A stretch of 64,000 nt of DNA from assembly GCF_023558375.1 (NCBI RefSeq), contig NZ_CP083761.1, positions 4,171,001 to 4,235,000 of the forward strand, in the 5' to 3' direction. Every line of letters begins with the position of its first letter. Within the stretch, counting starts at the first letter, position 1. The position numbers and the translations under genes are program-made. This DNA comes from Chroococcidiopsis sp. CCMEE 29 (lineage in GTDB: Bacteria > Cyanobacteriota > Cyanobacteriia > Cyanobacteriales > Chroococcidiopsidaceae). The notes below the pieces were generated by a model that saw nothing but the letters and a program-made list of their open reading frames with translations, was not told the origin of the DNA and made no database searches. This document shows positions 1-64,000 of the stretch, one piece after another.

Positions 1-191
1 GTTGACCGAACAGACGTCAGGGGTCAGGGAATAGAGAAAGAATCTGACCTCTTTCCAAGGCATTCTTATCCCATCCCTGGCTAGCCCCTAGACCCTGAGC
101 CCTAATGAATCGCCGATCCCAGTCTGCGACGGCTGGCTAGGTACCTCTGTTAAAATGCAAAAAACCTCTCACTTTCAATTATTAAGTTTTT

Positions 192-557
192 ATGCAATCA
201 GCAGATACCCCAAATTTATCCAGCGATCATAACTTAGAGGCAATGTGGCACTTTTCTCAAACCTATGCCAAGCGCACTGGGACCTACTTCTGTGTCGATC
301 CTTCAGTGACTGCTGTAGTGATTGAAGGACTTGCCAAACATAAAGATGAGCTTGGCGCTCCTTTGTGTCCTTGCCGCCACTACGAAGATAAAGAAGCAGA
401 GGTACACGCCACCTTCTGGAACTGCCCTTGTGTACCAATGCGAGAGCGCAAAGAGTGCCACTGTATGTTGTTTCTCACCCCAGATAACGAGTTTTCCGGC
501 GAGCAGCAAGATATACCGCTAGAAGTTATCAAGGATGTCCGAGAAAGTATGGCATGA
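192..557 (+). CDS. ftrC: Ferredoxin:thioredoxin reductase, catalytic subunit
   Basis: This 121-residue protein is the catalytic chain of ferredoxin:thioredoxin reductase. The enzyme passes electrons from photosystem I-reduced ferredoxin to thioredoxin, and so switches Calvin-cycle and other enzymes with light. Three Cys-x-Cys pairs are visible: C59/C61 in CPCRHY, C78/C80 in NCPC and C89/C91 in ECHC. This is the spacing of the family, in which four of these cysteines hold the 4Fe-4S cluster and the other two (here inferred to be C61 and C91) form the redox disulfide. Length is normal. The variable chain is encoded elsewhere. The next gene starts inside its last codons in another frame, which suggests translational coupling. 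Confidence 0.97.
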   Translation: MQSADTPNLSSDHNLEAMWHFSQTYAKRTGTYFCVDPSVTAVVIEGLAKHKDELGAPLCPCRHYEDKEAEVHATFWNCPCVPMRERKECHCMLFLTPDNEFSGEQQDIPLEVIKDVRESMA

Positions 558-963
558 CCAAACGGTGCCTGAGGAGTTCTGGCAAGGCGTAGAGCAGTTT
601 AATCAAGGGCAGTTCTACGCCTGTCACGATACTTTAGAAGCTCTGTGGATCGAAGCAACAGAGCCAGAAAAAACTTTTTATCAGGGAATTTTGCAAATTT
701 CTGTAGCCCTTTATCACTTAGGTAACTCTAACTGGCGGGGTGCTGTGATTCTGCTGGGAGAGGGAATTAATCGACTGCGGCGTTACCCAGCTATCCATAG
801 TGAAATTGACGTTGATCGTTTATTAATCCAAAGTGCAGCTTTATTGAAGGGGCTGCAACAGACAGGACCCGAAAGGATTGGTGATTGGGTAATGGGCAAC
901 GGTGCGATCGCTAGTGAAAATGAAGTTTTGCCCTTACCGAGTATTGTGAGAGTTGAGGGGTGA
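535..963 (+). CDS. DUF309 domain protein
   Basis: This 142-residue protein belongs to the DUF309 family, recognised by the central helical motif with HDTLEALW (about residues 31-38) and the following FYQGILQISVALYH segment. The family is small, all-helical, common in cyanobacteria and has no settled biochemical role. The ATG overlaps the end of ftrC by 23 bases in another frame; no better start lies after the ftrC stop. The overlap implies a two-gene operon, but a functional link to thioredoxin reduction is only inference. An intergenic region of about 220 bases follows, with no gene seen. Confidence 0.88.
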   Translation: MSEKVWHDQTVPEEFWQGVEQFNQGQFYACHDTLEALWIEATEPEKTFYQGILQISVALYHLGNSNWRGAVILLGEGINRLRRYPAIHSEIDVDRLLIQSAALLKGLQQTGPERIGDWVMGNGAIASENEVLPLPSIVRVEG

Positions 964-1182
964 ATGATTGGTTGGCAGCATTAGGGGTGATAGAGGCGAA
1001 ACCTTTAGGATTAAAGAATCGTCAAGATTTACACCATTCGCAAAAACTGCCGTTACACTCAATTGAGCCAGATTGAGTTTTGACAGGATTGATACACTAC
1101 ATACAGCCGCCTCAGTTGGAAACCTCCACTTGATGTGTGGTTATGCTAATTATTTCAACCGCTTGAGTCAGTAATTTTACCC

Positions 1183-1707
1183 ATGATGCCCTCCTCCCGT
1201 TTTCGCATGCGTCGCCTGGGGTTAGCCTGGATACTACCAGCTGCCTTAGTGAGCGCGATCGCCTTTGCTGGCCCCTCGCCCAGTGCCAAAGGGCAAACAC
1301 CTGCAGATGGTCGTGCCCTTTCCATCAACTCTGATACTCAAGAAGCTAACTCCCAAACCGGCGTTTTCACTGCTCGTGGCAATGTGCAAATTAATTACCC
1401 TGCGCGACAGGTACAAGCTACCGCTGCCCAAGCGCAATACTTCAGTCGTGAGCGCAAAATTGTTTTAAATGGCGATGTTTATGTCTTGCAGCAAGGCAAT
1501 AGTATTAGGGGTGAGACTGTCACTTACCTAATTGATGAAGGGAGATTCATTGCTACACCTAAGGCAAATGCACAGGTAGAATCGATTTACGTCGTTTCCG
1601 ATCCGGATCCTACAACTCAACCGTCAGCAGCACCACAGACACCCCCTCTGAATCCCAACCCAGCATCTAAAACTCCTGCTGGTGTGCCAGCTCCTAGGCG
1701 GCAATAG
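1183..1707 (+). CDS. lptA: LptA/OstA-like periplasmic lipopolysaccharide transport protein
   Basis: This 174-residue exported protein carries an OstA/LptA N-terminal domain. After an N-terminal signal peptide (basic start, then a hydrophobic stretch to about residue 30, ending AFAGPSPSAKG) comes the typical run ALSINSDTQEANSQTGVFTA and ARGNVQINYP, then LNGDVYVLQQGNSIRGETVTY, a pattern that builds the beta-jellyroll bridge for lipopolysaccharide. The C-terminal 40 residues are Pro/Thr/Ala-rich and probably disordered. It is followed within 40 bases by lptB and then by an LptF/LptG-type permease, which strongly supports a role in the Lpt trans-envelope bridge. Two adjacent ATG codons (1183 and 1186) could serve as the start. 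Confidence 0.88.
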   Translation: MMPSSRFRMRRLGLAWILPAALVSAIAFAGPSPSAKGQTPADGRALSINSDTQEANSQTGVFTARGNVQINYPARQVQATAAQAQYFSRERKIVLNGDVYVLQQGNSIRGETVTYLIDEGRFIATPKANAQVESIYVVSDPDPTTQPSAAPQTPPLNPNPASKTPAGVPAPRRQ

Positions 1708-1745
1708 ACTTTAGGATCAGTCCTAATTGCGCGCCGCGATCCGAT

Positions 1746-2483
1746 GTGAACGCAATGAGAATAGTTCTAGATAATATCCACAAGTCTTATGGAAAGCGCG
1801 TCATTGTTAATCGCGTTAACCTCTCAGTAGCTCAGGGTGAAATCGTGGGACTACTAGGTCCGAATGGAGCTGGTAAAACAACGACATTTTACATTGCCAC
1901 GGGCTTAGAAAAACCGAATCAAGGTACGGTGTGGCTAAACGACCAGGACATCACTGCACTGCCGATGCACAAACGGGCGCGGCTAGGGATTGGGTATCTG
2001 GCGCAGGAACCGAGTATCTTTCGCCATCTAAGTGTGCAGGATAATATCCTACTGGTACTAGAGCAAACTAAGGTACCACGCCGTGAGTGGCATGCTCGTC
2101 TAAACTTCCTCCTACGAGACTTTCGCTTGGAAAGAGTGGCTACTACAAAAGGAATTCAAGTTTCTGGTGGAGAGCGGCGACGTACAGAATTGGCGAGAGC
2201 TTTGGCAGCTGGCAGCGAGGGACCGAAATTTTTATTATTAGATGAGCCGTTTGCCGGTGTCGATCCGATTGCAGTCGCTGAAATTCAGACTATGGTGCAA
2301 AAGCTACGCGATCGCCAAATTGGTATCTTAGTCACAGATCACAATGTCCGAGAAACCCTGGCGATCACAGACAGAGCATATATTATGCGAGAAGGACAAA
2401 TTCTCGCCTCTGGTAGTGCCGAAGAGCTTTACAATAACCCTCTTGTACGGCAGTACTACTTAGGTAACAACTTCCAGCTTTGA
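1746..2483 (+). CDS. lptB: LPS export ABC transporter ATP-binding protein LptB
   Basis: This is the ATPase that drives lipopolysaccharide extraction from the inner membrane. Visible motifs are Walker A GPNGAGKT (residues 38-45), the Q-loop region IGYLAQEPSIFRHLSV, the signature VSGGERRR, Walker B FLLLDEPFAGVD and the switch histidine in VTDHNVRE. Together with the QEPSIFR and SGGERRR variants these are diagnostic of LptB rather than amino-acid importers. The reading frame can start at GTG 1746 or ATG 1755 (starting MRIVLDN); the latter fits the usual family length (about 242 residues). It lies between the LptA-like gene and an LptF/LptG permease. Confidence 0.95.
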   Translation: MNAMRIVLDNIHKSYGKRVIVNRVNLSVAQGEIVGLLGPNGAGKTTTFYIATGLEKPNQGTVWLNDQDITALPMHKRARLGIGYLAQEPSIFRHLSVQDNILLVLEQTKVPRREWHARLNFLLRDFRLERVATTKGIQVSGGERRRTELARALAAGSEGPKFLLLDEPFAGVDPIAVAEIQTMVQKLRDRQIGILVTDHNVRETLAITDRAYIMREGQILASGSAEELYNNPLVRQYYLGNNFQL

Positions 2484-2502
2484 AGAGACAAGGAGAAGGA
2501 TT

Positions 2503-2585
2503 TTGGATGTTGAATTTTGGATTTTGGATTAGGAAATCTCCCCCTGCTCCCCCTGCTCCCCCTGCTCCCCCTGCTCCCTAATCTC
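2503..2585. repeat. Composite short-unit repeat block (ATCCAAA heptamer plus AGCAGGGGG nonamer, inverted)
   Basis: Between lptB and the permease gene lie tandem TTTTGGA-type heptamers (about 2503-2530) followed by four copies of a CTCCCCCTG nonamer (2539-2579). Read on the minus strand the order is nonamer then ATCCAAA heptamers, the same order as the blocks at 55.1 kb and 61.1 kb. It sits in the untranslated spacer and does not break the lpt run. Confidence 0.85.
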
Positions 2586-2599
2586 TACTCCCTAGTTCA

Positions 2600-3775
2600 A
2601 TGACATCAGCCAGCTACAAGTTTTCTAAGCCTACAAAACCGCTGGTTCCTGGGCCTTCGCTCATGGATCGCTACATTGCCACTGAACTACTCCTGCCATT
2701 TTTGTTTGGTGTGGGAGCCTTTTCTTCAGTTGGCGTGGCAGTTGGCATCATGTTTGACCTGGTGCGGAGAGTGGTGGAATCTGGGTTGCCGATTAACATA
2801 GCCTTAAATGTGTTTTTGTTGAAGCTACCCGCTTTCGTTGTCCTTGCTTTCCCAATGTCCACGCTGCTTGCTGCCTTGATGACCTACAGTCGGTTGTCTA
2901 GCGATAGTGAACTGATCGCTCTGCGTAGCTGTGGAGTGAGTATCTATCGATTAGTGCTGCCTGCTGTCATCCTAAGTTTTATCGTCACGGGGATAACATT
3001 TATATTTAATGAGCAAGTTGTACCAGCGGCAAACTACCAGGCTACTGTCACCCTAGAACGAGCACTGAAGCAAGAAAAACCAGCGTTTCAGGAAAACAAC
3101 ATTTTCTACCCCGAATATCAAGAAGTTAAGCAGCCGAATGGTGACGAAGCAAAAATACTTACTCGCTTATTTTATGCCGATCATTTTAATGGTCAGCGTA
3201 TGCAAGGCTTGACGATTGTGGATCGTTCCCGCGAAGGTCTAAATCAAATCGTGGTAGCTGATTCAGCTGAATGGAATCTAACCCAAAATACTTGGGATTT
3301 TTTCGATGGCACTATCTATCTAGTTTCTCCAGATAGCTCCTATCGCAACATTGTGCGGTTTGAACATCAACAGCTGAAATTGCCCCGGACACCGTTAGAT
3401 ATAGCAGCAAGAGGGCGTGATTCTGATGAGATGAATATTGCCCAAGTCCGAAAGCAGCTAGAGCTTGCTCGCCTCAGTAATGATGACAAAAAAATTCGTA
3501 GGTATAAGCTTCGGATTCAAGAAAAAATTGCTTTGCCATTTGTATGTGTTGTTTTTGGCTTAGTAGGCGCAGCTTTGGGAACCAAACCTCAGCGCACTGG
3601 CAGAGCAACGAGTTTTGGTATTAGTGTGGTTGTGATTTTTAGCTATTACTTACTCATGTTTATCAGTAGCCAGCTAGGCTTGGCGGGTATTCTCTCTCCG
3701 TCTGTATCAGCCTGGTTGCCGACTATGTTTGGTTTTGGGGCAGGCGGTTTGCTTTTATTCCGAGTCGCAAAGTAA
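2600..3775 (+). CDS. LptF/LptG family permease (YjgP/YjgQ)
   Basis: This 391-residue protein is an LptF/LptG-type inner-membrane permease that partners LptB and feeds lipopolysaccharide to LptA. It shows MDRYIATELLLPFLFGVGAF near the N terminus, three N-terminal transmembrane helices with AFPMSTLLAALMTYSRLSSD (the family's cytoplasmic coupling region), a soluble beta-jellyroll middle (about residues 150-270), and three C-terminal helices beginning RIQEKIALPFVCVVFGLVGA. Cyanobacteria usually have one such gene acting as both LptF and LptG, so I leave the symbol open. It is the third gene of the lptA-lptB run, 117 bases after lptB, the gap being filled by repeats. Confidence 0.92.
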   Translation: MTSASYKFSKPTKPLVPGPSLMDRYIATELLLPFLFGVGAFSSVGVAVGIMFDLVRRVVESGLPINIALNVFLLKLPAFVVLAFPMSTLLAALMTYSRLSSDSELIALRSCGVSIYRLVLPAVILSFIVTGITFIFNEQVVPAANYQATVTLERALKQEKPAFQENNIFYPEYQEVKQPNGDEAKILTRLFYADHFNGQRMQGLTIVDRSREGLNQIVVADSAEWNLTQNTWDFFDGTIYLVSPDSSYRNIVRFEHQQLKLPRTPLDIAARGRDSDEMNIAQVRKQLELARLSNDDKKIRRYKLRIQEKIALPFVCVVFGLVGAALGTKPQRTGRATSFGISVVVIFSYYLLMFISSQLGLAGILSPSVSAWLPTMFGFGAGGLLLFRVAK

Positions 3776-3821
3776 AAGGAACTGACCTCTAGGTGAGTCA
3801 AAGGGAAAGTGCGGCTCGCAC

Positions 3822-4598
3822 TCACTCCTTCCTTACTCCTCGCTCCGGATAGGTTTCGCCCAAAATTGCAGACAGAGAGAGATGTTTGCGAATATCCATT
3901 TTCTCTGCCAGCGATTCTTCGCCTGAATTGAGCGTGTTGTTCTCTGGTGGCAGCACTGTCACTGCATGCAATTGTTCCAAATTAAGCAATTGTTTCTCTT
4001 CTACTGGAGGTATTTTCTCCACTAGAGATTCGCTTGACTGGAGCGACTGGTTCTCCTCCGGTTGCAGCACTGTTATTTCTGGTTCTGTCTTAGCTGGCAG
4101 TGGCACAATCGGTAGGGAAGTAAAACTCGGTTGCTTTCCTTGCAGTAGTTTTCGCTGCTGGCGACGCGTTAGCTTCCGTTTGGCAGTAAACTTGATACGC
4201 TGACGCAGTTTGGGCAGTCCTGACGAACTTTTCACCCATTTAGCCACGATTATTGAACTAGCAGCACCAATGAGGGTAACGGTTCCTAGCAACCACCAAG
4301 GTCTAGAATTGCGTGTCTGGAAGGTATTTGGGCTTGCAGTTTCTACGGGTGTTGGTTCAGGTTCTTCCTGTTTTAGATTACTAACCTGGGTGATGCTGAA
4401 AAAGGCAATGGTAATAACAGCGGCTAGGAATGACCATACTCCAATCAAAACTAGCCAAGGAGAATGCCTAATCAATTCGGGCAGGAAATTTTTTCTCGCT
4501 GATTGTCCCAAGTGCTGGCTCGACTGAGCAGGCTGAGAATAGCTCAATGCGGAGGAGTGCTGTGCACCCTGACTATCCGTACTTTGATTATTATCCAT
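3822..4598 (-). CDS. Two-helix membrane protein of unknown function
   Basis: This 258-residue protein is not one I recognise. It has a Ser/Gln-rich N terminus (residues 1-35), a transmembrane helix at about 48-70 (WLVLIGVWSFLAAVITIAFF), a short acidic/Pro linker, a second helix at about 100-121 (WWLLGTVTLIGAASSIIVAK), a strongly basic stretch with KLTRRQQRKLLQGK, and an acidic Glu/Pro-rich tail. It follows ddl on the same strand after about 100 bases and could be co-transcribed with it. That position is often occupied by the cell-division gene ftsQ in cyanobacteria, but no POTRA-like region is evident, so I do not call it FtsQ. It ends convergently, 46 bases from the permease gene. Confidence 0.7.
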   Translation of the reverse strand: MDNNQSTDSQGAQHSSALSYSQPAQSSQHLGQSARKNFLPELIRHSPWLVLIGVWSFLAAVITIAFFSITQVSNLKQEEPEPTPVETASPNTFQTRNSRPWWLLGTVTLIGAASSIIVAKWVKSSSGLPKLRQRIKFTAKRKLTRRQQRKLLQGKQPSFTSLPIVPLPAKTEPEITVLQPEENQSLQSSESLVEKIPPVEEKQLLNLEQLHAVTVLPPENNTLNSGEESLAEKMDIRKHLSLSAILGETYPERGVRKE

Positions 4599-4700
4599 TG
4601 CACTTTCAGAGGCGTCACTAACGACTGTACTGTACGGGCGGCTTTGAAAGTCTTGCTTTTAGGTAATTGAAAATATCTGTTAAACCCGCCCCTACGCCTA

Positions 4701-5774
4701 CTAATGAGAATGTCGTTCTAAAGCAAGTTGAATCAATTGATCTACCAATTCTGGAAAGGAAATGCCGCTGGCAGCCCATAGTCGAGGATACATACTCGTT
4801 GCTGTGAAGCCGGGTAAAGTATTGATTTCATTCAGCAATACTTTACCCGTTGCTTCAACATAGAAAAAGTCTACTCTTGCTAAACCAGAGGCATCAATAG
4901 CTGCAAAAGCCTGGAGAGCCATCTGTTGGATTTCGGTAGCGATCGCATCTGGTACTGATGCTGGAATCAACAAATCTGCCTTACCTGCGCTATATTTCGT
5001 CTCATAATCATAGAAATCGCTTTGATAAGTAATCTCTCCTACGACAGAAGCCTTGGGGTGATCGTTACCTAAGACGGCACATTCAAGTTCCCTGGCAACT
5101 ACAGCTTCTTCCACAATTATCCGCCGATCATAGCTTGCAGCATTATCCAGGGCAGTTTCCAATTCAGTGCGCGATCGCACCTTGGTAATGCCCACTGACG
5201 ATCCTAAATTAGCAGGCTTTACAAAACAGGGATAACCCAAATCCGCTTCAATTTGGTCACAAAGCTTGGGAAATACGCAAGGATTCGACCAGATCTGCGC
5301 TCGGTTAACGGCAATGTACTTCACCTGTGGTAGTCCCATCTGGGCGAACGCCATCTTCATGGCAATTTTATCCATGCCCATCGCGGAGCCTAAAACCCCA
5401 GAACCGACGAAGGGAACTTGCATTAATTTCAGCAGTCCCTGCACTGTACCATCTTCCCCATTCGGACCGTGGAGAATCGGAAACCAAACATCGACTTCAG
5501 CTGCTTGGGGTGGAGACTGCCAGTTGCTGAGTTGTTGATTTTTGGGAGTTTCGTCTGGGGATGGTAGCAGGGGAATACCTGATTCTAGAACTTTTTGGGG
5601 TTCTTGCCCCGCTAGCCAGCGTCCATCTTTTTGGATATAAACAGGCAGTAGTTCGTATTTGCTACCGTTTTGATCCGCACTTAGCGCGTTGGCGATCGCC
5701 TGAGCTGAGCTAACTGAAACTTCATGTTCCCCCGATCGACCTCCAAACAGCAATCCCACTCTCAACCTTGTCAT
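4701..5774 (-). CDS. ddl: D-alanine--D-alanine ligase
   Basis: This enzyme joins two D-alanines with ATP for peptidoglycan precursors. The N terminus [20 protein letters not shown] is the Ddl signature. The ATP-grasp core contains [25 protein letters not shown], and the metal-binding end ARVDFFY...[11 protein letters not shown] place the start at ATG 5774 (MTRLRVGLL): a strong GGAGG lies 9 bases upstream on the minus strand, whereas the longer frame to 5801 would translate through that ribosome-binding site. This gives 357 residues, normal for the family. Confidence 0.96.
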
Positions 5775-5814
5775 CCTCAACACCTCCGCCACTTTTGGCA
5801 TAGCCTATCACAGA

Positions 5815-5840
5815 AGGGGTCAGGGGTCAGGGGTCAGGGG
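5815..5840. repeat. GGGGTCA heptamer tandem repeat
   Basis: A short run of the heptamer GGGGTCA (about 3.5 units) fills the space between miaB and ddl. The same unit or its TAACCCC variant recurs at the window start, 22.25 kb, 30.2 kb, 45.5 kb, 55.2 kb and 61.2 kb. Confidence 0.85.
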
Positions 5841-5882
5841 AAGAGAAATAAATTTATACTCTTCTGGCTCCTGATGTTCTAA

Positions 5883-7247
5883 CTACACAGGAATTAGCTG
5901 TTGGATTCCGACTGGTTCACCTGTTAAGCTAAAAGCCCGCACCTCTGTAATTTTGACTTTTACCAGTTGACCTTTAAGTTCGGCAATATTGCCATTAAAA
6001 AAGGTGAGACGATTGCCGCGTGTCCGTCCCATTATCTGATTGGGGTTTTTAGGATTTTGGTCTTCCACTAACACTTCTTCGATGCGACCAAGATAACGTT
6101 GAGAGCGCTGGGCTGCTTTAGTTGCAACTAAGTGGTTCAGTCGTTGTAGGCGATCGCTCTTAATTTCCTCACTCAACTGATTTTCCCATACAGATGCTGG
6201 TGTGCTCGGACGGGGAGAGTAAGCAGCTGTATTCAGATGATCGAAACCAATGTCTTCCACTAGCCGCAGTGTATTTTCAAATTGTGCTTCCGTTTCACCA
6301 GGAAACCCCACAATTGCATCAGCACTAATTGACGCATCCGGCATATACCGACGAATCGTATCAATAATCCGGCGATATTTCTCCTGTGTGTAGCCTCGCG
6401 CCATGCGTTTTAGCACTTCGTTATCCCCAGACTGGAAGGGAATATGGAAATGTTCGCACACTTTGGGCAATTCGGCACAAGCCCGAATTAGGCGCTCTGT
6501 AAAATAACGTGGGTGACTCGTAGCAAAGCGAATTCGTTCTATTCCCGGCACGTCATGGACGTAGTACAGCAAGTCTGTCAACGTATGCTGATGCCGCCCC
6601 TCTGGGGTTACTCCCGGCAAATCTCGCCCATAGGCATCAATATTCTGACCCAGCAACGTTACTTCCTGATAACCCAATTGCCCCAACTTTTCCATCTCAG
6701 CTCGAATTGCCTCTGGTGTCCGAGATTGCTCTATACCGCGTACATTGGGAACAACGCAGTAGGTACAGCGCTCGTTGCAGCCATAAATCACGTTTACCCA
6801 AGCCGTCACCGAGCTGTCGCGGCGAGGTTTCGTAATATCTTCGACAATATGGATTGGTTCGGTTGCCACCACCTGATTGCCATCAAATACCTGTTCCAGC
6901 AAATCTTGAAGACGGTTGGCGTGTTGGGGTCCCATTACCAAATCTAGTTCTGGTACTCGTCGCAGTAGTGTTTCTCCTTCCTGCTGAGCGACACAACCAG
7001 CAACCACTAAGGTAAGATTGGGCTGTTCGTGCTTGCGTTTTGCCTGTCTACCTAGGTAGGAATAAACCTTTTGCTCAGCGTTATCCCGAATCGTGCAGGT
7101 ATTGTAGAGGATTAAGTCAGCATCGTTTGGGTCTTCTGACCACTCAAAGCCCATATTTTCTAAAATACCAGCCATACGCTCGGAGTCTGCCTTATTCATT
7201 TGGCAACCAAACGTGGTGATGTGGTAGCGACGGTTGAAAGTGGTCAT
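5883..7247 (-). CDS. miaB: tRNA-2-methylthio-N6-dimethylallyladenosine synthase MiaB
   Basis: This 454-residue radical-SAM methylthiotransferase modifies A37 of tRNAs that read UNN codons. The N-terminal UPF0004 domain supplies cluster cysteines C15 ([10 protein letters not shown]), C51 (NTCTIRDNA) and C85 (VAGCVAQ). The radical-SAM cluster is C157-x3-C161-x2-C164 in [13 protein letters not shown]-terminal TRAM domain begins near residue 385 and ends with TGEPVG. The TIRDNAE and YCVVPNVRG motifs distinguish MiaB from MtaB and RimO. It is read in the same direction as ddl, with a repeat in between; no obvious Shine-Dalgarno precedes the ATG. Confidence 0.97.
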
Positions 7248-7802
7248 TGTGATTTACGGACAAGAATGAGACACAGGTTTCCAGATTTTAATTATAGATT
7301 TTTGTGATTGAAGTCGCCTGAAGATGCGTTGTTGTCACTTTCTGGTCACATTTATATGTCGAATATAGCTACATATATAAAAAGTTTCATAACCGTGGAA
7401 AAACAACCAAGCAATCTTTGCATTTGGTTTGTCCTGTCAGAGAATTGGAGCGAAGCGAACAGTTATGACAGCAACAGCCACAGATAACTTGCAGAAGCAT
7501 CAATTTCAGAACTTACCAGCAACGCAAGTCTCCCGACAGTTAGACAGTAAGATAACCAAGTGCCAAGAGCGGTTTGGTCTCAATAAACAAGGCATCTACA
7601 GTTACAATCCCAGCCACTATTGTCCACCATAAACAAACACCCGATGCAACTGCACGCCTAGTATCAGAGTAACTAACAAGGCTGAGCGCAGCTTCGTGAC
7701 TTCTGGTAGAGGCATTGTGGTTGCCACTAGAGATACAAAAGAAATCTACTAGCTTTCACAATTAATGCAGCTTTGAATCACCAGTAACCTCAAGGAAGCG
7801 AT
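7248..7802. other. Intergenic region, possible small ORF
   Basis: This 555-base stretch between miaB and the glycosyltransferase gene holds no recognised gene. An open frame from ATG 7465 to 7632 would encode a 55-residue hydrophilic peptide ending NPSHYCPP. Its codon use looks plausible for this genome, but there is no clear ribosome-binding site and I recognise no family. The short string GGAGCGAAGCGA just before it also occurs near 29.03 kb, so part of the region may be dispersed repeat. Confidence 0.35.
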
Positions 7803-8651
7803 ATGAGATTGAGTGTAATCATAGCTTGTTTGAACGGAGCTGATACGATTGGTATCCAACTTGAGGCACTCGCCAACCAACAATGGTCTGAGCCGTGGGA
7901 AGTCATTTTCGCTGACAATGGCTCTAGGGATGGAACCGTAACGATTGTAGAGCAGTATAGACACAAATTACCAAATCTTCGGATTGTTGATGCCTCCGAC
8001 CAACCAGGCAAAGCACATGCTGGCAATGTTGCCATGTCAGCTGCTTCTGGTGAAGCATTCGCCTTTTGCGACGCAGATGACGAAGTGGCTCCGGGTTGGG
8101 TAGCAGCGATGGGTGAGGCGCTGGCTGAGTATGACTTCGTGGGTGGAGCGATGGATTATTTGAAGCTGAATCAACCCAAGCGAGTCAAACATCAAGTAGG
8201 AGGGATAAAACAAGCTGAACACCCTCCTTTCCTACCATTCTGCGGTGGCTGCAATTTTGGATTTAACCGCTCAGTTTATCAAGCGATCGGTGGGTTTGAT
8301 GAATCTTTTCTGTTTGGTGAGGATACGGAATATTGTTGGAGAGCTCAACTGGCAGGGAGTAAACTGCAGTTTGTCCCCAATGCGGTTGTTCATTACCGAC
8401 ATCGCAATACTTTAGCAGCTAGCTATCGTCAAGCGCGCAACTGGTCAGAATCTTATGTGCTCTTGCGCAAGAAGTATGGCGGCTCGCTCAGCAGATTAAT
8501 GATGCTGAAGTTGCTGCTCGGTGGTTGGAGGCATATGCCGCTGTGTCTGGTGCGAATCCGTAGCTGGGAAGATCTAGTTGAGTTTGCCTGGCAGTTTGGT
8601 TGGAAAATTGGTGAAACGCGAGGTTGCGTTAAACAGCTAAGTTTTAGTTGA
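7803..8651 (+). CDS. Family 2 glycosyltransferase
   Basis: This 282-residue GT-A fold glycosyltransferase transfers a sugar from a nucleotide donor, probably to a surface glycan or lipid. The N terminus MRLSVIIACLNGADTI and FADNGSRDGT are typical of GT2; the metal-binding DxD motif is D90-A-D92 in FCDADDEVAPGW; GGFDESFLFGEDTEYCWRA is the catalytic-base (ED) region. There is no transmembrane helix, so it is likely cytosolic or membrane-associated. The start has a good AAGGAAG box. The next gene is a sugar/polyketide-type methyltransferase, so the pair may decorate the same glycan, but the 188-base gap weakens the case for one operon. Confidence 0.92.
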   Translation: MRLSVIIACLNGADTIGIQLEALANQQWSEPWEVIFADNGSRDGTVTIVEQYRHKLPNLRIVDASDQPGKAHAGNVAMSAASGEAFAFCDADDEVAPGWVAAMGEALAEYDFVGGAMDYLKLNQPKRVKHQVGGIKQAEHPPFLPFCGGCNFGFNRSVYQAIGGFDESFLFGEDTEYCWRAQLAGSKLQFVPNAVVHYRHRNTLAASYRQARNWSESYVLLRKKYGGSLSRLMMLKLLLGGWRHMPLCLVRIRSWEDLVEFAWQFGWKIGETRGCVKQLSFS

Positions 8652-8839
8652 TTACCACCATGGCTTTTACTGATTAGTTAAATTAAGCAGTAAAGATTTA
8701 ACTACGATATTAGTGGTTTCATAAACTTTGGTAGAACCGCAATTCGAAGTAGAAAACTCAACTTTGCAACTACTAAAAAAGGGGGCGTGACCGAATCTAA
8801 GTAAGTAAAAACCTACTTTTAATAATGAGGGATTAGCCA

Positions 8840-9619
8840 ATGAAAGTAGTTAATCAGTTTTCAACAACTTTGGGCAGAAGAGCTTTACTCAGGCTACTTA
8901 AATTTCTGGGAAATCGCAAGGGCTACTATTTATTCGGATCGAATGCTGTTTCCTCTAATGGTTATAGTTTTGAGCATCAAATATTAAATAAGAATGAATC
9001 TTGGTTTGAAAATTTTGAAGAACGCTGGATGTATAGTGTAGATTCAGTTAGATACGCAACACTAGAGTTATTGAGGCGAGAGATTTATGAAAACGCACTT
9101 GAAGGTGCTGTTGCTGAAGTTGGTGTATATAAAGGTGTATTTGCTTCAGTAATCAACTATTATTTCCCCAACAAACAGCTTTATCTTTTTGACACTTTTG
9201 AGGGTTTTGACTCTCGTGATGTTCAAGTTGATAATCAAATGGGTTACAGTCCTGCCAGCACCGATGACTTCAATGATTCCAACATAGAATTAGTTTTATC
9301 TAGAATGTTTCATCGGGATAAAATAGTAGTAAAAAAGGGATGGTTCCCAGAATCAGCAGGTGGTTGCGAGAATGAAAAATTTTGTTTTGTTAGCTTGGAT
9401 ACAGACCTGTATCAGCCAATATATTCAGGCTTGTGCTGGTTTTATCCAAGGTTAGTAAATGGTGGATATATTATGGTTAACGACTATAACATAGACAATT
9501 ATCAAGGAACTAAAAAAGCTGTACATGAATTTACTAAGGAAAATGGTATTAGTTACACTCCAATTTGTGATTTGGGGGGAAGTGCAGTTATAGGGAAACC
9601 TTTGAAAATGGGTAAGTAG
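8840..9619 (+). CDS. TylF/MycF-type SAM-dependent O-methyltransferase
   Basis: This 259-residue protein belongs to the macrocin O-methyltransferase (TylF) family, whose members methylate sugar hydroxyls on natural products or surface glycans. Motif I is AEVGVYKGVFASV, followed by LYLFDTFEGFDSRDV; the metal-binding acidic pair lies in FVSLDTDLYQP and GGYIMVNDYN. The DNA is visibly more AT-rich than the flanking housekeeping genes, with many AAT, TTA and AGA codons, which is compatible with horizontal acquisition as often seen in glycan loci. The substrate is unknown. Confidence 0.9.
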   Translation: MKVVNQFSTTLGRRALLRLLKFLGNRKGYYLFGSNAVSSNGYSFEHQILNKNESWFENFEERWMYSVDSVRYATLELLRREIYENALEGAVAEVGVYKGVFASVINYYFPNKQLYLFDTFEGFDSRDVQVDNQMGYSPASTDDFNDSNIELVLSRMFHRDKIVVKKGWFPESAGGCENEKFCFVSLDTDLYQPIYSGLCWFYPRLVNGGYIMVNDYNIDNYQGTKKAVHEFTKENGISYTPICDLGGSAVIGKPLKMGK

Positions 9620-10214
9620 AGCAACCCATAGCTTCTTGTATCGGACTAACGAAGCGAACTTATCACCATCAACTTATTGAATGCGTTTGCACTCATGCCA
9701 GCGTACCGTTTTCGGTTAAGCAGGCTACAAATGGCTCCAAAATCTAAAATCTAAAATTGGTAGCATCAACTCTGCCACTCGCTGGAAGAATGAATGCTGG
9801 CTAACCCCAATCTCGTATCACTGAATGGGGCAAAATCATTCAGGCGAAATGTTAATAATGCATTGATTTAATGTAAAAAATACATGTTTTGAGATCTTTT
9901 GTTAGTGAATATACAAATTAATCTCATTCTAGGTGAATAATTTAAAAATATAAGTTCAACAAGAACTAGCTGATACCAGTTTGTAGCCATATGCGTCAAA
10001 TATACAATCCACTGAGTCCTGAATGTTCGGTATTTCGGTTTCTGAGGCATACCAATAAAAGTAAAGCTGCTCGACGAGCCAAATCTTCACTTCTTATCCA
10101 CTGCAGCTTTAATACTCTTCAATTCCAAAAAGGCCAGTTGGTACATTTAGTGCATCTTCTCCAACTGGACAGAGGGTGATTTTTTTGAATTAGCCTAAGG
10201 TTTAACTACAACAA
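9620..10214. other. Intergenic region without a recognised gene
   Basis: I see no convincing gene in this 595-base AT-rich stretch; the two roughly 60-residue frames in it have no recognisable motif or ribosome-binding site. It contains a CCAAAATCTAAAATC heptamer-type repeat at about 9738-9760 and an inverted pair CCAGTTGG/CCAACTGG near 10134-10172 with a T-run shortly after, which could be a weak hairpin upstream of the DUF1816 gene. Confidence 0.5.
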
Positions 10215-10478
10215 ATGCATATGAGTAATAATAATTTGTTAGAAAAATTTTCAGAAATGGCCACTTCTTTTTTAGAGCAACTAAAATTAGCTTGGTGGTT
10301 AGAAGTTGTGACTGATAAGCCCCATTGTATTTACTATTTTGGACCTTTTGCCTATGCTGATGAAGCTCAAAAAGCTCAATCTGGTTACATTGAAGACCTA
10401 GAACAGGAACAAGCACAAGTAATTACTGTTAAGCTGAAGCGCCACCAGCCACAGGAGCTAACTACGTTTGACGATTAA
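10215..10478 (+). CDS. DUF1816 domain protein
   Basis: This 87-residue protein carries the cyanobacteria-specific DUF1816 domain, recognised by LAWWLEVVTDKPHCIYYFGP followed by AYADEAQKAQSGYIEDLEQE. The family is small, soluble and of unknown function. Two ATGs (10215 and 10221) are possible starts. Its last 17 bases overlap the end of the next gene, which is read in the opposite direction, so the two transcripts are complementary at their 3' ends. Confidence 0.88.
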   Translation: MHMSNNNLLEKFSEMATSFLEQLKLAWWLEVVTDKPHCIYYFGPFAYADEAQKAQSGYIEDLEQEQAQVITVKLKRHQPQELTTFDD

Positions 10479-10833
10479 TTCTTTGGGTGAATAACTGTTC
10501 TTCCAAGGCAGCAATACGATTGTATGCAACGGTTAATTGTGCCATTAACCGTTGAATTTGAAGTTCCGGCATTAACTCTTCACCAGCTTGACGCTGCCTG
10601 TCTAGATAAGCGTCATCTGCCAAAACATCTTTGTGTGACATTACTGGTTTGAGGCTACTACGGACTTGAGCCTGGTTGTAACTAGTTTCCTCTAGAGGTT
10701 TGTTCATTTCTGTGGAAGTTAATTGGCACTCTGAAAAAGCATCAGATACTTTAACACTGAGCTGCTCAACCACTTGATACAGTGCATCTACTTGATTACT
10801 CAAACTTATGATTTGCTGTTGTAGTGATTCCAT
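10462..10833 (-). CDS. Coiled-coil protein of unknown function
   Basis: This 123-residue protein is predicted to be mostly helical: MESLQQQIISLSNQVDALYQ at the N terminus and LMAQLTVAYNRIAALEEQLF at the C terminus both show heptad hydrophobic spacing. I do not recognise a family. It overlaps the convergent DUF1816 gene by 17 bases, and neither gene can be shortened to remove this. Confidence 0.65.
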   Translation of the reverse strand: MESLQQQIISLSNQVDALYQVVEQLSVKVSDAFSECQLTSTEMNKPLEETSYNQAQVRSSLKPVMSHKDVLADDAYLDRQRQAGEELMPELQIQRLMAQLTVAYNRIAALEEQLFTQRINRQT

Positions 10834-11040
10834 TTACTCTTTAAATCTTTCTCTACTTAGTTCTTATTTTTGTTAGACAATAAGCGGGCAAAACTTGCTG
10901 TAATTTGAGTTATTTAGCTCCAAACAATTTATTTTTAAAGTGAGCTTTCAACATTGAGCTTTAGATTATTTATGGCTAAAAAATGTTTAAAACTACGTTA
11001 AAAATGTGGAACGGGTAGCTTTCACTAAATACTACCCTTA
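10834..11040. other. AT-rich intergenic region
   Basis: No gene seen. The stretch lies upstream of the minus-strand coiled-coil gene, so it should hold that gene's promoter; I cannot point to a specific box. Confidence 0.4.
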
Positions 11041-11071
11041 GAAATAAAACCTCGGTTGCACACACCGAGGG
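11041..11071 (-). terminator. Rho-independent terminator of psb34
   Basis: On the minus strand, about 75 bases after the psb34 stop, CCTCGG (11070-11065) and CCGAGG (11055-11050) form a six-pair stem around a nine-base loop and are followed by TTTTATTTC. This is a textbook intrinsic terminator in the right orientation. Confidence 0.8.
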
Positions 11072-11143
11072 TAAGGTCTAGAGGGGAGAAAATCCTTTGC
11101 TCAGATTTTGTTTGCAGTTGTCATCATTCAATTTTTAAAAGCC

Positions 11144-11314
11144 TTAGCTAACAGCAAATGCAGTCATCAGCGCCAAACTAACAAACAACAGAGCTACTGC
11201 ACTTTGAAGAAGATAACGCTGCTGCTGTTGAGGGGAGGGATATTCGGCTAGATACAAGGCAGGCTCTTTAGCATAGTTGTTCAAGCGACCTTGTTCGTCA
11301 GTAGTTGTGTACAT
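11144..11314 (-). CDS. psb34: Photosystem II assembly protein Psb34 (ssl1498 family)
   Basis: This 56-residue single-helix protein belongs to the ssl1498/Psb34 family, small light-harvesting-like proteins that bind photosystem II assembly intermediates at CP47. It starts MYTTTDEQGRLNNYAKEP, followed by the conserved YPSPQQQQRYLLQ segment, and ends in one hydrophobic helix LLFVSLALMTAFAVS. The start ATG (11314-11312) is preceded by GGAAGA, and a good terminator follows the stop. The match of the N-terminal MYTTT...LNNYAKEP block and the YPSPxQQ block to the family is what decides the call. Confidence 0.9.
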   Translation of the reverse strand: MYTTTDEQGRLNNYAKEPALYLAEYPSPQQQQRYLLQSAVALLFVSLALMTAFAVS

Positions 11315-11548
11315 TCTTCCATCTTTGTAACTTTATGTAAATAAAAGTAACAAATATTTTACATACTTGCAACATCTTTGGCAGTTTGCGCTATATATTC
11401 TGCTTTGACTACCGATAGGCTAGGCTAATCATTGGTGCACCGTTTCGCCATTGCGATCGCCGCAATCGTAAATGCAGGATTTGTAGTAGGCAGTATGCCG
11501 CCTGCAATTTAGCTGCCAACCCTTAAACACAAGTAGTGAGGAGCAATC

Positions 11549-11755
11549 ATGAGTCAAAACCTGTGGCAAGAGCAGATTGAGCAACTGCTGGAAGCAATTT
11601 TTCAGCGGGATGAGCAAATAACCAAAGCGCTAGCTACCTGCGCTCAGCCTTTTAGACCCCCAATAGAAATAGCAGCCCTGCAACTCCAAAGTGACTGTGA
11701 TAGTGCTGCCTGCTCCTGGTTGAGGCAACTAGGGTTTACGCTGCCAAAAGAGTAA
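11549..11755 (+). CDS. Small hypothetical protein
   Basis: This 68-residue acidic protein starts MSQNLWQEQIEQLLEAIFQR and is probably helical. A clear GTGAGGAG box sits 8 to 10 bases before the ATG, and codon use fits the genome, so I believe it is a real gene. I recognise no domain. It lies alone between the divergent psb34 gene and the convergent propeller gene. Confidence 0.6.
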   Translation: MSQNLWQEQIEQLLEAIFQRDEQITKALATCAQPFRPPIEIAALQLQSDCDSAACSWLRQLGFTLPKE

Positions 11756-11827
11756 TCAAGCTCAAGTACAGTAGATAATTACTGAGCCTAATACCATTGA
11801 GGGCACTCAAAGCTAAGTGACAGTGCA

Positions 11828-12787
11828 TCAAGCGATGCTCAAGCAGTGGATTGGGGCAAGCCCTGATGCGATCTGCTCCCACCTCAAGCCAGCATCATCT
11901 GACACAAATATCTGACCATCGCTCGTTCCGAAAGCAGCCCTATCCTTTGATGTAGCAAGGCTTCCCGTGTTGATATTGTCTGAAAACCACTTAGGTAAAC
12001 CTTGCTCGCACTTCTGGAATGTACCCGGGTGGTTGAGTGAGCGCCGGTAGAGCGCTGCCTTAGCACCAGACGGACCGACGGAGGTGCTCATTAATACTAT
12101 TTCGCCGCAAACTGCTACAGCTCGAGAGTAGGTGGCATGTAGGTTGAACCGATCCAAGCTCCATGAATCTCCTCTATCCATACTGGTTGCTAATCCCTGA
12201 GCTGTAGCAGCCAGCACAAGACCAGGGTGATTAGGAGCAGTCTGCACTTGATGAACATCTAAGTGAAGATCGATGGTTGGCTGCCACGATTGACCTTGAT
12301 CGTTAGAACGTATAATTCCACCTACGTGCACATTCACGTAAAGCTCCTCCGAGTAACCCATGGCAATGGAGCGAACAGCTGGAGGACCACCCCAGGGCGT
12401 ATACCACTCATCTCGTCCCTCAGCTAAGTCGAAGCTGTCGATCGCCTCAATGCTCTTGTCAGCGACCCGCAGCAGATGAGCATTAGATGTTCCAACAAGC
12501 GCTTTTCCGTCGATTGGCAGAATGCAGTTCAGCTGCAGATCCTTAACATCTGAGGCTACCACTTGCCAGTTGCCATCAGAGCTACGCTGCCACACTGAGT
12601 TATGGTTGACCACTGCCCACAAGCCATGGGGGCTAGGAGCAATAGCAGTGATCCGGTGACCTTCGAGCTCCACTCGCTGCTTAGAGTTAAATAACCATAA
12701 GCCCTCGGAAGTCCCTGCTATTACCAAAGGTTCATGACTCGCATCAATCCCAACTGGCTCCATTTTTTTTTGAACAACTCTAGTCAT
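11828..12787 (-). CDS. BNR/sialidase-like beta-propeller protein
   Basis: This 319-residue protein is a predicted beta-propeller built from BNR/Asp-box-like repeats. Asp boxes of the S-x-D-x-G-x-x-W type are visible: SNDQGQSWQP, SMDRGDSWSL and SDDAGLRWEQ, each preceded by a hydrophobic strand. There is no signal peptide, so it is probably cytosolic and not a sialidase; proteins of this kind are usually binding scaffolds. It is the third gene of a minus-strand run after the STAND protein and the TPR protein, with about 130 bases before it. A role as a partner of those scaffolds is inference only. Confidence 0.72.
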   Translation of the reverse strand: MTRVVQKKMEPVGIDASHEPLVIAGTSEGLWLFNSKQRVELEGHRITAIAPSPHGLWAVVNHNSVWQRSSDGNWQVVASDVKDLQLNCILPIDGKALVGTSNAHLLRVADKSIEAIDSFDLAEGRDEWYTPWGGPPAVRSIAMGYSEELYVNVHVGGIIRSNDQGQSWQPTIDLHLDVHQVQTAPNHPGLVLAATAQGLATSMDRGDSWSLDRFNLHATYSRAVAVCGEIVLMSTSVGPSGAKAALYRRSLNHPGTFQKCEQGLPKWFSDNINTGSLATSKDRAAFGTSDGQIFVSDDAGLRWEQIASGLAPIHCLSIA

Positions 12788-12920
12788 ATTTGAGTCTCTT
12801 CAGCTTTTTAAAGATTTTTGTTTATAAAGTAAAGCTTAACAGGACACAATTGACTTTGTAAAGACATTTCTTTAATTTGTAATGATGACCGCGACCTCCC
12901 ACCTGGAAATAGAACCGATT

Positions 12921-14822
12921 TTATGGGATTGATCGCTGGTATTTTTCTAGCAGTTGAGGAATGTAGTCATATCCATCCACACCAATAAAAACAAGGAGTT
13001 GCGATCGCTGCTGCTCCACAACTTTTTGGAAAGAGTCACCCATTTGACCCCGCAAAACAGTGAGTAATCCTGCTGCCTGACGCCATTCAGGAGCAGTGAT
13101 TTGCTCTAGCATATACATAGCTAAGCAGCCGGTGTAAATTGCTTTCTCTAACTGTTGCAGGTGATAGTAAGCTTCAGCCAAGTTAGCTAGGTTGAGTCCC
13201 TGGAGATAGAGATCGCCAGAAGTTAGGGCGGCTTGTAAGCCAGATTCTAAATACTTAATCGCAGCTTGGGGTTGAGACAATACCAAATGAGCTGTACCGA
13301 GACTGCTAAAACACAGAGCTTGACTTTGGCGATCGCCTAATTGCTCGGACAACTGCAGCCCTTGTTGCAGATAGTGGATGGCTGTCTCATAAGTTTCTGG
13401 TTCTAGCCGTTCTAACTGTTGGGCAAAAAACACCTCACTATAGCCCAAATTGGAGAGTGCATTGGCTTGTCCTAATTGCTCTCCAGTCTGACGACTTAGA
13501 AGTAATGCTCGTTGGCTATAGTTAATCGCTTCCTGATACAGTTTTTTAGCTACGCAGGTTCGGCTGAGATGGTTGAGATTAGCAATTTCACATGGCACGT
13601 CGCCAGCAGTGCGGGAAATCTCCAGCGCTTGCTCGTGAAACTCTGCTGCTCGATCGTAATACCCCAAAGCACGTTGCGAATGACCTAAAAGAGTTAAAAT
13701 TCGCGCTTTTTCTTGGGTTCCTTCAACTTGCCGTAGAGGTGCATCCAGATAATTAAGAGCAGAGTGCAGATAGCCACCACTAAACGAGGCAAAAACTCCA
13801 GCGTAGAGAGGAAAATATTGCCGCTGAGCAAAGCTTCGTAGAATCTGTAGTGTCATCTGAAAACAGCTATTTGCTAAGTGTTCCCGGTGATTGATATTCA
13901 AGCTGACAGCTTGACTACAGCCACTGGCCAAGCCACACCAAATCTGGGCAAAACTCAGAAAAATGGAAATGCACAGTTTTGACCCCAATTTGGGGTCGTA
14001 AACTCGTTGTTCAGACCACGCCACTAGTCCTCGCTGCAAGCACTGCATAATTACAGCTAGCTCAGCCCACTCGCTAAGGTTAAAGTTTGGCTGTCTGGCT
14101 GCCCATTCGATTACGGATTGCTCCAAAGCGATCGTGTGGAATAAAGCTTGTGGCAAGGGGCTATTCACCTGTTTAGCCCACACCCCCCAGGGACCACGCT
14201 GTCCGGGCAATCTAGCAAATCCCAATGATTCTTGAGCTGAATCATAGAGCCAGCTTACCAAGTGAGGTGATAGCCGTTGCCAGGATTCTAAGCCGCGAGT
14301 AATGCCGATAGCCAGTTGCTGCACTTCCTGCTCAAAGTCAGGATTGTTGCTTGATTGCACTTGTAGCAGTGATGAAGCCAACTGCTGGATCTGGTCTAAG
14401 GTTAGGGCTTGCTTTTGGTTAGGGTCTATTACCTGCAACAATGCAGAGAGATGATCGGATTGAGCTGTGGTAATCTGTTGCACCGCTGCCGCGATCGCAG
14501 CTAAGGCTTGGTTTTGTGTCTGAACCCGTTCCCATTCACTGCGGATTGTCTTTAGCGCCCTCTGGCTACGCGTTGCTTTGGCTTGCTTGAGTTCATCTGT
14601 TTGAGTATCTAACTGATACTGAATTGCGCTTTCTTGCTCGTCTAGGCAACGCTCAAAAACTTCTCCTGTGCCAGAACTAACTTGTTGTACTAGCATTTGA
14701 TAAACTTGCTCTTTGGAGCGGATCTGCCCTTTCAAGGTGGTTTGAACAATTTGGTCAATTAGTGCTAAGTAGCGAGCATATAGTGTTTCACTGGAAGAAT
14801 TGCGTTCTGGAGATTCAGACAT
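12921..14822 (-). CDS. Tetratricopeptide repeat protein
   Basis: This 633-residue soluble protein has a helical N-terminal half with no domain I recognise and TPR repeats in about residues 360-590. Units such as GHSQRALGYYDRAAEFHEQA, ANALSNLGYSEVF and ALCFSSLGTAHLVLSQPQAA have the usual A/G/Y/A-F-P spacing, in the form seen in cyanobacterial TPR_12 scaffold proteins. No enzymatic domain such as CHAT or a kinase was found at either end. It starts about 180 bases downstream of the large NB-ARC/WD40 gene on the same strand. Partner and function are unknown. Confidence 0.8.
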   Translation of the reverse strand: MSESPERNSSSETLYARYLALIDQIVQTTLKGQIRSKEQVYQMLVQQVSSGTGEVFERCLDEQESAIQYQLDTQTDELKQAKATRSQRALKTIRSEWERVQTQNQALAAIAAAVQQITTAQSDHLSALLQVIDPNQKQALTLDQIQQLASSLLQVQSSNNPDFEQEVQQLAIGITRGLESWQRLSPHLVSWLYDSAQESLGFARLPGQRGPWGVWAKQVNSPLPQALFHTIALEQSVIEWAARQPNFNLSEWAELAVIMQCLQRGLVAWSEQRVYDPKLGSKLCISIFLSFAQIWCGLASGCSQAVSLNINHREHLANSCFQMTLQILRSFAQRQYFPLYAGVFASFSGGYLHSALNYLDAPLRQVEGTQEKARILTLLGHSQRALGYYDRAAEFHEQALEISRTAGDVPCEIANLNHLSRTCVAKKLYQEAINYSQRALLLSRQTGEQLGQANALSNLGYSEVFFAQQLERLEPETYETAIHYLQQGLQLSEQLGDRQSQALCFSSLGTAHLVLSQPQAAIKYLESGLQAALTSGDLYLQGLNLANLAEAYYHLQQLEKAIYTGCLAMYMLEQITAPEWRQAAGLLTVLRGQMGDSFQKVVEQQRSQLLVFIGVDGYDYIPQLLEKYQRSIP

Positions 14823-14999
14823 AATTGGTGAAATATTCCTGTGAGAGAGCCTGAATTGGCTTAGAATAACTAGAAAGGATTGAGCTTAAAAGGGTTAGGG
14901 ACAGGCTACAGGACGAATTACTTCTACTTTACTACTTGCAGCTAAAGCGTAGCCCTTGCCGCGAATTGATATCGGCAATCAGCAAAAACATCAAGAACC

Positions 15000-17900
15000 T
15001 TAATTTGAGTCAGAAACTCGCTTATTTGTAAGCCGAAGTAATTTTCTTTCTGAGCCGCAACTGATAGGGATAATTTTGTTATCTACGGAACTTTTGAATT
15101 CTACTGCCCCTAGAGCTTTCAGAGTAGTTTTTTGAGCTACTGTTAAACTCGTAGCACCAGTGATATTCATCCCCTCATAGGGTCTTTCAATTCTTAAAGT
15201 TTTTAGGCACTCACCCGTTAGAATATCCCAAATCTTGATCGTTCCATCCTGACTACTACTAGCTAGAGTATTGCCTTCAGGACTGAAAGCCACTGACCAG
15301 ATCCAACCCGTATGTCCCTGCAAAGTCTTTAAAGCTTGACCAGTCTTCACATCCCATAGCTTTATTGTTTGGTCATGACTACCACTAGCTAGAGTATTAC
15401 CTTCAGGACTGAAAGCAACAGACTGAATCCAGTCGCTATGTCCCTGCAAATTTCTAATCCATTTACCAGTACTGATATTCCATAACTTGACTGTGCCATC
15501 ATCACTGCCACTAGCCAAAATCTTGCCTTCAGGACTAAAGGTAACTGAACTGACTGGTCTAGCGTGTCCCTCCAAAACTCTCAAAACTTCACCGGTACTG
15601 ACATCCCATAGTCTGACTGTTTGGTCGACACTGCCACTAGCGAGGATACTACCTTGAGGACTGAAGGTGACTGAGCGGATTATACTTGTATGTCCTTGTA
15701 AGGTTTTTAAAACTTGACCAGTGCCGATATCCCAAAGGCTAAGTGTTTGATCTGCACTACCACTAGCGAGGAGATTACCCTCAGGACTAAAGGCAACTGA
15801 CCAAACCCAACCTGTATGTCCTTGCAACGTTCTTAAAGCTTGACCAGTGGTAATATCCCATAGCCTGACTGTTTGGTCATCACTCCCACTAGCCAAAATC
15901 TGACCATCTGGACTAAAAGCAACTGACCATACTCCATTACTATGACCGCGAAAGGTTTTTAAGGCTTGACCAGTGGTAATATCCCATAGCCTGACTGTTT
16001 GGTCATCACTGACACTGGCAAGTATGTACTCACACTCTTGCTGATAGGTTTGCCGCACAGGACAGAAAGCAACTGACCAGATTCCATTACTTCTCCCAAG
16101 CCAAGTTCTGATACACTGACCACTACTGATATCCCATAACTTAACGGTTTGATCTGCACTGCCACTAACAAGGGTTCGACCATCAGCAGCAAAGGCAATT
16201 GACCAGATCCAACTTGTATGTCCCTGCAAGGTTTTCAAGGTTTGACCCGTGTTAATATCCCATAGTTTTATCGTTTGGTCATGACTGCCACTGGCAAGTG
16301 TATTACCCTGAGGACTGAAAGTAAGTGACCATACTCCATCCTTATGTCCCTGCAAGGTACTTAGAAATTTTCCAGTACTAACATCCCACAACGTTACTAA
16401 TTGGTCTTCACCACCAGTAGCAAGAATTTGACCATCTGGGCTAAACGTGACCGATCTTACTCCATTGTCATGTGCTTGCAAAGTTCGCAATGCTTGACCG
16501 GTGCTAACATCCCATAACATCACAGTCTGGTCATCACTACCACTGGCTAGGATTTTACCCTCAGGACTAAAGGCAACCGTTCTGACTCGATGCGTGTGTA
16601 CCTGTAAGGTTCTCAGGCACTGTCCAGTACTAGTGTCCCACAACCTAACCGTACAGTCGTCACTGCTACTAGCGATGGTTGTACCTTGAGGACTAAAGGC
16701 AACGGCTCTGACTCGATTTGTGTGTGCTCGCAAGGTTTTCAAGCATTGACCAGTTCCAACGTTCCACAACCTGACAGCATAGTCACTACTACCGCTGACA
16801 AGTGTACTACCGTCTGGACTAAATGCAATTGAGCGAATCCATCCAGTGTGTCCTTTACAAGTAACAAGCTGTTTTCCATCCTCTACTTGCCACAAGTGAA
16901 TCTCACCATTAGCATCACCAGTAGCCAAAAGCTTGCCATCTTGACTTAAGGCAACTGATAAAACACCACCCAGCGTTTCAGCAAAAACAGATTTAGCTAA
17001 ATCTGCATGAGCAAAATTTACATTGTGCAAGCTTACACTTTGTAGATTAGCTTGCCAAACGCTGAGGTCAGAAAAATCATAGCCGCTTATGTCAGTTTCC
17101 ATCTGACAAAGTAGATTCAGGATATTTCCTGCTGCGTATCCGGGTTGGCGTGGCGATCGCTCTCTCAATATCAATAAAATTTGAATTAGCTGAGCTTCAA
17201 TGTTACTTGTGCTATTAAAAACAGTGTTTAACTCATCGATAATAGACTTGAGAATAAGCTGAGCTTGAGTCTCTCGCACGTAGTCTTTTGCCTGTGCCTT
17301 AAGTAAAGCGTAACTGTTGAACAGCTCTATTTTCTGAGTTGCTATCTGATCGCAAACTTGCTTTATTAGTCGCTCAGTGACATACTCCATCACTACAGGT
17401 TGGAGCGTGAACATGGCTGAACTTTTCTCAATTAGCGATCGCCTACTCAGCGATTCTAGAGCCTCCAGTAATCTTGACTTCGCCACTGGCGTTACAAAAT
17501 CATCTTGCAGTTCTGCAATTAAAGTCGGCTCTCGATTAATTGCTAACCAGTATAAAATCTGCTCTTCTAAAGTTGACAAACGATTAAATTGCTGCTGTAA
17601 AAGCTGATGAATTCCATTAAATACGGTTGTTCCTTGGTCTATAAAATTAGAAATATTGCCATCAAATAACTCTTTAATTGATGTTGCAACTATTTTTAAA
17701 GCAAGAGGATTACCTCTATAGTAATCAATTAACTTTTCAAGTTTGTCTACTGTACCCGATACACCTTTGGATTTGAGAATTTCTTGTCCTTCTAATTGTG
17801 GCAAGCCAGTTAGCTGTAACGCACGGACAGGCAAGGTTTCTCCCTCTAGGATTGCTATTTCTTCCGGCTTCTCTCGGCTGGTTATGACTAAGCAGCTTTG

Positions 17901-18671
17901 ATGTGGGATTTCTCCTATTCGTCTTAGTAATTCGCCGTAACCTTCATATCCCTGGCGATAGTGTCCTACACGTTCACCGCTTTGCAGAATTGCTTCTAGA
18001 TTATCCAAGACTAATAGACAGCGATGATTCTGTAAATACTTAATTAGCAGCAATATTCTCTCATCTAAACTTTTTGGTAAAGTTGTTGCAGTTACTTGTT
18101 CGTTCGAGAGAAATTGAATCAGTTGGGCGATCAGATAATTAATGGGTGGAGCATGACGCAGCGATCGCCAGGTAATATAATCAAATTTATCTTTAATTTG
18201 GTGGGCAAGTTTCACAGATAGGGCAGTTTTCCCAATTCCTCCCATTCCCAACAATGCTATCAATCGACAATTATCCTGAAGAATCCATTGCTCTAATAGA
18301 GCTAGTTCTGTTGTACGTCCGTAAAAGCTAGAAACATCAACCGCCTCGCTTAAATCTTGGCGGATATAAAAGCTTGATTCTTCTAAATGTTTAGAATTAG
18401 ATGCTTGCTGTGAAAAATCACTTGCTGCTAGTTCTAGGTTGAAAGCTTTAAAAAATAGCTCAAGTGTACGTTTGTCAACTCCTATTTTACAGTTCGTTAC
18501 TTTGGCAACTGTATCAGGATCTAAACCAGTGCGATCGCTTAATTCTTCCAAAGTGTAGCGATCGCCAAAATTTTCCTGCATCTCCGACTCACGTTTGGAG
18601 TGCTGTAGTTTCTCCCATCCTTGCTGAGTCAGAATAACACCGCGCTTGCGTCTTGGTTTGGGTGAGCTCAT
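15000..18671 (-). CDS. STAND NTPase: HTH / NB-ARC / pentapeptide-like / 14 WD40 repeats
   Basis: This 1223-residue protein has an N-terminal helix-turn-helix-like domain (about 1-85: RRKRGVILTQQGWEKLQ, then YTLEELSDRTGLDPDTVAKV) and an NB-ARC NTPase. The P-loop is GMGGIGKT (near residue 145), Walker B LLVLDN, sensor region VITSREKP and GNPLALKI. A winged-helix part and a short pentapeptide-like linker (YDFSDLSVWQANLQS) follow. From about residue 565 to 1160 I count 14 WD40 repeats of 42 residues, most ending LWD, enough for two seven-bladed propellers; repeat 8 has an extra stretch with VRQTYQQECEY. Such STAND proteins are inducible switches, with the WD40 region as sensor. No TIR, CHAT or caspase effector is present. 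Several repeats are nearly identical at DNA level, a sign of recent repeat turnover. Confidence 0.93.
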   Translation of the reverse strand: MSSPKPRRKRGVILTQQGWEKLQHSKRESEMQENFGDRYTLEELSDRTGLDPDTVAKVTNCKIGVDKRTLELFFKAFNLELAASDFSQQASNSKHLEESSFYIRQDLSEAVDVSSFYGRTTELALLEQWILQDNCRLIALLGMGGIGKTALSVKLAHQIKDKFDYITWRSLRHAPPINYLIAQLIQFLSNEQVTATTLPKSLDERILLLIKYLQNHRCLLVLDNLEAILQSGERVGHYRQGYEGYGELLRRIGEIPHQSCLVITSREKPEEIAILEGETLPVRALQLTGLPQLEGQEILKSKGVSGTVDKLEKLIDYYRGNPLALKIVATSIKELFDGNISNFIDQGTTVFNGIHQLLQQQFNRLSTLEEQILYWLAINREPTLIAELQDDFVTPVAKSRLLEALESLSRRSLIEKSSAMFTLQPVVMEYVTERLIKQVCDQIATQKIELFNSYALLKAQAKDYVRETQAQLILKSIIDELNTVFNSTSNIEAQLIQILLILRERSPRQPGYAAGNILNLLCQMETDISGYDFSDLSVWQANLQSVSLHNVNFAHADLAKSVFAETLGGVLSVALSQDGKLLATGDANGEIHLWQVEDGKQLVTCKGHTGWIRSIAFSPDGSTLVSGSSDYAVRLWNVGTGQCLKTLRAHTNRVRAVAFSPQGTTIASSSDDCTVRLWDTSTGQCLRTLQVHTHRVRTVAFSPEGKILASGSDDQTVMLWDVSTGQALRTLQAHDNGVRSVTFSPDGQILATGGEDQLVTLWDVSTGKFLSTLQGHKDGVWSLTFSPQGNTLASGSHDQTIKLWDINTGQTLKTLQGHTSWIWSIAFAADGRTLVSGSADQTVKLWDISSGQCIRTWLGRSNGIWSVAFCPVRQTYQQECEYILASVSDDQTVRLWDITTGQALKTFRGHSNGVWSVAFSPDGQILASGSDDQTVRLWDITTGQALRTLQGHTGWVWSVAFSPEGNLLASGSADQTLSLWDIGTGQVLKTLQGHTSIIRSVTFSPQGSILASGSVDQTVRLWDVSTGEVLRVLEGHARPVSSVTFSPEGKILASGSDDGTVKLWNISTGKWIRNLQGHSDWIQSVAFSPEGNTLASGSHDQTIKLWDVKTGQALKTLQGHTGWIWSVAFSPEGNTLASSSQDGTIKIWDILTGECLKTLRIERPYEGMNITGATSLTVAQKTTLKALGAVEFKSSVDNKIIPISCGSERKLLRLTNKRVSDSN
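15195..16980 (-). repeat. DNA-level tandem WD40 repeat tract
   Basis: Fourteen units of about 126 bases, coding for the WD40 blades of the STAND protein, lie in tandem. Units 8 and 9 share long identical stretches (both carry DDQTVRLWDITTGQAL), and units 6 and 13 share GNTLASGSHDQTIKLWD, so exchange or gain and loss of units is likely. Confidence 0.85.
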
Positions 18672-18897
18672 CGCTGTGCGTTAATTGGATGAGAAATTAT
18701 ATCAATTTTTTTCTAATTTCAACCATCTAGGGTAATAAATTTTCTTGAGTTTAAGCAAACTAGCTGATTATGGCAGTCTGATCCAGCAGTAACAAAAATA
18801 CTTAAGTTCGGTTGCTAACATCCTCATCTTCGGTGGTTAACTCCGGCTCAAACAGGCAAACTGAGTGTTATTGCCCTTAAATGCAGAACAGTTAATC

Positions 18898-19938
18898 ATG
18901 CGCTACAAACTTTTAGGTAAAAGTGGACTACGAGTTTCTGAACTCTGCCTCGGAGCGATGACTTTTGGTGAAGAGTGGGGTTGGGGCGCTTCCAAAGACG
19001 AAAGCCGCCAGATATTTGATATTTTTGTGGAATCAGGTGGCAACTTCATTGATACCGCTAATGGTTACACCGAAGGCACAAGTGAGAAGATTGTTGGTGA
19101 ATTGATCGCCTCAGACAGAGAACGCTTCGTCGTTGCCACCAAATACTCATTTCCCTTGCACATGAACGATCATTCGAGCAATCCTAACGGGAGTGGCAAC
19201 CATCGCAAGAATATGATGCAGTCGCTCGAAGGAAGCTTAAAGCGGCTCAATACAGACTACATTGACTTATTCTGGCTGCACGCCTGGGACTTTATGACAC
19301 CTGTAGAGGAGTTAATGCGGGCATTTGATGACATGATACGCCAAGGCAAGGTACTCTACATCGGCATTTCTGATGCACCTGCCTGGATTGTGGCGCAAGC
19401 AAACACGCTGGCAAAGTGTTATGGGTGGACTCCGTTTGTGGCGCTGCAAGTTGAGTACAGTTTGATTCAGCGGACCCCAGAACGGGATTTGCTACCAATG
19501 GCAAAGGCATTTGATCTTGCTGTTACGCCCTGGAGTCCACTAGGTGGCGGTGTACTGACGGGCAAATACAATCAGAGCAGTCAAGGCAACGATGCGGAAC
19601 AGAGACGACTATCACAAATTCCTGAACGGAGTTTAGCAATCGCCGATGTTGTCAGTGACGTTGCTGCAGAAATCGGTCATACCCCCTCACAAGTTGCTCT
19701 GGCTTGGCTACGCGCTCAACCTGGTGTGGTTATTCCAATTATTGGTTCGCGCCGAGTATCACAGTTTAAAGACAACTTAACTTGTCTCGATGTCACGCTA
19801 ACGCCAGAACATCTACAACGCCTCAATGAAGTCAGTCAGATTGATTTAGGTTTTCCTCACGATTTCCTCAGCAATGACGTGATTCGCGATCGCTTGTATG
19901 GCGGAACTTTCAACTCTATAGATAACCACCACGGCTGA
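18898..19938 (+). CDS. Aldo/keto reductase
   Basis: This NADPH-dependent aldo/keto reductase of about 346 residues belongs to the YajO/Tas-like group. The catalytic tetrad is visible: D52 and Y57 in IDTANGYTEG, K82 in VATKYS and H128 in FWLHAW. The nucleotide-binding end includes PIIGSRRVSQFKDNL. I choose ATG 18898 (MRYKLLGKSGLRVSELCLG) because the family starts here; the frame is open to a GTG at 18865 but those residues are not family-like. The substrate is unknown. The last 54 bases recur, slightly altered, at 21572-21625, after the next two genes. Confidence 0.92.
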   Translation: MRYKLLGKSGLRVSELCLGAMTFGEEWGWGASKDESRQIFDIFVESGGNFIDTANGYTEGTSEKIVGELIASDRERFVVATKYSFPLHMNDHSSNPNGSGNHRKNMMQSLEGSLKRLNTDYIDLFWLHAWDFMTPVEELMRAFDDMIRQGKVLYIGISDAPAWIVAQANTLAKCYGWTPFVALQVEYSLIQRTPERDLLPMAKAFDLAVTPWSPLGGGVLTGKYNQSSQGNDAEQRRLSQIPERSLAIADVVSDVAAEIGHTPSQVALAWLRAQPGVVIPIIGSRRVSQFKDNLTCLDVTLTPEHLQRLNEVSQIDLGFPHDFLSNDVIRDRLYGGTFNSIDNHHG

Positions 19939-19958
19939 TCTTTGCATGGGTTGTATTT

Positions 19959-20022
19959 AGGACAGGCAGGATGCCTATCCCACAAAACAAAGCAGCTGTG
20001 GAGTAGGCTTCTAGCCTGCCCT
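19959..20022. repeat. Hairpin repeat with ACAGGCAGGATGCCT arm
   Basis: Two imperfect inverted arms of about 25 bases (19959-19983 and 19997-20022) face each other across a short loop: GGACAGGCAGGATGCCTATC on one side and the complement of GGCTTCTAGCCTGCCCT on the other. A single arm of the same kind occurs at about 34953-34985. This is a dispersed MITE- or REP-like element in the leader of the SDR gene. Confidence 0.7.
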
Positions 20023-20061
20023 TGCATAGAAGATATGAAAAACACAAGGATAAAAGTGGTA

Positions 20062-20949
20062 ATGAATCCGATTACGCGACGCGAGATTATCGGTGCCGGA
20101 GTAGCGGGACTGGCAGCCGCAGCAACAACAAAAAGTGCCTTTGCCAATACCCAAAAACCAGTAGAACCATTAAGCGGTAAGGCAAATCCTGACGGTAGAT
20201 TCAAAGATAAAGTTGTGCTGATTACCGGAGCCACGTCAGGTATCGGCAAGACTACAGCTTACGCTTTTGCAAAAGAGGGAGCCAAGGTATTCTTCTGTGG
20301 TCGTCGGACGAACCTGGGTGAAGCGAATGCGCGTGAAATCCAAGCCTTTGGCGGCGAAGCGACCTATGTACAGGCAGATGTCACAAAAGAAAGAGATGTT
20401 AGGGATTTTGTCAATGGCTGTGTAGAGAAATACGGTCGCATTGACATTGCCTTTAACAACGCTGGAATCGAGAGTTCTCCGCATACTATTGCCGATACCT
20501 CCTTGGAGGATTGGATGAGGGTGATGACGACTAATGCGACGGGTGTTTTCCTGTCTATGAAGTATGAACTTCCTATCATGCTGAGGCAAAAGGGCGGAGT
20601 TATCGTAAATAACGCCTCAGTTTCGAGCCACGTTGGTTTTGCAACGATTAGCCCTTACAACGCCAGTAAGCACGCTGTCTTATCTTTAACAAAGGTTGCA
20701 GCTTTAGAATATACGGACAAAAATATTCGAGTCAATTCTGTTTCTCCTGGCGCAGTTGATACACCCATGCTGCGGAGAGCCTTAGCTGCTTGGAAGACCG
20801 ATTTTGAGACTGTCTCCCAGGATTATCCGCTTAAAAGGATAGTCAACCCAGAGGAGATTGCAAGAACCGTGATGTGGCTGAGTTCCGATGATGCCAGTTG
20901 TATCATCGGCATGGATGTAGATGCAACAGGTGGTTATCTAACTAAGTAA
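20062..20949 (+). CDS. Exported SDR-family oxidoreductase with twin-arginine signal
   Basis: This short-chain dehydrogenase/reductase of about 295 residues has a likely Tat signal: ITRREIIGAGVAGLAAAATT, with cleavage after the Ala-rich segment. The Rossmann motif TGATSGIG is at 55-62, NNAG at 132-135, and the catalytic Y199-x3-K203 in YNASK; the C-terminal GMDVDATGGY is also typical. I start at ATG 20062 because AAGGAT lies about 10 bases upstream; ATG 20035 is an alternative adding nine residues. An SDR with a Tat signal would reach the periplasm already folded with its nicotinamide cofactor. The next gene, 13 bases on, also carries an export signal, so the pair looks like a unit. Confidence 0.88.
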   Translation: MNPITRREIIGAGVAGLAAAATTKSAFANTQKPVEPLSGKANPDGRFKDKVVLITGATSGIGKTTAYAFAKEGAKVFFCGRRTNLGEANAREIQAFGGEATYVQADVTKERDVRDFVNGCVEKYGRIDIAFNNAGIESSPHTIADTSLEDWMRVMTTNATGVFLSMKYELPIMLRQKGGVIVNNASVSSHVGFATISPYNASKHAVLSLTKVAALEYTDKNIRVNSVSPGAVDTPMLRRALAAWKTDFETVSQDYPLKRIVNPEEIARTVMWLSSDDASCIIGMDVDATGGYLTK

Positions 20950-20962
20950 TCGCACAAATAAA

Positions 20963-21538
20963 ATGGCAAAACCTCCAGAAAATATCATAGGATCAACGAT
21001 CACCACAACACGGCGCTACACACTCAGAAGCAGTGCTGCTACATTAACAGGACTGATAGCAGCTAGCATTGCAGGGTGTTCTGCCCAAGCGCAAACTCGC
21101 AAACCTGCAACCACAGGTGACCATCCAAATGTAGCGCTCATTAAGCGCTACTACGAAGCATATGCTAAGAGCGATCTGGCTACTATACGAGAAGTCCTCG
21201 CACCCAACATTGTTTGGCGGATACCGGGTCATCATCCGTTATCTGGTACAAAGCGGGGTCCTGACGAAGTAGTTGCCTTCTTTAATCAACTTGCCAAAGC
21301 GAACTTCAAAGCTGAGGTCTTGTTCCTGGGAGGCAATGACGAGTACGTGGTGGATTATCACCGGGGCTACGGTGCGTCTGGTAATGCTAAGCTTGACATC
21401 CTGTGGTGTCTTGTCTTTCGAATAAGGGAAAACAAGATTGTCGAGGTGACTAACTTTGCGGCTGATCAACACGCTGCTGATGCTTTTTTCTGGTCAGTAT
21501 ACCAACTCAAGCCCATCCCAGACCGCTTGGTAACGTGA
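20963..21538 (+). CDS. SnoaL-like (NTF2 fold) lipoprotein
   Basis: This 191-residue protein has a SnoaL/ketosteroid-isomerase-like domain (about residues 50-185) with HPNVALIKRYYEAYAKSDLA and IVWRIPGHHPLSGTKRG near its start, a pattern of small polyketide cyclase/isomerase-like folds. The N terminus has twin arginines (TTTRRYTLRSSAATLTG) and a lipobox SIAGC with C39 as the lipidation site, so it is probably a Tat-exported lipoprotein. It lies 13 bases after the exported SDR and likely shares its transcript. Function unknown; it may bind or isomerise the SDR's substrate. Confidence 0.82.
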   Translation: MAKPPENIIGSTITTTRRYTLRSSAATLTGLIAASIAGCSAQAQTRKPATTGDHPNVALIKRYYEAYAKSDLATIREVLAPNIVWRIPGHHPLSGTKRGPDEVVAFFNQLAKANFKAEVLFLGGNDEYVVDYHRGYGASGNAKLDILWCLVFRIRENKIVEVTNFAADQHAADAFFWSVYQLKPIPDRLVT

Positions 21539-21571
21539 GGACCAGAAAATGACTGACAAGACACCATCACC

Positions 21572-21625
21572 CGCGATCGCTTGTATGGCGGAACTTTCAA
21601 CTTTATAGACAACCACCGCAACTGA
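21572..21625 (+). pseudogene. 3' fossil of a second aldo/keto reductase gene
   Basis: These 54 bases match the last 54 bases of the intact aldo/keto reductase gene (19885-19938) with five substitutions, including the stop codon, and still read RDRLYGGTF in frame. No upstream part of the gene remains. It is the 3' end of a lost second copy. Confidence 0.88.
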
Positions 21626-21718
21626 CGAGAAAGCCCCTTTTTTATAAATACCCCCAGTCGAGGCACGCAATTTCTTAGAATGATGCCAGAGAACTTCATA
21701 AGAGATAGCACCGAATAG

Positions 21719-22180
21719 ATGCCTAAAACTGTTGCCGATGTCATGACCCGCGATCTGGTTGTTGTGCAACCGGAAACACTGCTGAATGAAGCCATCCAAA
21801 TTCTGGCAGAGCGACGCATCAGCGGTTTGCCTGTTGTAGACGACACGGGTAAATTGCTGGGTATTGTCTCTGAGACTGACTTGATGTGGCAAGAAACTGG
21901 TGTCACTCCTCCCGCCTACATCATGTTTCTCGATAGCGTCATCTATTTACAAAATCCCGCTAAATATGAGCGCGATCTCCATAAAGCATTGGGGCAAACG
22001 GTTGGGGAAGTGATGAGTCGCGATCCGATTACTATTTCGCCTGACAAAACTGTAAGAGAAGCTGCCCAGTTGATGCATGAGCGCGGTGTTCACCGCTTGC
22101 CAGTACTTGACACTGCCGGATACGTCATTGGTATCCTTACTCGTGGAGATATTGTACGGGCGATGGCAGCAAATGAATAA
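21719..22180 (+). CDS. CBS-domain protein
   Basis: This 153-residue protein consists of a Bateman pair of CBS domains. The first starts VADVMTRDLVVVQPETLLNE and ends with GIVSETDLMW; the second starts VGEVMSRDPITISPDKTVRE and ends with GILTRGDIVRA. CBS pairs bind adenosine nucleotides and act as energy sensors; free-standing ones in cyanobacteria include thioredoxin-modulating types. Between the two is an insert with PPAYIMFLDSVIYLQNPAKY, as in many cyanobacterial members. No catalytic domain is attached. Confidence 0.93.
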   Translation: MPKTVADVMTRDLVVVQPETLLNEAIQILAERRISGLPVVDDTGKLLGIVSETDLMWQETGVTPPAYIMFLDSVIYLQNPAKYERDLHKALGQTVGEVMSRDPITISPDKTVREAAQLMHERGVHRLPVLDTAGYVIGILTRGDIVRAMAANE

Positions 22181-22250
22181 CGATCAATTCTAAAAGTCTA
22201 CCCTGGTAAGGAAGTAAGCTAAAACTTTTAGCCTATATAGTCTTCTCTAT

Positions 22251-22284
22251 TCCCTAACCCCTAACCCCTAACCCCTAACCCCTA
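22251..22284. repeat. CCCCTAA heptamer tandem repeat
   Basis: About five units of CCCCTAA lie directly before the start of nblB. Despite its telomere-like look this is one of the dispersed short heptamer repeats of the genome (compare 55.18 and 61.17 kb). Confidence 0.9.
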
Positions 22285-22287
22285 GTA

Positions 22288-22950
22288 ATGAGTGTTAATC
22301 CTGAGTCAGTTAAGCAAATGCTCAGTTCCGAGGATTTGGGCGATCGCTTGCGAGCGGTGAATCAAATTCGCGCCCTGGAGGATACAGCGATCGCATTTGA
22401 TCTTGTCCAAGGTGCTATCAATGACCCTAATGCTCGTGTCCGTTACTCTGCTGTTAGTCAGATGGATACATTGGGCGGACAAGACTTAACAACCAGTTTG
22501 AACGTGTTGCGCGATCGCCTACATAACGACCCCGAACCCGATGTGCAAGCGGCAGCAGCAGATTGCTTAGGCGCTTTAAAATTAACTGAAGCGTTTGAGG
22601 ACTTGCAGCACCTCTATCACACTACTTCTGAGTGGTTAGTTAAATTCAGCATTATCGCCACATTAGGAGAGTTAGGCGATCCGCGATCGTTTGAGCTACT
22701 CAAAGACGCACTTGCTTCTGACAATGACCTAGTTCAAACTGCTGCTATTAGTTCCCTTGGTGACTTAGGGAATATGCAGGCAGTACCACTATTGGTTCCT
22801 TATGCAACAAATCCAGATTGGCAAATCCGCTATCGAGTCGCGCAAGCGCTTTGTAAACTAGGGGGTGCAGAAGCACATTCTACATTAGAGACTCTAGCGA
22901 ATGATGAAGTAGCAGCAGTAGCGCAAGAAGCAAGAAACTATTTGAGCTAA
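22288..22950 (+). CDS. nblB: HEAT-repeat protein, NblB-type (phycobilisome degradation)
   Basis: This 220-residue all-helical HEAT/PBS-lyase-like repeat protein matches the NblB group, which detaches bilins or otherwise promotes phycobilisome breakdown under nutrient stress. It starts MSVNPESVKQMLSSEDLGDR and repeats units such as NARVRYSAVSQMDTLG, PEPDVQAAAADCLGAL and NDLVQTAAISSLGDLG. The whole-length pattern and the small size fit NblB better than the CpcE/CpcF lyases, which are found next to phycobiliprotein genes that are absent here. The symbol is assigned by family resemblance. A heptamer repeat takes up the space where the ribosome-binding site would lie. Confidence 0.78.
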   Translation: MSVNPESVKQMLSSEDLGDRLRAVNQIRALEDTAIAFDLVQGAINDPNARVRYSAVSQMDTLGGQDLTTSLNVLRDRLHNDPEPDVQAAAADCLGALKLTEAFEDLQHLYHTTSEWLVKFSIIATLGELGDPRSFELLKDALASDNDLVQTAAISSLGDLGNMQAVPLLVPYATNPDWQIRYRVAQALCKLGGAEAHSTLETLANDEVAAVAQEARNYLS

Positions 22951-23014
22951 GGTGGTTAACGACCCTACCACTGAGGAGGCGATCGCTCATACTGGAAAAG
23001 GATTAGCTGATTGA

Positions 23015-24121
<1,107 letters not shown>

Positions 24122-24166
24122 GATGTGTGGTTCGGTTCGCTCAACTGCTATGATCGCCTTAGACTT

Positions 24167-24240
24167 GGGGCTGTAGCTCAGCAGGATAGAGCGAGCGCCT
24201 CCTAAGCGCTAGGTCGCGCGTTCGAATCGCGCCAGTCCCG
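24167..24240 (+). tRNA. tRNA-Arg (anticodon CCU)
   Basis: The 74-base sequence folds into a full cloverleaf. Acceptor stem GGGGCTG pairs with CAGTCCC (one G-U), D stem GCTC/GAGC, anticodon stem AGCGC/GCGCT around loop CTCCTAA with anticodon CCT, and T arm GCGCG-TTCGAAT-CGCGC, with discriminator G. It reads AGG arginine codons. CCA is not encoded. Confidence 0.96.
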
Positions 24241-24468
24241 TTGGTTTGCATGCCTCACAGAGGTTGTTTCAGCCCATATATCAAAAATAATTAGGGCATT
24301 TTGGGTTAATTTGGATAATTTATTCGGGTAAGGGTTCCTTCTAGATCAAGAATTCTAGCGATCGCTTGCAGCTGGTTTTCTCCCACGCAGGCAAGCGGCA
24401 CTATATTATCTCTGGGGCTACAAGATAATAGGGTGAATCGCAAGGCAGCAGAGGCTAAAGCTAAGGTC

Positions 24469-25032
24469 ATGAACCAGGATGTTTCATCAATTTCTTTTCC
24501 AAACCTTGAGACAGAGCGGCTTTGGCTTCGACGCACAACTCAGGAAGATGCTGAGGCTGTGTTTGCCGTATTCTCCGATCCAAATGTGACTCAGTTTCAT
24601 GACCTTGATACCTTCACCCGCCTCGATGAAGCAATAGGGGTGATTGAGCGACGGGCAAAGGGATTTGAAAGTGGGCGTGGGATACGCTGGGGCATTGCTC
24701 GTAAACCAGACAACTATCTGATTGGTTCCTGTGGGTTTACGTGGGATAGAGAAGTCAATGCTGCTGAAGTCGGTTATGAGCTTGCTAGTCAGTTTTGGAG
24801 ACAAGGCATTATGAGTGAGGCCTTACGTGCCATTCTGAACTATGGGTTTGAGATTGGAGGAGTGCAATTTGTGATTGCAGAAATCATGTTAGAAAACGTG
24901 GCTTCTAGAAGGCTGGTGGAAAAGTTAAGTTTTCAGAGTCAGGGGGTACTGAAAGAGCGTGGTTTTTGGAAAGGGGAGCATCACGATTTAGAAAAGTTCA
25001 TGTTGATGAGAAGCCAGTTCACAGCCGTATAA
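24469..25032 (+). CDS. GNAT-family N-acetyltransferase (RimJ/RimL type)
   Basis: This acetyltransferase of about 187 residues matches the RimJ/RimL group: LETERLWLRRTTQEDAEAVF at the start, IGSCGFTWDREVNAAEVGYE in the core, then QFWRQGIMSEALRAILNYGF (acetyl-CoA-binding region) and NVASRRLVEKLSFQSQGVLK near the end. These enzymes acetylate N-terminal or small-molecule amines; the substrate here is unknown. I choose ATG 24469 over the upstream GTG 24433, because the family begins just before the SFPNLETERL segment. Confidence 0.9.
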   Translation: MNQDVSSISFPNLETERLWLRRTTQEDAEAVFAVFSDPNVTQFHDLDTFTRLDEAIGVIERRAKGFESGRGIRWGIARKPDNYLIGSCGFTWDREVNAAEVGYELASQFWRQGIMSEALRAILNYGFEIGGVQFVIAEIMLENVASRRLVEKLSFQSQGVLKERGFWKGEHHDLEKFMLMRSQFTAV

Positions 25033-25209
25033 CAATATGTTCTGAGCCGGACGGCTAGCTTAAGCGACGGCTTTATTGAGTGTTTGGCAGTGACTACAGT
25101 AGTTGGAAAATCAGGGAGCGATCGCGCGGTTGATGGTTAAAAAAGACAAATTCTGCCATAGACTCTGAGCTATCCTTAATAAATTAGAGATTTGCCGAAT
25201 GAAGTGAGC

Positions 25210-26382
25210 ATGAAGTTGGCAGCACGAGTAGGTGAGGTAACGCCTTCTTTAACATTGGCGATCGCAGCCAAAGCCAAAGCAATGAAGGCTGAAGGCATTG
25301 ATGTTTGTAGTTTCAGTGCTGGGGAACCGGATTTTGACACTCCAGAACATATTAAGAACGCTGCCAAGCAAGCCTTGGATCAGGGTAAGACTAAATATGG
25401 TCCAGCTGCCGGGGAGCCAAAGTTAAGGGAGGCGATCGCCCGGAAGCTGAAAAAAGACAATAATCTGGATTACCAGGCTGAAAACGTTATTGTCACCAAC
25501 GGTGGCAAGCATGGCTTATTTAACTTGATGCTGGGGCTGATTGAACCGGGGGATGAAGTGGTTATTCCTGCCCCCTACTGGCTGAGTTATCCAGAAATGG
25601 TAAAGCTAGCGGGTGGAGTGCCAATGATTGCCCAGACAGATGCCTCTACTGGCTATAAAATCACACCAGAGCAACTTCGCTCTGCAATTACGACTAACAC
25701 TAAGCTGTTTGTCCTCAACTCTCCCTCTAATCCTACGGGTGTCGTCTACACCCCCACTGAAATCAAGGCATTAGCAGAGGTAGTGGTAGAGCAAGATATT
25801 TTAGTAGTCTCTGACGAGATTTACGAAAAGATTCTCTATGATGAGGCAGAACATCTCAGCATTGGTTCGCTGGGTAGAGAAATCTTTAACCACACCATTA
25901 TCAGCAGTGGGTTTGCCAAGGCTTATTCAATGACGGGTTGGCGACTAGGTTATGTAGCGGGGTCAACTCGGTTAATTAAAGCTTTGAGTACAATCCAAGG
26001 TCACAGCACGTCGAATGTATGTACCTTTGCTCAGTACGGTGCGATCGCTGCCTTTGAAGGTTCGCAAGACTGTGTAGAACAAATGCGCCAAGCCTTTGCC
26101 GAACGGCGGCAGGTAATGATGCACAGACTCAGCGAAATTCCAGAGATTACTTATGCCAAACCAGATGGGGCTTTCTATATATTTGTCAACATTAGTAAAA
26201 CTGGTCTAACATCTCTAGAATTTTGTGATGCTCTGCTGGAATCTCAACAAGTGGCCGCTATTCCCGGGATTGCCTTTGGTGCCGATGATCACATCCGCCT
26301 TTCTTATGCTACGGATATGGCATCAATTGAGAAAGGAATGAATAGGTTAGATAAATTTGTCCGATCGCGTCTAGCTCTATAA
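25210..26382 (+). CDS. aspC: Aspartate aminotransferase (class I, type Ib)
   Basis: This enzyme of about 390 residues is a PLP-dependent aspartate aminotransferase that converts aspartate and 2-oxoglutarate to oxaloacetate and glutamate; cyanobacterial members of this subgroup often also transaminate prephenate. It starts [20 protein letters not shown], has [26 protein letters not shown], the aspartate/tyrosine pair in [12 protein letters not shown], and the PLP lysine K237 in [19 protein letters not shown] 25210 fits the family start; the open TTG at 25192 does not. Confidence 0.95.
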
Positions 26383-26389
26383 ATATTGC

Positions 26390-26545
26390 TCTTTCAGGAC
26401 TTGACGTGTCGAATGCCACGACAGTAAGACCAACAACTAGAGGGCTCATCCCGATTGCCAAGGCAAGACGAGCAGCGTTTTTAACCAGTACATCCCCGCC
26501 GAAGTAAAGCAGGAGTGTACTGACTAGAACCAACAGAATGTTCAT
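26390..26545 (-). pseudogene. 5' fragment of a calcium/sodium antiporter gene
   Basis: About 50 codons read MNILLVLVSTLLLYFGGDVL and then LAIGMSPLVVGLTVVAF, the first helices and alpha-repeat start of the CaCA (YrbG) antiporter family, up to DTSSPE. There, where the family has GTSSPE followed by some 300 further residues, the sequence runs into the 3' end of aspC. The antiporter is therefore truncated after one sixth of its length and cannot function. Confidence 0.82.
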
Positions 26546-26640
26546 TATGATTGCAGCACTAAGTTAAGATCAAAACAGGCTGAAATTATAAAATGGCTGG
26601 GGTTAGGGGTGGCACTAAATTCCTACTAGAGAAACTTCTA

Positions 26641-27105
26641 ATGGCTCTGTATATTAAAGAACTTCAGATTGTCAGTCCTGCATTTACTTCCCTTGAACGT
26701 ATCCCCAAACGCTACACCAGTGAAGGCGAAAATATCTCACCCCCGTTAGAGTGGAGCGGATTACCACCAGGAACCCAACAACTGGCACTCATCTGCCATG
26801 ACCCAGACGCGCCGCTGACTCGTGGATTCACGCACTGGGTAATCTACAGCATTCCACTAACCGCCAGTCAGATGGCTGAAGCAGGCGGCAGCAAATTTAC
26901 TGAAGGTACGAACAGTGCCGAGCAGTTGGGGTATATCGGGCCTGCTCCACCAGTCGGGCATGGACCCCACCACTACTATTTTTGGCTATATGCCTTAGAC
27001 AAAGAACTCGACCTCAAACCAGGCTTGAACCGCGAGCAACTCCTCGATGCGATCGCAGAGCATGTCATTGAGCAAGCACGGCTGGTTGGGGTTTATGAGC
27101 GCTGA
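26641..27105 (+). CDS. YbhB/YbcL-type PEBP (Raf kinase inhibitor-like) protein
   Basis: This protein of about 154 residues belongs to the bacterial phosphatidylethanolamine-binding protein family. Its ligand-pocket motifs are visible: ICHDPDAPLTRGFTHWVIYS and GPAPPVGHGPHHYYFWLYAL. It starts at ATG 26641 (MALYIKELQI) by family length, although an upstream ATG at 26593 is in frame. Bacterial members are small cytosolic proteins of uncertain role. The stop codon lies in a palindrome (CGCTGATATCAGCG, 27102-27115). Confidence 0.92.
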   Translation: MALYIKELQIVSPAFTSLERIPKRYTSEGENISPPLEWSGLPPGTQQLALICHDPDAPLTRGFTHWVIYSIPLTASQMAEAGGSKFTEGTNSAEQLGYIGPAPPVGHGPHHYYFWLYALDKELDLKPGLNREQLLDAIAEHVIEQARLVGVYER

Positions 27106-27218
27106 TATCAGCGTATCTGTCCCATAGGCATAGTCGATTTCTTAATAGTTTTCTGACATCTCTATACAAGGGTTGGGAACTTGCTAAAAGCTGATTGAGG
27201 TAAGGTATTTAAAATTTC

Positions 27219-27462
<244 letters not shown>

Positions 27463-27582
27463 CTCGGCTGTTAGGATTTCTGCCCTGTGAATCTGAATTT
27501 AGGTCGATACAATCAAAGTGCGACTTAAGTAATGCTGTGGCTTAGAAGAGAAAAAACAGGACAGCATTATCAGGAGAACAAC

Positions 27583-28467
27583 ATGAGAAATCAACTGAAA
27601 ACGGTTGCTCTGTTAGGTCTATTGAGTGGTCTTTTGATTGCCATCAGCTACTGGATAATTGGAGGTAGCACAGGTGTCATTATCGGCATAGCCTTGGCAG
27701 CCGTGACAAACTTCATGTCCTGGTATCAGTCCGATAAAATTGCGCTGGCAGCTTACCGGGCACAGCCAATTAGTCAGAATGAAGCACCAGGACTTTATCA
27801 GATGGTGCAACGATTGTGCGATCGCGGCAATCTCCCGATGCCAGCTATCTTCATTGTCCCCAGCCAAGCTGCTAATGCCTTCGCCACAGGCAGAGATCCT
27901 GAACATGCATCGGTTGCAGTGACTCAAGGCATTTTGAATCTGCTGCCGGATGACGAACTCGAAGGCGTGATTGCCCACGAACTCACCCACATTGCCAATC
28001 GTGACACCCTGACTCAAGCGGTTGCCGCCACGATCGCTGGTGCCATTTCTTTTCTAGCTCAAATGGTGAGCTACAGTTTATGGTTTCCAACGTCACGAAA
28101 TAATAACAGAGGTGCAAATCCTTTAGGATTACTATTAACTATTGTACTTGCTCCAATTGCCGCTACAGTAGTTCAGTTAGCGATTTCACGCACAAGAGAG
28201 TTTGAAGCGGATGCAGGAGCTGCGAGATTGACTGGCAATCCTTGGGGTTTAGCTCGGGCGCTGCAACGGTTAGACAGGATGGCGCGACAATTACCGATGA
28301 CGGGCAATCCAGCCTTTGAGCCACTGTTGATTATGAATTCATTTTCCGGTCAGTTTCTCGGTAACCTGTTCTCCAGCCATCCCCCGACTGAGACTCGGGT
28401 TGAGCAACTGTTAAAGTTAGAGCAAGAATTGCCCAAAACACGATCTGAGTTTTTATTAGGTCGATAA
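27583..28467 (+). CDS. htpX: Membrane zinc metalloprotease HtpX
   Basis: This 294-residue M48-family protease is a membrane quality-control enzyme. It has N-terminal transmembrane helices (VALLGLLSGLLIAISYWIIG onward), the zinc site H132-E133-x2-H136 in IAHELTHIANRD, two further hydrophobic helices (ISFLAQMVSYSLWF and LGLLLTIVLAPIAATVVQ) and the third ligand region SRTREFEADAGAA. ATG 27583 has an AGGAGA box 8 bases upstream; the longer frame to 27532 overlaps degraded DNA. It is intact in a neighbourhood of broken genes and may be co-transcribed with the next small gene. Confidence 0.95.
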   Translation: MRNQLKTVALLGLLSGLLIAISYWIIGGSTGVIIGIALAAVTNFMSWYQSDKIALAAYRAQPISQNEAPGLYQMVQRLCDRGNLPMPAIFIVPSQAANAFATGRDPEHASVAVTQGILNLLPDDELEGVIAHELTHIANRDTLTQAVAATIAGAISFLAQMVSYSLWFPTSRNNNRGANPLGLLLTIVLAPIAATVVQLAISRTREFEADAGAARLTGNPWGLARALQRLDRMARQLPMTGNPAFEPLLIMNSFSGQFLGNLFSSHPPTETRVEQLLKLEQELPKTRSEFLLGR

Positions 28468-28517
28468 AGTCCATCAGCAGAAGTGATCTATAAACTTTCA
28501 ATTTAGGAGATATAGCC

Positions 28518-28925
28518 ATGACTACTGAACCTAACAACGTAGAAGATACATCTGTCAGGATTGAAATTATGCCCCAGACAAGTGAAATGGTTGAAGCTGA
28601 AATGTCTGGTGAAAGTGAGGATCTCAAGAGTGAAACCAAAGCGCTAATTGACGCCCTCAAAAAGCGGGCTCAAGCAGAGGCTCAGTCTGCAGGAACGCTT
28701 ACTCGTGAGACTTATTTAAGTGCTTTGCGTCGGGCGCGGGAAGCGATTGAAAGTAACCAGCTGATTGAGCGCGATCGCATTGAATATTCCTTTCACCTGA
28801 TGCAGAAGGAAGCGGAGAAGAACTGGGAATCTATCACTAAGGAAGTGGCGGAACTTGGCGATCGTCTAGCCGATGCCGCTAAAGCCGCATGGGAAGCCTT
28901 GACTGCACCTCGCCCTCGCTCTTAA
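28518..28925 (+). CDS. Helical protein of unknown function
   Basis: This 135-residue acidic protein is predicted to be almost all helix (about residues 40-125, for example LTRETYLSALRRAREAIESN and KNWESITKEVAELGDRLADA). A TTAGGAGATATAGCC leader gives a strong ribosome-binding site. I do not recognise a named family. It follows htpX by 50 bases and is followed by a strong hairpin, so an htpX operon is likely. Confidence 0.7.
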   Translation: MTTEPNNVEDTSVRIEIMPQTSEMVEAEMSGESEDLKSETKALIDALKKRAQAEAQSAGTLTRETYLSALRRAREAIESNQLIERDRIEYSFHLMQKEAEKNWESITKEVAELGDRLADAAKAAWEALTAPRPRS

Positions 28926-28936
28926 ATCAATTCTTG

Positions 28937-28984
28937 TCTCACGCAAAGACGCTGAGGAAAACTTTGCCCCTTAGCGTCTTTGTC
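28937..28984 (+). terminator. Hairpin terminator-like repeat
   Basis: CGCAAAGACGCTGAGG and its near-complement CCCTTAGCGTCTTTG form a long stem closed by AAAACTTTGC, directly after the helical-protein gene. The same arm (CGCAAAGACGC) occurs inside the 500-residue ORF at about 43518, so this is a member of a dispersed repeat family that can act as a terminator. Confidence 0.65.
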
Positions 28985-29079
28985 TATACTCATCAGTATT
29001 CAAACCTCAAAACTTAGCAATCAAAACTGGAGCGAAGCGACTCACCCCTGACTCCTAGCCCTTTTTTGGTCAGATTGGA

Positions 29080-29247
29080 GGTTTGCGAGAAGTGTTTGTT
29101 TTGTATGAGATTTGGCAGGATCAAGCGGCTCTGGATGCTCACTTTGAGACTCCATACTCCAAACACATTGCCAAAGCCTTTGAGGAAACCCTGGTTGAGC
29201 CGTATGAAATGATGCTCCTGCAAGAGTTGAATTCAGATTTAAACTGA
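29080..29247 (+). pseudogene. 3' fragment of an antibiotic-biosynthesis-monooxygenase (ABM) family gene
   Basis: About 55 codons read FVLYEIWQDQAALDAHFETP then YSKHIAKAFEETLVEPYEM and end at TGA 29245-29247. This is the C-terminal half of the small ABM/YgiN quinol-monooxygenase fold (family about 95-105 residues). The first half, including the start, is missing. Confidence 0.78.
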
Positions 29248-29350
29248 ATTGATGAAACGAAGCGATGTGGATTTCTAGATGCCGCAGAAGTGGTTTTAGC
29301 AAGCAATATCGACGGTTGCAATGGCGTTATCCAAATAATTTTGAGTTTTA

Positions 29351-29475
29351 TATCAAATCCGCTTAAATAACTGTAAGATCTCGCCCTCACCCCTGCCCCT
29401 CTCCCACGCTTGGGAGAGGGGTGCCGGAGGCGGGGTGAGGGCTGCCAAATCATGGGCAATCAACCGGATTTGATA
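29351..29475. mobile_element. MITE-like palindromic repeat
   Basis: A 125-base element is bounded by perfect 10-base inverted ends, TATCAAATCC at 29351-29360 and GGATTTGATA at 29466-29475. Inside it are a second inverted pair (GCCCTCACCC / GGGTGAGGGC) and a central hairpin CCTCTCCCacgcttGGGAGAGG. It has no coding capacity. The nested symmetry suggests a non-autonomous transposable unit or REP-like hairpin. Confidence 0.75.
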
Positions 29476-29489
29476 TTACCAGAGGAATT

Positions 29490-29948
29490 ATGCAACATTC
29501 ATCTCGGCTGGTTCGCCGTTCGTTGCTCGCATCAGTGACGGCAATGATCGCAACTGCATTTTTGGGAGTTATCGCAAAAAACCGAACGCTCGCTCAATCG
29601 ACTAATCAAGAAAGCGATCGCTATACTCGCGGTATAGAAACTTTCAAGCGAATTGGCGGGGCTGACTACGATCGTGCCTTGCGTCCGCTGGAAGCCTTTT
29701 TCCCAGACTTAGCTCGCCTCAGTGTGGAATATCCCTTTGGCGATATTATGTCTCGCCCAGGACTCGATTTGAAAGAGCGAGAGATTGCTAATGTGGCGGC
29801 ATTGACAGTGTTCGGTTCGGTGCGTTCGGCGCTGAAATATCACATTCACGGAATGCTGAATGTGGGCTGTAGTCCTCAGGAGGTGGTTGAGACGATTCTC
29901 CATGCAGTCGTATATGCAGGGTTCCCGGCAGCTCAAAGTTCATGTTAA
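29490..29948 (+). pseudogene. Exported carboxymuconolactone-decarboxylase-like protein, 3' end replaced
   Basis: The 152-residue frame begins with a signal peptide (LVRRSLLASVTAMIATAFLG, cleavage near TLAQ) and a CMD/AhpD-like alpha-helical domain (FGSVRSALKYHIHGMLNVG, SPQEVVETILHAVVYAGFPA). It breaks off at AAQSSC. At that point the DNA continues in another frame as the C-terminal half of a second, similar CMD gene. The product lacks the last helix or two of the domain, so I treat it as truncated, although an expressed short protein is possible. Confidence 0.75.
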
Positions 29949-30084
29949 CGGAGCGTTGAATGTAGGAGCGAACCGTCAAGAGATTGTTGAAGCCATCCTG
30001 CACATGCTTCCCTATGTTGGCTTTGTCAAAGTTCAGCAGGCAATGGTGATCGCACAGCAGGTCTTCAAAGAGCGTGAAGCTTAA
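29925..30084 (+). pseudogene. C-terminal fragment of a second CMD-family gene
   Basis: In the frame shifted relative to the preceding gene, the DNA reads SRQLKVHVNGALNVGANRQE then IVEAILHMLPYVGFVKVQQ, the complete last half of a CMD domain, ending at a stop at 30082. Its N-terminal half is missing. The junction lies in about 29925-29937, where GGCAGCTCAAA can be read in both frames. Confidence 0.78.
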
Positions 30085-30239
30085 TTTAATTAGCTAAATT
30101 TTTGAATTTGGAATTGCTGCCTGCTAGTTTTCTTCTGGGCAAAATTACGAGCAATACTAGATAATAGGAAGGTTGTGTCAGAGTCCTAATTTTTTCCCTG
30201 ACCCCTGACCCCCGACCCCCGACCCTTTTTAAACCAGTC

Positions 30240-32027
30240 ATGCGAACCCACTATTGCGGCAAACTCCGAACAAAACATATTGGAGAAACAGTTAACCTAT
30301 GTGGATGGGTAGACCGTCGCCGCGATCATGGAGGCGTAATTTTTTTAGATTTGCGCGATCGCACTGGAATTATCCAAATCGTCAGCGACCCCCAGCGTAC
30401 TCCTGGCTCTTACGAGCAAGCAGATACCCTGCGAAATGAATATGTTGTCCAAATCACGGGACGGGTAACACAGCGTCCAGAAGAATCCCTAAATCCCCGC
30501 CTCCCTACAGGTGAGGTGGAAGTCTACGCTGACCATATCCAACTGCTCAACGCCGTCCACAATCAGCTGCCTTTTCAGGTGGCGACAGCAGATACTGAGT
30601 CAGTGAGAGAAGACTTGCGGCTGAAGTATCGCTATTTAGATTTGCGACGCGATCGCATGAGCCATAACCTGCAGTTGCGGCATCAAGTCGTCAAAGCTAT
30701 CCGCCGTTATCTGGAAGACGAGCAAGGTTTTATTGAAGTTGAAACACCAATATTGACCCGTTCCACCCCTGAAGGCGCAAGGGATTACCTAGTTCCTAGT
30801 CGCGTCAATCCTGGTGAATGGTTTGCCTTGCCACAGTCTCCCCAGTTGTTTAAGCAATTGCTGATGGTAGCGGGATGCGATCGCTACTATCAAATTGCTC
30901 GTTGCTTTCGGGATGAAGACCTCCGAGCCGATCGCCAGCCAGAATTTACTCAACTGGACATAGAAATGAGTTTCATGTCTCAGAAAGAAATTCTCCAGCT
31001 GAATGAGGATTTAGTTGGTCACATCTTTAAAACAGTTAAAGATATTGAACTCCCGCGCCCCTTTCCGCGTCTTACCTATGCCGAGGCGATGAATCGCTAC
31101 GGCACTGATAAACCTGACACCCGCTTTGACTTAGAACTCGTTGATGTCTCTGATTTAGTCAAAGACTCTGGTTTCAAAGTCTTTTCTGGAGCAGTGAATA
31201 GTGGAGGTATTGTTAAAGTGCTGCCGATTCCTGGCGGTAATGAAGCAATCTCCAATGTGCGGATTAAACCAGGCGGTGACTTATTTAAAGAGGCTAGCGA
31301 AGCTGGGGCAAAGGGTCTTGCCTATATTCGTGTCCGAGAAGATGGTGACATGGACACGATTGGCGCAATCAAAGATAACCTGAGCGCAGAGCAAAAACAA
31401 GAACTATTGAGCCGCACTGGTGCTAAACCTGGCGAGCTCTTGCTGTTCGGAGCGGGTACAACTGAAATAGTCAATAAAACCCTAGATCGATTGCGGCAAT
31501 TTATCGGTCGGGAATTGGGGCTGATTGATCCCGAAAAAATCAACTTGCTCTGGGTGACAGATTTCCCCATGTTTGAATGGAATGCTGATGAGAAACGGCT
31601 AGAGGCACTGCACCATCCATTTACTGCCCCCCATCCAGATGATTTGAACGACATCAAAACGGCACGCGCCCAAGCCTACGACTTGGTCTTCAACGGTTTT
31701 GAAATTGGCGGTGGTAGTCTGCGGATTTATCAGCGGGAAATTCAGGAGCAGGTGTTTGAAGCGATCGGCTTGTTGCCAGAGCAAGCTTACAACAAGTTTG
31801 GGTTTTTGCTGGAGGCATTTGAATACGGTACTCCGCCCCACGGTGGCATTGCTTACGGCTTAGATCGGTTGGTAATGTTATTGGCTGGAGAGGAATCAAT
31901 TCGGGATGTAATTGCCTTCCCGAAAACACAGCAGGCTCGTTGTTTGTTAACGGAGGCCCCGTCGAGTGTGGATGACAAGCAGTTGAAAGAATTGCACGTT
32001 GTCTCCACTTATAAGCCAAAGTCTTAA
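30240..32027 (+). CDS. aspS: Aspartyl-tRNA synthetase
   Basis: This 595-residue bacterial-type class II synthetase charges tRNA-Asp (and in cyanobacteria often tRNA-Asn through the indirect pathway). An OB-fold anticodon domain starts [20 protein letters not shown]; class II motif 2 is [19 protein letters not shown] and motif 3 [15 protein letters not shown]. The bacterial GAD insert lies at about residues 290-420. Length is normal. Heptamer repeats of the GGGGTCA type end just before the ATG. Confidence 0.97.
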
Positions 32028-32363
32028 ACAAAGGTCGGAGGCAATGATAATTAAATTTAGGAAAAGCTTACAGGAACACGATCAGTTTTTCTAATCTTTC
32101 TTCAACCCCTAAACTGAAAAAATGCCTTATTCAATCCAAAAATATTGCAAAAATGTTTAGAGGTTGATAGCAGTTCCGTGGAAACTTAAAAGTTTTTACT
32201 ATCCTGAAAGTGAAAGTGTCAGATGCTATCCACAGCTTGTGCCAACTGTACCTTAAGTTACAACACTAGATCTACATTGTGGTATAAGCAGGGTCTACCT
32301 TAAAAGTGCGATGCTTAGCTGTAAACCTCCACTGTTAGCAGAGTACGCACATAAGGAAACAAT
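32028..32363. other. Intergenic region
   Basis: No gene is seen in these 336 bases between aspS and the secreted-protein gene. The sequence is AT-rich and should hold the promoter of the latter; I cannot name a specific site. Confidence 0.4.
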
Positions 32364-32963
32364 ATGCTTAAGCAACTTTTGACAGGTGGTTCTGTTCTCG
32401 CTTTGTTACTGGCAGGAAGCTTCTCTACTCAAGCGAAACCACCAGAACCGATGTTACGGTCTCAAGTGCAAGCTCCTAGCAGTGGGCCAACCAGCCCACA
32501 GCAACAAGACAGCTCCACAACCACCCCGGGTCAAAACAGCACCGATGAAACAAGCCCCCTAGGTGGCAGCACTCCTGGTAGCTTAGGTCCAGATAGTGGC
32601 AACGCTCCTAGCGACACCGAAACTACTCCAGCGCCTACCCAAATACCAGACGGCAGCATTCCTGGCAGCGGCCCAACCAGCCCACAGCAACAAGACAGCT
32701 CCACAACCACCCCAGGTCAAAATAGCACCGACGAAACAAGCCCCTTAGGTGGCAGCACTCCTGGCGGCACCGAAGCCACTCCAGCGCCAGACGGCGCCAC
32801 AACTACTCCCGAGTCTGATGCTTCAACTACCAGTCCCGGCTCTAGTGGTTCCAATACAGCAGTCTGTAGCTCCTTTCCTGTAGGCAGTCCTACTGGAGGC
32901 GGTACTCGCCAAAGGCTCCAAGCTGGGCAACAGTGTGACTTCACTTATCCTCGAAACTTTTAA
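32364..32963 (+). CDS. Secreted Ser/Thr/Pro/Gly-rich repeat protein
   Basis: This 199-residue protein has a clear Sec signal peptide (MLKQLLTGGSVLALLLAGSF, cleavage after TQA) and a low-complexity, presumably disordered body. A 32-residue unit beginning GPTSPQQQDSSTTTPGQNST occurs twice, 62 residues apart. The only ordered-looking part is the C-terminal 45 residues, with two cysteines (AVCSSFPVG and GQQCDFTYPRNF) that could form a disulfide. AAGGAAAC precedes the ATG. I do not know the function; a cell-surface or periplasmic spacer-type protein is likely. Confidence 0.72.
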   Translation: MLKQLLTGGSVLALLLAGSFSTQAKPPEPMLRSQVQAPSSGPTSPQQQDSSTTTPGQNSTDETSPLGGSTPGSLGPDSGNAPSDTETTPAPTQIPDGSIPGSGPTSPQQQDSSTTTPGQNSTDETSPLGGSTPGGTEATPAPDGATTTPESDASTTSPGSSGSNTAVCSSFPVGSPTGGGTRQRLQAGQQCDFTYPRNF

Positions 32964-33129
32964 GATTAACAATCCTTGTGGGAAGTCCCTTAGTACACCG
33001 CATTGCACTGAGGGACACGCAGTTTCCTGATTAAACCTGCTACCAATTTTGGATTTTGGATTGAACGAGAAATGACGCGGAAGACAGGGGGGATTGAGAA
33101 AAACTCTCATCCCCGCGTCCTCTTCAATG

Positions 33130-33300
33130 TCAAACACCTCCGGTTCGTCCAGCCAGATTCGCAATTACCGCAATTAATTCGGTAGGTTCAACAGGTTTGG
33201 CAATATGAAACTGAAATCCTGCTAAAAGAGCAGCCCTGCGATCTTCAGTTCTGGCATACACTGTCAGGGCTACAGCAGGAATTTTTCTTCCTTGCTCTTT
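33130..33300 (-). pseudogene. C-terminal fragment of a response-regulator receiver domain
   Basis: On the minus strand the DNA reads [20 protein letters not shown] then [20 protein letters not shown] and ends at a stop at 33132-33130. This is beta4 to alpha5 of a REC domain with the conserved lysine in AKPVEP, of the type found at the end of hybrid histidine kinases. Everything upstream (phospho-Asp, kinase core) is gone and IS4-type transposase DNA follows immediately. Confidence 0.82.
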
Positions 33301-33882
33301 CTCCTACGATTTTGCTCTGTAAATCCCCGTACTCCATATCGTTTTGACAACCGCGATCCTCTACCCGTATACGCTGTTTATGCCACGGAAGTTGATTGTC
33401 CAGAGGATGAAACACCTATAGAACGGATGCTGCTAACCACAGAAGTTATCGCACCTATCCAGATGGCTTCTACGATTTTACGCTGGTATTCTTACCGCTG
33501 GCGGGTAGAAGAATATCACAAAGTTTTAAAATCACGGTGTCAAGTGGAACGATACGGACTTGCTGCTGATGGAATGAAGGCTTTAGTTGGTTTTCTGAAT
33601 GTGATTGCTGTTGAGCTGTTGCAGTTAACTTATCTACACCGCACTCTGCCTTGCGCTCTCGCAATTGAAATTCTTAATCCTCTTCAACTTCGGATTTTGA
33701 AAGCTAAATCTCCCAAACTCCCCAAGCTGCTAACAATTAGTTGGGCTGTGGAAACTGTTGCTCGTCTTGGCGGCTACCTAGAACACCGAAGTAAAATACC
33801 CATTAGCATCCAAGTCTTGTGGCGAGGCTGGTTAAAACTGCATGACCTGTGTGAGGGTTGGCAGCTTGCTAGAGAGACTTAA
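33300..33882 (+). pseudogene. IS4-family transposase, C-terminal fragment
   Basis: The frame reads through a Tn5-like transposase C-terminal half: IERMLLTTEVIAP, then the catalytic-glutamate motif WYSYRWRVEEYHKVLKSRC (Y-x2-R-x3-E-x6-K), then a helical tail ending WQLARET. The first two catalytic aspartates and the N terminus are absent, so it is a 5'-truncated relic. It abuts the receiver-domain fragment, which suggests that the insertion broke that gene and a later deletion removed the rest of both. Confidence 0.8.
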
Positions 33883-33996
33883 CGGGAAAAGTTAGATCAT
33901 AGTAGACATGTATTGAAATTAATTTTTGGCGATTTAGTTGCTATTACGCAGGCTATAAAGACCGCATGAGAGGCAATTAAAAGACGCTTCTAAAAA

Positions 33997-34662
33997 TTAC
34001 CGACGCTTGAGCGCCAAGGTGAGACCATCAGCAATAGGCACAAGACTTAGAGATATCCTTTGATCGCAAGACAACTTGTCATTTAAGGCACGAATTGCTG
34101 AAGTGCTGTTATTTTGAACCTCGGGATCGGCAACTCGTCCAGACCACAAAACATTATCAATCGCAATTAAGCCACCCGGACGAACTAGCTGGAGCGATCG
34201 CTCATAATATCCCTCGTAGTTTGCTTTATCTGCATCAATGAAAGCAAAATCAAAAGTTTCTGCCTGCTCCTCTGCCAAAAGTTGATCTAGTGTCTCTAGT
34301 GCTGGTGCCAGTCGTAGCTCAATCTTGTCCCCTACCCCAGCTGCTTGCCAATACCGACGAGCTATACGAGTGTATTCTTCACTCACATCACAAGCAACAA
34401 TCTTTCCCGTGGGGGGAAGAGCTAAGGCAACCCAAAGGGAACTATAGCCAGTAAACACCCCAACTTCCAGCGTCTTTGTTGCTCCCATTAACTGCACTAA
34501 TAACGCCATGAACTGACCTTGTTCAGGCGCAATCTGCATTTTTGCTTGGGGATGACTATCCGTTTCTTGCCGCAGTTGCCGGAGAATTTCTGGCTCTCGC
34601 AAAGAAACAGATAAAAGGTAATTGTAAAGTTGTTCATTAAGCCCAAGAGTCTTTTTTGACAT
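33997..34662 (-). CDS. Class I SAM-dependent O-methyltransferase (caffeoyl-CoA O-MT type)
   Basis: This 221-residue methyltransferase belongs to the cation-dependent O-methyltransferase family. Motifs are TLEVGVFTGYSSLWVALALP (SAM binding), ACDVSEEYTRIARRYWQAAG, the metal site FDFAFIDADKANYEGYYE and GGLIAIDNVLWSGRV. Bacterial members methylate catechol-type phenolics. Length is normal. It stands alone, convergent with the IS4 remnant. Confidence 0.95.
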   Translation of the reverse strand: MSKKTLGLNEQLYNYLLSVSLREPEILRQLRQETDSHPQAKMQIAPEQGQFMALLVQLMGATKTLEVGVFTGYSSLWVALALPPTGKIVACDVSEEYTRIARRYWQAAGVGDKIELRLAPALETLDQLLAEEQAETFDFAFIDADKANYEGYYERSLQLVRPGGLIAIDNVLWSGRVADPEVQNNSTSAIRALNDKLSCDQRISLSLVPIADGLTLALKRR

Positions 34663-35208
34663 GTTGAGTCTCTCCCCTATAACGAGATCAAAAGAATTGA
34701 CAAGTTAATCAAAATATTATTCATTGCCAATACACTTTACATTGTTTGATACTTATATGGCTTTCTGATTTATTTGCAATTTATGAAATCTCTTTGCCTC
34801 TTTTTAAAGGAGGATGAGGAATCAAAAAATGTGTTATGTCAAGAAAGGTTGATGCCACATCAAATGCAATTTATTAAAGTTATTGATATGAATTTTTGAG
34901 GTTTATTATGTAAGCAAGCAAAGTAGATATAACAACCTGATTTGACCTTCATGCCAGGTAAAAGCTTGCACAGGCAAGATGCCTATGCCACACTCATAAC
35001 TTATTTAGGATTGCTATAGCTGAGCAAAATACTAGATTAAGTTCAAGGTTAATTCAAAAAACAATTAATAAGTTTGTTTTTTCTAAGTTACCCTTACTAA
35101 ACATATTCATTTTTTCTAACTAAAAAACAACAAAGTAAATTTGAATTTTTTCGCTGTGCTTCTATTCTATTAGGTTCCATATAGAAAAATTTGAGAGGAG
35201 CAGTTTCT
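34663..35208. other. AT-rich intergenic region with a dispersed repeat arm
   Basis: No gene is seen in this 546-base stretch. It contains one arm of the hairpin repeat also found at 19.96 kb (ACAGGCAAGATGCCT, about 34961-34985). The remainder probably includes the divergent promoters of the O-methyltransferase and the PEP-CTERM gene. Confidence 0.5.
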
Positions 35209-36228
35209 ATGACAACATCTGAACTCAACAATATGGAGGGTGGTAGCCCCTTGGCTGGAGGCGGCAACCCATTTGCTGATGGTAATCCCTTATCTAGTGT
35301 TGGTCCCGCTGATGGCAATAACCTGCTTCGGCAATCACCTTTTGGCTCTTTAAGCGAAGTGCTTGGTGACGACCTCTACACCATTTTCGATGGTATTGGC
35401 AGTTCCCCTAATACTGGTACCTTTAGTAGTGATAATCCCTTTGCGGGTGGTGGTAATCCCTTTGCAGGAGGAGAGAACCCTTTCGCCGGTGCTGGTAACC
35501 CTGTTGAGGATGGCAATATACCCCTACCCTTTAATATTGGCACCGTAAACTTAGGTGAAGCCAACAGCAATAGTGCTAGTAGCAACGAAACTATTGGGAA
35601 TGGTAACTGGCATTTTGGTAGTGATAACACAACCATTGGAAATGGCAACTGGCATTTCGGTAATGACAACGCGACACTGGGGAACGGCAACTGGTACTTC
35701 GGTAATGACAACGCAACCGTTGGGAATGGTAACTGGTATTTAGGCAGTAACAACACAATCTTGGGTGATGGCAACCAGTTGAGCGGCGATGACAACTTAA
35801 TCGTTGGTAGTCCCATTAGCAATAGCAACCAATTCACTAGTGATGGCAACATCATCATTGGTAATGAAGGTTGGCTATTTGCTGCTAATCGCGATGCCAT
35901 CAGTAGTGATACTATCAACGAGCTAAACGGTGCTTTAGACCAAATTCTAAATAGCGGCGCTGGTACTGACCAATTAAATACTGAAATTAATTCCTTAGTC
36001 GGTCAAGTTGGTCAAGACTTCGTTGGATTACTAGCCAAGGATATGAAGTTTGAGCAGGCAATCGCCCAAGCCAGCAACAATGAAATGACGACAGTTGCTG
36101 TCCCCGAACCTGCTTCTACGTTAGGCATGTTAGTAGTTGTGGCTGTCAGTGCAGCTGCGGTGCTAAAGCAAAAGAGATTTAGCCGCGAGTGTAAGACAAG
36201 TATGGAAGTAATTAAACACGGGCAATGA
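35209..36228 (+). CDS. PEP-CTERM protein with 14-residue NGNWHFGND repeats
   Basis: This 339-residue protein ends with a PEP-CTERM sorting signal: VPEPAS, a hydrophobic helix TLGMLVVVAVSAAAVLK and a basic tail QKRFSRE. This marks proteins processed by exosortase. The N-terminal part repeats NPFAGGGNPFAGG-like units; residues 126-195 contain five 14-residue units of the form N-x-T-I-G-N-G-N-W-H-F-G-N-D. I choose ATG 35209 because GAGAGGAG lies upstream and earlier frames hit stops; with this start no Sec signal peptide is visible, which is unusual for the class. Function unknown, probably surface or matrix. Confidence 0.82.
   Translation: MTTSELNNMEGGSPLAGGGNPFADGNPLSSVGPADGNNLLRQSPFGSLSEVLGDDLYTIFDGIGSSPNTGTFSSDNPFAGGGNPFAGGENPFAGAGNPVEDGNIPLPFNIGTVNLGEANSNSASSNETIGNGNWHFGSDNTTIGNGNWHFGNDNATLGNGNWYFGNDNATVGNGNWYLGSNNTILGDGNQLSGDDNLIVGSPISNSNQFTSDGNIIIGNEGWLFAANRDAISSDTINELNGALDQILNSGAGTDQLNTEINSLVGQVGQDFVGLLAKDMKFEQAIAQASNNEMTTVAVPEPASTLGMLVVVAVSAAAVLKQKRFSRECKTSMEVIKHGQ
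35584..35793 (+). repeat. Five tandem 42-base repeats in the PEP-CTERM gene
   Basis: Five direct units of exactly 42 bases (35584, 35626, 35668, 35710 and 35752) encode the 14-residue repeats. Units 1-4 are close copies; unit 5 is diverged. Confidence 0.92.
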
Positions 36229-36240
36229 ATCCAAAATCTG

Positions 36241-37602
36241 CTACACCTCAATCGGAGATTTGCTATTTGCTGGGGTGTAATAATCACCCTTGTCATCAAC
36301 TCCTACCGTTAGTGATGATTGTTCACCTGTGATTAATCTGGCTCCCCGTTTGCGCGTCCAATAGTTCCAACCCCACTGCATCAGCACTACAAGTTTATTG
36401 TCAAATTCAATTAGATAGTAGATGTGGACAAACACCCAGGCGAGCCAAGCTAGCAATCCTGAAAACTTGATAAAACCTAAGTCTACAACAGCAGCATTTC
36501 GCCCGATTACCGCCAAGTTACCTCGATCAAAGTAACGGAACGGGATCAAATTATTACCCTTAAGCCGCTGTTGAATCAGTGCTGCAACATACTGTCCTTC
36601 TTGCATCGCTACTGGTGCTACACCCGGTAGCGGTTTGCCATTCTGATGAGAAAAATGAGCTAAATCGCCAATCACAAAGATGTTGGGATATCCTAGTACA
36701 CTCAAGTCAGGTTCAACGATCGCCCGCCCTGCTCGGTCAAGTTGAACACCCGTGCGCTTTGCTAGAACTTCCCCCATTGGTGAAGCCTTAACGCCTGCTG
36801 CCCACAAGATAGTTCGGGCTGGAATTTTTTCGATGTGCTCGTCTTGGCACGTAGTAACAATATTATCGGCGATCTCGGTCACCATTGTTTTTGTCTGCAC
36901 TGTTACACCTAACCGCTGCAGCGATGCTTCGGCTTTTGCTGATAACTCGGGTGCATAAGGCGGTAGAATGCGATCCATTCCTTCTAGCAATAAAATCCGG
37001 GTTTCAGCGGTGTTAATGTTGCGAAAATCCTTTTTTAAAGTGCTGTATGCTAGTTCAGCGATCGCTCCCGCTAATTCCACCCCGGTAGGTCCGCCGCCTA
37101 CAATCACAAAGGTTAACCAGGCACGCCGTTTTTCTGGATCGGTTTCCTTTTCTGCGGCTTCAAAGGCGACAAAGATGCGGCGACGCATTTCTAGTGCATC
37201 TTCCACCGTCTTCAATCCTGGAGCAAATTTTTCCCACTCATCATTGCCAAAGTAGTGATGGCTGACACCAGTAGCAATAATTAAGCTGTCGTAATTCAGT
37301 TCTTCGTTAGGCAGAATAACTTTTTGCTGATTCGGCTCAATATCAATTACTTCCCCCATCAGCACTTCGGTATTTTTGTTGCGGTTTAGAACTGAGCGCA
37401 GTGGGGAGGAAATGTCAGCTGGCGATAAAGTACCCGTTGCTATTTGGTAAAGCAGGGGCTGAAATAGATGAAAATTACGTTTATCAATTAGGGTTACCTT
37501 CACAGGAACCCGACTCAGTGCTTTAGCTGCGTAAAGTCCGCCAAAGCCGCCACCGATAATCACTACCTGATGGGGAGATTGATTTTCGACGGCATTAACC
37601 AT
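36241..37602 (-). CDS. Type II NADH dehydrogenase (NDH-2)
   Basis: This 453-residue flavoprotein oxidises NAD(P)H and reduces quinone at the membrane without pumping protons. The FAD-binding GGGFGG is at residues 17-22 (VVIIGGGFGGLYAAKALS), followed by FHLFQPLLYQIATG. The second dinucleotide motif is FVIVGGGPTGVELAGAIAEL, and the flavin-contacting VIGDLAHF and PGVAPVAMQEG follow. The C-terminal amphipathic or hydrophobic segment LAWLAWVFVHIYYLIEFDNK should anchor it to the membrane. Cyanobacteria have several paralogues (NdbA/B/C); I cannot say which this is. Confidence 0.94.
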   Translation of the reverse strand: MVNAVENQSPHQVVIIGGGFGGLYAAKALSRVPVKVTLIDKRNFHLFQPLLYQIATGTLSPADISSPLRSVLNRNKNTEVLMGEVIDIEPNQQKVILPNEELNYDSLIIATGVSHHYFGNDEWEKFAPGLKTVEDALEMRRRIFVAFEAAEKETDPEKRRAWLTFVIVGGGPTGVELAGAIAELAYSTLKKDFRNINTAETRILLLEGMDRILPPYAPELSAKAEASLQRLGVTVQTKTMVTEIADNIVTTCQDEHIEKIPARTILWAAGVKASPMGEVLAKRTGVQLDRAGRAIVEPDLSVLGYPNIFVIGDLAHFSHQNGKPLPGVAPVAMQEGQYVAALIQQRLKGNNLIPFRYFDRGNLAVIGRNAAVVDLGFIKFSGLLAWLAWVFVHIYYLIEFDNKLVVLMQWGWNYWTRKRGARLITGEQSSLTVGVDDKGDYYTPANSKSPIEV

Positions 37603-37854
37603 ATAGAGTAACTCCCTTTGTTTGATGGTGTTAGTGAGCTTTTAAAAAGGCCTTTTTCAACCTGTCAGGAATGCCTTCTTTACAGATGTTCACAGCTTAA
37701 GGTGGGTTGATAGAAAGATGCGTAGCAAGTGTTACAGGTTTATTAGTTCTGCCAAAAGGTCTGTCTCAAGAGGTATTAGACTTCTAGTAAAATACAGAGT
37801 TTTTGAGTTCGACAGATGAGGAGCAGGAGAAGATAAATATATAGCATATCGGCT

Positions 37855-37863
37855 GTTTTTAAG
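37855..37863 (+). repeat. Left copy of 9-base target-site duplication
   Basis: GTTTTTAAG directly precedes the left inverted repeat of the IS4-type element; the identical right copy is at 39170-39178. Confidence 0.92.
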
Positions 37864-39169
37864 CTTAGTGGTGCAGAAAACTCAGTTGAGACTCAAGATG
37901 AGAAAGTAGTAACCCGAGAGAATTCAATTCGGCAATCTAACTGGTCACGTTTGCGTTTAGAAGCACAGGCAGCAGGTGGGTTGCAGCGTGGTAACGCCTC
38001 CAAGCTAGGCAACGGCTGCCCTTGATAGCACAACCGTTGAAGTTCCCGTAAACCGAGTTGGAGAAAACTTAAACCGCGTTGAGTGTGCCAATCGAGCCAT
38101 TCCCGTTGCCCCAAGCGCACGAGCAGCATCCCCAGCACTAGAGCGATTAAGGAGGCAGTGTCGAGCAGCATAAACAAACAGGTGAGTGCCTGGGCATGGC
38201 GCAGGTGAGAACGCAAGACCTCAAAGGCAGCAGACTTGTAATCCTTAAAATGGGGTTCAATCCCGCCAAAGCGTTTGCCGTAGAGCGCAAAGGTCTGCAA
38301 CGAGGCAGGTTGATCGCTCAGTACTGCCCATGCCTCCTTAGCGGTTGGCACCTTTGCCGTAGCCAGGTGGCAAGCAATATGGCCTAACACGGTGACATTC
38401 TGGAATAAATAGGCTTGCTCCGAGGGTGGCAAGAGTTGTTCCACGCTCCAGGTGATGCCCGTCGATAACGTTACTTGCAGATCGCACTTCACCCGAATCA
38501 CCCAAGACCAATTGTTTCTTTGCAACCAACGAATTAATTCGCCATGTTCAAACCCTCGGTCTGCCAGTAAGGTGACGGTGCTGTTTGGTGGCAATACAGC
38601 GAGTACGGTTTCCAACACGGATTGATACTGCTCAAAACCAACCGTGGCACTGCTATGCTCCAACACGACTTGGGACAAGCTAATCGAGCGTCCTCCCCAA
38701 ATCAGACACACTTCGACCAGACAGAACTGGTCCCATAGGACGCTGGTGTCCAGGGTTAATTCGAGAGCCTCCCCAGCAAAGGCCTGGAGAAATTGCTTCA
38801 GCAAGGCAGCACGCGAACGTTTGAGCACAGATGTGCTCGTTGTGGACAAAATAAGTTAATCGCTCCATATGACTGCGGGCTTTGCACTCCCGGTGACTCA
38901 AATAGGGGAGCCATCGACTCAGACAGGCACTCTCAGATTGCAAGACCGCGGCAACCACCTCTGCAAACCCTTGTAGATGGCGTTGGTCTTTTGGTTTTAT
39001 CCATTGACGCAATTGTTCTAGTAGTTGACGATACAGGTGGGGTGTTGGCATAGGACTGCTTTGAGTTGGGGAACTTAAGCGTCTCATGGAATGCCCCCTT
39101 CAAGCTACCCCTGTCTCATTTGAGACTCCAGCTATAGTAGGACTTTCAAGACTTTTCTGCACCACTAAG
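37864..39169 (-). mobile_element. IS4-type insertion sequence with complete ends
   Basis: The element spans about 1306 bases. Its ends are inverted repeats of 20 bases: CTTAGTGGTGCAGAAAACTC (37864-37883) and the complement of CTTAGTGGTGCAGAAAAGTC (39150-39169), with one mismatch. It is flanked by a perfect direct repeat GTTTTTAAG (37855-37863 and 39170-39178), a 9-base target duplication as made by the IS10/IS50 branch of IS4-like elements. The transposase frame inside is broken by one shift. Confidence 0.93.
37893..39087 (-). pseudogene. DDE transposase of the IS4-type element, frameshifted
   Basis: The N-terminal part (ATG 39087, reading RRLSSPTQSSPMPTPHLYRQ to LTYFVHNEHI) and the C-terminal part (through LKQFLQAFAGEALELTLDTS to the stop at 37893) are in different frames. 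They join if one base is skipped at about 38830-38860. The catalytic residues are present in the second frame: Asp in LTLDTSVLWD, Asp in TLLADRGFEHGE, and Glu in RFGGIEPHFKDYK. Apart from the shift the protein looks complete at about 390 residues. Confidence 0.85.
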
Positions 39170-39178
39170 GTTTTTAAG
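39170..39178 (+). repeat. Right copy of 9-base target-site duplication
   Basis: GTTTTTAAG directly follows the right inverted repeat of the IS4-type element and is identical to the left copy at 37855-37863. Confidence 0.92.
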
Positions 39179-39410
39179 ACAAATAAATTTCATCTTAGTT
39201 TTGGTGTGGGTGTTGAAGGCAACACGGAAACTTCTGACATCAGCAAGCGTCAGCTCAAGCTAAAGCCTGGAATATAGATTAATTCTCAAGGTGAACACAT
39301 AACAGGGAAAGCGAAGTCAAAAATGGTCGCACATTTGGGTATTATAAAAAAGCTGTCTGCAAAAGCTGGCAGCTCCCCTCAGCTTCTCATACCGCTTGGA
39401 GATACCCGTT

Positions 39411-39527
39411 ATGGTGACACTCAAGATTGTTGTTTATGTTGTTGTAGCCTTTTTCGTTAGTCTATTTGTCTTCGGCTTTTTGTCAAACGATCCAGTCCGT
39501 AACCCCGGTCGCCGGGATCTTGAATAA
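39411..39527 (+). CDS. psbI: Photosystem II reaction centre protein I
   Basis: This 38-residue single-helix subunit lies at the periphery of the photosystem II reaction centre next to CP43 and D1. It reads [20 protein letters not shown], then [18 protein letters not shown], a near-complete match to the PsbI pattern (MxTLKIxVY...FVSLFxFGFLSxDPxRNPGR). The intact IS4-type element ends 240 bases upstream and could affect its promoter region. The next gene follows by 135 bases but belongs to envelope biology. Confidence 0.97.
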
Positions 39528-39662
39528 GCAGCAACGGCACCAGACCTCAGATGGAAGGAGGAAGACAAAATTTAATTATGAGTCTTCTTGCTTCCATAAG
39601 CAGTGGCTTTCAGTGTGGTCGCGGTGATGCTCCGGGCTGCTGGTTTGCTTACTCTGTGAAAT

Positions 39663-42344
39663 ATGACTCACTCAGTCCCGCCGCCTGAACCGCTTCCTAT
39701 TGTCCAGATTTTGCCACCTGAGGCTATTCGCTCAGCCTCAATTATTGCTTCTGTACCTGTGGCTGATACTCAATCGTTAACTACTCCTACACCGTCACCC
39801 ACACTCGCCGAATCATCTGCGCCTGAAACTTCTCCCTTCAGTGCAGCTAAGAGTGCTGCAGTTTTAGGACCGCCTATTTCAGTTGGTTATCCAATAAAAT
39901 CGGCTGAAACACCGAATTCTTCTAGTAGCGTTGCTGAAGCCGTTGCCGCACCATTCAGTTCAGCGACTGAACTGAATAATCCTGGGCAAAGTCCTAGCGA
40001 AGCGATCGCCACGCCTCAAGCACTGAGTGTTTCACCGCAAAAAAGTAGCCAAACAACTCCCTACCCAAGAAAATCACAACCTATACCGCCTTTTCAACCG
40101 TCTGCCTCTGTTGAAGTCAATAAACTGTTGGCAAGCAAAGAATCATTGCCAGTACAAGCGGGGTCGGTAGGAAAGGGCAATCGCCCAAGCTTGAACGATA
40201 CCTCAGCGTCACCCACTCCTAATCCAGTAAAATTTGGTTTCCAAGCACCCGTGGAAACCCAATCAACACCATCGCCCGCTCCCAGCAATAATTCAGAGCA
40301 GCCAGTAGAACTTGACTTTCAAGCACCAGTTGAAACTCAACCAACGACATCGCCTATCCCGGCTGAGCAGATACAGCCAATAGTGCCGCCTGTACCTGTA
40401 CCGACACCAACACAGCCTACACCCCAGCCACAAACTCAACCATCTGAACCCAGTCCCTCCCCCACCACTGCGCCAGCAGGCAGAAGAATTGTTGAAGTCA
40501 CTTCAGACCGCCAGGAGTACGACGAGCAGCGCCAGATTGTCACAGCAGAGGGCAATGTGATCGTGAGGTTTGATGGAGCGGTGCTGGATGCCGATCGCCT
40601 GCAAGTGAATTTACCGAATTTGATTGCAGTCGGAGAGGGAAATGTAGCCTTAACACGCGGGCAGCAAGTACTACGAGGCGAGCGGTTTACCTATAACTTT
40701 GTCCAGGATCTGGGGAATATCCAGAATGGCAGTGGCGAAATTTTCATCCCCACAGCGAGTGCTGATTTCGCTGGCACTTTACCCACTGATGTCACTGCTG
40801 GCGGGGTACCGCAGCGACCACCCAGCGATCGCATGACTGCCGAGCAACCGCTACAACAAGTCACCAGCCCTGGTGGTATTGCCGTTACAGTAGGGGGTGG
40901 GAGGGGTGTCGGTAATCTTCCTCTACCGCAACAAGGCGGTGTCGTTAGGCGGTTACGCTTTGAGGCTGAGCAAATTGAATTTTATCCCGAGGGCTGGCAA
41001 GCTAGGGATGTTCGGATCACCAATGACCCATTTTCACCGCCAGAACTGGAGTTAAGGGCAGATAGAGTAACTTCGACCCGGGAAACGCCCTTTCGGGAGC
41101 GGATTAGAACAACCCGTCAACGTTTAGTGTTTGACCGAGGATTTTCCTTGCCGATTCCCCGAAATCAGGCTGTAATCGACCAAAACCGGCGCGATGTCAG
41201 TCCTGGAATTGCTCAATTTGGCTATGATGGTGGTGACCGTGGCGGACTATTTGTTGAGCGTGGCTTCACACCCATTGATACCAACTCAGTGCAGCTGAGC
41301 CTAAGACCCCAGTTTTTCGCTCAAAAAGCTGTGCAAGAAAGTGGTGGTAACATCTTCGACCCATCGCTGTTTGGTTTGAGAGCAAACCTCAATGCCACTC
41401 TGGGAGCAAGGACTTCGGTGACAGGGGTTGGAGTGTTCACCAGTCTAGATCCGAATGAAATTGAAGACAATCTGCGGGCAAGTTTGCGGTTCCGGCAGAT
41501 TGTAGGCACCAATCTACCTCATACGCTTAACCTAGAGTATAGCTACCGCGATCGCTTGTATAACGGTACCCTTGGCTTTCAAACCGTCCAGAGTAGTCTC
41601 GGTGGTGTCATAAGCTCGCCTATTATTCCCTTGGGCGACGGGTTTAATCTAAGTTATCAAGCGGGTGCTCAATACATCAGCGCTGACACCGATCGCCCAG
41701 ACTTACTGGAACCAGTGCGAGAAAATAATCGTGTCTCCCTCAGCCGCGTTCAAGGCAGTGCTGCTCTTAGTCGTGGCTTTTTGCTGTGGCAAGGCAAAGG
41801 TTTACCTGCTACTGCTACAGAAGGATTAAGATACACACCAGCCCCGGTTGTTCCCTACTTGTCAGCCTATGCTGGAGTTACCGGAACTAGCAGTTTTTAC
41901 GGTAGTGGTGATAACCAAACACTTCTAATTGGAACCATTGGGCTACAAGGGCAGTTTGGTAATTTTTCCCGCTCTTTTTTGGACTATACCGGCTTTAATA
42001 TCAGCTACTCCCAAGGCATTCGCAGCGGTTTATCACCTTTTTTGTTTGATCGCGCTGCCGATACGAAAATTCTGTCAGTTGGGTTAACCCAGCAAATCTA
42101 CGGTCCGTTTCGTCTTGGGATACAAACTGCTATCAACTTGGATACAGGCGAAAGCCTCAGTACCGACTACACTCTAGAATACAGCCGCCGCACCTACGGC
42201 ATTATCCTGCGCTACAACCCAGTGCAGGAATTAGGTTCAATCGGTCTGCGGATCAGTGATTTTAACTGGTTTGGCGGTACCGATCCATTTTCTGGAGGTG
42301 AGGTTCGACCTGTAGTCGGTGGAGTCCGACGACTCAATGAATAA
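39663..42344 (+). CDS. DUF3769 protein, LptD-like outer-membrane LPS assembly factor
   Basis: This 893-residue protein has a long Pro/Ser/Thr-rich N-terminal region (about 1-275), an OstA/LptA-like domain (RRIVEVTSDRQEYDEQRQIV, TAEGNVIVRFDGAVLDADRL, GEGNVALTRGQQVLRGERFT), and a C-terminal part rich in alternating strands ending in an outer-membrane barrel-like segment (SLGGVISSPIIPLGDGFNLS, TYGIILRYNPVQELGSIGLR). DUF3769 proteins are regarded as the cyanobacterial counterpart of LptD. No typical signal peptide precedes the Pro-rich part, as often seen in this family's annotation, so the start is uncertain. It would complete the Lpt route whose LptA/B/F genes lie at 1.2-3.8 kb. Confidence 0.85.
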   Translation: MTHSVPPPEPLPIVQILPPEAIRSASIIASVPVADTQSLTTPTPSPTLAESSAPETSPFSAAKSAAVLGPPISVGYPIKSAETPNSSSSVAEAVAAPFSSATELNNPGQSPSEAIATPQALSVSPQKSSQTTPYPRKSQPIPPFQPSASVEVNKLLASKESLPVQAGSVGKGNRPSLNDTSASPTPNPVKFGFQAPVETQSTPSPAPSNNSEQPVELDFQAPVETQPTTSPIPAEQIQPIVPPVPVPTPTQPTPQPQTQPSEPSPSPTTAPAGRRIVEVTSDRQEYDEQRQIVTAEGNVIVRFDGAVLDADRLQVNLPNLIAVGEGNVALTRGQQVLRGERFTYNFVQDLGNIQNGSGEIFIPTASADFAGTLPTDVTAGGVPQRPPSDRMTAEQPLQQVTSPGGIAVTVGGGRGVGNLPLPQQGGVVRRLRFEAEQIEFYPEGWQARDVRITNDPFSPPELELRADRVTSTRETPFRERIRTTRQRLVFDRGFSLPIPRNQAVIDQNRRDVSPGIAQFGYDGGDRGGLFVERGFTPIDTNSVQLSLRPQFFAQKAVQESGGNIFDPSLFGLRANLNATLGARTSVTGVGVFTSLDPNEIEDNLRASLRFRQIVGTNLPHTLNLEYSYRDRLYNGTLGFQTVQSSLGGVISSPIIPLGDGFNLSYQAGAQYISADTDRPDLLEPVRENNRVSLSRVQGSAALSRGFLLWQGKGLPATATEGLRYTPAPVVPYLSAYAGVTGTSSFYGSGDNQTLLIGTIGLQGQFGNFSRSFLDYTGFNISYSQGIRSGLSPFLFDRAADTKILSVGLTQQIYGPFRLGIQTAINLDTGESLSTDYTLEYSRRTYGIILRYNPVQELGSIGLRISDFNWFGGTDPFSGGEVRPVVGGVRRLNE

Positions 42345-42428
42345 AGTTGTACTTAACTCAAAACTTAGTACGGGTGGGTTTAGCCAGAATTTCAGTGAAG
42401 ATGTAGAGAGATTTAACAAAACCCGCCC

Positions 42429-43931
42429 CTACTTAAAACTATTTTTAACCCAGCGCCAAACTTTGATCGAGAACCGTTCCAACCAGAGCATCGCTCGATC
42501 AAGCAATGCCAATAACTGTTCTAATGGGTGCCTCACATAACCCATATTAGTGGCGTTGGTTTCAATCCAATCTGGTGCTGGCTCAAGCTGAGTGCTTTGA
42601 GTATCAGGTTGAGCGGAGATTTCACTAGCACTACTTACTTTATTAATGGTTTGGGACTTTGATAACTTTGGCTGATCCGGAGTTGAAGGTTCACCTGATT
42701 CAGCCGAGTCACCAAATAAATCGCTGAGCGTCAGCCAGGGATCATGAGGGCTAGGGGGAGACCAAGTTGAGGATAATTTAGCAGCAGAACGGCGATGGGG
42801 TAGTGGCTTGCCTTGTGGTTTCGAGCCAGTTGGTAGGTGCAGTGTGGTCTGTTTTAGATGTTTCCTACTGCGTCCAAAAAAGTAATCAACTGCTGCCCAA
42901 ATCAAGGCTTGAATCCTTAGTGTACGAGTTTCGGCATCAGGAGTAATTGCAGGTGATTTACTGCTCGATAAGGACGTGCTTAACTGAGTTTGTAATCGCT
43001 GAACTAGTTCCCAGCTGCGTTTGCCCAGAGTGCTAGGGAAGCTCAACGAAGTTTTTGCCACTGACACAGGTGCTAGATGGTTGGACTCTACCTCGGCAAT
43101 GGTGCGATCTAAAAATGCCAGCACTTGGTGACGGGGAAGTTCTTCTGTCTCTCTCCCTCCTGTATTCTGTCCCTTGAACAGCCGTTTTAGCCCAGTGTTG
43201 CGTTGCTGTTCAACTGAGTGAGCTAGCCGCTGGTAACGCCAGTATTTTGCTACTTCTCCAATAATTCGCTCTTGTAATCTTTGCTGCTGCTGGGGAGTTA
43301 AAATGTCCAGAATTTCATTTTGTGCTGTGACTAATACTAGAGTGCGGCTCGATTGCTGGGTGGCTATTCCTCGAATTACAGGACGATTACGACTGAGTGA
43401 GGAGTGAGGGGCGAGGGGTGAGGGGTGAGGGGTGAGAGGTGAGTGCTCCCTCTGCTTTCTTGTATCTCTCTCTGTCTCTACTAATGCGCTTGTATGGCTA
43501 TTCGGAAAGAGTTTGAATCGCAAAGACGCCAAGAACGCCAAGAAATTTAAAGGTTCTTTAGCTGGCGATAGTGTTGAACTGGCTTCCTCTGTAAGTGAAA
43601 GGTCTTCCTCAAGGAATGGCAGAGTATTGACTAAGAGTAACGTTGTTTGAATGGGCGTGTCAGCGGTTGGGGAAGTTTGGTATTGGGAATCGATATGATT
43701 CTCTGGCAATTGGGGTGAGTCTTGTTGTACAGCTCGATGCAGCTGTTTCGCAGCTGAGCGAGTTGACTGAAACAACAGATAGAGCGGATATAGTAATGCA
43801 GTCGCTACCCCGCTAGTAGTGAATTGGAGATGCCGAAAGGTGCGATCGCACTGTTCTGTAAACCGGCGAGATTGCTGGTGAACAAAATTAAAGAGTTTAC
43901 TTTGATAACGACCCGAGGAAGCCGAAGGCAT
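42429..43931 (-). CDS. Large hypothetical protein with repeat-derived insert
   Basis: I do not recognise this 500-residue, basic, Ser/Gln-rich protein. The N-terminal 60 residues (RYQSKLFNFVHQQSRRFTEQ, then one hydrophobic stretch GVATALLYPLYLLF) and a middle region with TLVLVTAQNEILDILTPQQQ look ordered; the C-terminal part ends LWLERFSIKVWRWVKNSF. About residues 126-180 are translated from two intergenic-type repeats in frame (see separate features). The protein ends within about 100 bases of the convergent DUF3769 gene. Confidence 0.68.
   Translation of the reverse strand: MPSASSGRYQSKLFNFVHQQSRRFTEQCDRTFRHLQFTTSGVATALLYPLYLLFQSTRSAAKQLHRAVQQDSPQLPENHIDSQYQTSPTADTPIQTTLLLVNTLPFLEEDLSLTEEASSTLSPAKEPLNFLAFLASLRFKLFPNSHTSALVETERDTRKQREHSPLTPHPSPLAPHSSLSRNRPVIRGIATQQSSRTLVLVTAQNEILDILTPQQQQRLQERIIGEVAKYWRYQRLAHSVEQQRNTGLKRLFKGQNTGGRETEELPRHQVLAFLDRTIAEVESNHLAPVSVAKTSLSFPSTLGKRSWELVQRLQTQLSTSLSSSKSPAITPDAETRTLRIQALIWAAVDYFFGRSRKHLKQTTLHLPTGSKPQGKPLPHRRSAAKLSSTWSPPSPHDPWLTLSDLFGDSAESGEPSTPDQPKLSKSQTINKVSSASEISAQPDTQSTQLEPAPDWIETNATNMGYVRHPLEQLLALLDRAMLWLERFSIKVWRWVKNSFK
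43394..43444. repeat. GGGGTGA heptamer repeat inside the 500-residue ORF
   Basis: Some seven units related to GGGGTGA/GGAGTGA lie in frame and are translated as Pro/His/Ser-rich residues (SPLTPHPSPLAPHSSLS). Confidence 0.85.
43514..43554. repeat. CGCAAAGACGCCAAG repeat inside the 500-residue ORF
   Basis: The segment with CGCAAAGACGCCAAGAACGC resembles the arm of the hairpin repeat at 28937. It is translated on the minus strand as FLAFLASLRFKLF, hydrophobic residues that do not resemble the rest of the protein. Confidence 0.75.
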
Positions 43932-43934
43932 AGA

Positions 43935-43969
43935 CGAAGTATGAAGTATGAAGTATGAAGTATGAAGTG
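43935..43969. repeat. GAAGTAT heptamer tandem repeat
   Basis: Five tandem units of GAAGTAT (the last diverged) lie just upstream of the start of the 500-residue ORF on the minus strand, in what should be its leader. Confidence 0.88.
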
Positions 43970-44047
43970 TAAAACGTTAGTCTGAGTGTTTTAATCCTTC
44001 AGCCTTTAGCCTTCATCCTTCATAGATGCCCTGATTTTATCGAAAAT

Positions 44048-47000
44048 ATGACCTCCTCAATCCCCCAGTCTGATAGCAAATTCATCTCAGAAGCGATCGC
44101 CCGGTTGCGCTTTTGTACTCAAGTTAGTGTTCAAACCAGTTGGCAGTGCTGGGAAGATGTTGACCTTGCCACGGCGGAGGCAAATGCTTGGAGTGTCCCT
44201 GCCAATATCTTGACAAAGCCTAACTGGACAGTGCGAGAGCTGAATGCCAAAGGACATGTTGCTTGGTCTGGTGGGCGACGCGTGCTGTGGTTGGCTCAAA
44301 GATTGATTGTTCCCCAAGATTTACAGGGGTATCCTCTAGAAGGCTTATCTTTGCGGTTAGCACTGACTTGGTGGGCAGAAGCCGCTCAAATTTATGTCAA
44401 TGATCGGCTGGTACAAGAAGGAGATTTATTTGATTGCTCAACCAGGGTACTGCTGAGTCCAACGGTTACACCCGGAGAAGAAATCACTGTTGTTTTGCGG
44501 TTGGTGAGTCCGGCTCACGATCAGGGGGCATTGGTGCGATCGCTCTGTATTTATGAATCAACCAGTGACGATCAGCTCGAACCTGGGTTTATCGCTGATG
44601 AATTAGCTGTGTTGCAGTGCGATCTAGAAACCTTTGCTCCAGAAAAATTAACTACCCTGGCGGCAGCGGTGGCAGAGATTGATTGGTCTGCCCTACCAGA
44701 CCGACAAAAGTTTGAGCGATCGCTCCTCCAAGTCCGGTCTTCACTCCAATTCCTCAGTGATGGACTCAGACAACGGCAGATTTATCTGCTAGGTCATGCT
44801 CACTTAGATCTAGCATGGCTATGGCCTGTGGATGAAACTTGGCAAGTTGCTCAAAGCACATTCGAATCTGTTCTCAAGCTTCAGCAAGAGTTTCCGTTGA
44901 CGTTTTGTCATTCTACCCCGGCGCTCTATGCCTGGATTGAGCAGCATCGCCCTGACTTATTTGCCGCTATCCAACAGCAGGTAAAAACTGGATGCTGGGA
45001 AGTTGTCGGCGGCTTATGGGTGGAACCAGAGCTTAACCTGATCAATGGCGAATCGATTGTCCGCCAGCTGTTGTATGGACAGCGCTACGTTCTAGAGAAA
45101 TTCGGCTCTATTTCGACCGTCGCCTGGCTACCGGACAGTTTTGGCTTTTGCGCTACTCTACCGCAGTTTCTCAAGCAAGGAGGAATTGAATATTTCGTCA
45201 CCCAAAAAATGCGCTGGAACGACACCACCAAATTTCCTTATCAGGCTTTTTGGTGGCGATCGCCCGATGGCACTGAGCTATTTAGTCTGATGTCTGCCCC
45301 GATTGGTGAAGGCATTGATCCAATCAAAATGGCATCCCATGCTTGTGAATGGGAAACTCAAACCAGTCTGCCAATAACCCTCTGGCTCCCCGGTGTTGGC
45401 GACCACGGCGGTGGTCCCACCCGCGATATGCTGGAAGTTGCTAAACGCTGGCAAAAATCCCCCTTCTTCCCCCACCTAGAATTCACCACCGCTCAAAGCT
45501 ATTTGCAGCAGATTAGGGGTCAGGGGTCAGGGGTTAGGGGTCAGGGAAATGCTCTATCTCCCCCTGCTCCCCCTGCCTCCCCTACTCTCCCTACCTGGGA
45601 AGATGAACTCTATCTAGAGTTCCATCGCGGCTGCTACACCACTCATGCAGAGCAAAAGCGGTGGAATCGCCGTTGTGAAGGATTGTTATATCAGGCAGAA
45701 CTCTTTGCGAGTTTGGCAACATTGAGTGCTGGGGTTAATTATCCCAAGGCTGAGTTGGAAGCTGCTTGGAAGCAAGTTTTATTTAACCAGTTTCACGACA
45801 TTTTACCCGGTTCATCTATTCCGCCAGTTTATGTAGAGGCAAATTCCTCTTGGCAAGAGGTGGAACATGTTGGAGGGGAGATATTGCAGCAGTCTTTAAG
45901 AGCGATCGCCTCTCAAATTAACTTCCCGACACCCCCGCATCCTGAAGCACAGCCAATTGTAGTCTTCAATCCTCTCAGCTGGAAGCGATCGGAAGTAGTT
46001 GCTATTTCCTTGCCAATACTTGGGCAACAATTAACTATCTATAACTCAGAAGGTAACCACCAGCTACCTTCCCAGCTAAGTAATGCCTCAACCTTACTTT
46101 TTCTCGCTACCGATATCCCCGCTATTGGTTACAGCATTTTTTGGGCAGTTTGTCAAGATCAAGCGATGCCTAATAAAGGCAATAGTACAAGCAATTTTAC
46201 AAAGAGTATACCATCAGATGATTCTTACTCTGACGAAAAAAAATTAACAGAAGATTGGAGTTTAGAAAATGAATTACTGCGGGTGATTGTCGATCGTAAA
46301 ACTGGTGAGTTGTATAGTATTTTTGACAAAATTCACCAGCGGGAAGTTTTGAGTGGTCCTGGTAATCAGCTGCAAGCTTTTCAAGATAGCGGTCAATACT
46401 GGGATGCTTGGAACATTGACCCCAACTATGACCAACATCCTTTGCCTCCAACGAAGTTGAAATCTATTCAATGGTTAGAACGCGGCTCAATTCAAACTTG
46501 CCTGCGCGTTGTGCGACAGCTGGGTCAATCTGAATTTTGCCAGGACTACATCCTGCAAGCTGGATCGCCAATTCTCAAGATTGCTACTACGGTTGACTGG
46601 CAAGAGCGTCATGTAGTGGTAAAAGCTGCTTTTCCTTTAAATGTGAAGGCAGATTATGCCACTTATGAAATTCCCTGTGGCGTTATTAAGCGACCAACCG
46701 AACCTAAAACTGCAGCCGAAAAGGCAAAGTGGGAAGTCCCTGCCCTGCACTGGGCAGACTTGAGTGCAGATAGTTATGGCGTGAGTTTGCTGAATGATTG
46801 CAAATACGGTTACGATAGTCAGCCAAATCAATTGCGCCTCACTTTGTTACGCAGTCCTAGTTGGCCCGATCCAGAGGCAGATCGAGGTAGACATGAATTC
46901 ACCTACGCCCTGTATCCTCACGGTGGTAGTTGGCAATCAGCCCAGACAGTTCGACGCGGCTATGAGCTAAATCTACCACTACAAGTGATGTTGCTTCCTT

Positions 47001-47317
47001 CAGCTTCTATCCCCACATCAGGTCAGCTGTCAGCTGTTGGTAGCTTACTAGATTTGTCAGCTAGTAATTTAATTTTGATGGCGTTTAAACAATCAGAAGA
47101 TGACCCGCAACAGTGGATTTTACGATGCCATGAATGCCAGGGAGAATCAACTCAGTTGTCTTTGCAGAGTGATTTAGAGTTGAGCGTAGCACACCCCGTT
47201 GATCTTCTAGAGCAACCAATCAATTCAGCTGAAACTCTAACGTATACACAAACATTCAGCATTTCTGCTTGGCAAATTGCCACGTTTAAAGTGGTGTCTA
47301 CTTTGAAAAATGCATAG
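44048..47317 (+). CDS. Alpha-mannosidase, glycoside hydrolase family 38
   Basis: This 1089-residue GH38 alpha-mannosidase hydrolyses terminal alpha-mannosyl linkages. Zinc ligands lie in H250-A-H252-L-D254 (HAHLDLAWLWPVDETW), the nucleophile is D363 in WLPDSFGF, and a further metal-site histidine lies in LFNQFHDILPG. The N-terminal beta domain, catalytic barrel, helical middle and C-terminal beta-sandwich are all present; no signal peptide is seen, so it should be cytosolic. Residues about 489-516 ([20 protein letters not shown] and following) come from an in-frame repeat insertion between strand TTAQSYLQQ and WEDELYLEFHRG. Confidence 0.95.
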   Translation: MTSSIPQSDSKFISEAIARLRFCTQVSVQTSWQCWEDVDLATAEANAWSVPANILTKPNWTVRELNAKGHVAWSGGRRVLWLAQRLIVPQDLQGYPLEGLSLRLALTWWAEAAQIYVNDRLVQEGDLFDCSTRVLLSPTVTPGEEITVVLRLVSPAHDQGALVRSLCIYESTSDDQLEPGFIADELAVLQCDLETFAPEKLTTLAAAVAEIDWSALPDRQKFERSLLQVRSSLQFLSDGLRQRQIYLLGHAHLDLAWLWPVDETWQVAQSTFESVLKLQQEFPLTFCHSTPALYAWIEQHRPDLFAAIQQQVKTGCWEVVGGLWVEPELNLINGESIVRQLLYGQRYVLEKFGSISTVAWLPDSFGFCATLPQFLKQGGIEYFVTQKMRWNDTTKFPYQAFWWRSPDGTELFSLMSAPIGEGIDPIKMASHACEWETQTSLPITLWLPGVGDHGGGPTRDMLEVAKRWQKSPFFPHLEFTTAQSYLQQIRGQGSGVRGQGNALSPPAPPASPTLPTWEDELYLEFHRGCYTTHAEQKRWNRRCEGLLYQAELFASLATLSAGVNYPKAELEAAWKQVLFNQFHDILPGSSIPPVYVEANSSWQEVEHVGGEILQQSLRAIASQINFPTPPHPEAQPIVVFNPLSWKRSEVVAISLPILGQQLTIYNSEGNHQLPSQLSNASTLLFLATDIPAIGYSIFWAVCQDQAMPNKGNSTSNFTKSIPSDDSYSDEKKLTEDWSLENELLRVIVDRKTGELYSIFDKIHQREVLSGPGNQLQAFQDSGQYWDAWNIDPNYDQHPLPPTKLKSIQWLERGSIQTCLRVVRQLGQSEFCQDYILQAGSPILKIATTVDWQERHVVVKAAFPLNVKADYATYEIPCGVIKRPTEPKTAAEKAKWEVPALHWADLSADSYGVSLLNDCKYGYDSQPNQLRLTLLRSPSWPDPEADRGRHEFTYALYPHGGSWQSAQTVRRGYELNLPLQVMLLPSASIPTSGQLSAVGSLLDLSASNLILMAFKQSEDDPQQWILRCHECQGESTQLSLQSDLELSVAHPVDLLEQPINSAETLTYTQTFSISAWQIATFKVVSTLKNA
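45512..45597. repeat. Composite repeat inserted in frame in the alpha-mannosidase gene
   Basis: GGGGTCA/GGGGTTA heptamers (45515-45546) are followed by CCCCCTGCT nonamers (about 45560-45583) and variants. The insert keeps the frame. Read on the minus strand it has the order nonamer then CCCCTAA/CCCCTGA heptamers, as in the intergenic copies. Confidence 0.88.
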
Positions 47318-47370
47318 CCTGCGTAGGCAGGCTTTGTCTGTATCGCTGCAACTTCAGTTGTCAGGCGGAT

Positions 47371-47502
47371 TCAGTCTTCGTGATCTTCAAAGGGATCGCT
47401 CAATTCCTTCGAAGGAGGACCAAAAGAAGTGTAAATTGACCAGCCAGTGATCGCAATCACGATGGCACATATAGAAATGCTAAGAACTGTTGCGGGTTCC
47501 AT
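47371..47502 (-). CDS. psbN: Photosystem II biogenesis protein PsbN
   Basis: This 43-residue single-helix protein reads MEPATVLSISICAIVIAITG, then WSIYTSFGPPSKELSDPFED, matching PsbN. PsbN is not a photosystem II subunit; it assists assembly and repair of the reaction centre. It is divergent from psbH, 85 bases away, the usual cyanobacterial and chloroplast arrangement. It is too short to appear in routine open-frame searches. Confidence 0.97.
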   Translation of the reverse strand: MEPATVLSISICAIVIAITGWSIYTSFGPPSKELSDPFEDHED

Positions 47503-47587
47503 CGGTTCAATAGAAGATGAGTACTATTCCTATACAATATTACAGAACATTAAAAAAATGCTTTCGTTAACTCATAATAGGTGAGTC

Positions 47588-47797
47588 ATGGCACAACGGA
47601 CTTGGCTGGGAGATATCCTCAGACCCCTGAACTCTGAATATGGTAAAGTTGCTCCAGGTTGGGGTACAACACCACTGATGGCAGTCTTTATGCTGCTATT
47701 TTTCGTCTTTTTGCTGATTATTCTGCAAATCTACAACTCTTCATTACTGTTCGAGCGGATGGATATAGCACCTGATTGGATGAATATGGGTGGCTAG
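47588..47797 (+). CDS. psbH: Photosystem II reaction centre protein H
   Basis: This 69-residue single-helix subunit of photosystem II supports stable CP47 assembly and plastoquinone/bicarbonate function at the acceptor side. It reads [20 protein letters not shown], then [20 protein letters not shown] and [17 protein letters not shown]. As in other cyanobacteria it lacks the phosphorylated N-terminal extension of plants. A clear terminator follows. Confidence 0.98.
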
Positions 47798-47843
47798 ATA
47801 GCACAAAACCGCAAAAATTGAACAATATTTAACTTCAAACTTT

Positions 47844-47866
47844 CCCGGCTCGACCGGGTTTTTTTG
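47844..47866 (+). terminator. Rho-independent terminator of psbH
   Basis: CCCGG (47844-47848) and CCGGG (47854-47858) form a GC stem around CTCGA, followed by seven T residues, 47 bases after the psbH stop. Confidence 0.88.
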
Positions 47867-48070
47867 CGCCAGTAGGGGTGGATTTAGCCGAATTTTCTGG
47901 CTGATAACAACTCTTTCTAATAAACCCGCCTGCGCAGGAGTAAGGCAAGAATTGTTTTTTCTACTGCCTACTCGCTTTTTCATCACGTCCTATACTAGGA
48001 CTGAGAGGGGCTAGGAAGCTACATAATTATTGGTAGCTGAGTCGTTAGAAACGTTGCAGGAGGAATTGAA

Positions 48071-48343
48071 GTGAATATCTTTGGCATCGGTCTGCCAGAA
48101 ATGGCTCTGATCATGGTAGTGGCTCTTTTAATCTTTGGCCCTAAAAAGCTGCCAGAGATTGGTCGTAGTATGGGTAAGGCAATTCGCAGCTTTCAAGAAG
48201 CCTCCAGAGAGTTTGAATCCGAGTTTAAGCGGGAAGCAGATCAGATAGAGCAAGCTGTGAAGACGACTGCTGAACTCGAACCAAAGCAAATAGCGCCAGC
48301 TGAGTCTGAAAATCCCGCTGCTAGTCCGTCACAACCGAGTTAA
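48071..48343 (+). CDS. tatA: Twin-arginine translocase subunit TatA/E
   Basis: This 90-residue protein forms the pore-like part of the Tat pathway, which exports folded proteins across the thylakoid and plasma membranes. A short N-terminal helix GIGLPEMALIMVVALLIFGP is followed by the amphipathic KKLPEIGRSMGKAIRSFQEA and an acidic/Pro tail, all diagnostic. The start is GTG 48071 with GCAGGAGGAATTGAA upstream. Its position between psbH and pth matches a cyanobacterial arrangement I consider common, though I cannot verify this here. Confidence 0.95.
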   Translation: MNIFGIGLPEMALIMVVALLIFGPKKLPEIGRSMGKAIRSFQEASREFESEFKREADQIEQAVKTTAELEPKQIAPAESENPAASPSQPS

Positions 48344-48375
48344 ACAATAATTTCCCGGACCTCTGATCCCCAGTA

Positions 48376-49047
48376 ATGACAGAAGCTGCTGCTGCACAAA
48401 AATTAGTGATTCCCCAGTTAATTGTGGGGCTGGGGAATCCGGAACCAAAGTACGATCAAACACGCCACAATATCGGCTTTGCTGCTGTCGATGCTTTAGC
48501 ACGTTCTTGGCGAATTTCTCTGTCAGAAAACCGTAAATTTCAGGGAGCGATTGGCGAAGGCAGGAGTCCGAATGCAGATAAAATTCGCTTGCTAAAACCA
48601 CTTACGTACATGAATCGCTCTGGTCAGGCAATTCGAGCAGTAACTGATTGGTATAAGCTGCAACCAGAGTCAGTGCTAATAATTTATGATGATATGGATT
48701 TGTCGCTAGGTAAGATTCGCTTACGCCTATCGGGTTCGGCAGGAGGACACAATGGCATGAAAAGCGCGATCGCCCACCTTAGCACCCAAAACTTCCCCCG
48801 CTTGCGGCTTGGTATTGGTAAACCCAAAGGTGCAAACATAACAGACGACCCAGCTGCCATATCTCATGTGCTAGGACGATTTTCCTTAGCCGAAACTGCG
48901 ATCGTATCTGAGGTTCTAAAACTTGTGGTTGAGGCAGTAGAACTGAGCCTCAAGCAAGGCGTAGAACAAGCGATGAATCGTTACAACAATCGTGAAATCA
49001 AGAATGTAGGCACACAGATGAAGGCAGAAACTCCAGGAATGAATTAA
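48376..49047 (+). CDS. pth: Peptidyl-tRNA hydrolase
   Basis: This 223-residue enzyme releases tRNA from stalled peptidyl-tRNA. It shows LIVGLGNPEPKYDQTRHNIG with the catalytic histidine in RHN, KPLTYMNRSGQA, YDDMDLSLGKIRLRLSGSAG and GGHNGMKSAI. The extra N-terminal 14 residues and the C-terminal tail are modest. It follows tatA by 32 bases and is probably in the same transcript. Confidence 0.96.
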   Translation: MTEAAAAQKLVIPQLIVGLGNPEPKYDQTRHNIGFAAVDALARSWRISLSENRKFQGAIGEGRSPNADKIRLLKPLTYMNRSGQAIRAVTDWYKLQPESVLIIYDDMDLSLGKIRLRLSGSAGGHNGMKSAIAHLSTQNFPRLRLGIGKPKGANITDDPAAISHVLGRFSLAETAIVSEVLKLVVEAVELSLKQGVEQAMNRYNNREIKNVGTQMKAETPGMN

Positions 49048-49193
49048 ATTTTATTATTTGGTTCCCATAATTAAAACAGATTTTGTGAACAGAGGAAAAT
49101 CCACTTTTCTTAACTGATAAAGGTAGTCACTGTTTAAATGGTGCTGTTGCTTGCCTGAACAAGTATGGTCAAGCAACGCAGCCAACAAATTAC

Positions 49194-49373
49194 TTATCGC
49201 ATCCGACGCTTGCGCCGAGCAGCAACTGCCTTACGCTTGCGCTTTTCCAGAGGTGTTTCAAAGTGCCGATGATACTTTACATCTGCTAAAATTCCTGCCT
49301 TTGAGACCTGGCGCTTAAACCGACGTAGAGCTGAATCAATTCCTTCGTTTTCACCTAGAACCACTTGGGTCAT
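49194..49373 (-). CDS. rpsU: 30S ribosomal protein S21
   Basis: This 59-residue basic protein reads [20 protein letters not shown], then [20 protein letters not shown] and [16 protein letters not shown], the S21 pattern. The frame is open 14 codons further upstream, but ATG 49373 fits the family start. S21 binds the 16S 3' end and helps initiation. The gene stands alone on the minus strand, convergent with pth. Confidence 0.95.
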
Positions 49374-49649
49374 TCTTGCTTTTTCCTCAAATCTCCAATT
49401 CAATTGTAGTGCCACCTTAAATTTTCCACTTTGGCGCTTAGCTACCTTAAAATTTTATCAAGTTCGTAACTTCTGTTCTCTTAGCTTAATCAGACAACAG
49501 ACGACTACCAAGCGGAAAATCTCCCTAGTGGCAGAATATATTTTACCGTCACTAATGCTTTGCTTCACCTTTTGACTGGCACCCCCGGAAGTAGAGAGTA
49601 GAGTCACCAAGGTGAGCGCTGCTTTGGCAATTGTGACAATTTTAGGGAA

Positions 49650-50246
49650 TCAGCAAATATAGCTGTTGACAAATTTAACTACATCTGCAAATCCTACTTG
49701 AGTTTTCAAATTGGTGAAGACAAAGGGCTTATCGCCGCGCATTTTTTTAGCATCCCGCGCCATGACACCAAGGTCAGCACTCACTAGGGGAGCCAGATCT
49801 GTTTTATTAATTACCAGCAAGTCGGATTTGGTAATTCCAGGTCCACCTTTGCGCGGAATCTTGTCTCCAGCTGCAACATCAATAACATAAATCGTCAAGT
49901 CAACTAATTCTGGACTAAAGGTGGCTGCTAGATTGTCACCCCCACTCTCTAGAAACACAAGGTTTAGGTCTGTAAACCGCTGTTCTAGCTGTTCAATCGC
50001 TGCCAGATTCATCGAGGCATCTTCGCGGATGGCAGTGTGAGGGCAACCGCCAGTTTCAACACCGAGGATGCGATCGCCTTCCAAAGCTTGAGAGCGAACT
50101 AGAAACTGGGCATCTTCTTGCGTGTAGATATCATTTGTCACCACGGCAATACTATATTGCTGTCGCATTGCCTTACACAAGGCATCAACCAAAGCAGTTT
50201 TTCCCGAACCAACTGGACCAGCTACTCCAACTCGAAATGCATTCAT
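49650..50246 (-). CDS. ureG: Urease accessory GTPase UreG
   Basis: This 198-residue SIMIBI-class GTPase delivers nickel to urease. It shows [20 protein letters not shown] (P-loop GPVGSGKT, residues 10-17), the metal-binding Cys-Pro-His in [38 protein letters not shown] and the G4 motif NKTDLA. ATG 50246 is preferred to the longer frame to 50267. No other urease gene is in the window, so it is detached from the structural genes, as is common in cyanobacteria. Confidence 0.96.
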
Positions 50247-50429
50247 AGGATGATTATAGAGATACACATTGTGCTTTCGTGGATTTCAAGGTATTAAAAG
50301 ATCTTGCAAAAAAAGTAATCACATACAGTTATTTAGTCAAATAAAAGCATCTTTAGCATCAAGTAGGCACCCCCCAAAATTAATTGCCATGACAGAATCA
50401 CAGTTGCTGTAGTATTTGGGGTAAAAAGC

Positions 50430-51161
50430 ATGAATAGGTTAAATCAGATGAAACAGCTCCTCAACCAAGGTTTCAATTGGAAGCAGCACTGGCAAAGCTT
50501 AATTTTGCTAGTGTTAATGATTCTATCAACCCTGCTGATGGCTTCTCCAGCAAGAGCTACAGGTGTTTATCAAATGCCTAATTTGGCAGCAGGCGATCGC
50601 ACTTGGGTAATCGATCAAGCTGAGGTCTTAAGCCTAGTCAACGAAGGCAAGATTAGCAGCAAACTGGAGGACTTAGCAAAGCAAACTGGTAACGAGGTCA
50701 GAATGGTCACCATTCGCCGCCTTGACTACGGTGAAACACCCGCAAGTTTTATTCAAGCCCTATTTGAAAAGTGGTTTCCCACCTCAGAAGCGCAAGCTAA
50801 TCAAACCTTACTAATGATCGATACCCTCACCAACGGCACCGCGATTGTCAGTGGCGATCAAGTCAAATCATTAATGACCGATAAAATTGCCCAGAGCGTT
50901 GCTAACGAAACTGTGTTGGTTCCCTTGCGCGAAGGAGAAAAATACAACCAGGCTTTTCTCGATGCAAGCGATCGCTTAGTTGCCGTATTATCAGGTCAGC
51001 CAGATCCGGGTGCACCTCAAGTTACAGAAACTGTTCCGGTAGAAGGTACCTTTAAAAGTGCCGAAGAAACTAACAGTGGCAACGCCACTATTTGGGTAGT
51101 TGGTCTATTAATTGCTGCCACCATTATTCCAATGGCAACTTATTACCTGTATGTCAGGTGA
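50430..51161 (+). CDS. psb32: TPM-domain thylakoid protein Psb32
   Basis: This 243-residue protein has a signal peptide (LILLVLMILSTLLMASPARA), a luminal TPM domain with TWVIDQAEVLSLVNEGKISS, KLEDLAKQTGNEVRMVTIRR and a C-terminal membrane helix ATIWVVGLLIAATIIPMATY. This is the architecture of cyanobacterial Psb32 (Synechocystis sll1390), which protects photosystem II from photodamage and speeds repair. Plant TLP18.3 is related. Internal ATG 50448 (MKQLLNQ) is an alternative start. Confidence 0.88.
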   Translation: MNRLNQMKQLLNQGFNWKQHWQSLILLVLMILSTLLMASPARATGVYQMPNLAAGDRTWVIDQAEVLSLVNEGKISSKLEDLAKQTGNEVRMVTIRRLDYGETPASFIQALFEKWFPTSEAQANQTLLMIDTLTNGTAIVSGDQVKSLMTDKIAQSVANETVLVPLREGEKYNQAFLDASDRLVAVLSGQPDPGAPQVTETVPVEGTFKSAEETNSGNATIWVVGLLIAATIIPMATYYLYVR

Positions 51162-51168
51162 TGGCATC

Positions 51169-51552
51169 TTAGTCCTGAACATACTCTTGTCCAGTTACTA
51201 AAGCAATTTCAGCCCGGACAAACTCTCGCCCTAGGTAAGCAGCATGATCCAAGCGAGTCACCAGACTGGGCTGAGTTTGCTCAAAAATTTCTATACAAAT
51301 CTCCTTCGCAGTTCTCCCACTATATAAAGTAGTATGAGTGCGTTCTACCTTACCCCGGACAGGGATCGGCTTGCCCGTTTCTGGATCAACAGCTAAACCG
51401 CGCTGATTGATTGTATTTGTAAAATGTTTGGCACAAATTAGCCCTGCTTCCCGATCCAGATAAATAATGAAGTAACCCCCTGGGTCAAGGTCAATATAAC
51501 GCTTAGAAAGTTTGTCATCAATTGCAGCTAGGGATTCAAGCGTCCGCTCCAT
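51169..51552 (-). CDS. DUF4346 protein
   Basis: This 127-residue protein matches the cyanobacterial DUF4346 family through DPGGYFIIYLDREAGLICAK, HFTNTINQRGLAVDPETGKP and GRTAKEICIEIFEQ. The family has no confirmed activity. Its stop codon lies 7 bases from that of convergent psb32, so the two transcripts probably overlap. Confidence 0.88.
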   Translation of the reverse strand: MERTLESLAAIDDKLSKRYIDLDPGGYFIIYLDREAGLICAKHFTNTINQRGLAVDPETGKPIPVRGKVERTHTTLYSGRTAKEICIEIFEQTQPSLVTRLDHAAYLGREFVRAEIALVTGQEYVQD

Positions 51553-51933
51553 GATTGCTCTAAGATTAAAAAACTTTTTTCAACACTTCTTTACCCTAGC
51601 TTAATTTTAGTTCTTCCCTTTCCTCTTTGCCTCTGCACCTCTGCGGTTCAGTTGTAAAAGCGGTGCAGACTGTGATTAGGAGCGGCGGGAAAACCTCGAC
51701 GTTTTTTGTGGTGTCCACCGGCACCAGGATTGTAGATGTTGAATACTGAGGATAGATTGGTAGTCTAGTTTGCTAAAGCTCGTACTTTGAGCTTAGGCTT
51801 TTGACTCTAATTTCATAATATCTTTAATGTTTAAACCGTAAAAATACGGTTATTTTAGTAAAAAAATTTAACTTACACTATTTATAAAAAAAATTTTGCA
51901 GCTATCAAGGCTTTCTCAGTTAAGTTTCCAATT
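51553..51933. other. Intergenic region with a gene fossil
   Basis: No intact gene is seen here. The region contains the 74-base fossil listed separately (51656-51729) and an AT-rich stretch (51820-51930) that should be the promoter region of the following three-gene cluster. Confidence 0.5.
51656..51729 (-). pseudogene. Fragment duplicated from the GNAT-like acyltransferase gene
   Basis: These 74 bases match 54015-54088 inside the intact acyltransferase gene with about eight substitutions. On the minus strand they still read PGAGGHHKKRRGFPAAPNHS, where the intact gene has PGAGGRHKKRRGFPATPNYS. Only this short conserved block survives. Confidence 0.87.
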
Positions 51934-52641
51934 ATGAATCAACTACGTAAAGTAGCGCTATTCCTAGGGGTAGCAGCTACAGTTACTATGACTCCTTTTG
52001 CTGCTCAAGCTCAGACCTGTGCTGAGTCAAGCCAGACACCATTGACTAAAAGTAGACTCGATCAAATTGCCAATAACCAAGGCATACCACTATCTCAACT
52101 TGGAGTAAGATTTGAAAGGTTCGCATTAAGTACAATCAGACCGGGTAATCCAGTCCCTCAGAACAACAGACATTTTCCTTCATCGCTAAGGCAAACCAAA
52201 GCTGGTATAGGTAATGTAGAACCAGATGGGGTAGAACCGCTTGTGGTTACTATAATTCCTTTTCTTAACCCTCAAACCTACCCGGATAGTGTCTTTTATG
52301 AGTCAAAGGCAGTAAAAGGTACTTTATTACCTCCGAGTTATGAGCGCTATCAAATTCTTGGTTTCCTAGATGTTCTTGGTAGGAGTCCTGCGCGCGCTGC
52401 GGGTGAAAACCCAGCGATTTTTTTCCTTACTACATCTGATGTAAGGACGATAAGTTCTCGAACAATTCTTGAAGCTAACCGTAGAAATACAGGAGTCTGG
52501 CATTCTATAGGGTGCGAAGATGCACCACTGTCTGGCGATCTTCAGATGGGTCCGTTTGCACTAAGGAATCCCTTTTTGTATATCAGAACTGGAAGATTTC
52601 CAACAGGTTATGGTGGTCCCGGAAGCATTGGCAGGCTCTAA
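51934..52641 (+). CDS. Secreted protein of unknown function (cluster gene 1)
   Basis: This 235-residue protein has a Sec signal peptide (KVALFLGVAATVTMTPFAAQ, cleavage after AQA) and a mature part with only two cysteines (TCAESSQ and IGCEDAP), which may pair. I recognise no family. Mature segments such as EPLVVTIIPFLNPQTYPDSV and YQILGFLDVLGRSPARAAGE look like an ordered globular domain. The next gene begins 14 bases later, so they are probably co-transcribed. Confidence 0.65.
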   Translation: MNQLRKVALFLGVAATVTMTPFAAQAQTCAESSQTPLTKSRLDQIANNQGIPLSQLGVRFERFALSTIRPGNPVPQNNRHFPSSLRQTKAGIGNVEPDGVEPLVVTIIPFLNPQTYPDSVFYESKAVKGTLLPPSYERYQILGFLDVLGRSPARAAGENPAIFFLTTSDVRTISSRTILEANRRNTGVWHSIGCEDAPLSGDLQMGPFALRNPFLYIRTGRFPTGYGGPGSIGRL

Positions 52642-52655
52642 AAGCATCTCAAACA

Positions 52656-53288
52656 ATGGCGATATATTTTGTCAGAGCAGAAGGTATTCCTCTAGAGCAG
52701 CGTAGAGGGATTGAAACGATTGATCGCAATATTTTATTTGTCCTGGTTCGAGCATCCGTTGAACCAGTCGCACAAGCGTTCAGCGCGTTCAGGCAGATGG
52801 ATGTCTGGGTACGTGATGCTTATGAGCGTGAAATTGGAATCGAGAATGAAAGCACCTTTGTTTTTCAGTTGCGGAGACATCCGTGGAGCATAGTTTACAA
52901 ACCTTATATGCCGTCGGAGCGGCTCTATTTAACTGAAGAAGATGCTCGAAGTATTTCTGAAACACTAGGTACTTCCGCTATTTACTACGCAGGTAGCGAC
53001 ACTTGTGGCACCCTTGAATACCATTTATACCGTAATGGTCTTTGTGTAGAAAAACTGGTCTTTGAAGAGGAAGTCTCACTGGAATTTCAGTCTCAGTTGC
53101 GTCAATTTGAAGCGAAGGATATCGGGGATGCCTACACATTTACGATGAACTTCATATGTGAACAGGACGCTTATGTTCCGAATATAGTTCAGGTGGAAGA
53201 TTTAAGAGCAGGTCAACGCACAACTCTACGCTTTGAGGACTTGATGCCTCATGAGGTGGAACGAATGGATTACCTAGCACAACAGTAA
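52656..53288 (+). CDS. Protein of unknown function (cluster gene 2)
   Basis: This 210-residue protein starts MAIYFVRAEGIPLEQRRGIE at ATG 52656; the frame is open further upstream but that part overlaps the preceding gene in another frame. It has no signal peptide or membrane helix and is acidic. Segments such as FVFQLRRHPWSIVYKPYMPS and AIYYAGSDTCGTLEYHLYRN suggest a mixed alpha/beta cytosolic fold; the distribution of strands and the tryptophan-rich centre do not recall a family to me. It is middle gene of a three-gene run. Confidence 0.6.
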   Translation: MAIYFVRAEGIPLEQRRGIETIDRNILFVLVRASVEPVAQAFSAFRQMDVWVRDAYEREIGIENESTFVFQLRRHPWSIVYKPYMPSERLYLTEEDARSISETLGTSAIYYAGSDTCGTLEYHLYRNGLCVEKLVFEEEVSLEFQSQLRQFEAKDIGDAYTFTMNFICEQDAYVPNIVQVEDLRAGQRTTLRFEDLMPHEVERMDYLAQQ

Positions 53289-53320
53289 CTGTAAAAATTA
53301 AGATAAGGAGCAATATCATA

Positions 53321-53803
53321 ATGAAAGGAGCAAAAAAGCTTCTGTCCCGTATATTTGGTTTAGGTGCTGCGGCTATACTCTGCCCTGCAATTCTTTACTC
53401 TGTAGCGAAAGCTCAGGAAAATTCAGATTGTTACATAGTAGACCCGTCCGGGCAGGTTAAAGATTTAAGTGGTTTATGCAGTCCAAACACTGAAGGACAA
53501 GAGTCGATACCTATGGCGAGTGCTGAAGAATTTTTCCAACGGGGGCGTGAGTTTGATAGCCAAGGTCAATCTCAAGAGGCAATTGCTGAGTACACGCGAG
53601 CAATTCAGCTTGATTCTAACTATGTTGAGGCTTATTTTTACCGGAGTAATCTTCTGGCTTTAGAAGGACAACCTCAAAAGGCAATTGAGGATGCAAAGAG
53701 AGCTGCGGCTATCCTTGAATCCAAAGGAGAATCACAATGGGCAGCGGCAATGCGGCAACACGAAGAAGTTATTCGGCAAGGCATTCGAGACGGTGAATTT
53801 TGA
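53321..53803 (+). CDS. Exported TPR protein (cluster gene 3)
   Basis: This 160-residue protein has a signal peptide (LLSRIFGLGAAAILCPAILY, cleavage near AKA) and, after a short linker, two to three tetratricopeptide repeats (AEEFFQRGREFDSQGQSQEA, AIAEYTRAIQLDSNYVEAYF, YRSNLLALEGQPQKAIEDAK). An AAGGAGC box precedes the ATG. TPRs are peptide-binding scaffolds; here they would act in the periplasm or lumen. It begins 32 bases after gene 2. Confidence 0.75.
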   Translation: MKGAKKLLSRIFGLGAAAILCPAILYSVAKAQENSDCYIVDPSGQVKDLSGLCSPNTEGQESIPMASAEEFFQRGREFDSQGQSQEAIAEYTRAIQLDSNYVEAYFYRSNLLALEGQPQKAIEDAKRAAAILESKGESQWAAAMRQHEEVIRQGIRDGEF

Positions 53804-53897
53804 CAAGATAGCTAGCATTTGTTAAAAGCGGAGCCGATTGCTGAGTAGATCATTCTTGTTCGGCAATTTCTGCATCTGGAGAGGTTCATTTTTATCG

Positions 53898-55079
53898 CTA
53901 TGAATCGCGCCGACTATATGGTAATTCATGGTTTATCGCCTCAATTTCCTGCTGCTCTAATTCATTAACCTCACTAATGTAAGAACGCAAAATTTGAGCC
54001 AGGCGACGATTACAAAAGCGGTGCAGACTGTAATTAGGAGTGGCTGGAAAACCGCGACGTTTTTTGTGACGTCCACCGGCACCCGGATCAAAAGTTTGGA
54101 TACCTTGGGCGATCGCCCACTCAATCGGTGTGTAATAGCAAGCATCAAAATGCAAGCACTCAATTTCTTGGAAACTACCCCAATATCGCCCATATAGCTT
54201 CTCACCCTTAGTGAGGCAAAAAGACATTCCGATCGGCTGCCGCTGATCTCGCTCAGTATAGGCGGCAACAAACAATACCCGATGGCGATAGTGAGCATAT
54301 AACTGCTCAAAAAACCGCTTCGTCAGGTACTTACTACCCCACCAGCCAAACTTATCACACGTATCCGCATAGAAGCTGTACATCAAAGGAAACAGTGACT
54401 TAGAGATTTCATCACCAGTTAGCGTCTGGAGTCGCAAGCCTGCTTTTTCCACAGCTTTGCGCTCGCGTTTAATATTGCGGCGCTGGTTGGCGTTGAATAC
54501 CGCCAAGTAGTCATCAAAAGTCTGAAACCCTAAATTCTGCCAAATATAGCTATGGTGCAGCCAAGGAGTGAAGCCGTGGCGTTCCAACACGAGTCGCCAT
54601 TGGGGATCTACATACAGGAAATGACAACTAGAGATGCGATGGCGATCGCAGAAATGGTCAATCGCATTCACCATTAACCCTGTGATTTCATCCTCATCTT
54701 CTCCTGGTGCAATTAAGAAGCGATAGCCCTCAGCGGGGGTAAACGGCGACATTCCCAAAAGCTTTGGGTAATACTGTACTCCTACGCGTTGAGCCAAATC
54801 AGCCCATTGGTGGTCAAACACAAATTCACCATAGCTATGACCTTTGATATATAGGGGAGCAGCAGCAATTAGCGATCGCTCTCGCCACACAGTCAAATGA
54901 TTTGGCAACCAACCCGCTTGTGCCGTGGCACTGCCAGAAGTTTCCAAATTGTTTAGCCACTCCCACTCTAAAAACGGCGTAGCGAGAGGCATAGCCAGGG
55001 CATCCCATTCAGATTGGGGGACTTCAGCAATTTTGTTAATCCAAGCAACAGAATAGCGAGGCTGTAGTTGTTCCACCAT
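53898..55079 (-). CDS. GNAT-like acyltransferase (COG3146/DUF482 family)
   Basis: This 393-residue protein belongs to the COG3146 family, sometimes called peptidogalycan biosynthesis proteins, which has a double GNAT fold like Fem aminoacyl transferases. Marks include SEWDALAMPLATPFLEWEWL at the start, NANQRRNIKRERKAVEKAGL in the middle, and LYGRYWGSFQEIECLHFDAC, GIQTFDPGAGGRHKKRRGFP and NYSLHRF near the end. Its substrate is not known. A 74-base stretch of its 3' part occurs again as a fossil at 51656-51729. Confidence 0.88.
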   Translation of the reverse strand: MVEQLQPRYSVAWINKIAEVPQSEWDALAMPLATPFLEWEWLNNLETSGSATAQAGWLPNHLTVWRERSLIAAAPLYIKGHSYGEFVFDHQWADLAQRVGVQYYPKLLGMSPFTPAEGYRFLIAPGEDEDEITGLMVNAIDHFCDRHRISSCHFLYVDPQWRLVLERHGFTPWLHHSYIWQNLGFQTFDDYLAVFNANQRRNIKRERKAVEKAGLRLQTLTGDEISKSLFPLMYSFYADTCDKFGWWGSKYLTKRFFEQLYAHYRHRVLFVAAYTERDQRQPIGMSFCLTKGEKLYGRYWGSFQEIECLHFDACYYTPIEWAIAQGIQTFDPGAGGRHKKRRGFPATPNYSLHRFCNRRLAQILRSYISEVNELEQQEIEAINHELPYSRRDS

Positions 55080-55093
55080 CGTGGGCTTTTAGG

Positions 55094-55213
55094 TAGGGAG
55101 CAGGGGAAGCAGGGGGAGCAGGGGGAGCAGGGGGAGCAGGGGGAGCAGGGGAAGAAAATCCAAAATCCAAAATCCCCTAACCCCTAACCCCTAACCCCTC
55201 ATCCCTCATCCCT
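55094..55213. repeat. Composite repeat: AGCAGGGGG nonamers, ATCCAAA heptamers, CCCCTAA heptamers
   Basis: In the spacer upstream of the acyltransferase gene lie about six GGGAGCAGG nonamers (55094-55150), then ATCCAAA units (about 55157-55173), then CCCCTAA/CCCTCAT units (55174-55213). The same order of three unrelated units recurs at 61081-61178. Confidence 0.9.
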
Positions 55214-55227
55214 CTCATTAGCCTAAT

Positions 55228-55935
55228 CTAATCTTTGAATCGTTGCCGACGATAGTGCAGAAAGACTTCTTGGTCGATTGTCTGTGCCGATAACAGTTCT
55301 AACCGTGGAGCCAACGCCGTATAAAATCCTGTTCCTTCTACTGGTGTAGGTGCTGTTGCACCACCCAAAATTATCGGACAAACTGTTAGCCAGAATTCAT
55401 CAATTAAATCAGCTGCCACTAAAGAGCCGACCAATTGACCGCCGCCTAGTACCGCTAAACGTGACAAACCAAGAGATGCTAGCCGTTGCAAAGCAGCTAC
55501 CCAGTCAATTTCCGGCGAGAAAGGCGTTGCTTCACATACCAGAATCTGTTCAAATTCTGAACGTCCTTCCCATTGCTTCGCCCCAACAGATGTTGTCAGC
55601 AACCAGCGGGGTACTGGTTGACGAAAGAAGTGTAATTGAGGATCAATATTAGCTTGTAGGGAAGCTAATATTTGCACTGGCTGGGGCGGTAATGAGCGCT
55701 CTTTTCTTTTTTGCAGCAGCTGAGGATTGGAAATGCTAAGCGTGGTGCCATAGGCGCGGAGGGTACTAGCACCGAATAAGACGGCATCAGCGGCAGCGAT
55801 TTGTTTTTCCAGGTGGGCTTTGTCAGCTCGGGAGGAAAAACGGGCTGGCGATCGCTTGACATCAGCAATCTTGCCATCCATACTCATTGCCAAAACTACT
55901 GTGGTGTAAGGACGATTTTTTCGATAGTCAGCCAT
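55228..55935 (-). CDS. RibD C-terminal / dihydrofolate-reductase-like reductase
   Basis: This 235-residue protein has only the reductase domain of RibD: PYTTVVLAMSMDGKIADVKR at the start, AADAVLFGASTLRAYGTTL, LGLSRLAVLGGGQLVGSLVA and FWLTVCPIILGG. The family reduces the ribosyl side chain in riboflavin synthesis in archaea and in some bacteria acts alone; in a cyanobacterium with a bifunctional RibD elsewhere the role may differ. The deaminase domain is absent. It is 148 bases upstream of the acyltransferase gene on the same strand. Confidence 0.88.
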   Translation of the reverse strand: MADYRKNRPYTTVVLAMSMDGKIADVKRSPARFSSRADKAHLEKQIAAADAVLFGASTLRAYGTTLSISNPQLLQKRKERSLPPQPVQILASLQANIDPQLHFFRQPVPRWLLTTSVGAKQWEGRSEFEQILVCEATPFSPEIDWVAALQRLASLGLSRLAVLGGGQLVGSLVAADLIDEFWLTVCPIILGGATAPTPVEGTGFYTALAPRLELLSAQTIDQEVFLHYRRQRFKD

Positions 55936-56340
55936 CGCTTCTCTTTTGTAACTTCTAAGTTAGTGTTGCGGTTCGTGATTGTAAAAAATGTAACTAAGTA
56001 AATGGATTGAAATTTGTTTACGCTCAACAGAGTGGTTCCCCAGGTTAATCTTTCTATAAATAATCCTTATACTGATTTAGTACCCCAAAATTTAGGTGTA
56101 TTATTTATAACAATTCATCTTCGGGTAGGAGGAAAGCATCTCACGTTTGGCAAAATTTATTTCATAAAAGTATCCGGAGAGTTGAAACTGCAATCGGTAG
56201 ATATCAATGATTTATGCGAAAGTGAGAGGCACTTTTTTGCCAGACCATGATTTCTAGACTAGTGAACAAATTTCTTTTCTAGCCGGTCTGTTTAAAAGTC
56301 ATTGCTCATTGGGTTTTGCATCTGCTTTGGGGGATATTAT
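55936..56340. other. Intergenic region, no convincing gene
   Basis: Between the RibD-like gene and the sensor kinase lie 405 bases. A 78-codon frame (TTG 56014 to 56250) is open but has an AT-rich, non-typical codon pattern, no ribosome-binding site and no recognisable motif; I leave it uncalled. Confidence 0.4.
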
Positions 56341-58485
56341 ATGGCTAAGCCCGGTCAATCCTCGTTTCGTCGTATTCTGCTATCGAGGATTTTGCTTCTG
56401 AGCGTACCAGTTTTACTGATCGGGGAAGCTGTGACTTTTAGGAAGGCACGCTCTAGCCTACTGGAGACTGCTCGCTGGAACTTAACTGAAAGTGCGGTGA
56501 CAAAAGGGGAAAGCATAAGTAATACCATCACTGCCTTAAAAGCAAACTTGCTGGTGGCGAGTCAAACAACTGTTCTTCAGTCTGGTTCTGCAAAAGAAGC
56601 TCAACACTATCTTGAGCAGCTAGCGCCAAAACTGCCAAAACATACTCAGTGCATTCAACTTACAAATCTTGAAACGGGAGAGCTCATCGCTAGTACCTGT
56701 GGCAACGAGCATATTGGCTCGTATAGAGCGTATTATTATTCGTGGCCTCACCAACAAGAGCGAACCCTGCTAGACTCCGAATACATTTATGTTAAGCCGG
56801 TATTGGCTCCAGACTTACCTCAGTCGGCATCGCAGTTGAGCAAAGCAGATACTAACTATCCCCAAGGTCAACTGCAATTGCTTCTATGTGCTCCAGTTTA
56901 CAATAGTGCGGGTCAACTAAGTTATGCCCTAAGTATTCAGTCTGCCTTGTACCAAAAAGCAAGTGATGAGCCAGGGTTGCTAGCAGGCTCTACTGTAGTA
57001 ATCGATCAAGAAGGAACAATTCTGGCGCATCCCATCAGGTCACGGGTGGGGCGAAATATCGAGCAGGAGGCAGATGCAGAGCGACTTAAAAGCATTGTGA
57101 AAAACGCGATCGCTGGCCGAAAAGATTTTTTGCACCTGTCTTTCGATCAAAACGAACCAGAATTACTTGCCGGCTACAACGTCATCCCCAGTCCGATTAC
57201 CAACAAGCCTAATCAACACTGGGTTATATTAGCCGTTACACGCCTAGATAATGCACTTTTTGGACTTCGAGATATTCAAGTCATCCTGTTTGTGCTGACA
57301 GTTGGCTTGTTAGGAGCAAGCCTGTTGGCAACATTATACATAACTCGCGATTTGGCACGACCACTAGAAAAATTGAGAGACTATGCTCTGAATCTTCAAA
57401 GTTACCACGTAGCAGAACGGGTGCCTCACAACTTCCAAATCCGAGAGGTGGAACAACTGGCGGAGGCACTCGACCACATGGTGGAACGCCTAAAAGCATC
57501 GGCAGAAGAGATAGAAACTGCTTGGGAAGAAGCCCAAGCCTCCAATCAGCTCAAAAGTGAGTTTTTAGCAACAACCTCCCATGAGTTGAGAACCCCCCTT
57601 AACGCTATTATTGGCTGCGTTCGACTCGTTCGGGACGGCTGCTGCGATAACCGGGAAGAAGAAGTAGATTTTCTAGAGCGAGCTAATGAAGCAGCAATTC
57701 ACTTGCTTGGCATTATTAATGACTTACTCGACATTGCCAAAATTGAAGCTGGTAAGCTGTCAGTGACCATGGTACCCACTGATCTGTGCCAAGTTATCAA
57801 GGAAGTAATCAATCTCCAGACCGTTCACATTCAACAAAAAGGCTTGGAACTGATAGTTACCGATTTGCAAGAGCCAATTTTTGTTCAGGCAGACCTAGCT
57901 AAGCTAAAGCAGGTGTTACTTAATGTGATCGGCAATGCAGTTAAGTTCACAGATCGGGGAAGCATCACCATTAAGACGCAGATAGAACCAACAACCGACC
58001 ATCTGGATAATGGCAGTATCTCCTCATCGGTGGTTATTACCGTACAGGATACGGGAGTTGGCGTTGACCCTGCCCAACAGCATAAACTGTTTCGCCCCTT
58101 TGTGATGGTAGATGGTACAACAACGCGCAAGTTTGGTGGCACTGGCTTAGGGCTTGCCATTTCACGGAACTTAATCGAGCTGATGGGAGGGAGTATTATG
58201 CTGTGTAGTGCTGGTAGCGGCAAGGGAACAACGGTAGCGATCACTTTGCCACTAATGGATGTTTCGCTAGTGCGTCCGCCCTTGACATCTGCACAGCCAT
58301 CACGCCAGGCTCAGCATAACAGTTCCGACGTTAGCGTTGATGGCGTTAGTTCCACCACAGTGCAGCCAGAAGCCTTAGCGTCTCCGAAGCAGAAAACCTT
58401 CGAAAGGGTGGGAGATCCTGTATTCGATCCAGCTAGCTGCATGGTTAGTGTAACATTTGATGAAAATCTAAACGGCAAAAGATGA
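56341..58485 (+). CDS. Membrane sensor histidine kinase (Cache-HAMP-HisKA-HATPase)
   Basis: This kinase of about 714 residues has an N-terminal helix (ILLSRILLLSVPVLLIGEAV), an extracytoplasmic dCache-like sensor (about 40-310), a second helix (VILFVLTVGLLGASLLATLY), a HAMP linker, and a phosphoacceptor H414 in TSHELRTPLNAIIG. The ATPase shows N-box LLNVIGNAVKFTDRG, G1 VQDTGVGVDP and G2 FGGTGLGLAISRNLIELMGG. A 75-residue Ser-rich tail follows, with no receiver domain. I start at ATG 56341 (MAKPGQSSFRR); the frame is open 13 codons further. No response regulator lies nearby, so it is an orphan kinase; the ligand is unknown. Confidence 0.93.
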   Translation: MAKPGQSSFRRILLSRILLLSVPVLLIGEAVTFRKARSSLLETARWNLTESAVTKGESISNTITALKANLLVASQTTVLQSGSAKEAQHYLEQLAPKLPKHTQCIQLTNLETGELIASTCGNEHIGSYRAYYYSWPHQQERTLLDSEYIYVKPVLAPDLPQSASQLSKADTNYPQGQLQLLLCAPVYNSAGQLSYALSIQSALYQKASDEPGLLAGSTVVIDQEGTILAHPIRSRVGRNIEQEADAERLKSIVKNAIAGRKDFLHLSFDQNEPELLAGYNVIPSPITNKPNQHWVILAVTRLDNALFGLRDIQVILFVLTVGLLGASLLATLYITRDLARPLEKLRDYALNLQSYHVAERVPHNFQIREVEQLAEALDHMVERLKASAEEIETAWEEAQASNQLKSEFLATTSHELRTPLNAIIGCVRLVRDGCCDNREEEVDFLERANEAAIHLLGIINDLLDIAKIEAGKLSVTMVPTDLCQVIKEVINLQTVHIQQKGLELIVTDLQEPIFVQADLAKLKQVLLNVIGNAVKFTDRGSITIKTQIEPTTDHLDNGSISSSVVITVQDTGVGVDPAQQHKLFRPFVMVDGTTTRKFGGTGLGLAISRNLIELMGGSIMLCSAGSGKGTTVAITLPLMDVSLVRPPLTSAQPSRQAQHNSSDVSVDGVSSTTVQPEALASPKQKTFERVGDPVFDPASCMVSVTFDENLNGKR

Positions 58486-58671
58486 AGTAGGAAGTTAATA
58501 GAACAGCTACTTTGGGAAAACTTGAAGAAAAACAACATTCCCATTTGCGGTTGTAAATCAACATAGGAGAGATCAACAGCAAAATCATTCCACAACCCCA
58601 CCATCTTGAAGCATGAACCCACTTACTGGGGTGAGGTTACTCATTTAAAATAAAAAAAAGGAAGTGAGAAT

Positions 58672-59112
58672 ATGGCACCTATTCAGCGTACTGCACAAGC
58701 GGTTTGGAGTGGAGACTTACGCAGCGGCAACGGTAAAATCAGCAGCACTAGTGGCATTCTCAAAGAAACCCCCTACAGCTTTGCCACTCGGTTTGAGAAC
58801 TCTCCAGGCACTAATCCCGAAGAGCTAATTGCGGCAGCCCATGCTGCCTGTTATAGCATGGCATTTGCTTTCACGCTAAGTAACAAAGGATATCAACCAA
58901 CAAGCGTTGAGACACAGGCAGTATGCTCACTGGAACCTCAAGCAACAGGAGGTTTCAAGATTACAAAGATCCGGCTGGAAACGAGGGGACAGGTTCCCAA
59001 TATTGATGCAGCGACATTCCAACAGGTCGCACAGGAGGCTGAAGCGGGGTGTCCTGTCTCGAACGCACTACGTGGAGGAGTAGAGATTGAACTAGATGCC
59101 ACTTTGGTATAA
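58672..59112 (+). CDS. OsmC-family peroxiredoxin
   Basis: This 146-residue protein is an OsmC/Ohr-type thiol peroxidase that reduces organic hydroperoxides. The two catalytic cysteines are C60 (HAACYSMAF) and C127 (EAGCPVSNAL); the substrate arginine lies in FATRFENSPGTNPEE. These features place it in the OsmC branch. A weak AAGGAAGTGAG box precedes the ATG. It stands alone. Confidence 0.94.
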   Translation: MAPIQRTAQAVWSGDLRSGNGKISSTSGILKETPYSFATRFENSPGTNPEELIAAAHAACYSMAFAFTLSNKGYQPTSVETQAVCSLEPQATGGFKITKIRLETRGQVPNIDAATFQQVAQEAEAGCPVSNALRGGVEIELDATLV

Positions 59113-59312
59113 TCGGTCAAATCCAGCACTATATTTCACCTCAACTCTCCCTACTATTACGCTGCTACTCGGGAAGATCTGCAAAGGGTAGCTTATTTGC
59201 TACTGGCCCACGATTCCAGGCACTAACGATTGAATTTGCAGAATTATTCCCCGTCTTTGCTGTGAGAATTGCTTAAAATCACAGTGAAGCATCCTGTTCT
59301 TGAGCCTAGCGC

Positions 59313-60530
59313 ATGGCAAAAACACGTTCCCGCCCTCCTAAAGCAGTTATTAAAACTTCTCTTGATTATTTCTACGACAAACCGGGTAGCCTGCCAGGAA
59401 CCCTCAGCATTGAAGCAGATGCTACACCACCAGTCATTGATTTGATCGACTACAACCAGACTAATGTTACCCGCAAGCAAGTAGCGACACCGGAGGAATG
59501 TATTCCCTACTTAGATACTGACTCTGTTTCTTGGGTCGATGTACAAGGCTTGGGCAGTGAAAACGTTTTGCAACGGATCGGTCAGGTCTTTAAGTTGCAT
59601 CCGCTCGTCCTAGAAGATGTGGTCAATGTTCCCCAGCGTCCGAAAGTGGAGGACCACGAAGACCAGCTGGTAATTATTACCCGCATGGTAATGCCTAAAG
59701 GCAGCGAAGTGGGTTTCTATAGCGAGCAAGTGAGTTTTGTCTTAGGCCAACATTACCTATTGACAGTACAGGAAGAGCCAGAACATGATTGTTTTGAACA
59801 GGTGCGAGTGCGTATTCGCAACAACAAAGGTACGCTTCGCAAACATGGCGCTGATTATTTAGCATACACACTTATAGACGCCATCATCGATGGCTTTTTT
59901 CCTGTGTTGGAAGATTATGGCGAGCGAATAGAGGAGTTAGAGGAAGAAGTAGTAACTAACCCGACGCGGCAAACTTTAGAAAAAATTTATCGAATCAGGC
60001 GAGATTTACTGAACCTGCGCCGTTCAATTTGGCCGCAACGGGATGCGATTAATTCCCTGATCCGCGATGGCAGCGATTTAATTAGCGATCATGTACAAGT
60101 TTACCTGAGAGACTGTTACGACCATGCAATTCAAGTACTAGATATGGTGGAAACCTATCGGGAATTGACTTCTGGATTAATGGATGTCTATTTGTCAGCA
60201 GTCAGTAACAGGATGAATGAGATTATGAAGCTGCTGACAGTGATTTCGTCGATATTTATTCCACTCACTTTTGTTGCTGGTATCTATGGTATGAACTTCA
60301 ATACAGAAACATCTCCCTGGAATATGCCTGAGCTGAATTGGTACTGGGGTTATCCACTTTGTTTAGCAAGTATGACAGCGATCGCCGCTGGGTTAGTCTA
60401 TTTCTTCTGGCGGCGTGGGTGGTTTGAGAATTTTTCAACAATCCAGGATGATTCTAGTGCGACGAATATAAGTAAAACTGTTATAACCACTCCACGCTTA
60501 AGTAGAGTGCGTAAAGCGCCGCCTCGCTAA
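59313..60530 (+). CDS. corA: Magnesium/cobalt transporter CorA
   Basis: This 405-residue protein is a CorA-type divalent cation channel. A long cytoplasmic N-terminal part is followed by the stalk helix and two C-terminal membrane helices. The selectivity-filter motif G326-M327-N328 lies in GIYGMNFNTE, preceded by IPLTFVAGIYG; the second helix is CLASMTAIAAGLVYFFWRRG. Length is slightly above the usual 316-370, from an extended N terminus (about 40 residues of low conservation). Confidence 0.96.
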   Translation: MAKTRSRPPKAVIKTSLDYFYDKPGSLPGTLSIEADATPPVIDLIDYNQTNVTRKQVATPEECIPYLDTDSVSWVDVQGLGSENVLQRIGQVFKLHPLVLEDVVNVPQRPKVEDHEDQLVIITRMVMPKGSEVGFYSEQVSFVLGQHYLLTVQEEPEHDCFEQVRVRIRNNKGTLRKHGADYLAYTLIDAIIDGFFPVLEDYGERIEELEEEVVTNPTRQTLEKIYRIRRDLLNLRRSIWPQRDAINSLIRDGSDLISDHVQVYLRDCYDHAIQVLDMVETYRELTSGLMDVYLSAVSNRMNEIMKLLTVISSIFIPLTFVAGIYGMNFNTETSPWNMPELNWYWGYPLCLASMTAIAAGLVYFFWRRGWFENFSTIQDDSSATNISKTVITTPRLSRVRKAPPR

Positions 60531-60600
60531 TCACTCACTACAAAAAAGTCTTCTCTCCCTCTGCCCAAAACCTACACGCACGACTACACTGGATTAAGGG

Positions 60601-61038
60601 AGAGAGTAGGCGCAGGCAGTTGCAGATCAGTCAAGGCAGCTGGTCTGAGGAAAGTCCGGGCTCCCGAAAGACCAAACTTGCTGGGTAACGCCCAGTGCGG
60701 GTGACCGTGAGGATAGTGCCACAGAAACATACCGCCTTCATGATTTTGGATTGCCGATCTTGGATTTTGGATTCAATCCAAAATCCAAGATCTAAAATCT
60801 AAAATTGTTGGGGGTAAGGGTGCAAAGGTGCGGTAAGAGCGCACCAGCAGCGTTGAGAGGCGCTGGCTCGGTAAACCCCGGTTGGGAGCAAGGTCAAAGG
60901 AACTATGGTTGGTCTTTTACCAGTTCTACTGCCTTAGAACCGCTTGAGGCGTCTGGCAACAGATGTCCCAGATAGATAACTGCCCTCTAAGTGGCACTGT
61001 CGCTTAGAGAACAGAACCCGGCTTATGACCAACTCTCT
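60601..61038 (+). ncRNA. rnpB: RNase P RNA
   Basis: The catalytic RNA of RNase P, which trims tRNA 5' ends. Conserved parts are visible: CTGAGGAAAGTCCGGGCTCC (CR-I, P4 5' side), GTAACGCCCAGTGCGGGTG, GGATAGTGCCACAGAAACAT, GGTAAACCCC and, near the 3' end, the CAGAACCCGGCTTATG block. The terminal stem AGAGAGT/ACTCTCT defines the ends. The total, about 438 bases, is longer than in unicellular cyanobacteria because about 70 bases of repeat (60738-60808) lie in the P12 region. No protein gene overlaps it. Confidence 0.95.
60756..60792. repeat. Perfect 18-base palindrome inside rnpB
   Basis: GATCTTGGATTTTGGATT (60756-60773) is exactly complementary to the 18 bases at 60775-60792, with a single-base centre. 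It is built of the same ATCCAAA/TTTGGAT heptamer units as the intergenic repeats and would form a long helix in the RNA. Confidence 0.93.
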
Positions 61039-61080
61039 TCCCCACCTCTTAACCCAGTTGCAGATAGTCGTACAAACCAA

Positions 61081-61178
61081 AGCAGGGGAAGCAGGGGGAG
61101 CAGGGGGAGCAGGGGGAGCAACAGTGTAATCCAAAGTCCAAAATCCAAAATCTAAAATCCCCTCGCCCCTAACCCCTG
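61081..61178. repeat. Composite repeat: AGCAGGGGG nonamers, ATCCAAA heptamers, CCCCTAA heptamers
   Basis: Nonamers GGGAGCAGG (61081-61122) are followed by ATCCAAA/GTCCAAA units (61128-61160) and CCCCTAACCCCT (61161-61178), ending directly before the rnc start. Order and orientation match 55094-55213. Confidence 0.9.
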
Positions 61179-61180
61179 AA

Positions 61181-61906
61181 ATGACCCTGAGTTATCCCCG
61201 TCGTCAAAAGCAACTTCAAAGCTTGGTACAGAAATTGGGACTTCCAGCACAAGCACCAGTACAGTGGCAGTTGCTTGATTTGGCGCTGACTCATCCGACT
61301 ATCTCAGCACAGGCAAACTACGAGCAACTGGAATTTGTGGGGGACGCAGTCGTGAGGCTGGTGGCGGCTGAGGTTTTATGGGAGACTTATCCCGATTGTC
61401 CAGTTGGGGAGTTTGCAGCGATTCGTTCTGTGTTAGTGAGCGATCGCATCCTAGCTCAACTGGCGGCTGAATATGGGTTGGAGCTATACCTCTTGGTTGC
61501 TGGCAGTGCCAGCACTGATAAAGCCGGTCAAGAGACACGCCTGGCAGATGCTTTTGAAGCCGTGCTAGGGGCACTCTACCTGAGTACACACACTCTGAAA
61601 CTGGTACGCCCTTGGCTAGATCCTCACTTCAAACAGTTAGCAGCACAAATTCGCTCCGATCCAGCCAGGCTCAACTACAAAGCTGCCCTGCAAGAATGGA
61701 CTCAAGCTCACTTTAAAGTGTTGCCAGAATATCGAGTTCAGGAAATAAGTCAGCCGCGTGACTCCCTTGAGCGGTTCGCTGCTGAAGTCTGGCTCCAAGA
61801 TCGGCAACTGGGTCAAGGCACAGGACGCTCAATCAAGGCAGCTGAACAAGCTGCGGCTCAGGTCGCTTTTTTAGCGATCAGTGATGCCCAAAAAAATGGG
61901 GAGTAA
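61181..61906 (+). CDS. rnc: Ribonuclease III
   Basis: This 241-residue endonuclease cuts double-stranded RNA in rRNA maturation and mRNA turnover. The catalytic signature is EQLEFVGDAVVRLVAAEVLW, and the second acidic patch lies in ETRLADAFEAVLGALYLS. The C-terminal double-stranded-RNA-binding domain begins LNYKAALQEWTQAHFKVLPE and ends SIKAAEQAAAQVAFLAI. It starts three bases after the composite repeat, which therefore occupies the ribosome-binding-site region. Confidence 0.94.
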   Translation: MTLSYPRRQKQLQSLVQKLGLPAQAPVQWQLLDLALTHPTISAQANYEQLEFVGDAVVRLVAAEVLWETYPDCPVGEFAAIRSVLVSDRILAQLAAEYGLELYLLVAGSASTDKAGQETRLADAFEAVLGALYLSTHTLKLVRPWLDPHFKQLAAQIRSDPARLNYKAALQEWTQAHFKVLPEYRVQEISQPRDSLERFAAEVWLQDRQLGQGTGRSIKAAEQAAAQVAFLAISDAQKNGE

Positions 61907-61984
61907 AAATATCGCCTCTGGAGCCCTGGTTAATTGCTACAAAGGCGATGTTGCATTAGTAATCGCTGAGTCAGACTGCTAACT

Positions 61985-62956
61985 TTATTTGTTGGGGGTA
62001 TCTTTTTCTCGCACCAGATCAGCAGCTGCTTTCAGTAACTCACTCAAAATATTTCGGATTTGGCGTTCTTTCCTAGCGATCGCTTCCGCAGCTTCCCGCA
62101 GTCTTTCATCTAGTTGCGATCGCTTTTGGTCAGCTTGATCGACTACTACATCAGTTTTACTACGAGTGCGGCTGTACCAATTCTTAGCTTCCTCCAAATT
62201 TTCCTTAATTTCCTCGTATCGCCCGCCATAGCGTGCCGCTAAGTTAGCTCGCAGAATCGCTGCTTGTGCTTGCAGTTGGGCATAGCGCTTCTTCAGCAAG
62301 GCAAATTCTTCACTATTCTTGAAAGAATTAATTGAATCTGCAATCAATTCTTTGAGCTTGGGAGGAGACTCCTTACCTGCCTCTTCTACATCAATTATCA
62401 GTCTGTCAATTTCTTGTTGGAGTTCTTCTTCTTGCGTGTCTATTTGTGCCTGGAGCTGTTTAACTTCTGACTGATTTTTAGTGATAGATTGCCGTCTGCC
62501 GCTACTAAAACCTTCAATGAACCCCTCAACCGCAGCAGTAACTTCTTCTTTGATTTCGCTACCCTTTTCTTGCAAACTTTCACTCACTGCTGATACAGTA
62601 TCTCTGAAAATTAAGCGGACATCGCTAGAGCCTGCTTTAATTTCTGTACCGACCTGAGATATAGCAGCTTGCACAATCTCTCGAATTCGTCCAGATCTTA
62701 ACTGACCTGTTTCTTTAGCTTGCTGAAGCTCTGCTTTAATCTGCTCTCTGACTTGCTCAATCAAGTTTCCATTAGTATGGTTTTGTGGAATTCCATCTCG
62801 AACAGAGCGTTGAGCAAAATCATCAAAATTTTCGTAATCCTCCGCATTAACTTGGTCATCCTGCGTATTACGAGGTGGCTCCTGATTGACTAATCCGGGC
62901 TTTCCTTGTGCCAACTGGTCCATGATTTGGCGCTTCTCTTCGTTACTTAAAGACAC
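61985..62956 (-). CDS. Coiled-coil protein of unknown function
   Basis: This 323-residue, highly charged protein is predicted to be almost wholly helical. Two helical arrays are visible: about 70-150 (IREIVQAAISQVGTEIKAGS, then VSESLQEKGSEIKEEVTAAV, a pattern reminiscent of amphipathic apolipoprotein-like helices) and about 165-320, a heptad coiled coil (QLQAQIDTQEEELQQEIDRL). No signal peptide is present. I recognise no family name. It may associate with membranes or itself. Confidence 0.7.
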   Translation of the reverse strand: MSLSNEEKRQIMDQLAQGKPGLVNQEPPRNTQDDQVNAEDYENFDDFAQRSVRDGIPQNHTNGNLIEQVREQIKAELQQAKETGQLRSGRIREIVQAAISQVGTEIKAGSSDVRLIFRDTVSAVSESLQEKGSEIKEEVTAAVEGFIEGFSSGRRQSITKNQSEVKQLQAQIDTQEEELQQEIDRLIIDVEEAGKESPPKLKELIADSINSFKNSEEFALLKKRYAQLQAQAAILRANLAARYGGRYEEIKENLEEAKNWYSRTRSKTDVVVDQADQKRSQLDERLREAAEAIARKERQIRNILSELLKAAADLVREKDTPNK

Positions 62957-63275
62957 TTTGTCTATCTCCTAATTAACAGCAGATTTTTGAAAAAATATAG
63001 TTATCAGTTGAGTATTCAAGCCAGTATATCCTTGCTTTCCCATAGCCTAAAGTTTGTTGATTGACTGGAATTATTTTTACTTAGGTCACTTTAGTACCGT
63101 TTTTGGTTAGGAAGGTTACGAACAGGTACCTGCAAGTGCCTTGCAGCAAGACTTTGTTAATCTAAAATCCAAAATCCGAAATTGGCAGAATCCTCTAACT
63201 ATAGGCTAAAAAATCAATTGTTTAATACCCTCTTCCTGACGACTGAAGTTTGGGCAAGCACAGGTAGTAGTCGCC
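62957..63275. other. Intergenic region with heptamer repeat
   Basis: No gene is seen in these 319 bases. A short ATCCAAA-type repeat (about 63161-63182) lies in the middle, without the other two blocks of the composite element. Confidence 0.5.
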
Positions 63276-64000
63276 TCAGAACAAACTGAGTTGGTCAGGA
63301 GATTGCTGAATGTTGCTCCAGGGGAGGGGCGGCACAGAAATACCTTGCTGTACTAACATCTGTTGAAAGTAACGAGCCGTGCCAGGCGATCGCGCTTCGA
63401 TTGGGCAATGAACAAAGAAATAAAGGCGCGTCCCCTGACGTAGCCAGTGGTCAACAAAGGCAATCCATTCTTCTAAAAAAGTTTGATTAAATTCCCGCTG
63501 AGGATGGCTAATGAAGCGAATCAAACTAAACGGTGCAGTGACACTCAATTGCAGAGGGAGCTTGGGTTTACGTCGCTCAGAAGCTATCTGTGGCTCGTCT
63601 GGACCACTGTAGATGGGACGGCTATCTAGCAAAACCCGACCAACGCCTAGCTGTTCCAGTACAGTTGTGAGTTGACTAGTATAAGGTTCCCGGAACCAGT
63701 CAGGATGACGGACTTCTAATGCCAGTGGTGCTTCACTATGAGGCCAAGCGCTGAGAAAGGCGGTGAGGTCATCTAGTAAAGTGGGGCTGTAACGAGGTGG
63801 CAGTTGAGCAAAGATGGGTCCCAGCCGATCGCCTAAATCGCGCATCTGTGCCAGGAAACTTAAAGCACCCGGAATAGATGGCTGTAGCCGTCCTTGGTGG
63901 GTCAAATCTCGCGGCAACTTGAGGCAAAATTCGAAACCCGGCGGTGTTTCTGCCACCCATCGCGCTACAGTATCCCGATCAGGGACGGCGTAGAAAGTAG
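63276..64000 (-). CDS. DUF72 protein, N terminus beyond window
   Basis: At least 241 residues of a DUF72 (COG1801, YecE-like) TIM-barrel protein: FYAVPDRDTVARWVAETPPG, FEFCLKLPRDLTH, APLALEVRHPDWF, YFFVHCPIEARSPGTARYF. The family's function is unsettled; links to DNA-damage responses have been suggested. The 5' end, about 20-40 residues, lies beyond position 64000, so the true start cannot be seen. An internal GTG at 63956 should not be taken as the start because the family-like sequence continues upstream of it. Confidence 0.9.
   Translation of the reverse strand, partial: TFYAVPDRDTVARWVAETPPGFEFCLKLPRDLTHQGRLQPSIPGALSFLAQMRDLGDRLGPIFAQLPPRYSPTLLDDLTAFLSAWPHSEAPLALEVRHPDWFREPYTSQLTTVLEQLGVGRVLLDSRPIYSGPDEPQIASERRKPKLPLQLSVTAPFSLIRFISHPQREFNQTFLEEWIAFVDHWLRQGTRLYFFVHCPIEARSPGTARYFQQMLVQQGISVPPLPWSNIQQSPDQLSLF

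What the first reader, a model, noticed from the sequence alone, without database searches (positions are those of the whole stretch)
55094..61178. A polar composite repeat made of three unrelated short units
At 55094-55213 and 61081-61178 the same order is seen on the plus strand: GGGAGCAGG nonamers, then ATCCAAA heptamers, then CCCCTAA heptamers. The block at 2503-2585 has the first two in the same relative order on the minus strand, and 45512-45597 has nonamers then CCCCTAA/CCCCTGA, also on the minus strand. So four loci keep one polarity although each unit family also occurs alone (heptamers at 9.74, 22.25, 30.2, 33.05 and 63.16 kb). Independent slippage would not give a fixed order; it suggests that composites move or are copied as a unit. 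Short heptamer repeats are known in filamentous cyanobacteria; a conserved order of three families is what I find notable.
Basis: partly seen in the sequence, partly recalled or inferred. Interest (0 to 1): 0.68.

Follow-up and report, generated by a model that had tools for sequence, protein, structure and literature searches.

The report
Polar composite repeats copied as units
The three short repeats do keep one fixed order, because about fifty copies of one composite, joined by a short non-repeated linker, are scattered through this cyanobacterial genome; related cyanobacteria use other repeats but mostly keep the same rule (G-rich repeats first, C-rich repeats last), for a reason still unknown.

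Summary
The order nonamer (N) - ATCCAAA (A) - CCCCTAA (H) is real at the stated places and holds genome-wide: N..A pattern matches 65, A..N 0. A non-repeated stretch, AGAGTGTA, joins N to A at 50 places; 42 of 50 have all three parts in order, none reversed by the script's thresholds, and flanks are unrelated. The composite is therefore copied as a unit; slippage alters the arms. A wider rule lies behind it: whatever the unit, adjacent tandem arrays run G-rich then C-rich, identically on both strands, 77 pairs against 3, between genes of any orientation and inside ORFs (6 to 1). At orthologous sites sister genera lack arrays or carry other units; complete two-arm cases I read there run G-first. 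Predicted hairpin stability does not explain the order. Exceptions exist: one C-first N/A array in another genome, and non-tandem C-first stem-loops in this genome. The copying machinery and cause of the polarity are unproven. New variant of cyanobacterial STRR/dispersed repeats.

The parts
55096..55214 (+). Composite N (55096-55151) - A (55155-55175) - CCCCTAA (55174-55199) - CCCTCAT (55196-55214), between a RibD_C gene (55228-55935, minus) and a FemAB-like gene (53898-55079, minus)
61081..61178 (+). Class-I composite: N - GCAACAGTGTA - A - CCCCTNN, between rnpB and the RNase III gene (ATG at 61181)
2498..2585 (-). Composite N then A (no CCCCTAA arm), between an ORF at 1746-2483 (ABC-ATPase-like by eye) and an ORF at 2600-3775
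45512..45597 (-). Composite N - GATAGAGCATTT - CCCCTGA/CCCCTAA, in frame inside the GH38 ORF
43936..44022 (+). Further G-first pair with other units: GAAGTAT array then CCTTCAG array, just before the GH38 ORF
60742..60805 (+). GATTTTG array then AATCCAA array inside rnpB; same unit as the composite's middle part, G-first, predicted helix
60603..61040 (+). rnpB, RNase P RNA class A (RF00010), immediately 5' of the 61.1-kb composite

Best explanation
The blocks are members of lineage-specific dispersed repeat families whose arms are tandem short repeats. Shown: one family, (H-reverse)-N-AGAGTGTA-A-(CCCCTNN), has about 50 copies in this genome, in fixed order, at unrelated places, between genes of any orientation and sometimes in frame inside genes; unit numbers differ between copies. 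Inferred: a new copy is laid down as a whole at a permissive site (spacer or protein loop), the arms then grow and shrink by slippage, and further small repeats land inside them. Over longer times the units at a site are replaced, so sister genera carry other units there, while the G-array-first, C-array-last arrangement is kept. Inferred and least certain (about 0.25): the polarity arises at birth, because a G-rich 3' end can fold back and prime copying of itself, giving G-then-C on either strand, more readily than a C-rich 3' end can near neutral pH; later unit copying inherits that order. I see no need for a host function in most copies.
For: Shared non-repeated stretch: the search word GCAAGAGTGTAATCCAAA (end of an N unit, AGAGTGTA, one A unit) has 34 exact and 50 copies with at most 2 mismatches; its reversed control, at up to 3 mismatches, has 0 forward and 2 reverse. 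Of the 50, N upstream 47, C-rich arm 44, all three 42, reversed parts 0; A downstream 50, which the search word itself requires. Own-genome matches of 92-93% over 97 bp. Flanks unrelated except two pairs of overlapping loci and repeats up to 109 bp. No clear strand preference relative to genes: >> 16, << 10, >< 15, <> 5, in ORF 4. In-frame N-A composites in a debranching-enzyme loop and the MutL linker where some relatives have shorter loops. G-first polarity with different units: own 32:1, family 18:0, Nostoc-like 25:2, two further genomes 2:0; distinct unit pairs 23:1, 18:0, 19:2, 2:0; with a stricter skew threshold 27:0, 10:0, 16:1, 1:0. At the 55-kb site all 9 of 9 relatives that I judged array-bearing have the G excess in the first half; 3 of 3 relatives of one genus are G-first at the MutL linker. 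In Nostoc-like genomes the arms are the same unit inverted more often than by re-pairing (12 of 25 versus 3.3 expected), as fold-back copying predicts.
Against: In the own genome and its family the two arms are usually different units, with no excess of inverted same-unit pairs (4 of 32 versus 5.3 expected; 2 of 18 versus 1.0), which fold-back copying alone does not give. C-first arrangements do exist: one A-array-then-N-array in genome G305, three TRF pairs, one H+H- pair, and in this genome 8 of 9 strict C-run-then-G-run cases are non-tandem stem-loop elements. C-rich repeat oligonucleotides of Nostoc kept i-motif signatures at pH 6.5 (PMC4692102 passage), so C-rich ends are not inert. No target-site duplication or mobilising enzyme was found. 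Array pairs within a genome share ancestry, so 77:3 is not 77 independent events. Single arrays also show a weaker gene-related bias.
Confidence: 0.6

Rival explanations
1. Positional selection: arrays are tolerated only when the G-rich strand points away from the nearest gene (G-type after stops, C-type before starts), for instance to avoid spurious ribosome-binding sites or R-loops; composites are G-first because both arms obey this.
For: Single arrays: after stops G 57 versus C 38, before starts C 46 versus G 20, odds ratio 3.45, Fisher p 0.0002. Passages of PMC4692102 report the same kind of bias for G-rich repeats in Xanthomonas and Nostoc. The rule would give G-first in every spacer type.
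Against: The single-array bias is far weaker than 77:3. Inside ORFs, at least 60 bases from either end, the order is still 6 G-first to 1 C-first, and the rnpB pair is G-first. Array-free spacers show little such skew: mean G minus C per 30 bases 0.44, 0.13, -0.04 after stops and 0.04, 0.06, -0.44 before starts in the three samples.
Confidence: 0.2
2. RNA hairpin function: composites are kept as terminators or mRNA stabilisers, and polarity reflects the folding RNA.
For: The 55-kb copy folds at -54.9 and -56.7 kcal/mol on the two strands. 15 of 50 class-I copies lie between convergent genes (no background rate was computed).
Against: Over 50 copies native folding averages -37.5 versus -35.0 shuffled (mean z -0.7), and swapping the arms gives -36.7, so stability does not prefer G-first. 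No terminator-like site at either composite, though that scan allows loops of 3-8 bases only. Some copies are in coding sequence and 26 of 50 lie between same-strand genes.
Confidence: 0.1
3. REPIN-like element mobilised by a RAYT/Y1 transposase.
For: Short, inverted-arm, dispersed; REPINs are reported in Nostoc punctiforme (PMC3116915, abstract and passages). The genome has one Y1_Tnp match.
Against: Around that gene I found no N, H or linker words, one single A word about 2 kb away, and no inverted repeat of 12 bp or more. Arms are tandem arrays of changing unit.
Confidence: 0.05
4. Purely local, independent slippage of three unit families that happen to be neighbours.
For: Unit numbers vary and each family also occurs alone.
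Against: Fixed order, shared non-repeated stretch and no reversed arrangement among 50 copies.
Confidence: 0.03

Closest known systems
STRR (short tandemly repeated repetitive sequences) of cyanobacteria, including those in rnpB (Vioque 1997; seen only as a reference in PMC2858038; the rest recalled)
   Same: Heptamer tandem arrays, mostly intergenic, also inside rnpB; the ATCCAAA unit here lies in rnpB too.
   Different: Here heptamers are parts of an ordered multi-unit composite with a fixed linker, about 50 copies, and a G-first/C-last tendency across genera.
G-rich GGGNATC / GGGGA(C/T)T repeats of Xanthomonas and Nostoc sp. PCC 7120 (PMC4692102: abstract start, section 11 whole, passages)
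   Same: G-rich short arrays, mostly intergenic, nearest their 5' neighbouring ORF; Xanthomonas has 70 and 75 convergent inverted pairs in two genomes, which I read as the same G-then-C order.
   Different: That study reports only a few inverted pairs in Nostoc, having searched GGGGA(C/T)T; the partner arm here is often a different unit. A linker, copying as a unit and site reuse are not in the parts I read.
Small dispersed repeats of Elhai et al. 2008 (Genome Res 18:1484; not held; seen as a citation, content recalled)
   Same: Very small mobile repeats in cyanobacteria, recalled to sit in tandem repeats; this genome has similar nested inserts.
   Different: The composite is roughly 80-130 bp with variable tandem arms. 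Direct comparison was not possible.
REPINs / MITEs (PMC3116915, abstract and passages)
   Same: Dispersed, non-autonomous, inverted-arm elements.
   Different: Arms are variable tandem arrays; no RAYT flanked by them was found; no terminal repeats or target duplications shown.
Intrastrand triplex motifs (PMC4666352, abstract and passages)
   Same: G/C-rich, intergenic, abundant in some cyanobacteria.
   Different: Separate C-G-G elements in this genome resemble them, by my reading, more than the composites do.

Membership tests
STRR | Tandem 7-nt arrays, many loci, largely intergenic (definition recalled) | tested here: met
   264 ATCCAAA and 244 CCCCTRA two-copy matches; in the 800-kb sample 111 of 169 period-7 arrays lie outside naive ORFs. 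The nonamer arm (period 9) is outside the strict heptamer definition.
G-rich quadruplex-forming repeats (Rehm et al.) | At least four G3+ tracts with loops of up to 5 | tested here: met
   Read directly at 55.1 kb, GGGGG tracts separated by AGCA. Folding into G4 not tested.
Dispersed repeat copied as a unit | Shared non-repeated sequence among copies with unrelated flanks | tested here: met
REPIN/REP | Element copies flanking the genome's own RAYT | tested here: not met
   One Y1_Tnp match; none of the N, H or linker words in the 5 kb around it, one single A word, no inverted repeats in 1.2 kb. Whether it is a RAYT was not established.
REPIN/REP | Conserved palindromic REP core with GTAG or CGTC tag | not tested
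   No motif search was run; arms read as tandem arrays.
MITE | Terminal inverted repeats and target-site duplication | tested here: inconclusive
   Nearest held relatives are other genera (flank identity about 67-88%), so exact empty sites could not be aligned.
Intrinsic terminator | GC-rich stem followed by a T-run | tested here: inconclusive
   No site within 55094-55213 or 61081-61178, but the scan allows loops of 3-8 only; the minus-strand side of the 61.1-kb copy is followed by TTTGGTTTG.
Intrastrand triplex motif | Three G/C-rich tracts able to form a triplex in one strand | not tested
   Composites were not scanned for triplex potential; C-G-G elements elsewhere were noted.
Small dispersed repeats (Elhai) | Sequence identity with published SDR families | not testable with these tools
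   Paper not held.

The most novel reading that the evidence does not exclude
Cyanobacterial short-repeat arrays obey a directional, sequence-independent assembly rule. Composites form and re-form at the same permissive sites in different lineages with unrelated units, nearly always G-array then C-array, because they are born by a strand-polar DNA process (self-primed fold-back of G-rich 3' ends, or an unknown ssDNA copying enzyme). The conserved thing is the grammar, not the sequence.
Probability: 0.22. Interest if true: 0.8.

Novelty: new variant of a known kind. Interest (0 to 1): 0.55.

Why it matters
Short tandem repeats are usually treated as isolated slippage products. Here they are parts of ordered elements copied whole, with a polarity that holds when the unit sequences change and also where no start or stop codon is near. 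That gives a simple, testable signature for how such arrays are born in bacteria, and offers a reading of the published bias of G-rich repeats towards their 5' neighbouring gene in Nostoc: a C-rich partner arm of a different unit may fill the other side (this was not tested in that genome).

Tried and rejected
G-run/C-run scan without tandem arrays: it did not show the polarity clearly (GC:CG 123:93, 32:18 and 9:9 at three thresholds). Reading the strict cases, 8 of the 9 C-first ones are non-tandem C-G-G stem-loop elements and one joins a neighbouring composite; I then used TRF arrays, so the rule is claimed for tandem arrays only. A first TRF run with periods 6-12 gave 28:1 (own), 11:0 (family) and no pairs in two further order relatives. 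Hairpin stability as cause of the order: rejected. RAYT mobilisation: disfavoured. Composite at 55080-55220 against plasmid and phage collections: no match (a low-complexity filter applies). Exact linker word in genome contigs: one hit, in Sphingobacterium, not followed up; records of this genome or near ones may be left out there. Species name: not established; C2 matches to Nostoc, Gloeocapsopsis and Gloeocapsa plasmids were partial. Of 56 linker matches, the 6 with 3 mismatches were left out of the counts; by eye two (L204, L206) are real composites. In the 386-genome order test N..A matched in 8 genomes besides this one (array-like by eye in five, all of one family) and A..N once in each of 7; of the four A..N cases I read, G305 is a true A-array-then-N-array, G272 has an A array before a single N word, two are single N words. 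Orthologous sites: at 55 kb 20 of 28 relatives' loci had both flanks; at rnpB-rnc 15 of 28, where no composite of this kind was seen in the spacers as printed, three of them cut at 260 bases. Linker patterns III and V found nothing in the sample.

Full report
Observation. Seen whole, the window has six neighbouring pairs of a G-type and a C-type tandem array: 2.5, 43.9, 45.5, 55.1, 60.7 and 61.1 kb. All six run G-array first, C-array last on the plus strand. This is a strand-symmetric statement: the reverse complement of such a pair is again G first, so the minus-strand blocks at 2.5 and 45.5 kb obey it as well. The 60.7-kb pair lies inside rnpB and is predicted to fold into a long helix. The 61.1-kb block is wedged between rnpB and the RNase III gene. 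The 45.5-kb block is coding sequence inside a GH38 alpha-mannosidase-like ORF.

Genome-wide order. In the 6.39-Mb genome the exact two-unit counts are 64 for the nonamer, 264 for ATCCAAA and 244 for CCCCTRA; reversed-pattern controls gave 0, 1 and 0. The pattern N..(0-30)..A matches 65 times and A..N not once (overlapping matches, not sites). A systematic sample of 40 stretches of 20 kb gave the neighbour table N+A+ 8, N+H+ 5, H-N+ 6, A+H+ 8, H+A+ 1, H-A+ 2, H+H+ 8, H-H+ 1, H+H- 1, A-A+ 1, with no other arrangement of N with A or H. The usual grammar is reverse heptamers, nonamers, ATCCAAA, forward heptamers.

Copied as a unit. Reading the nonamer loci in hand (42 distinct) showed that many share a non-repeated stretch, AGAGTGTA, between N and A. 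I searched for it with the word GCAAGAGTGTAATCCAAA, which includes the end of an N unit and one A unit: 34 exact and 50 copies with at most 2 mismatches; six more with 3 mismatches were left out of the counts. Of the 50, 47 have N upstream, 44 have a C-rich arm downstream, 42 have all three parts, 25 also have reverse heptamers upstream, and none has N downstream, an A array upstream or C-type heptamers upstream by the script's thresholds. That all 50 have A downstream follows from the search word. Flanks outside the element are unrelated, apart from two pairs of physically overlapping loci and repeats of up to 109 bp. Independent slippage cannot give a shared non-repeated stretch. Other linkers recur too: in the 800-kb sample the pattern for GAAAATTCAATC was found 6 times, as often as the class-I linker. 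The 45.5-kb type has an 80-bp match at 90% elsewhere in the genome and further weaker ones. The exact class-I word is absent from the genome-contig collection except one Sphingobacterium hit not followed up.

Orthologous sites. Held relatives are other genera of the family or beyond. At 55.1 kb both flanks were found in 20 of 28 relatives' loci. In nine of them, from three genera, I judged the spacer to carry period-7 or period-9 arrays of other units (for example GGGAGCTGA then AACTGTC/AACTGAT; GGGGGACAA; AGAGGTC; one of the nine, L098, is degenerate). The first half has more G than C in 9 of 9, and exceeds the second half by 8 to 77 bases. In seven with short array-free spacers the difference is -10 to 5. 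Of four more distant relatives one spacer is very long; the other three reach into the next gene and show differences of 8 to 21 without arrays. At rnpB-rnc both flanks were found in 15 of 28, with no composite of this kind in what was printed. Three in-gene sites behave alike. The MutL linker has N-A in this genome; 3 of 3 relatives of one genus have a GGGAGCA-type array followed by other, C-type or AATTC-type repeats, and others have shorter sequence. The debranching-enzyme loop has N-A here; one relative has GGAGTCA repeats then a C-rich stretch, others have only one type or a shorter loop. The GH38 loop has a G-first pair here, GGGAGCA-type then AACTACC in one relative (G007), a short palindrome in two members of that same genus, a G-rich array without clear partner in one, C-rich stretches alone in three, and no insert in six by eye. 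Sites are reused and units are replaced; complete two-arm cases are G-first.

A sequence-independent polarity. Using TRF arrays of period 7-9 regardless of sequence, and pairs at most 80 bp apart, G-first versus C-first pairs number 32:1 (own, 40 stretches), 18:0 (family, 18 stretches), 25:2 (Nostoc-like family, 16 stretches) and 2:0 (two further genomes, 4 stretches; both pairs in one of them). Distinct unit pairs number 23:1, 18:0, 19:2 and 2:0. With a stricter skew threshold the counts are 27:0, 10:0, 16:1 and 1:0. The own C-first pair is ordinary-looking coding sequence; of the two Nostoc-like ones, one lies between two neighbouring G-first composites and one follows a G-first composite. 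Pairs within a genome share ancestry, so the effective number of events is smaller than 77. Gene context does not matter: in the first TRF run the own G-first pairs were 12 tandem, 5 convergent, 2 divergent, 3 with one gene undetermined and 6 in naive ORFs. With stricter ORF rules there are 6 G-first and 1 C-first in-gene pairs over the three samples.

Limits of the rule. It is about tandem arrays. A scan for G-rich and C-rich runs without requiring tandem arrays was ambiguous, 9:9 at the strict threshold, because the genome also has C-first, non-tandem stem-loop elements. In 386 genomes of the phylum the N..A order was found in this genome and 8 others; the A..N order once in each of 7 others, and at least one of those (G305) is a true A-array-then-N-array.

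What does not explain it. Predicted RNA folding of 50 class-I copies is only slightly better than shuffled sequence, and arm-swapped versions fold about as well (means -37.5, -35.0 and -36.7). No terminator-like site was found at either composite, with the reservation that the scan allows short loops only. The one Y1_Tnp gene has no composite around it. Array-free spacers show little skew. Single arrays do show a gene-related bias (57:38 after stops, 20:46 before starts, G:C), in line with published observations on Xanthomonas and Nostoc G-repeats (PMC4692102, section 11 and passages). Selection by position may therefore contribute, although it is much weaker than the pair rule and cannot act inside genes in the same way.

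Mechanism. Copying as a unit plus slippage is well supported. The origin of the polarity is not settled. I favour birth by fold-back copying of a G-rich 3' end: it is strand-polar, gene-blind, and predicts arms of the same unit. That prediction holds in the Nostoc-like genomes (12 of 25 versus 3.3 expected) but not in this genome (4 of 32 versus 5.3) or its family (2 of 18 versus 1.0), where I must assume later arm replacement.

Known work. Paper searches returned papers that use STRRs, the G-quadruplex heptamer study, triplex motifs, REP/REPIN papers and TAACTGA repeats. None of the passages I read describes linker-bearing composites or the G-first rule with unlike arms. The key paper on cyanobacterial small dispersed repeats (Elhai 2008) is not held and the original STRR papers were not read, so an earlier description there cannot be excluded.

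Noticed in passing
window 60742-60805: rnpB carries GATTTTG and AATCCAA arrays as an inverted pair, the same unit as the composite's middle part (known type: STRR in cyanobacterial rnpB).
   Followed up: partly
L039:15328, L056:14337, L304:17506 and others: An insert of about 36 bp, GAACTCGGGG(C/T)CCCCACG..GTGGGGATTAGGGGCA, lies inside G-rich arrays: in nonamer arrays here (5 of 6 sample hits by eye) and in a GGGGACT array of a Nostoc-like genome.
   Followed up: partly
L033:14076, L040:1632, L058:10173 and others; one in the window: C-first, non-tandem C-G-G elements with CCTCTCCC..GGGAGAGG cores (7 in the 800-kb sample), resembling published intrastrand triplex motifs.
   Followed up: no
L194 (C1:5090997), MutL linker: A class-I composite lies in frame in the mismatch-repair protein MutL, whose function would affect repeat slippage; one sister genus has other G-first repeats at the same linker.
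   Followed up: partly
L052:8989-9049: N array followed by a CATCCTT array in frame inside an rsmG/gidB ORF.
   Followed up: no
G000 contig C2 (L088-L090): Three 20-kb samples of the 673-kb second contig gave only 2 heptamer hits and no N or A arrays, unlike the chromosome.
   Followed up: no
window 15252-16010: Six copies of a 126-bp repeat, WD40-like by eye.
   Followed up: no
L168, L186: Insert ACGC(T/C)ACTTTGCAAGGGCGGGGGGAACCCCCGCACGCAAGT inside the ATCCAAA array of two copies, another hairpin-like nested repeat.
   Followed up: no
L332, L333 (GH38 loop of two relatives): A short palindrome, GTAGAGACGTTNCATGNAACGTCTCTAC by eye, sits at the loop where this genome has its composite.
   Followed up: no
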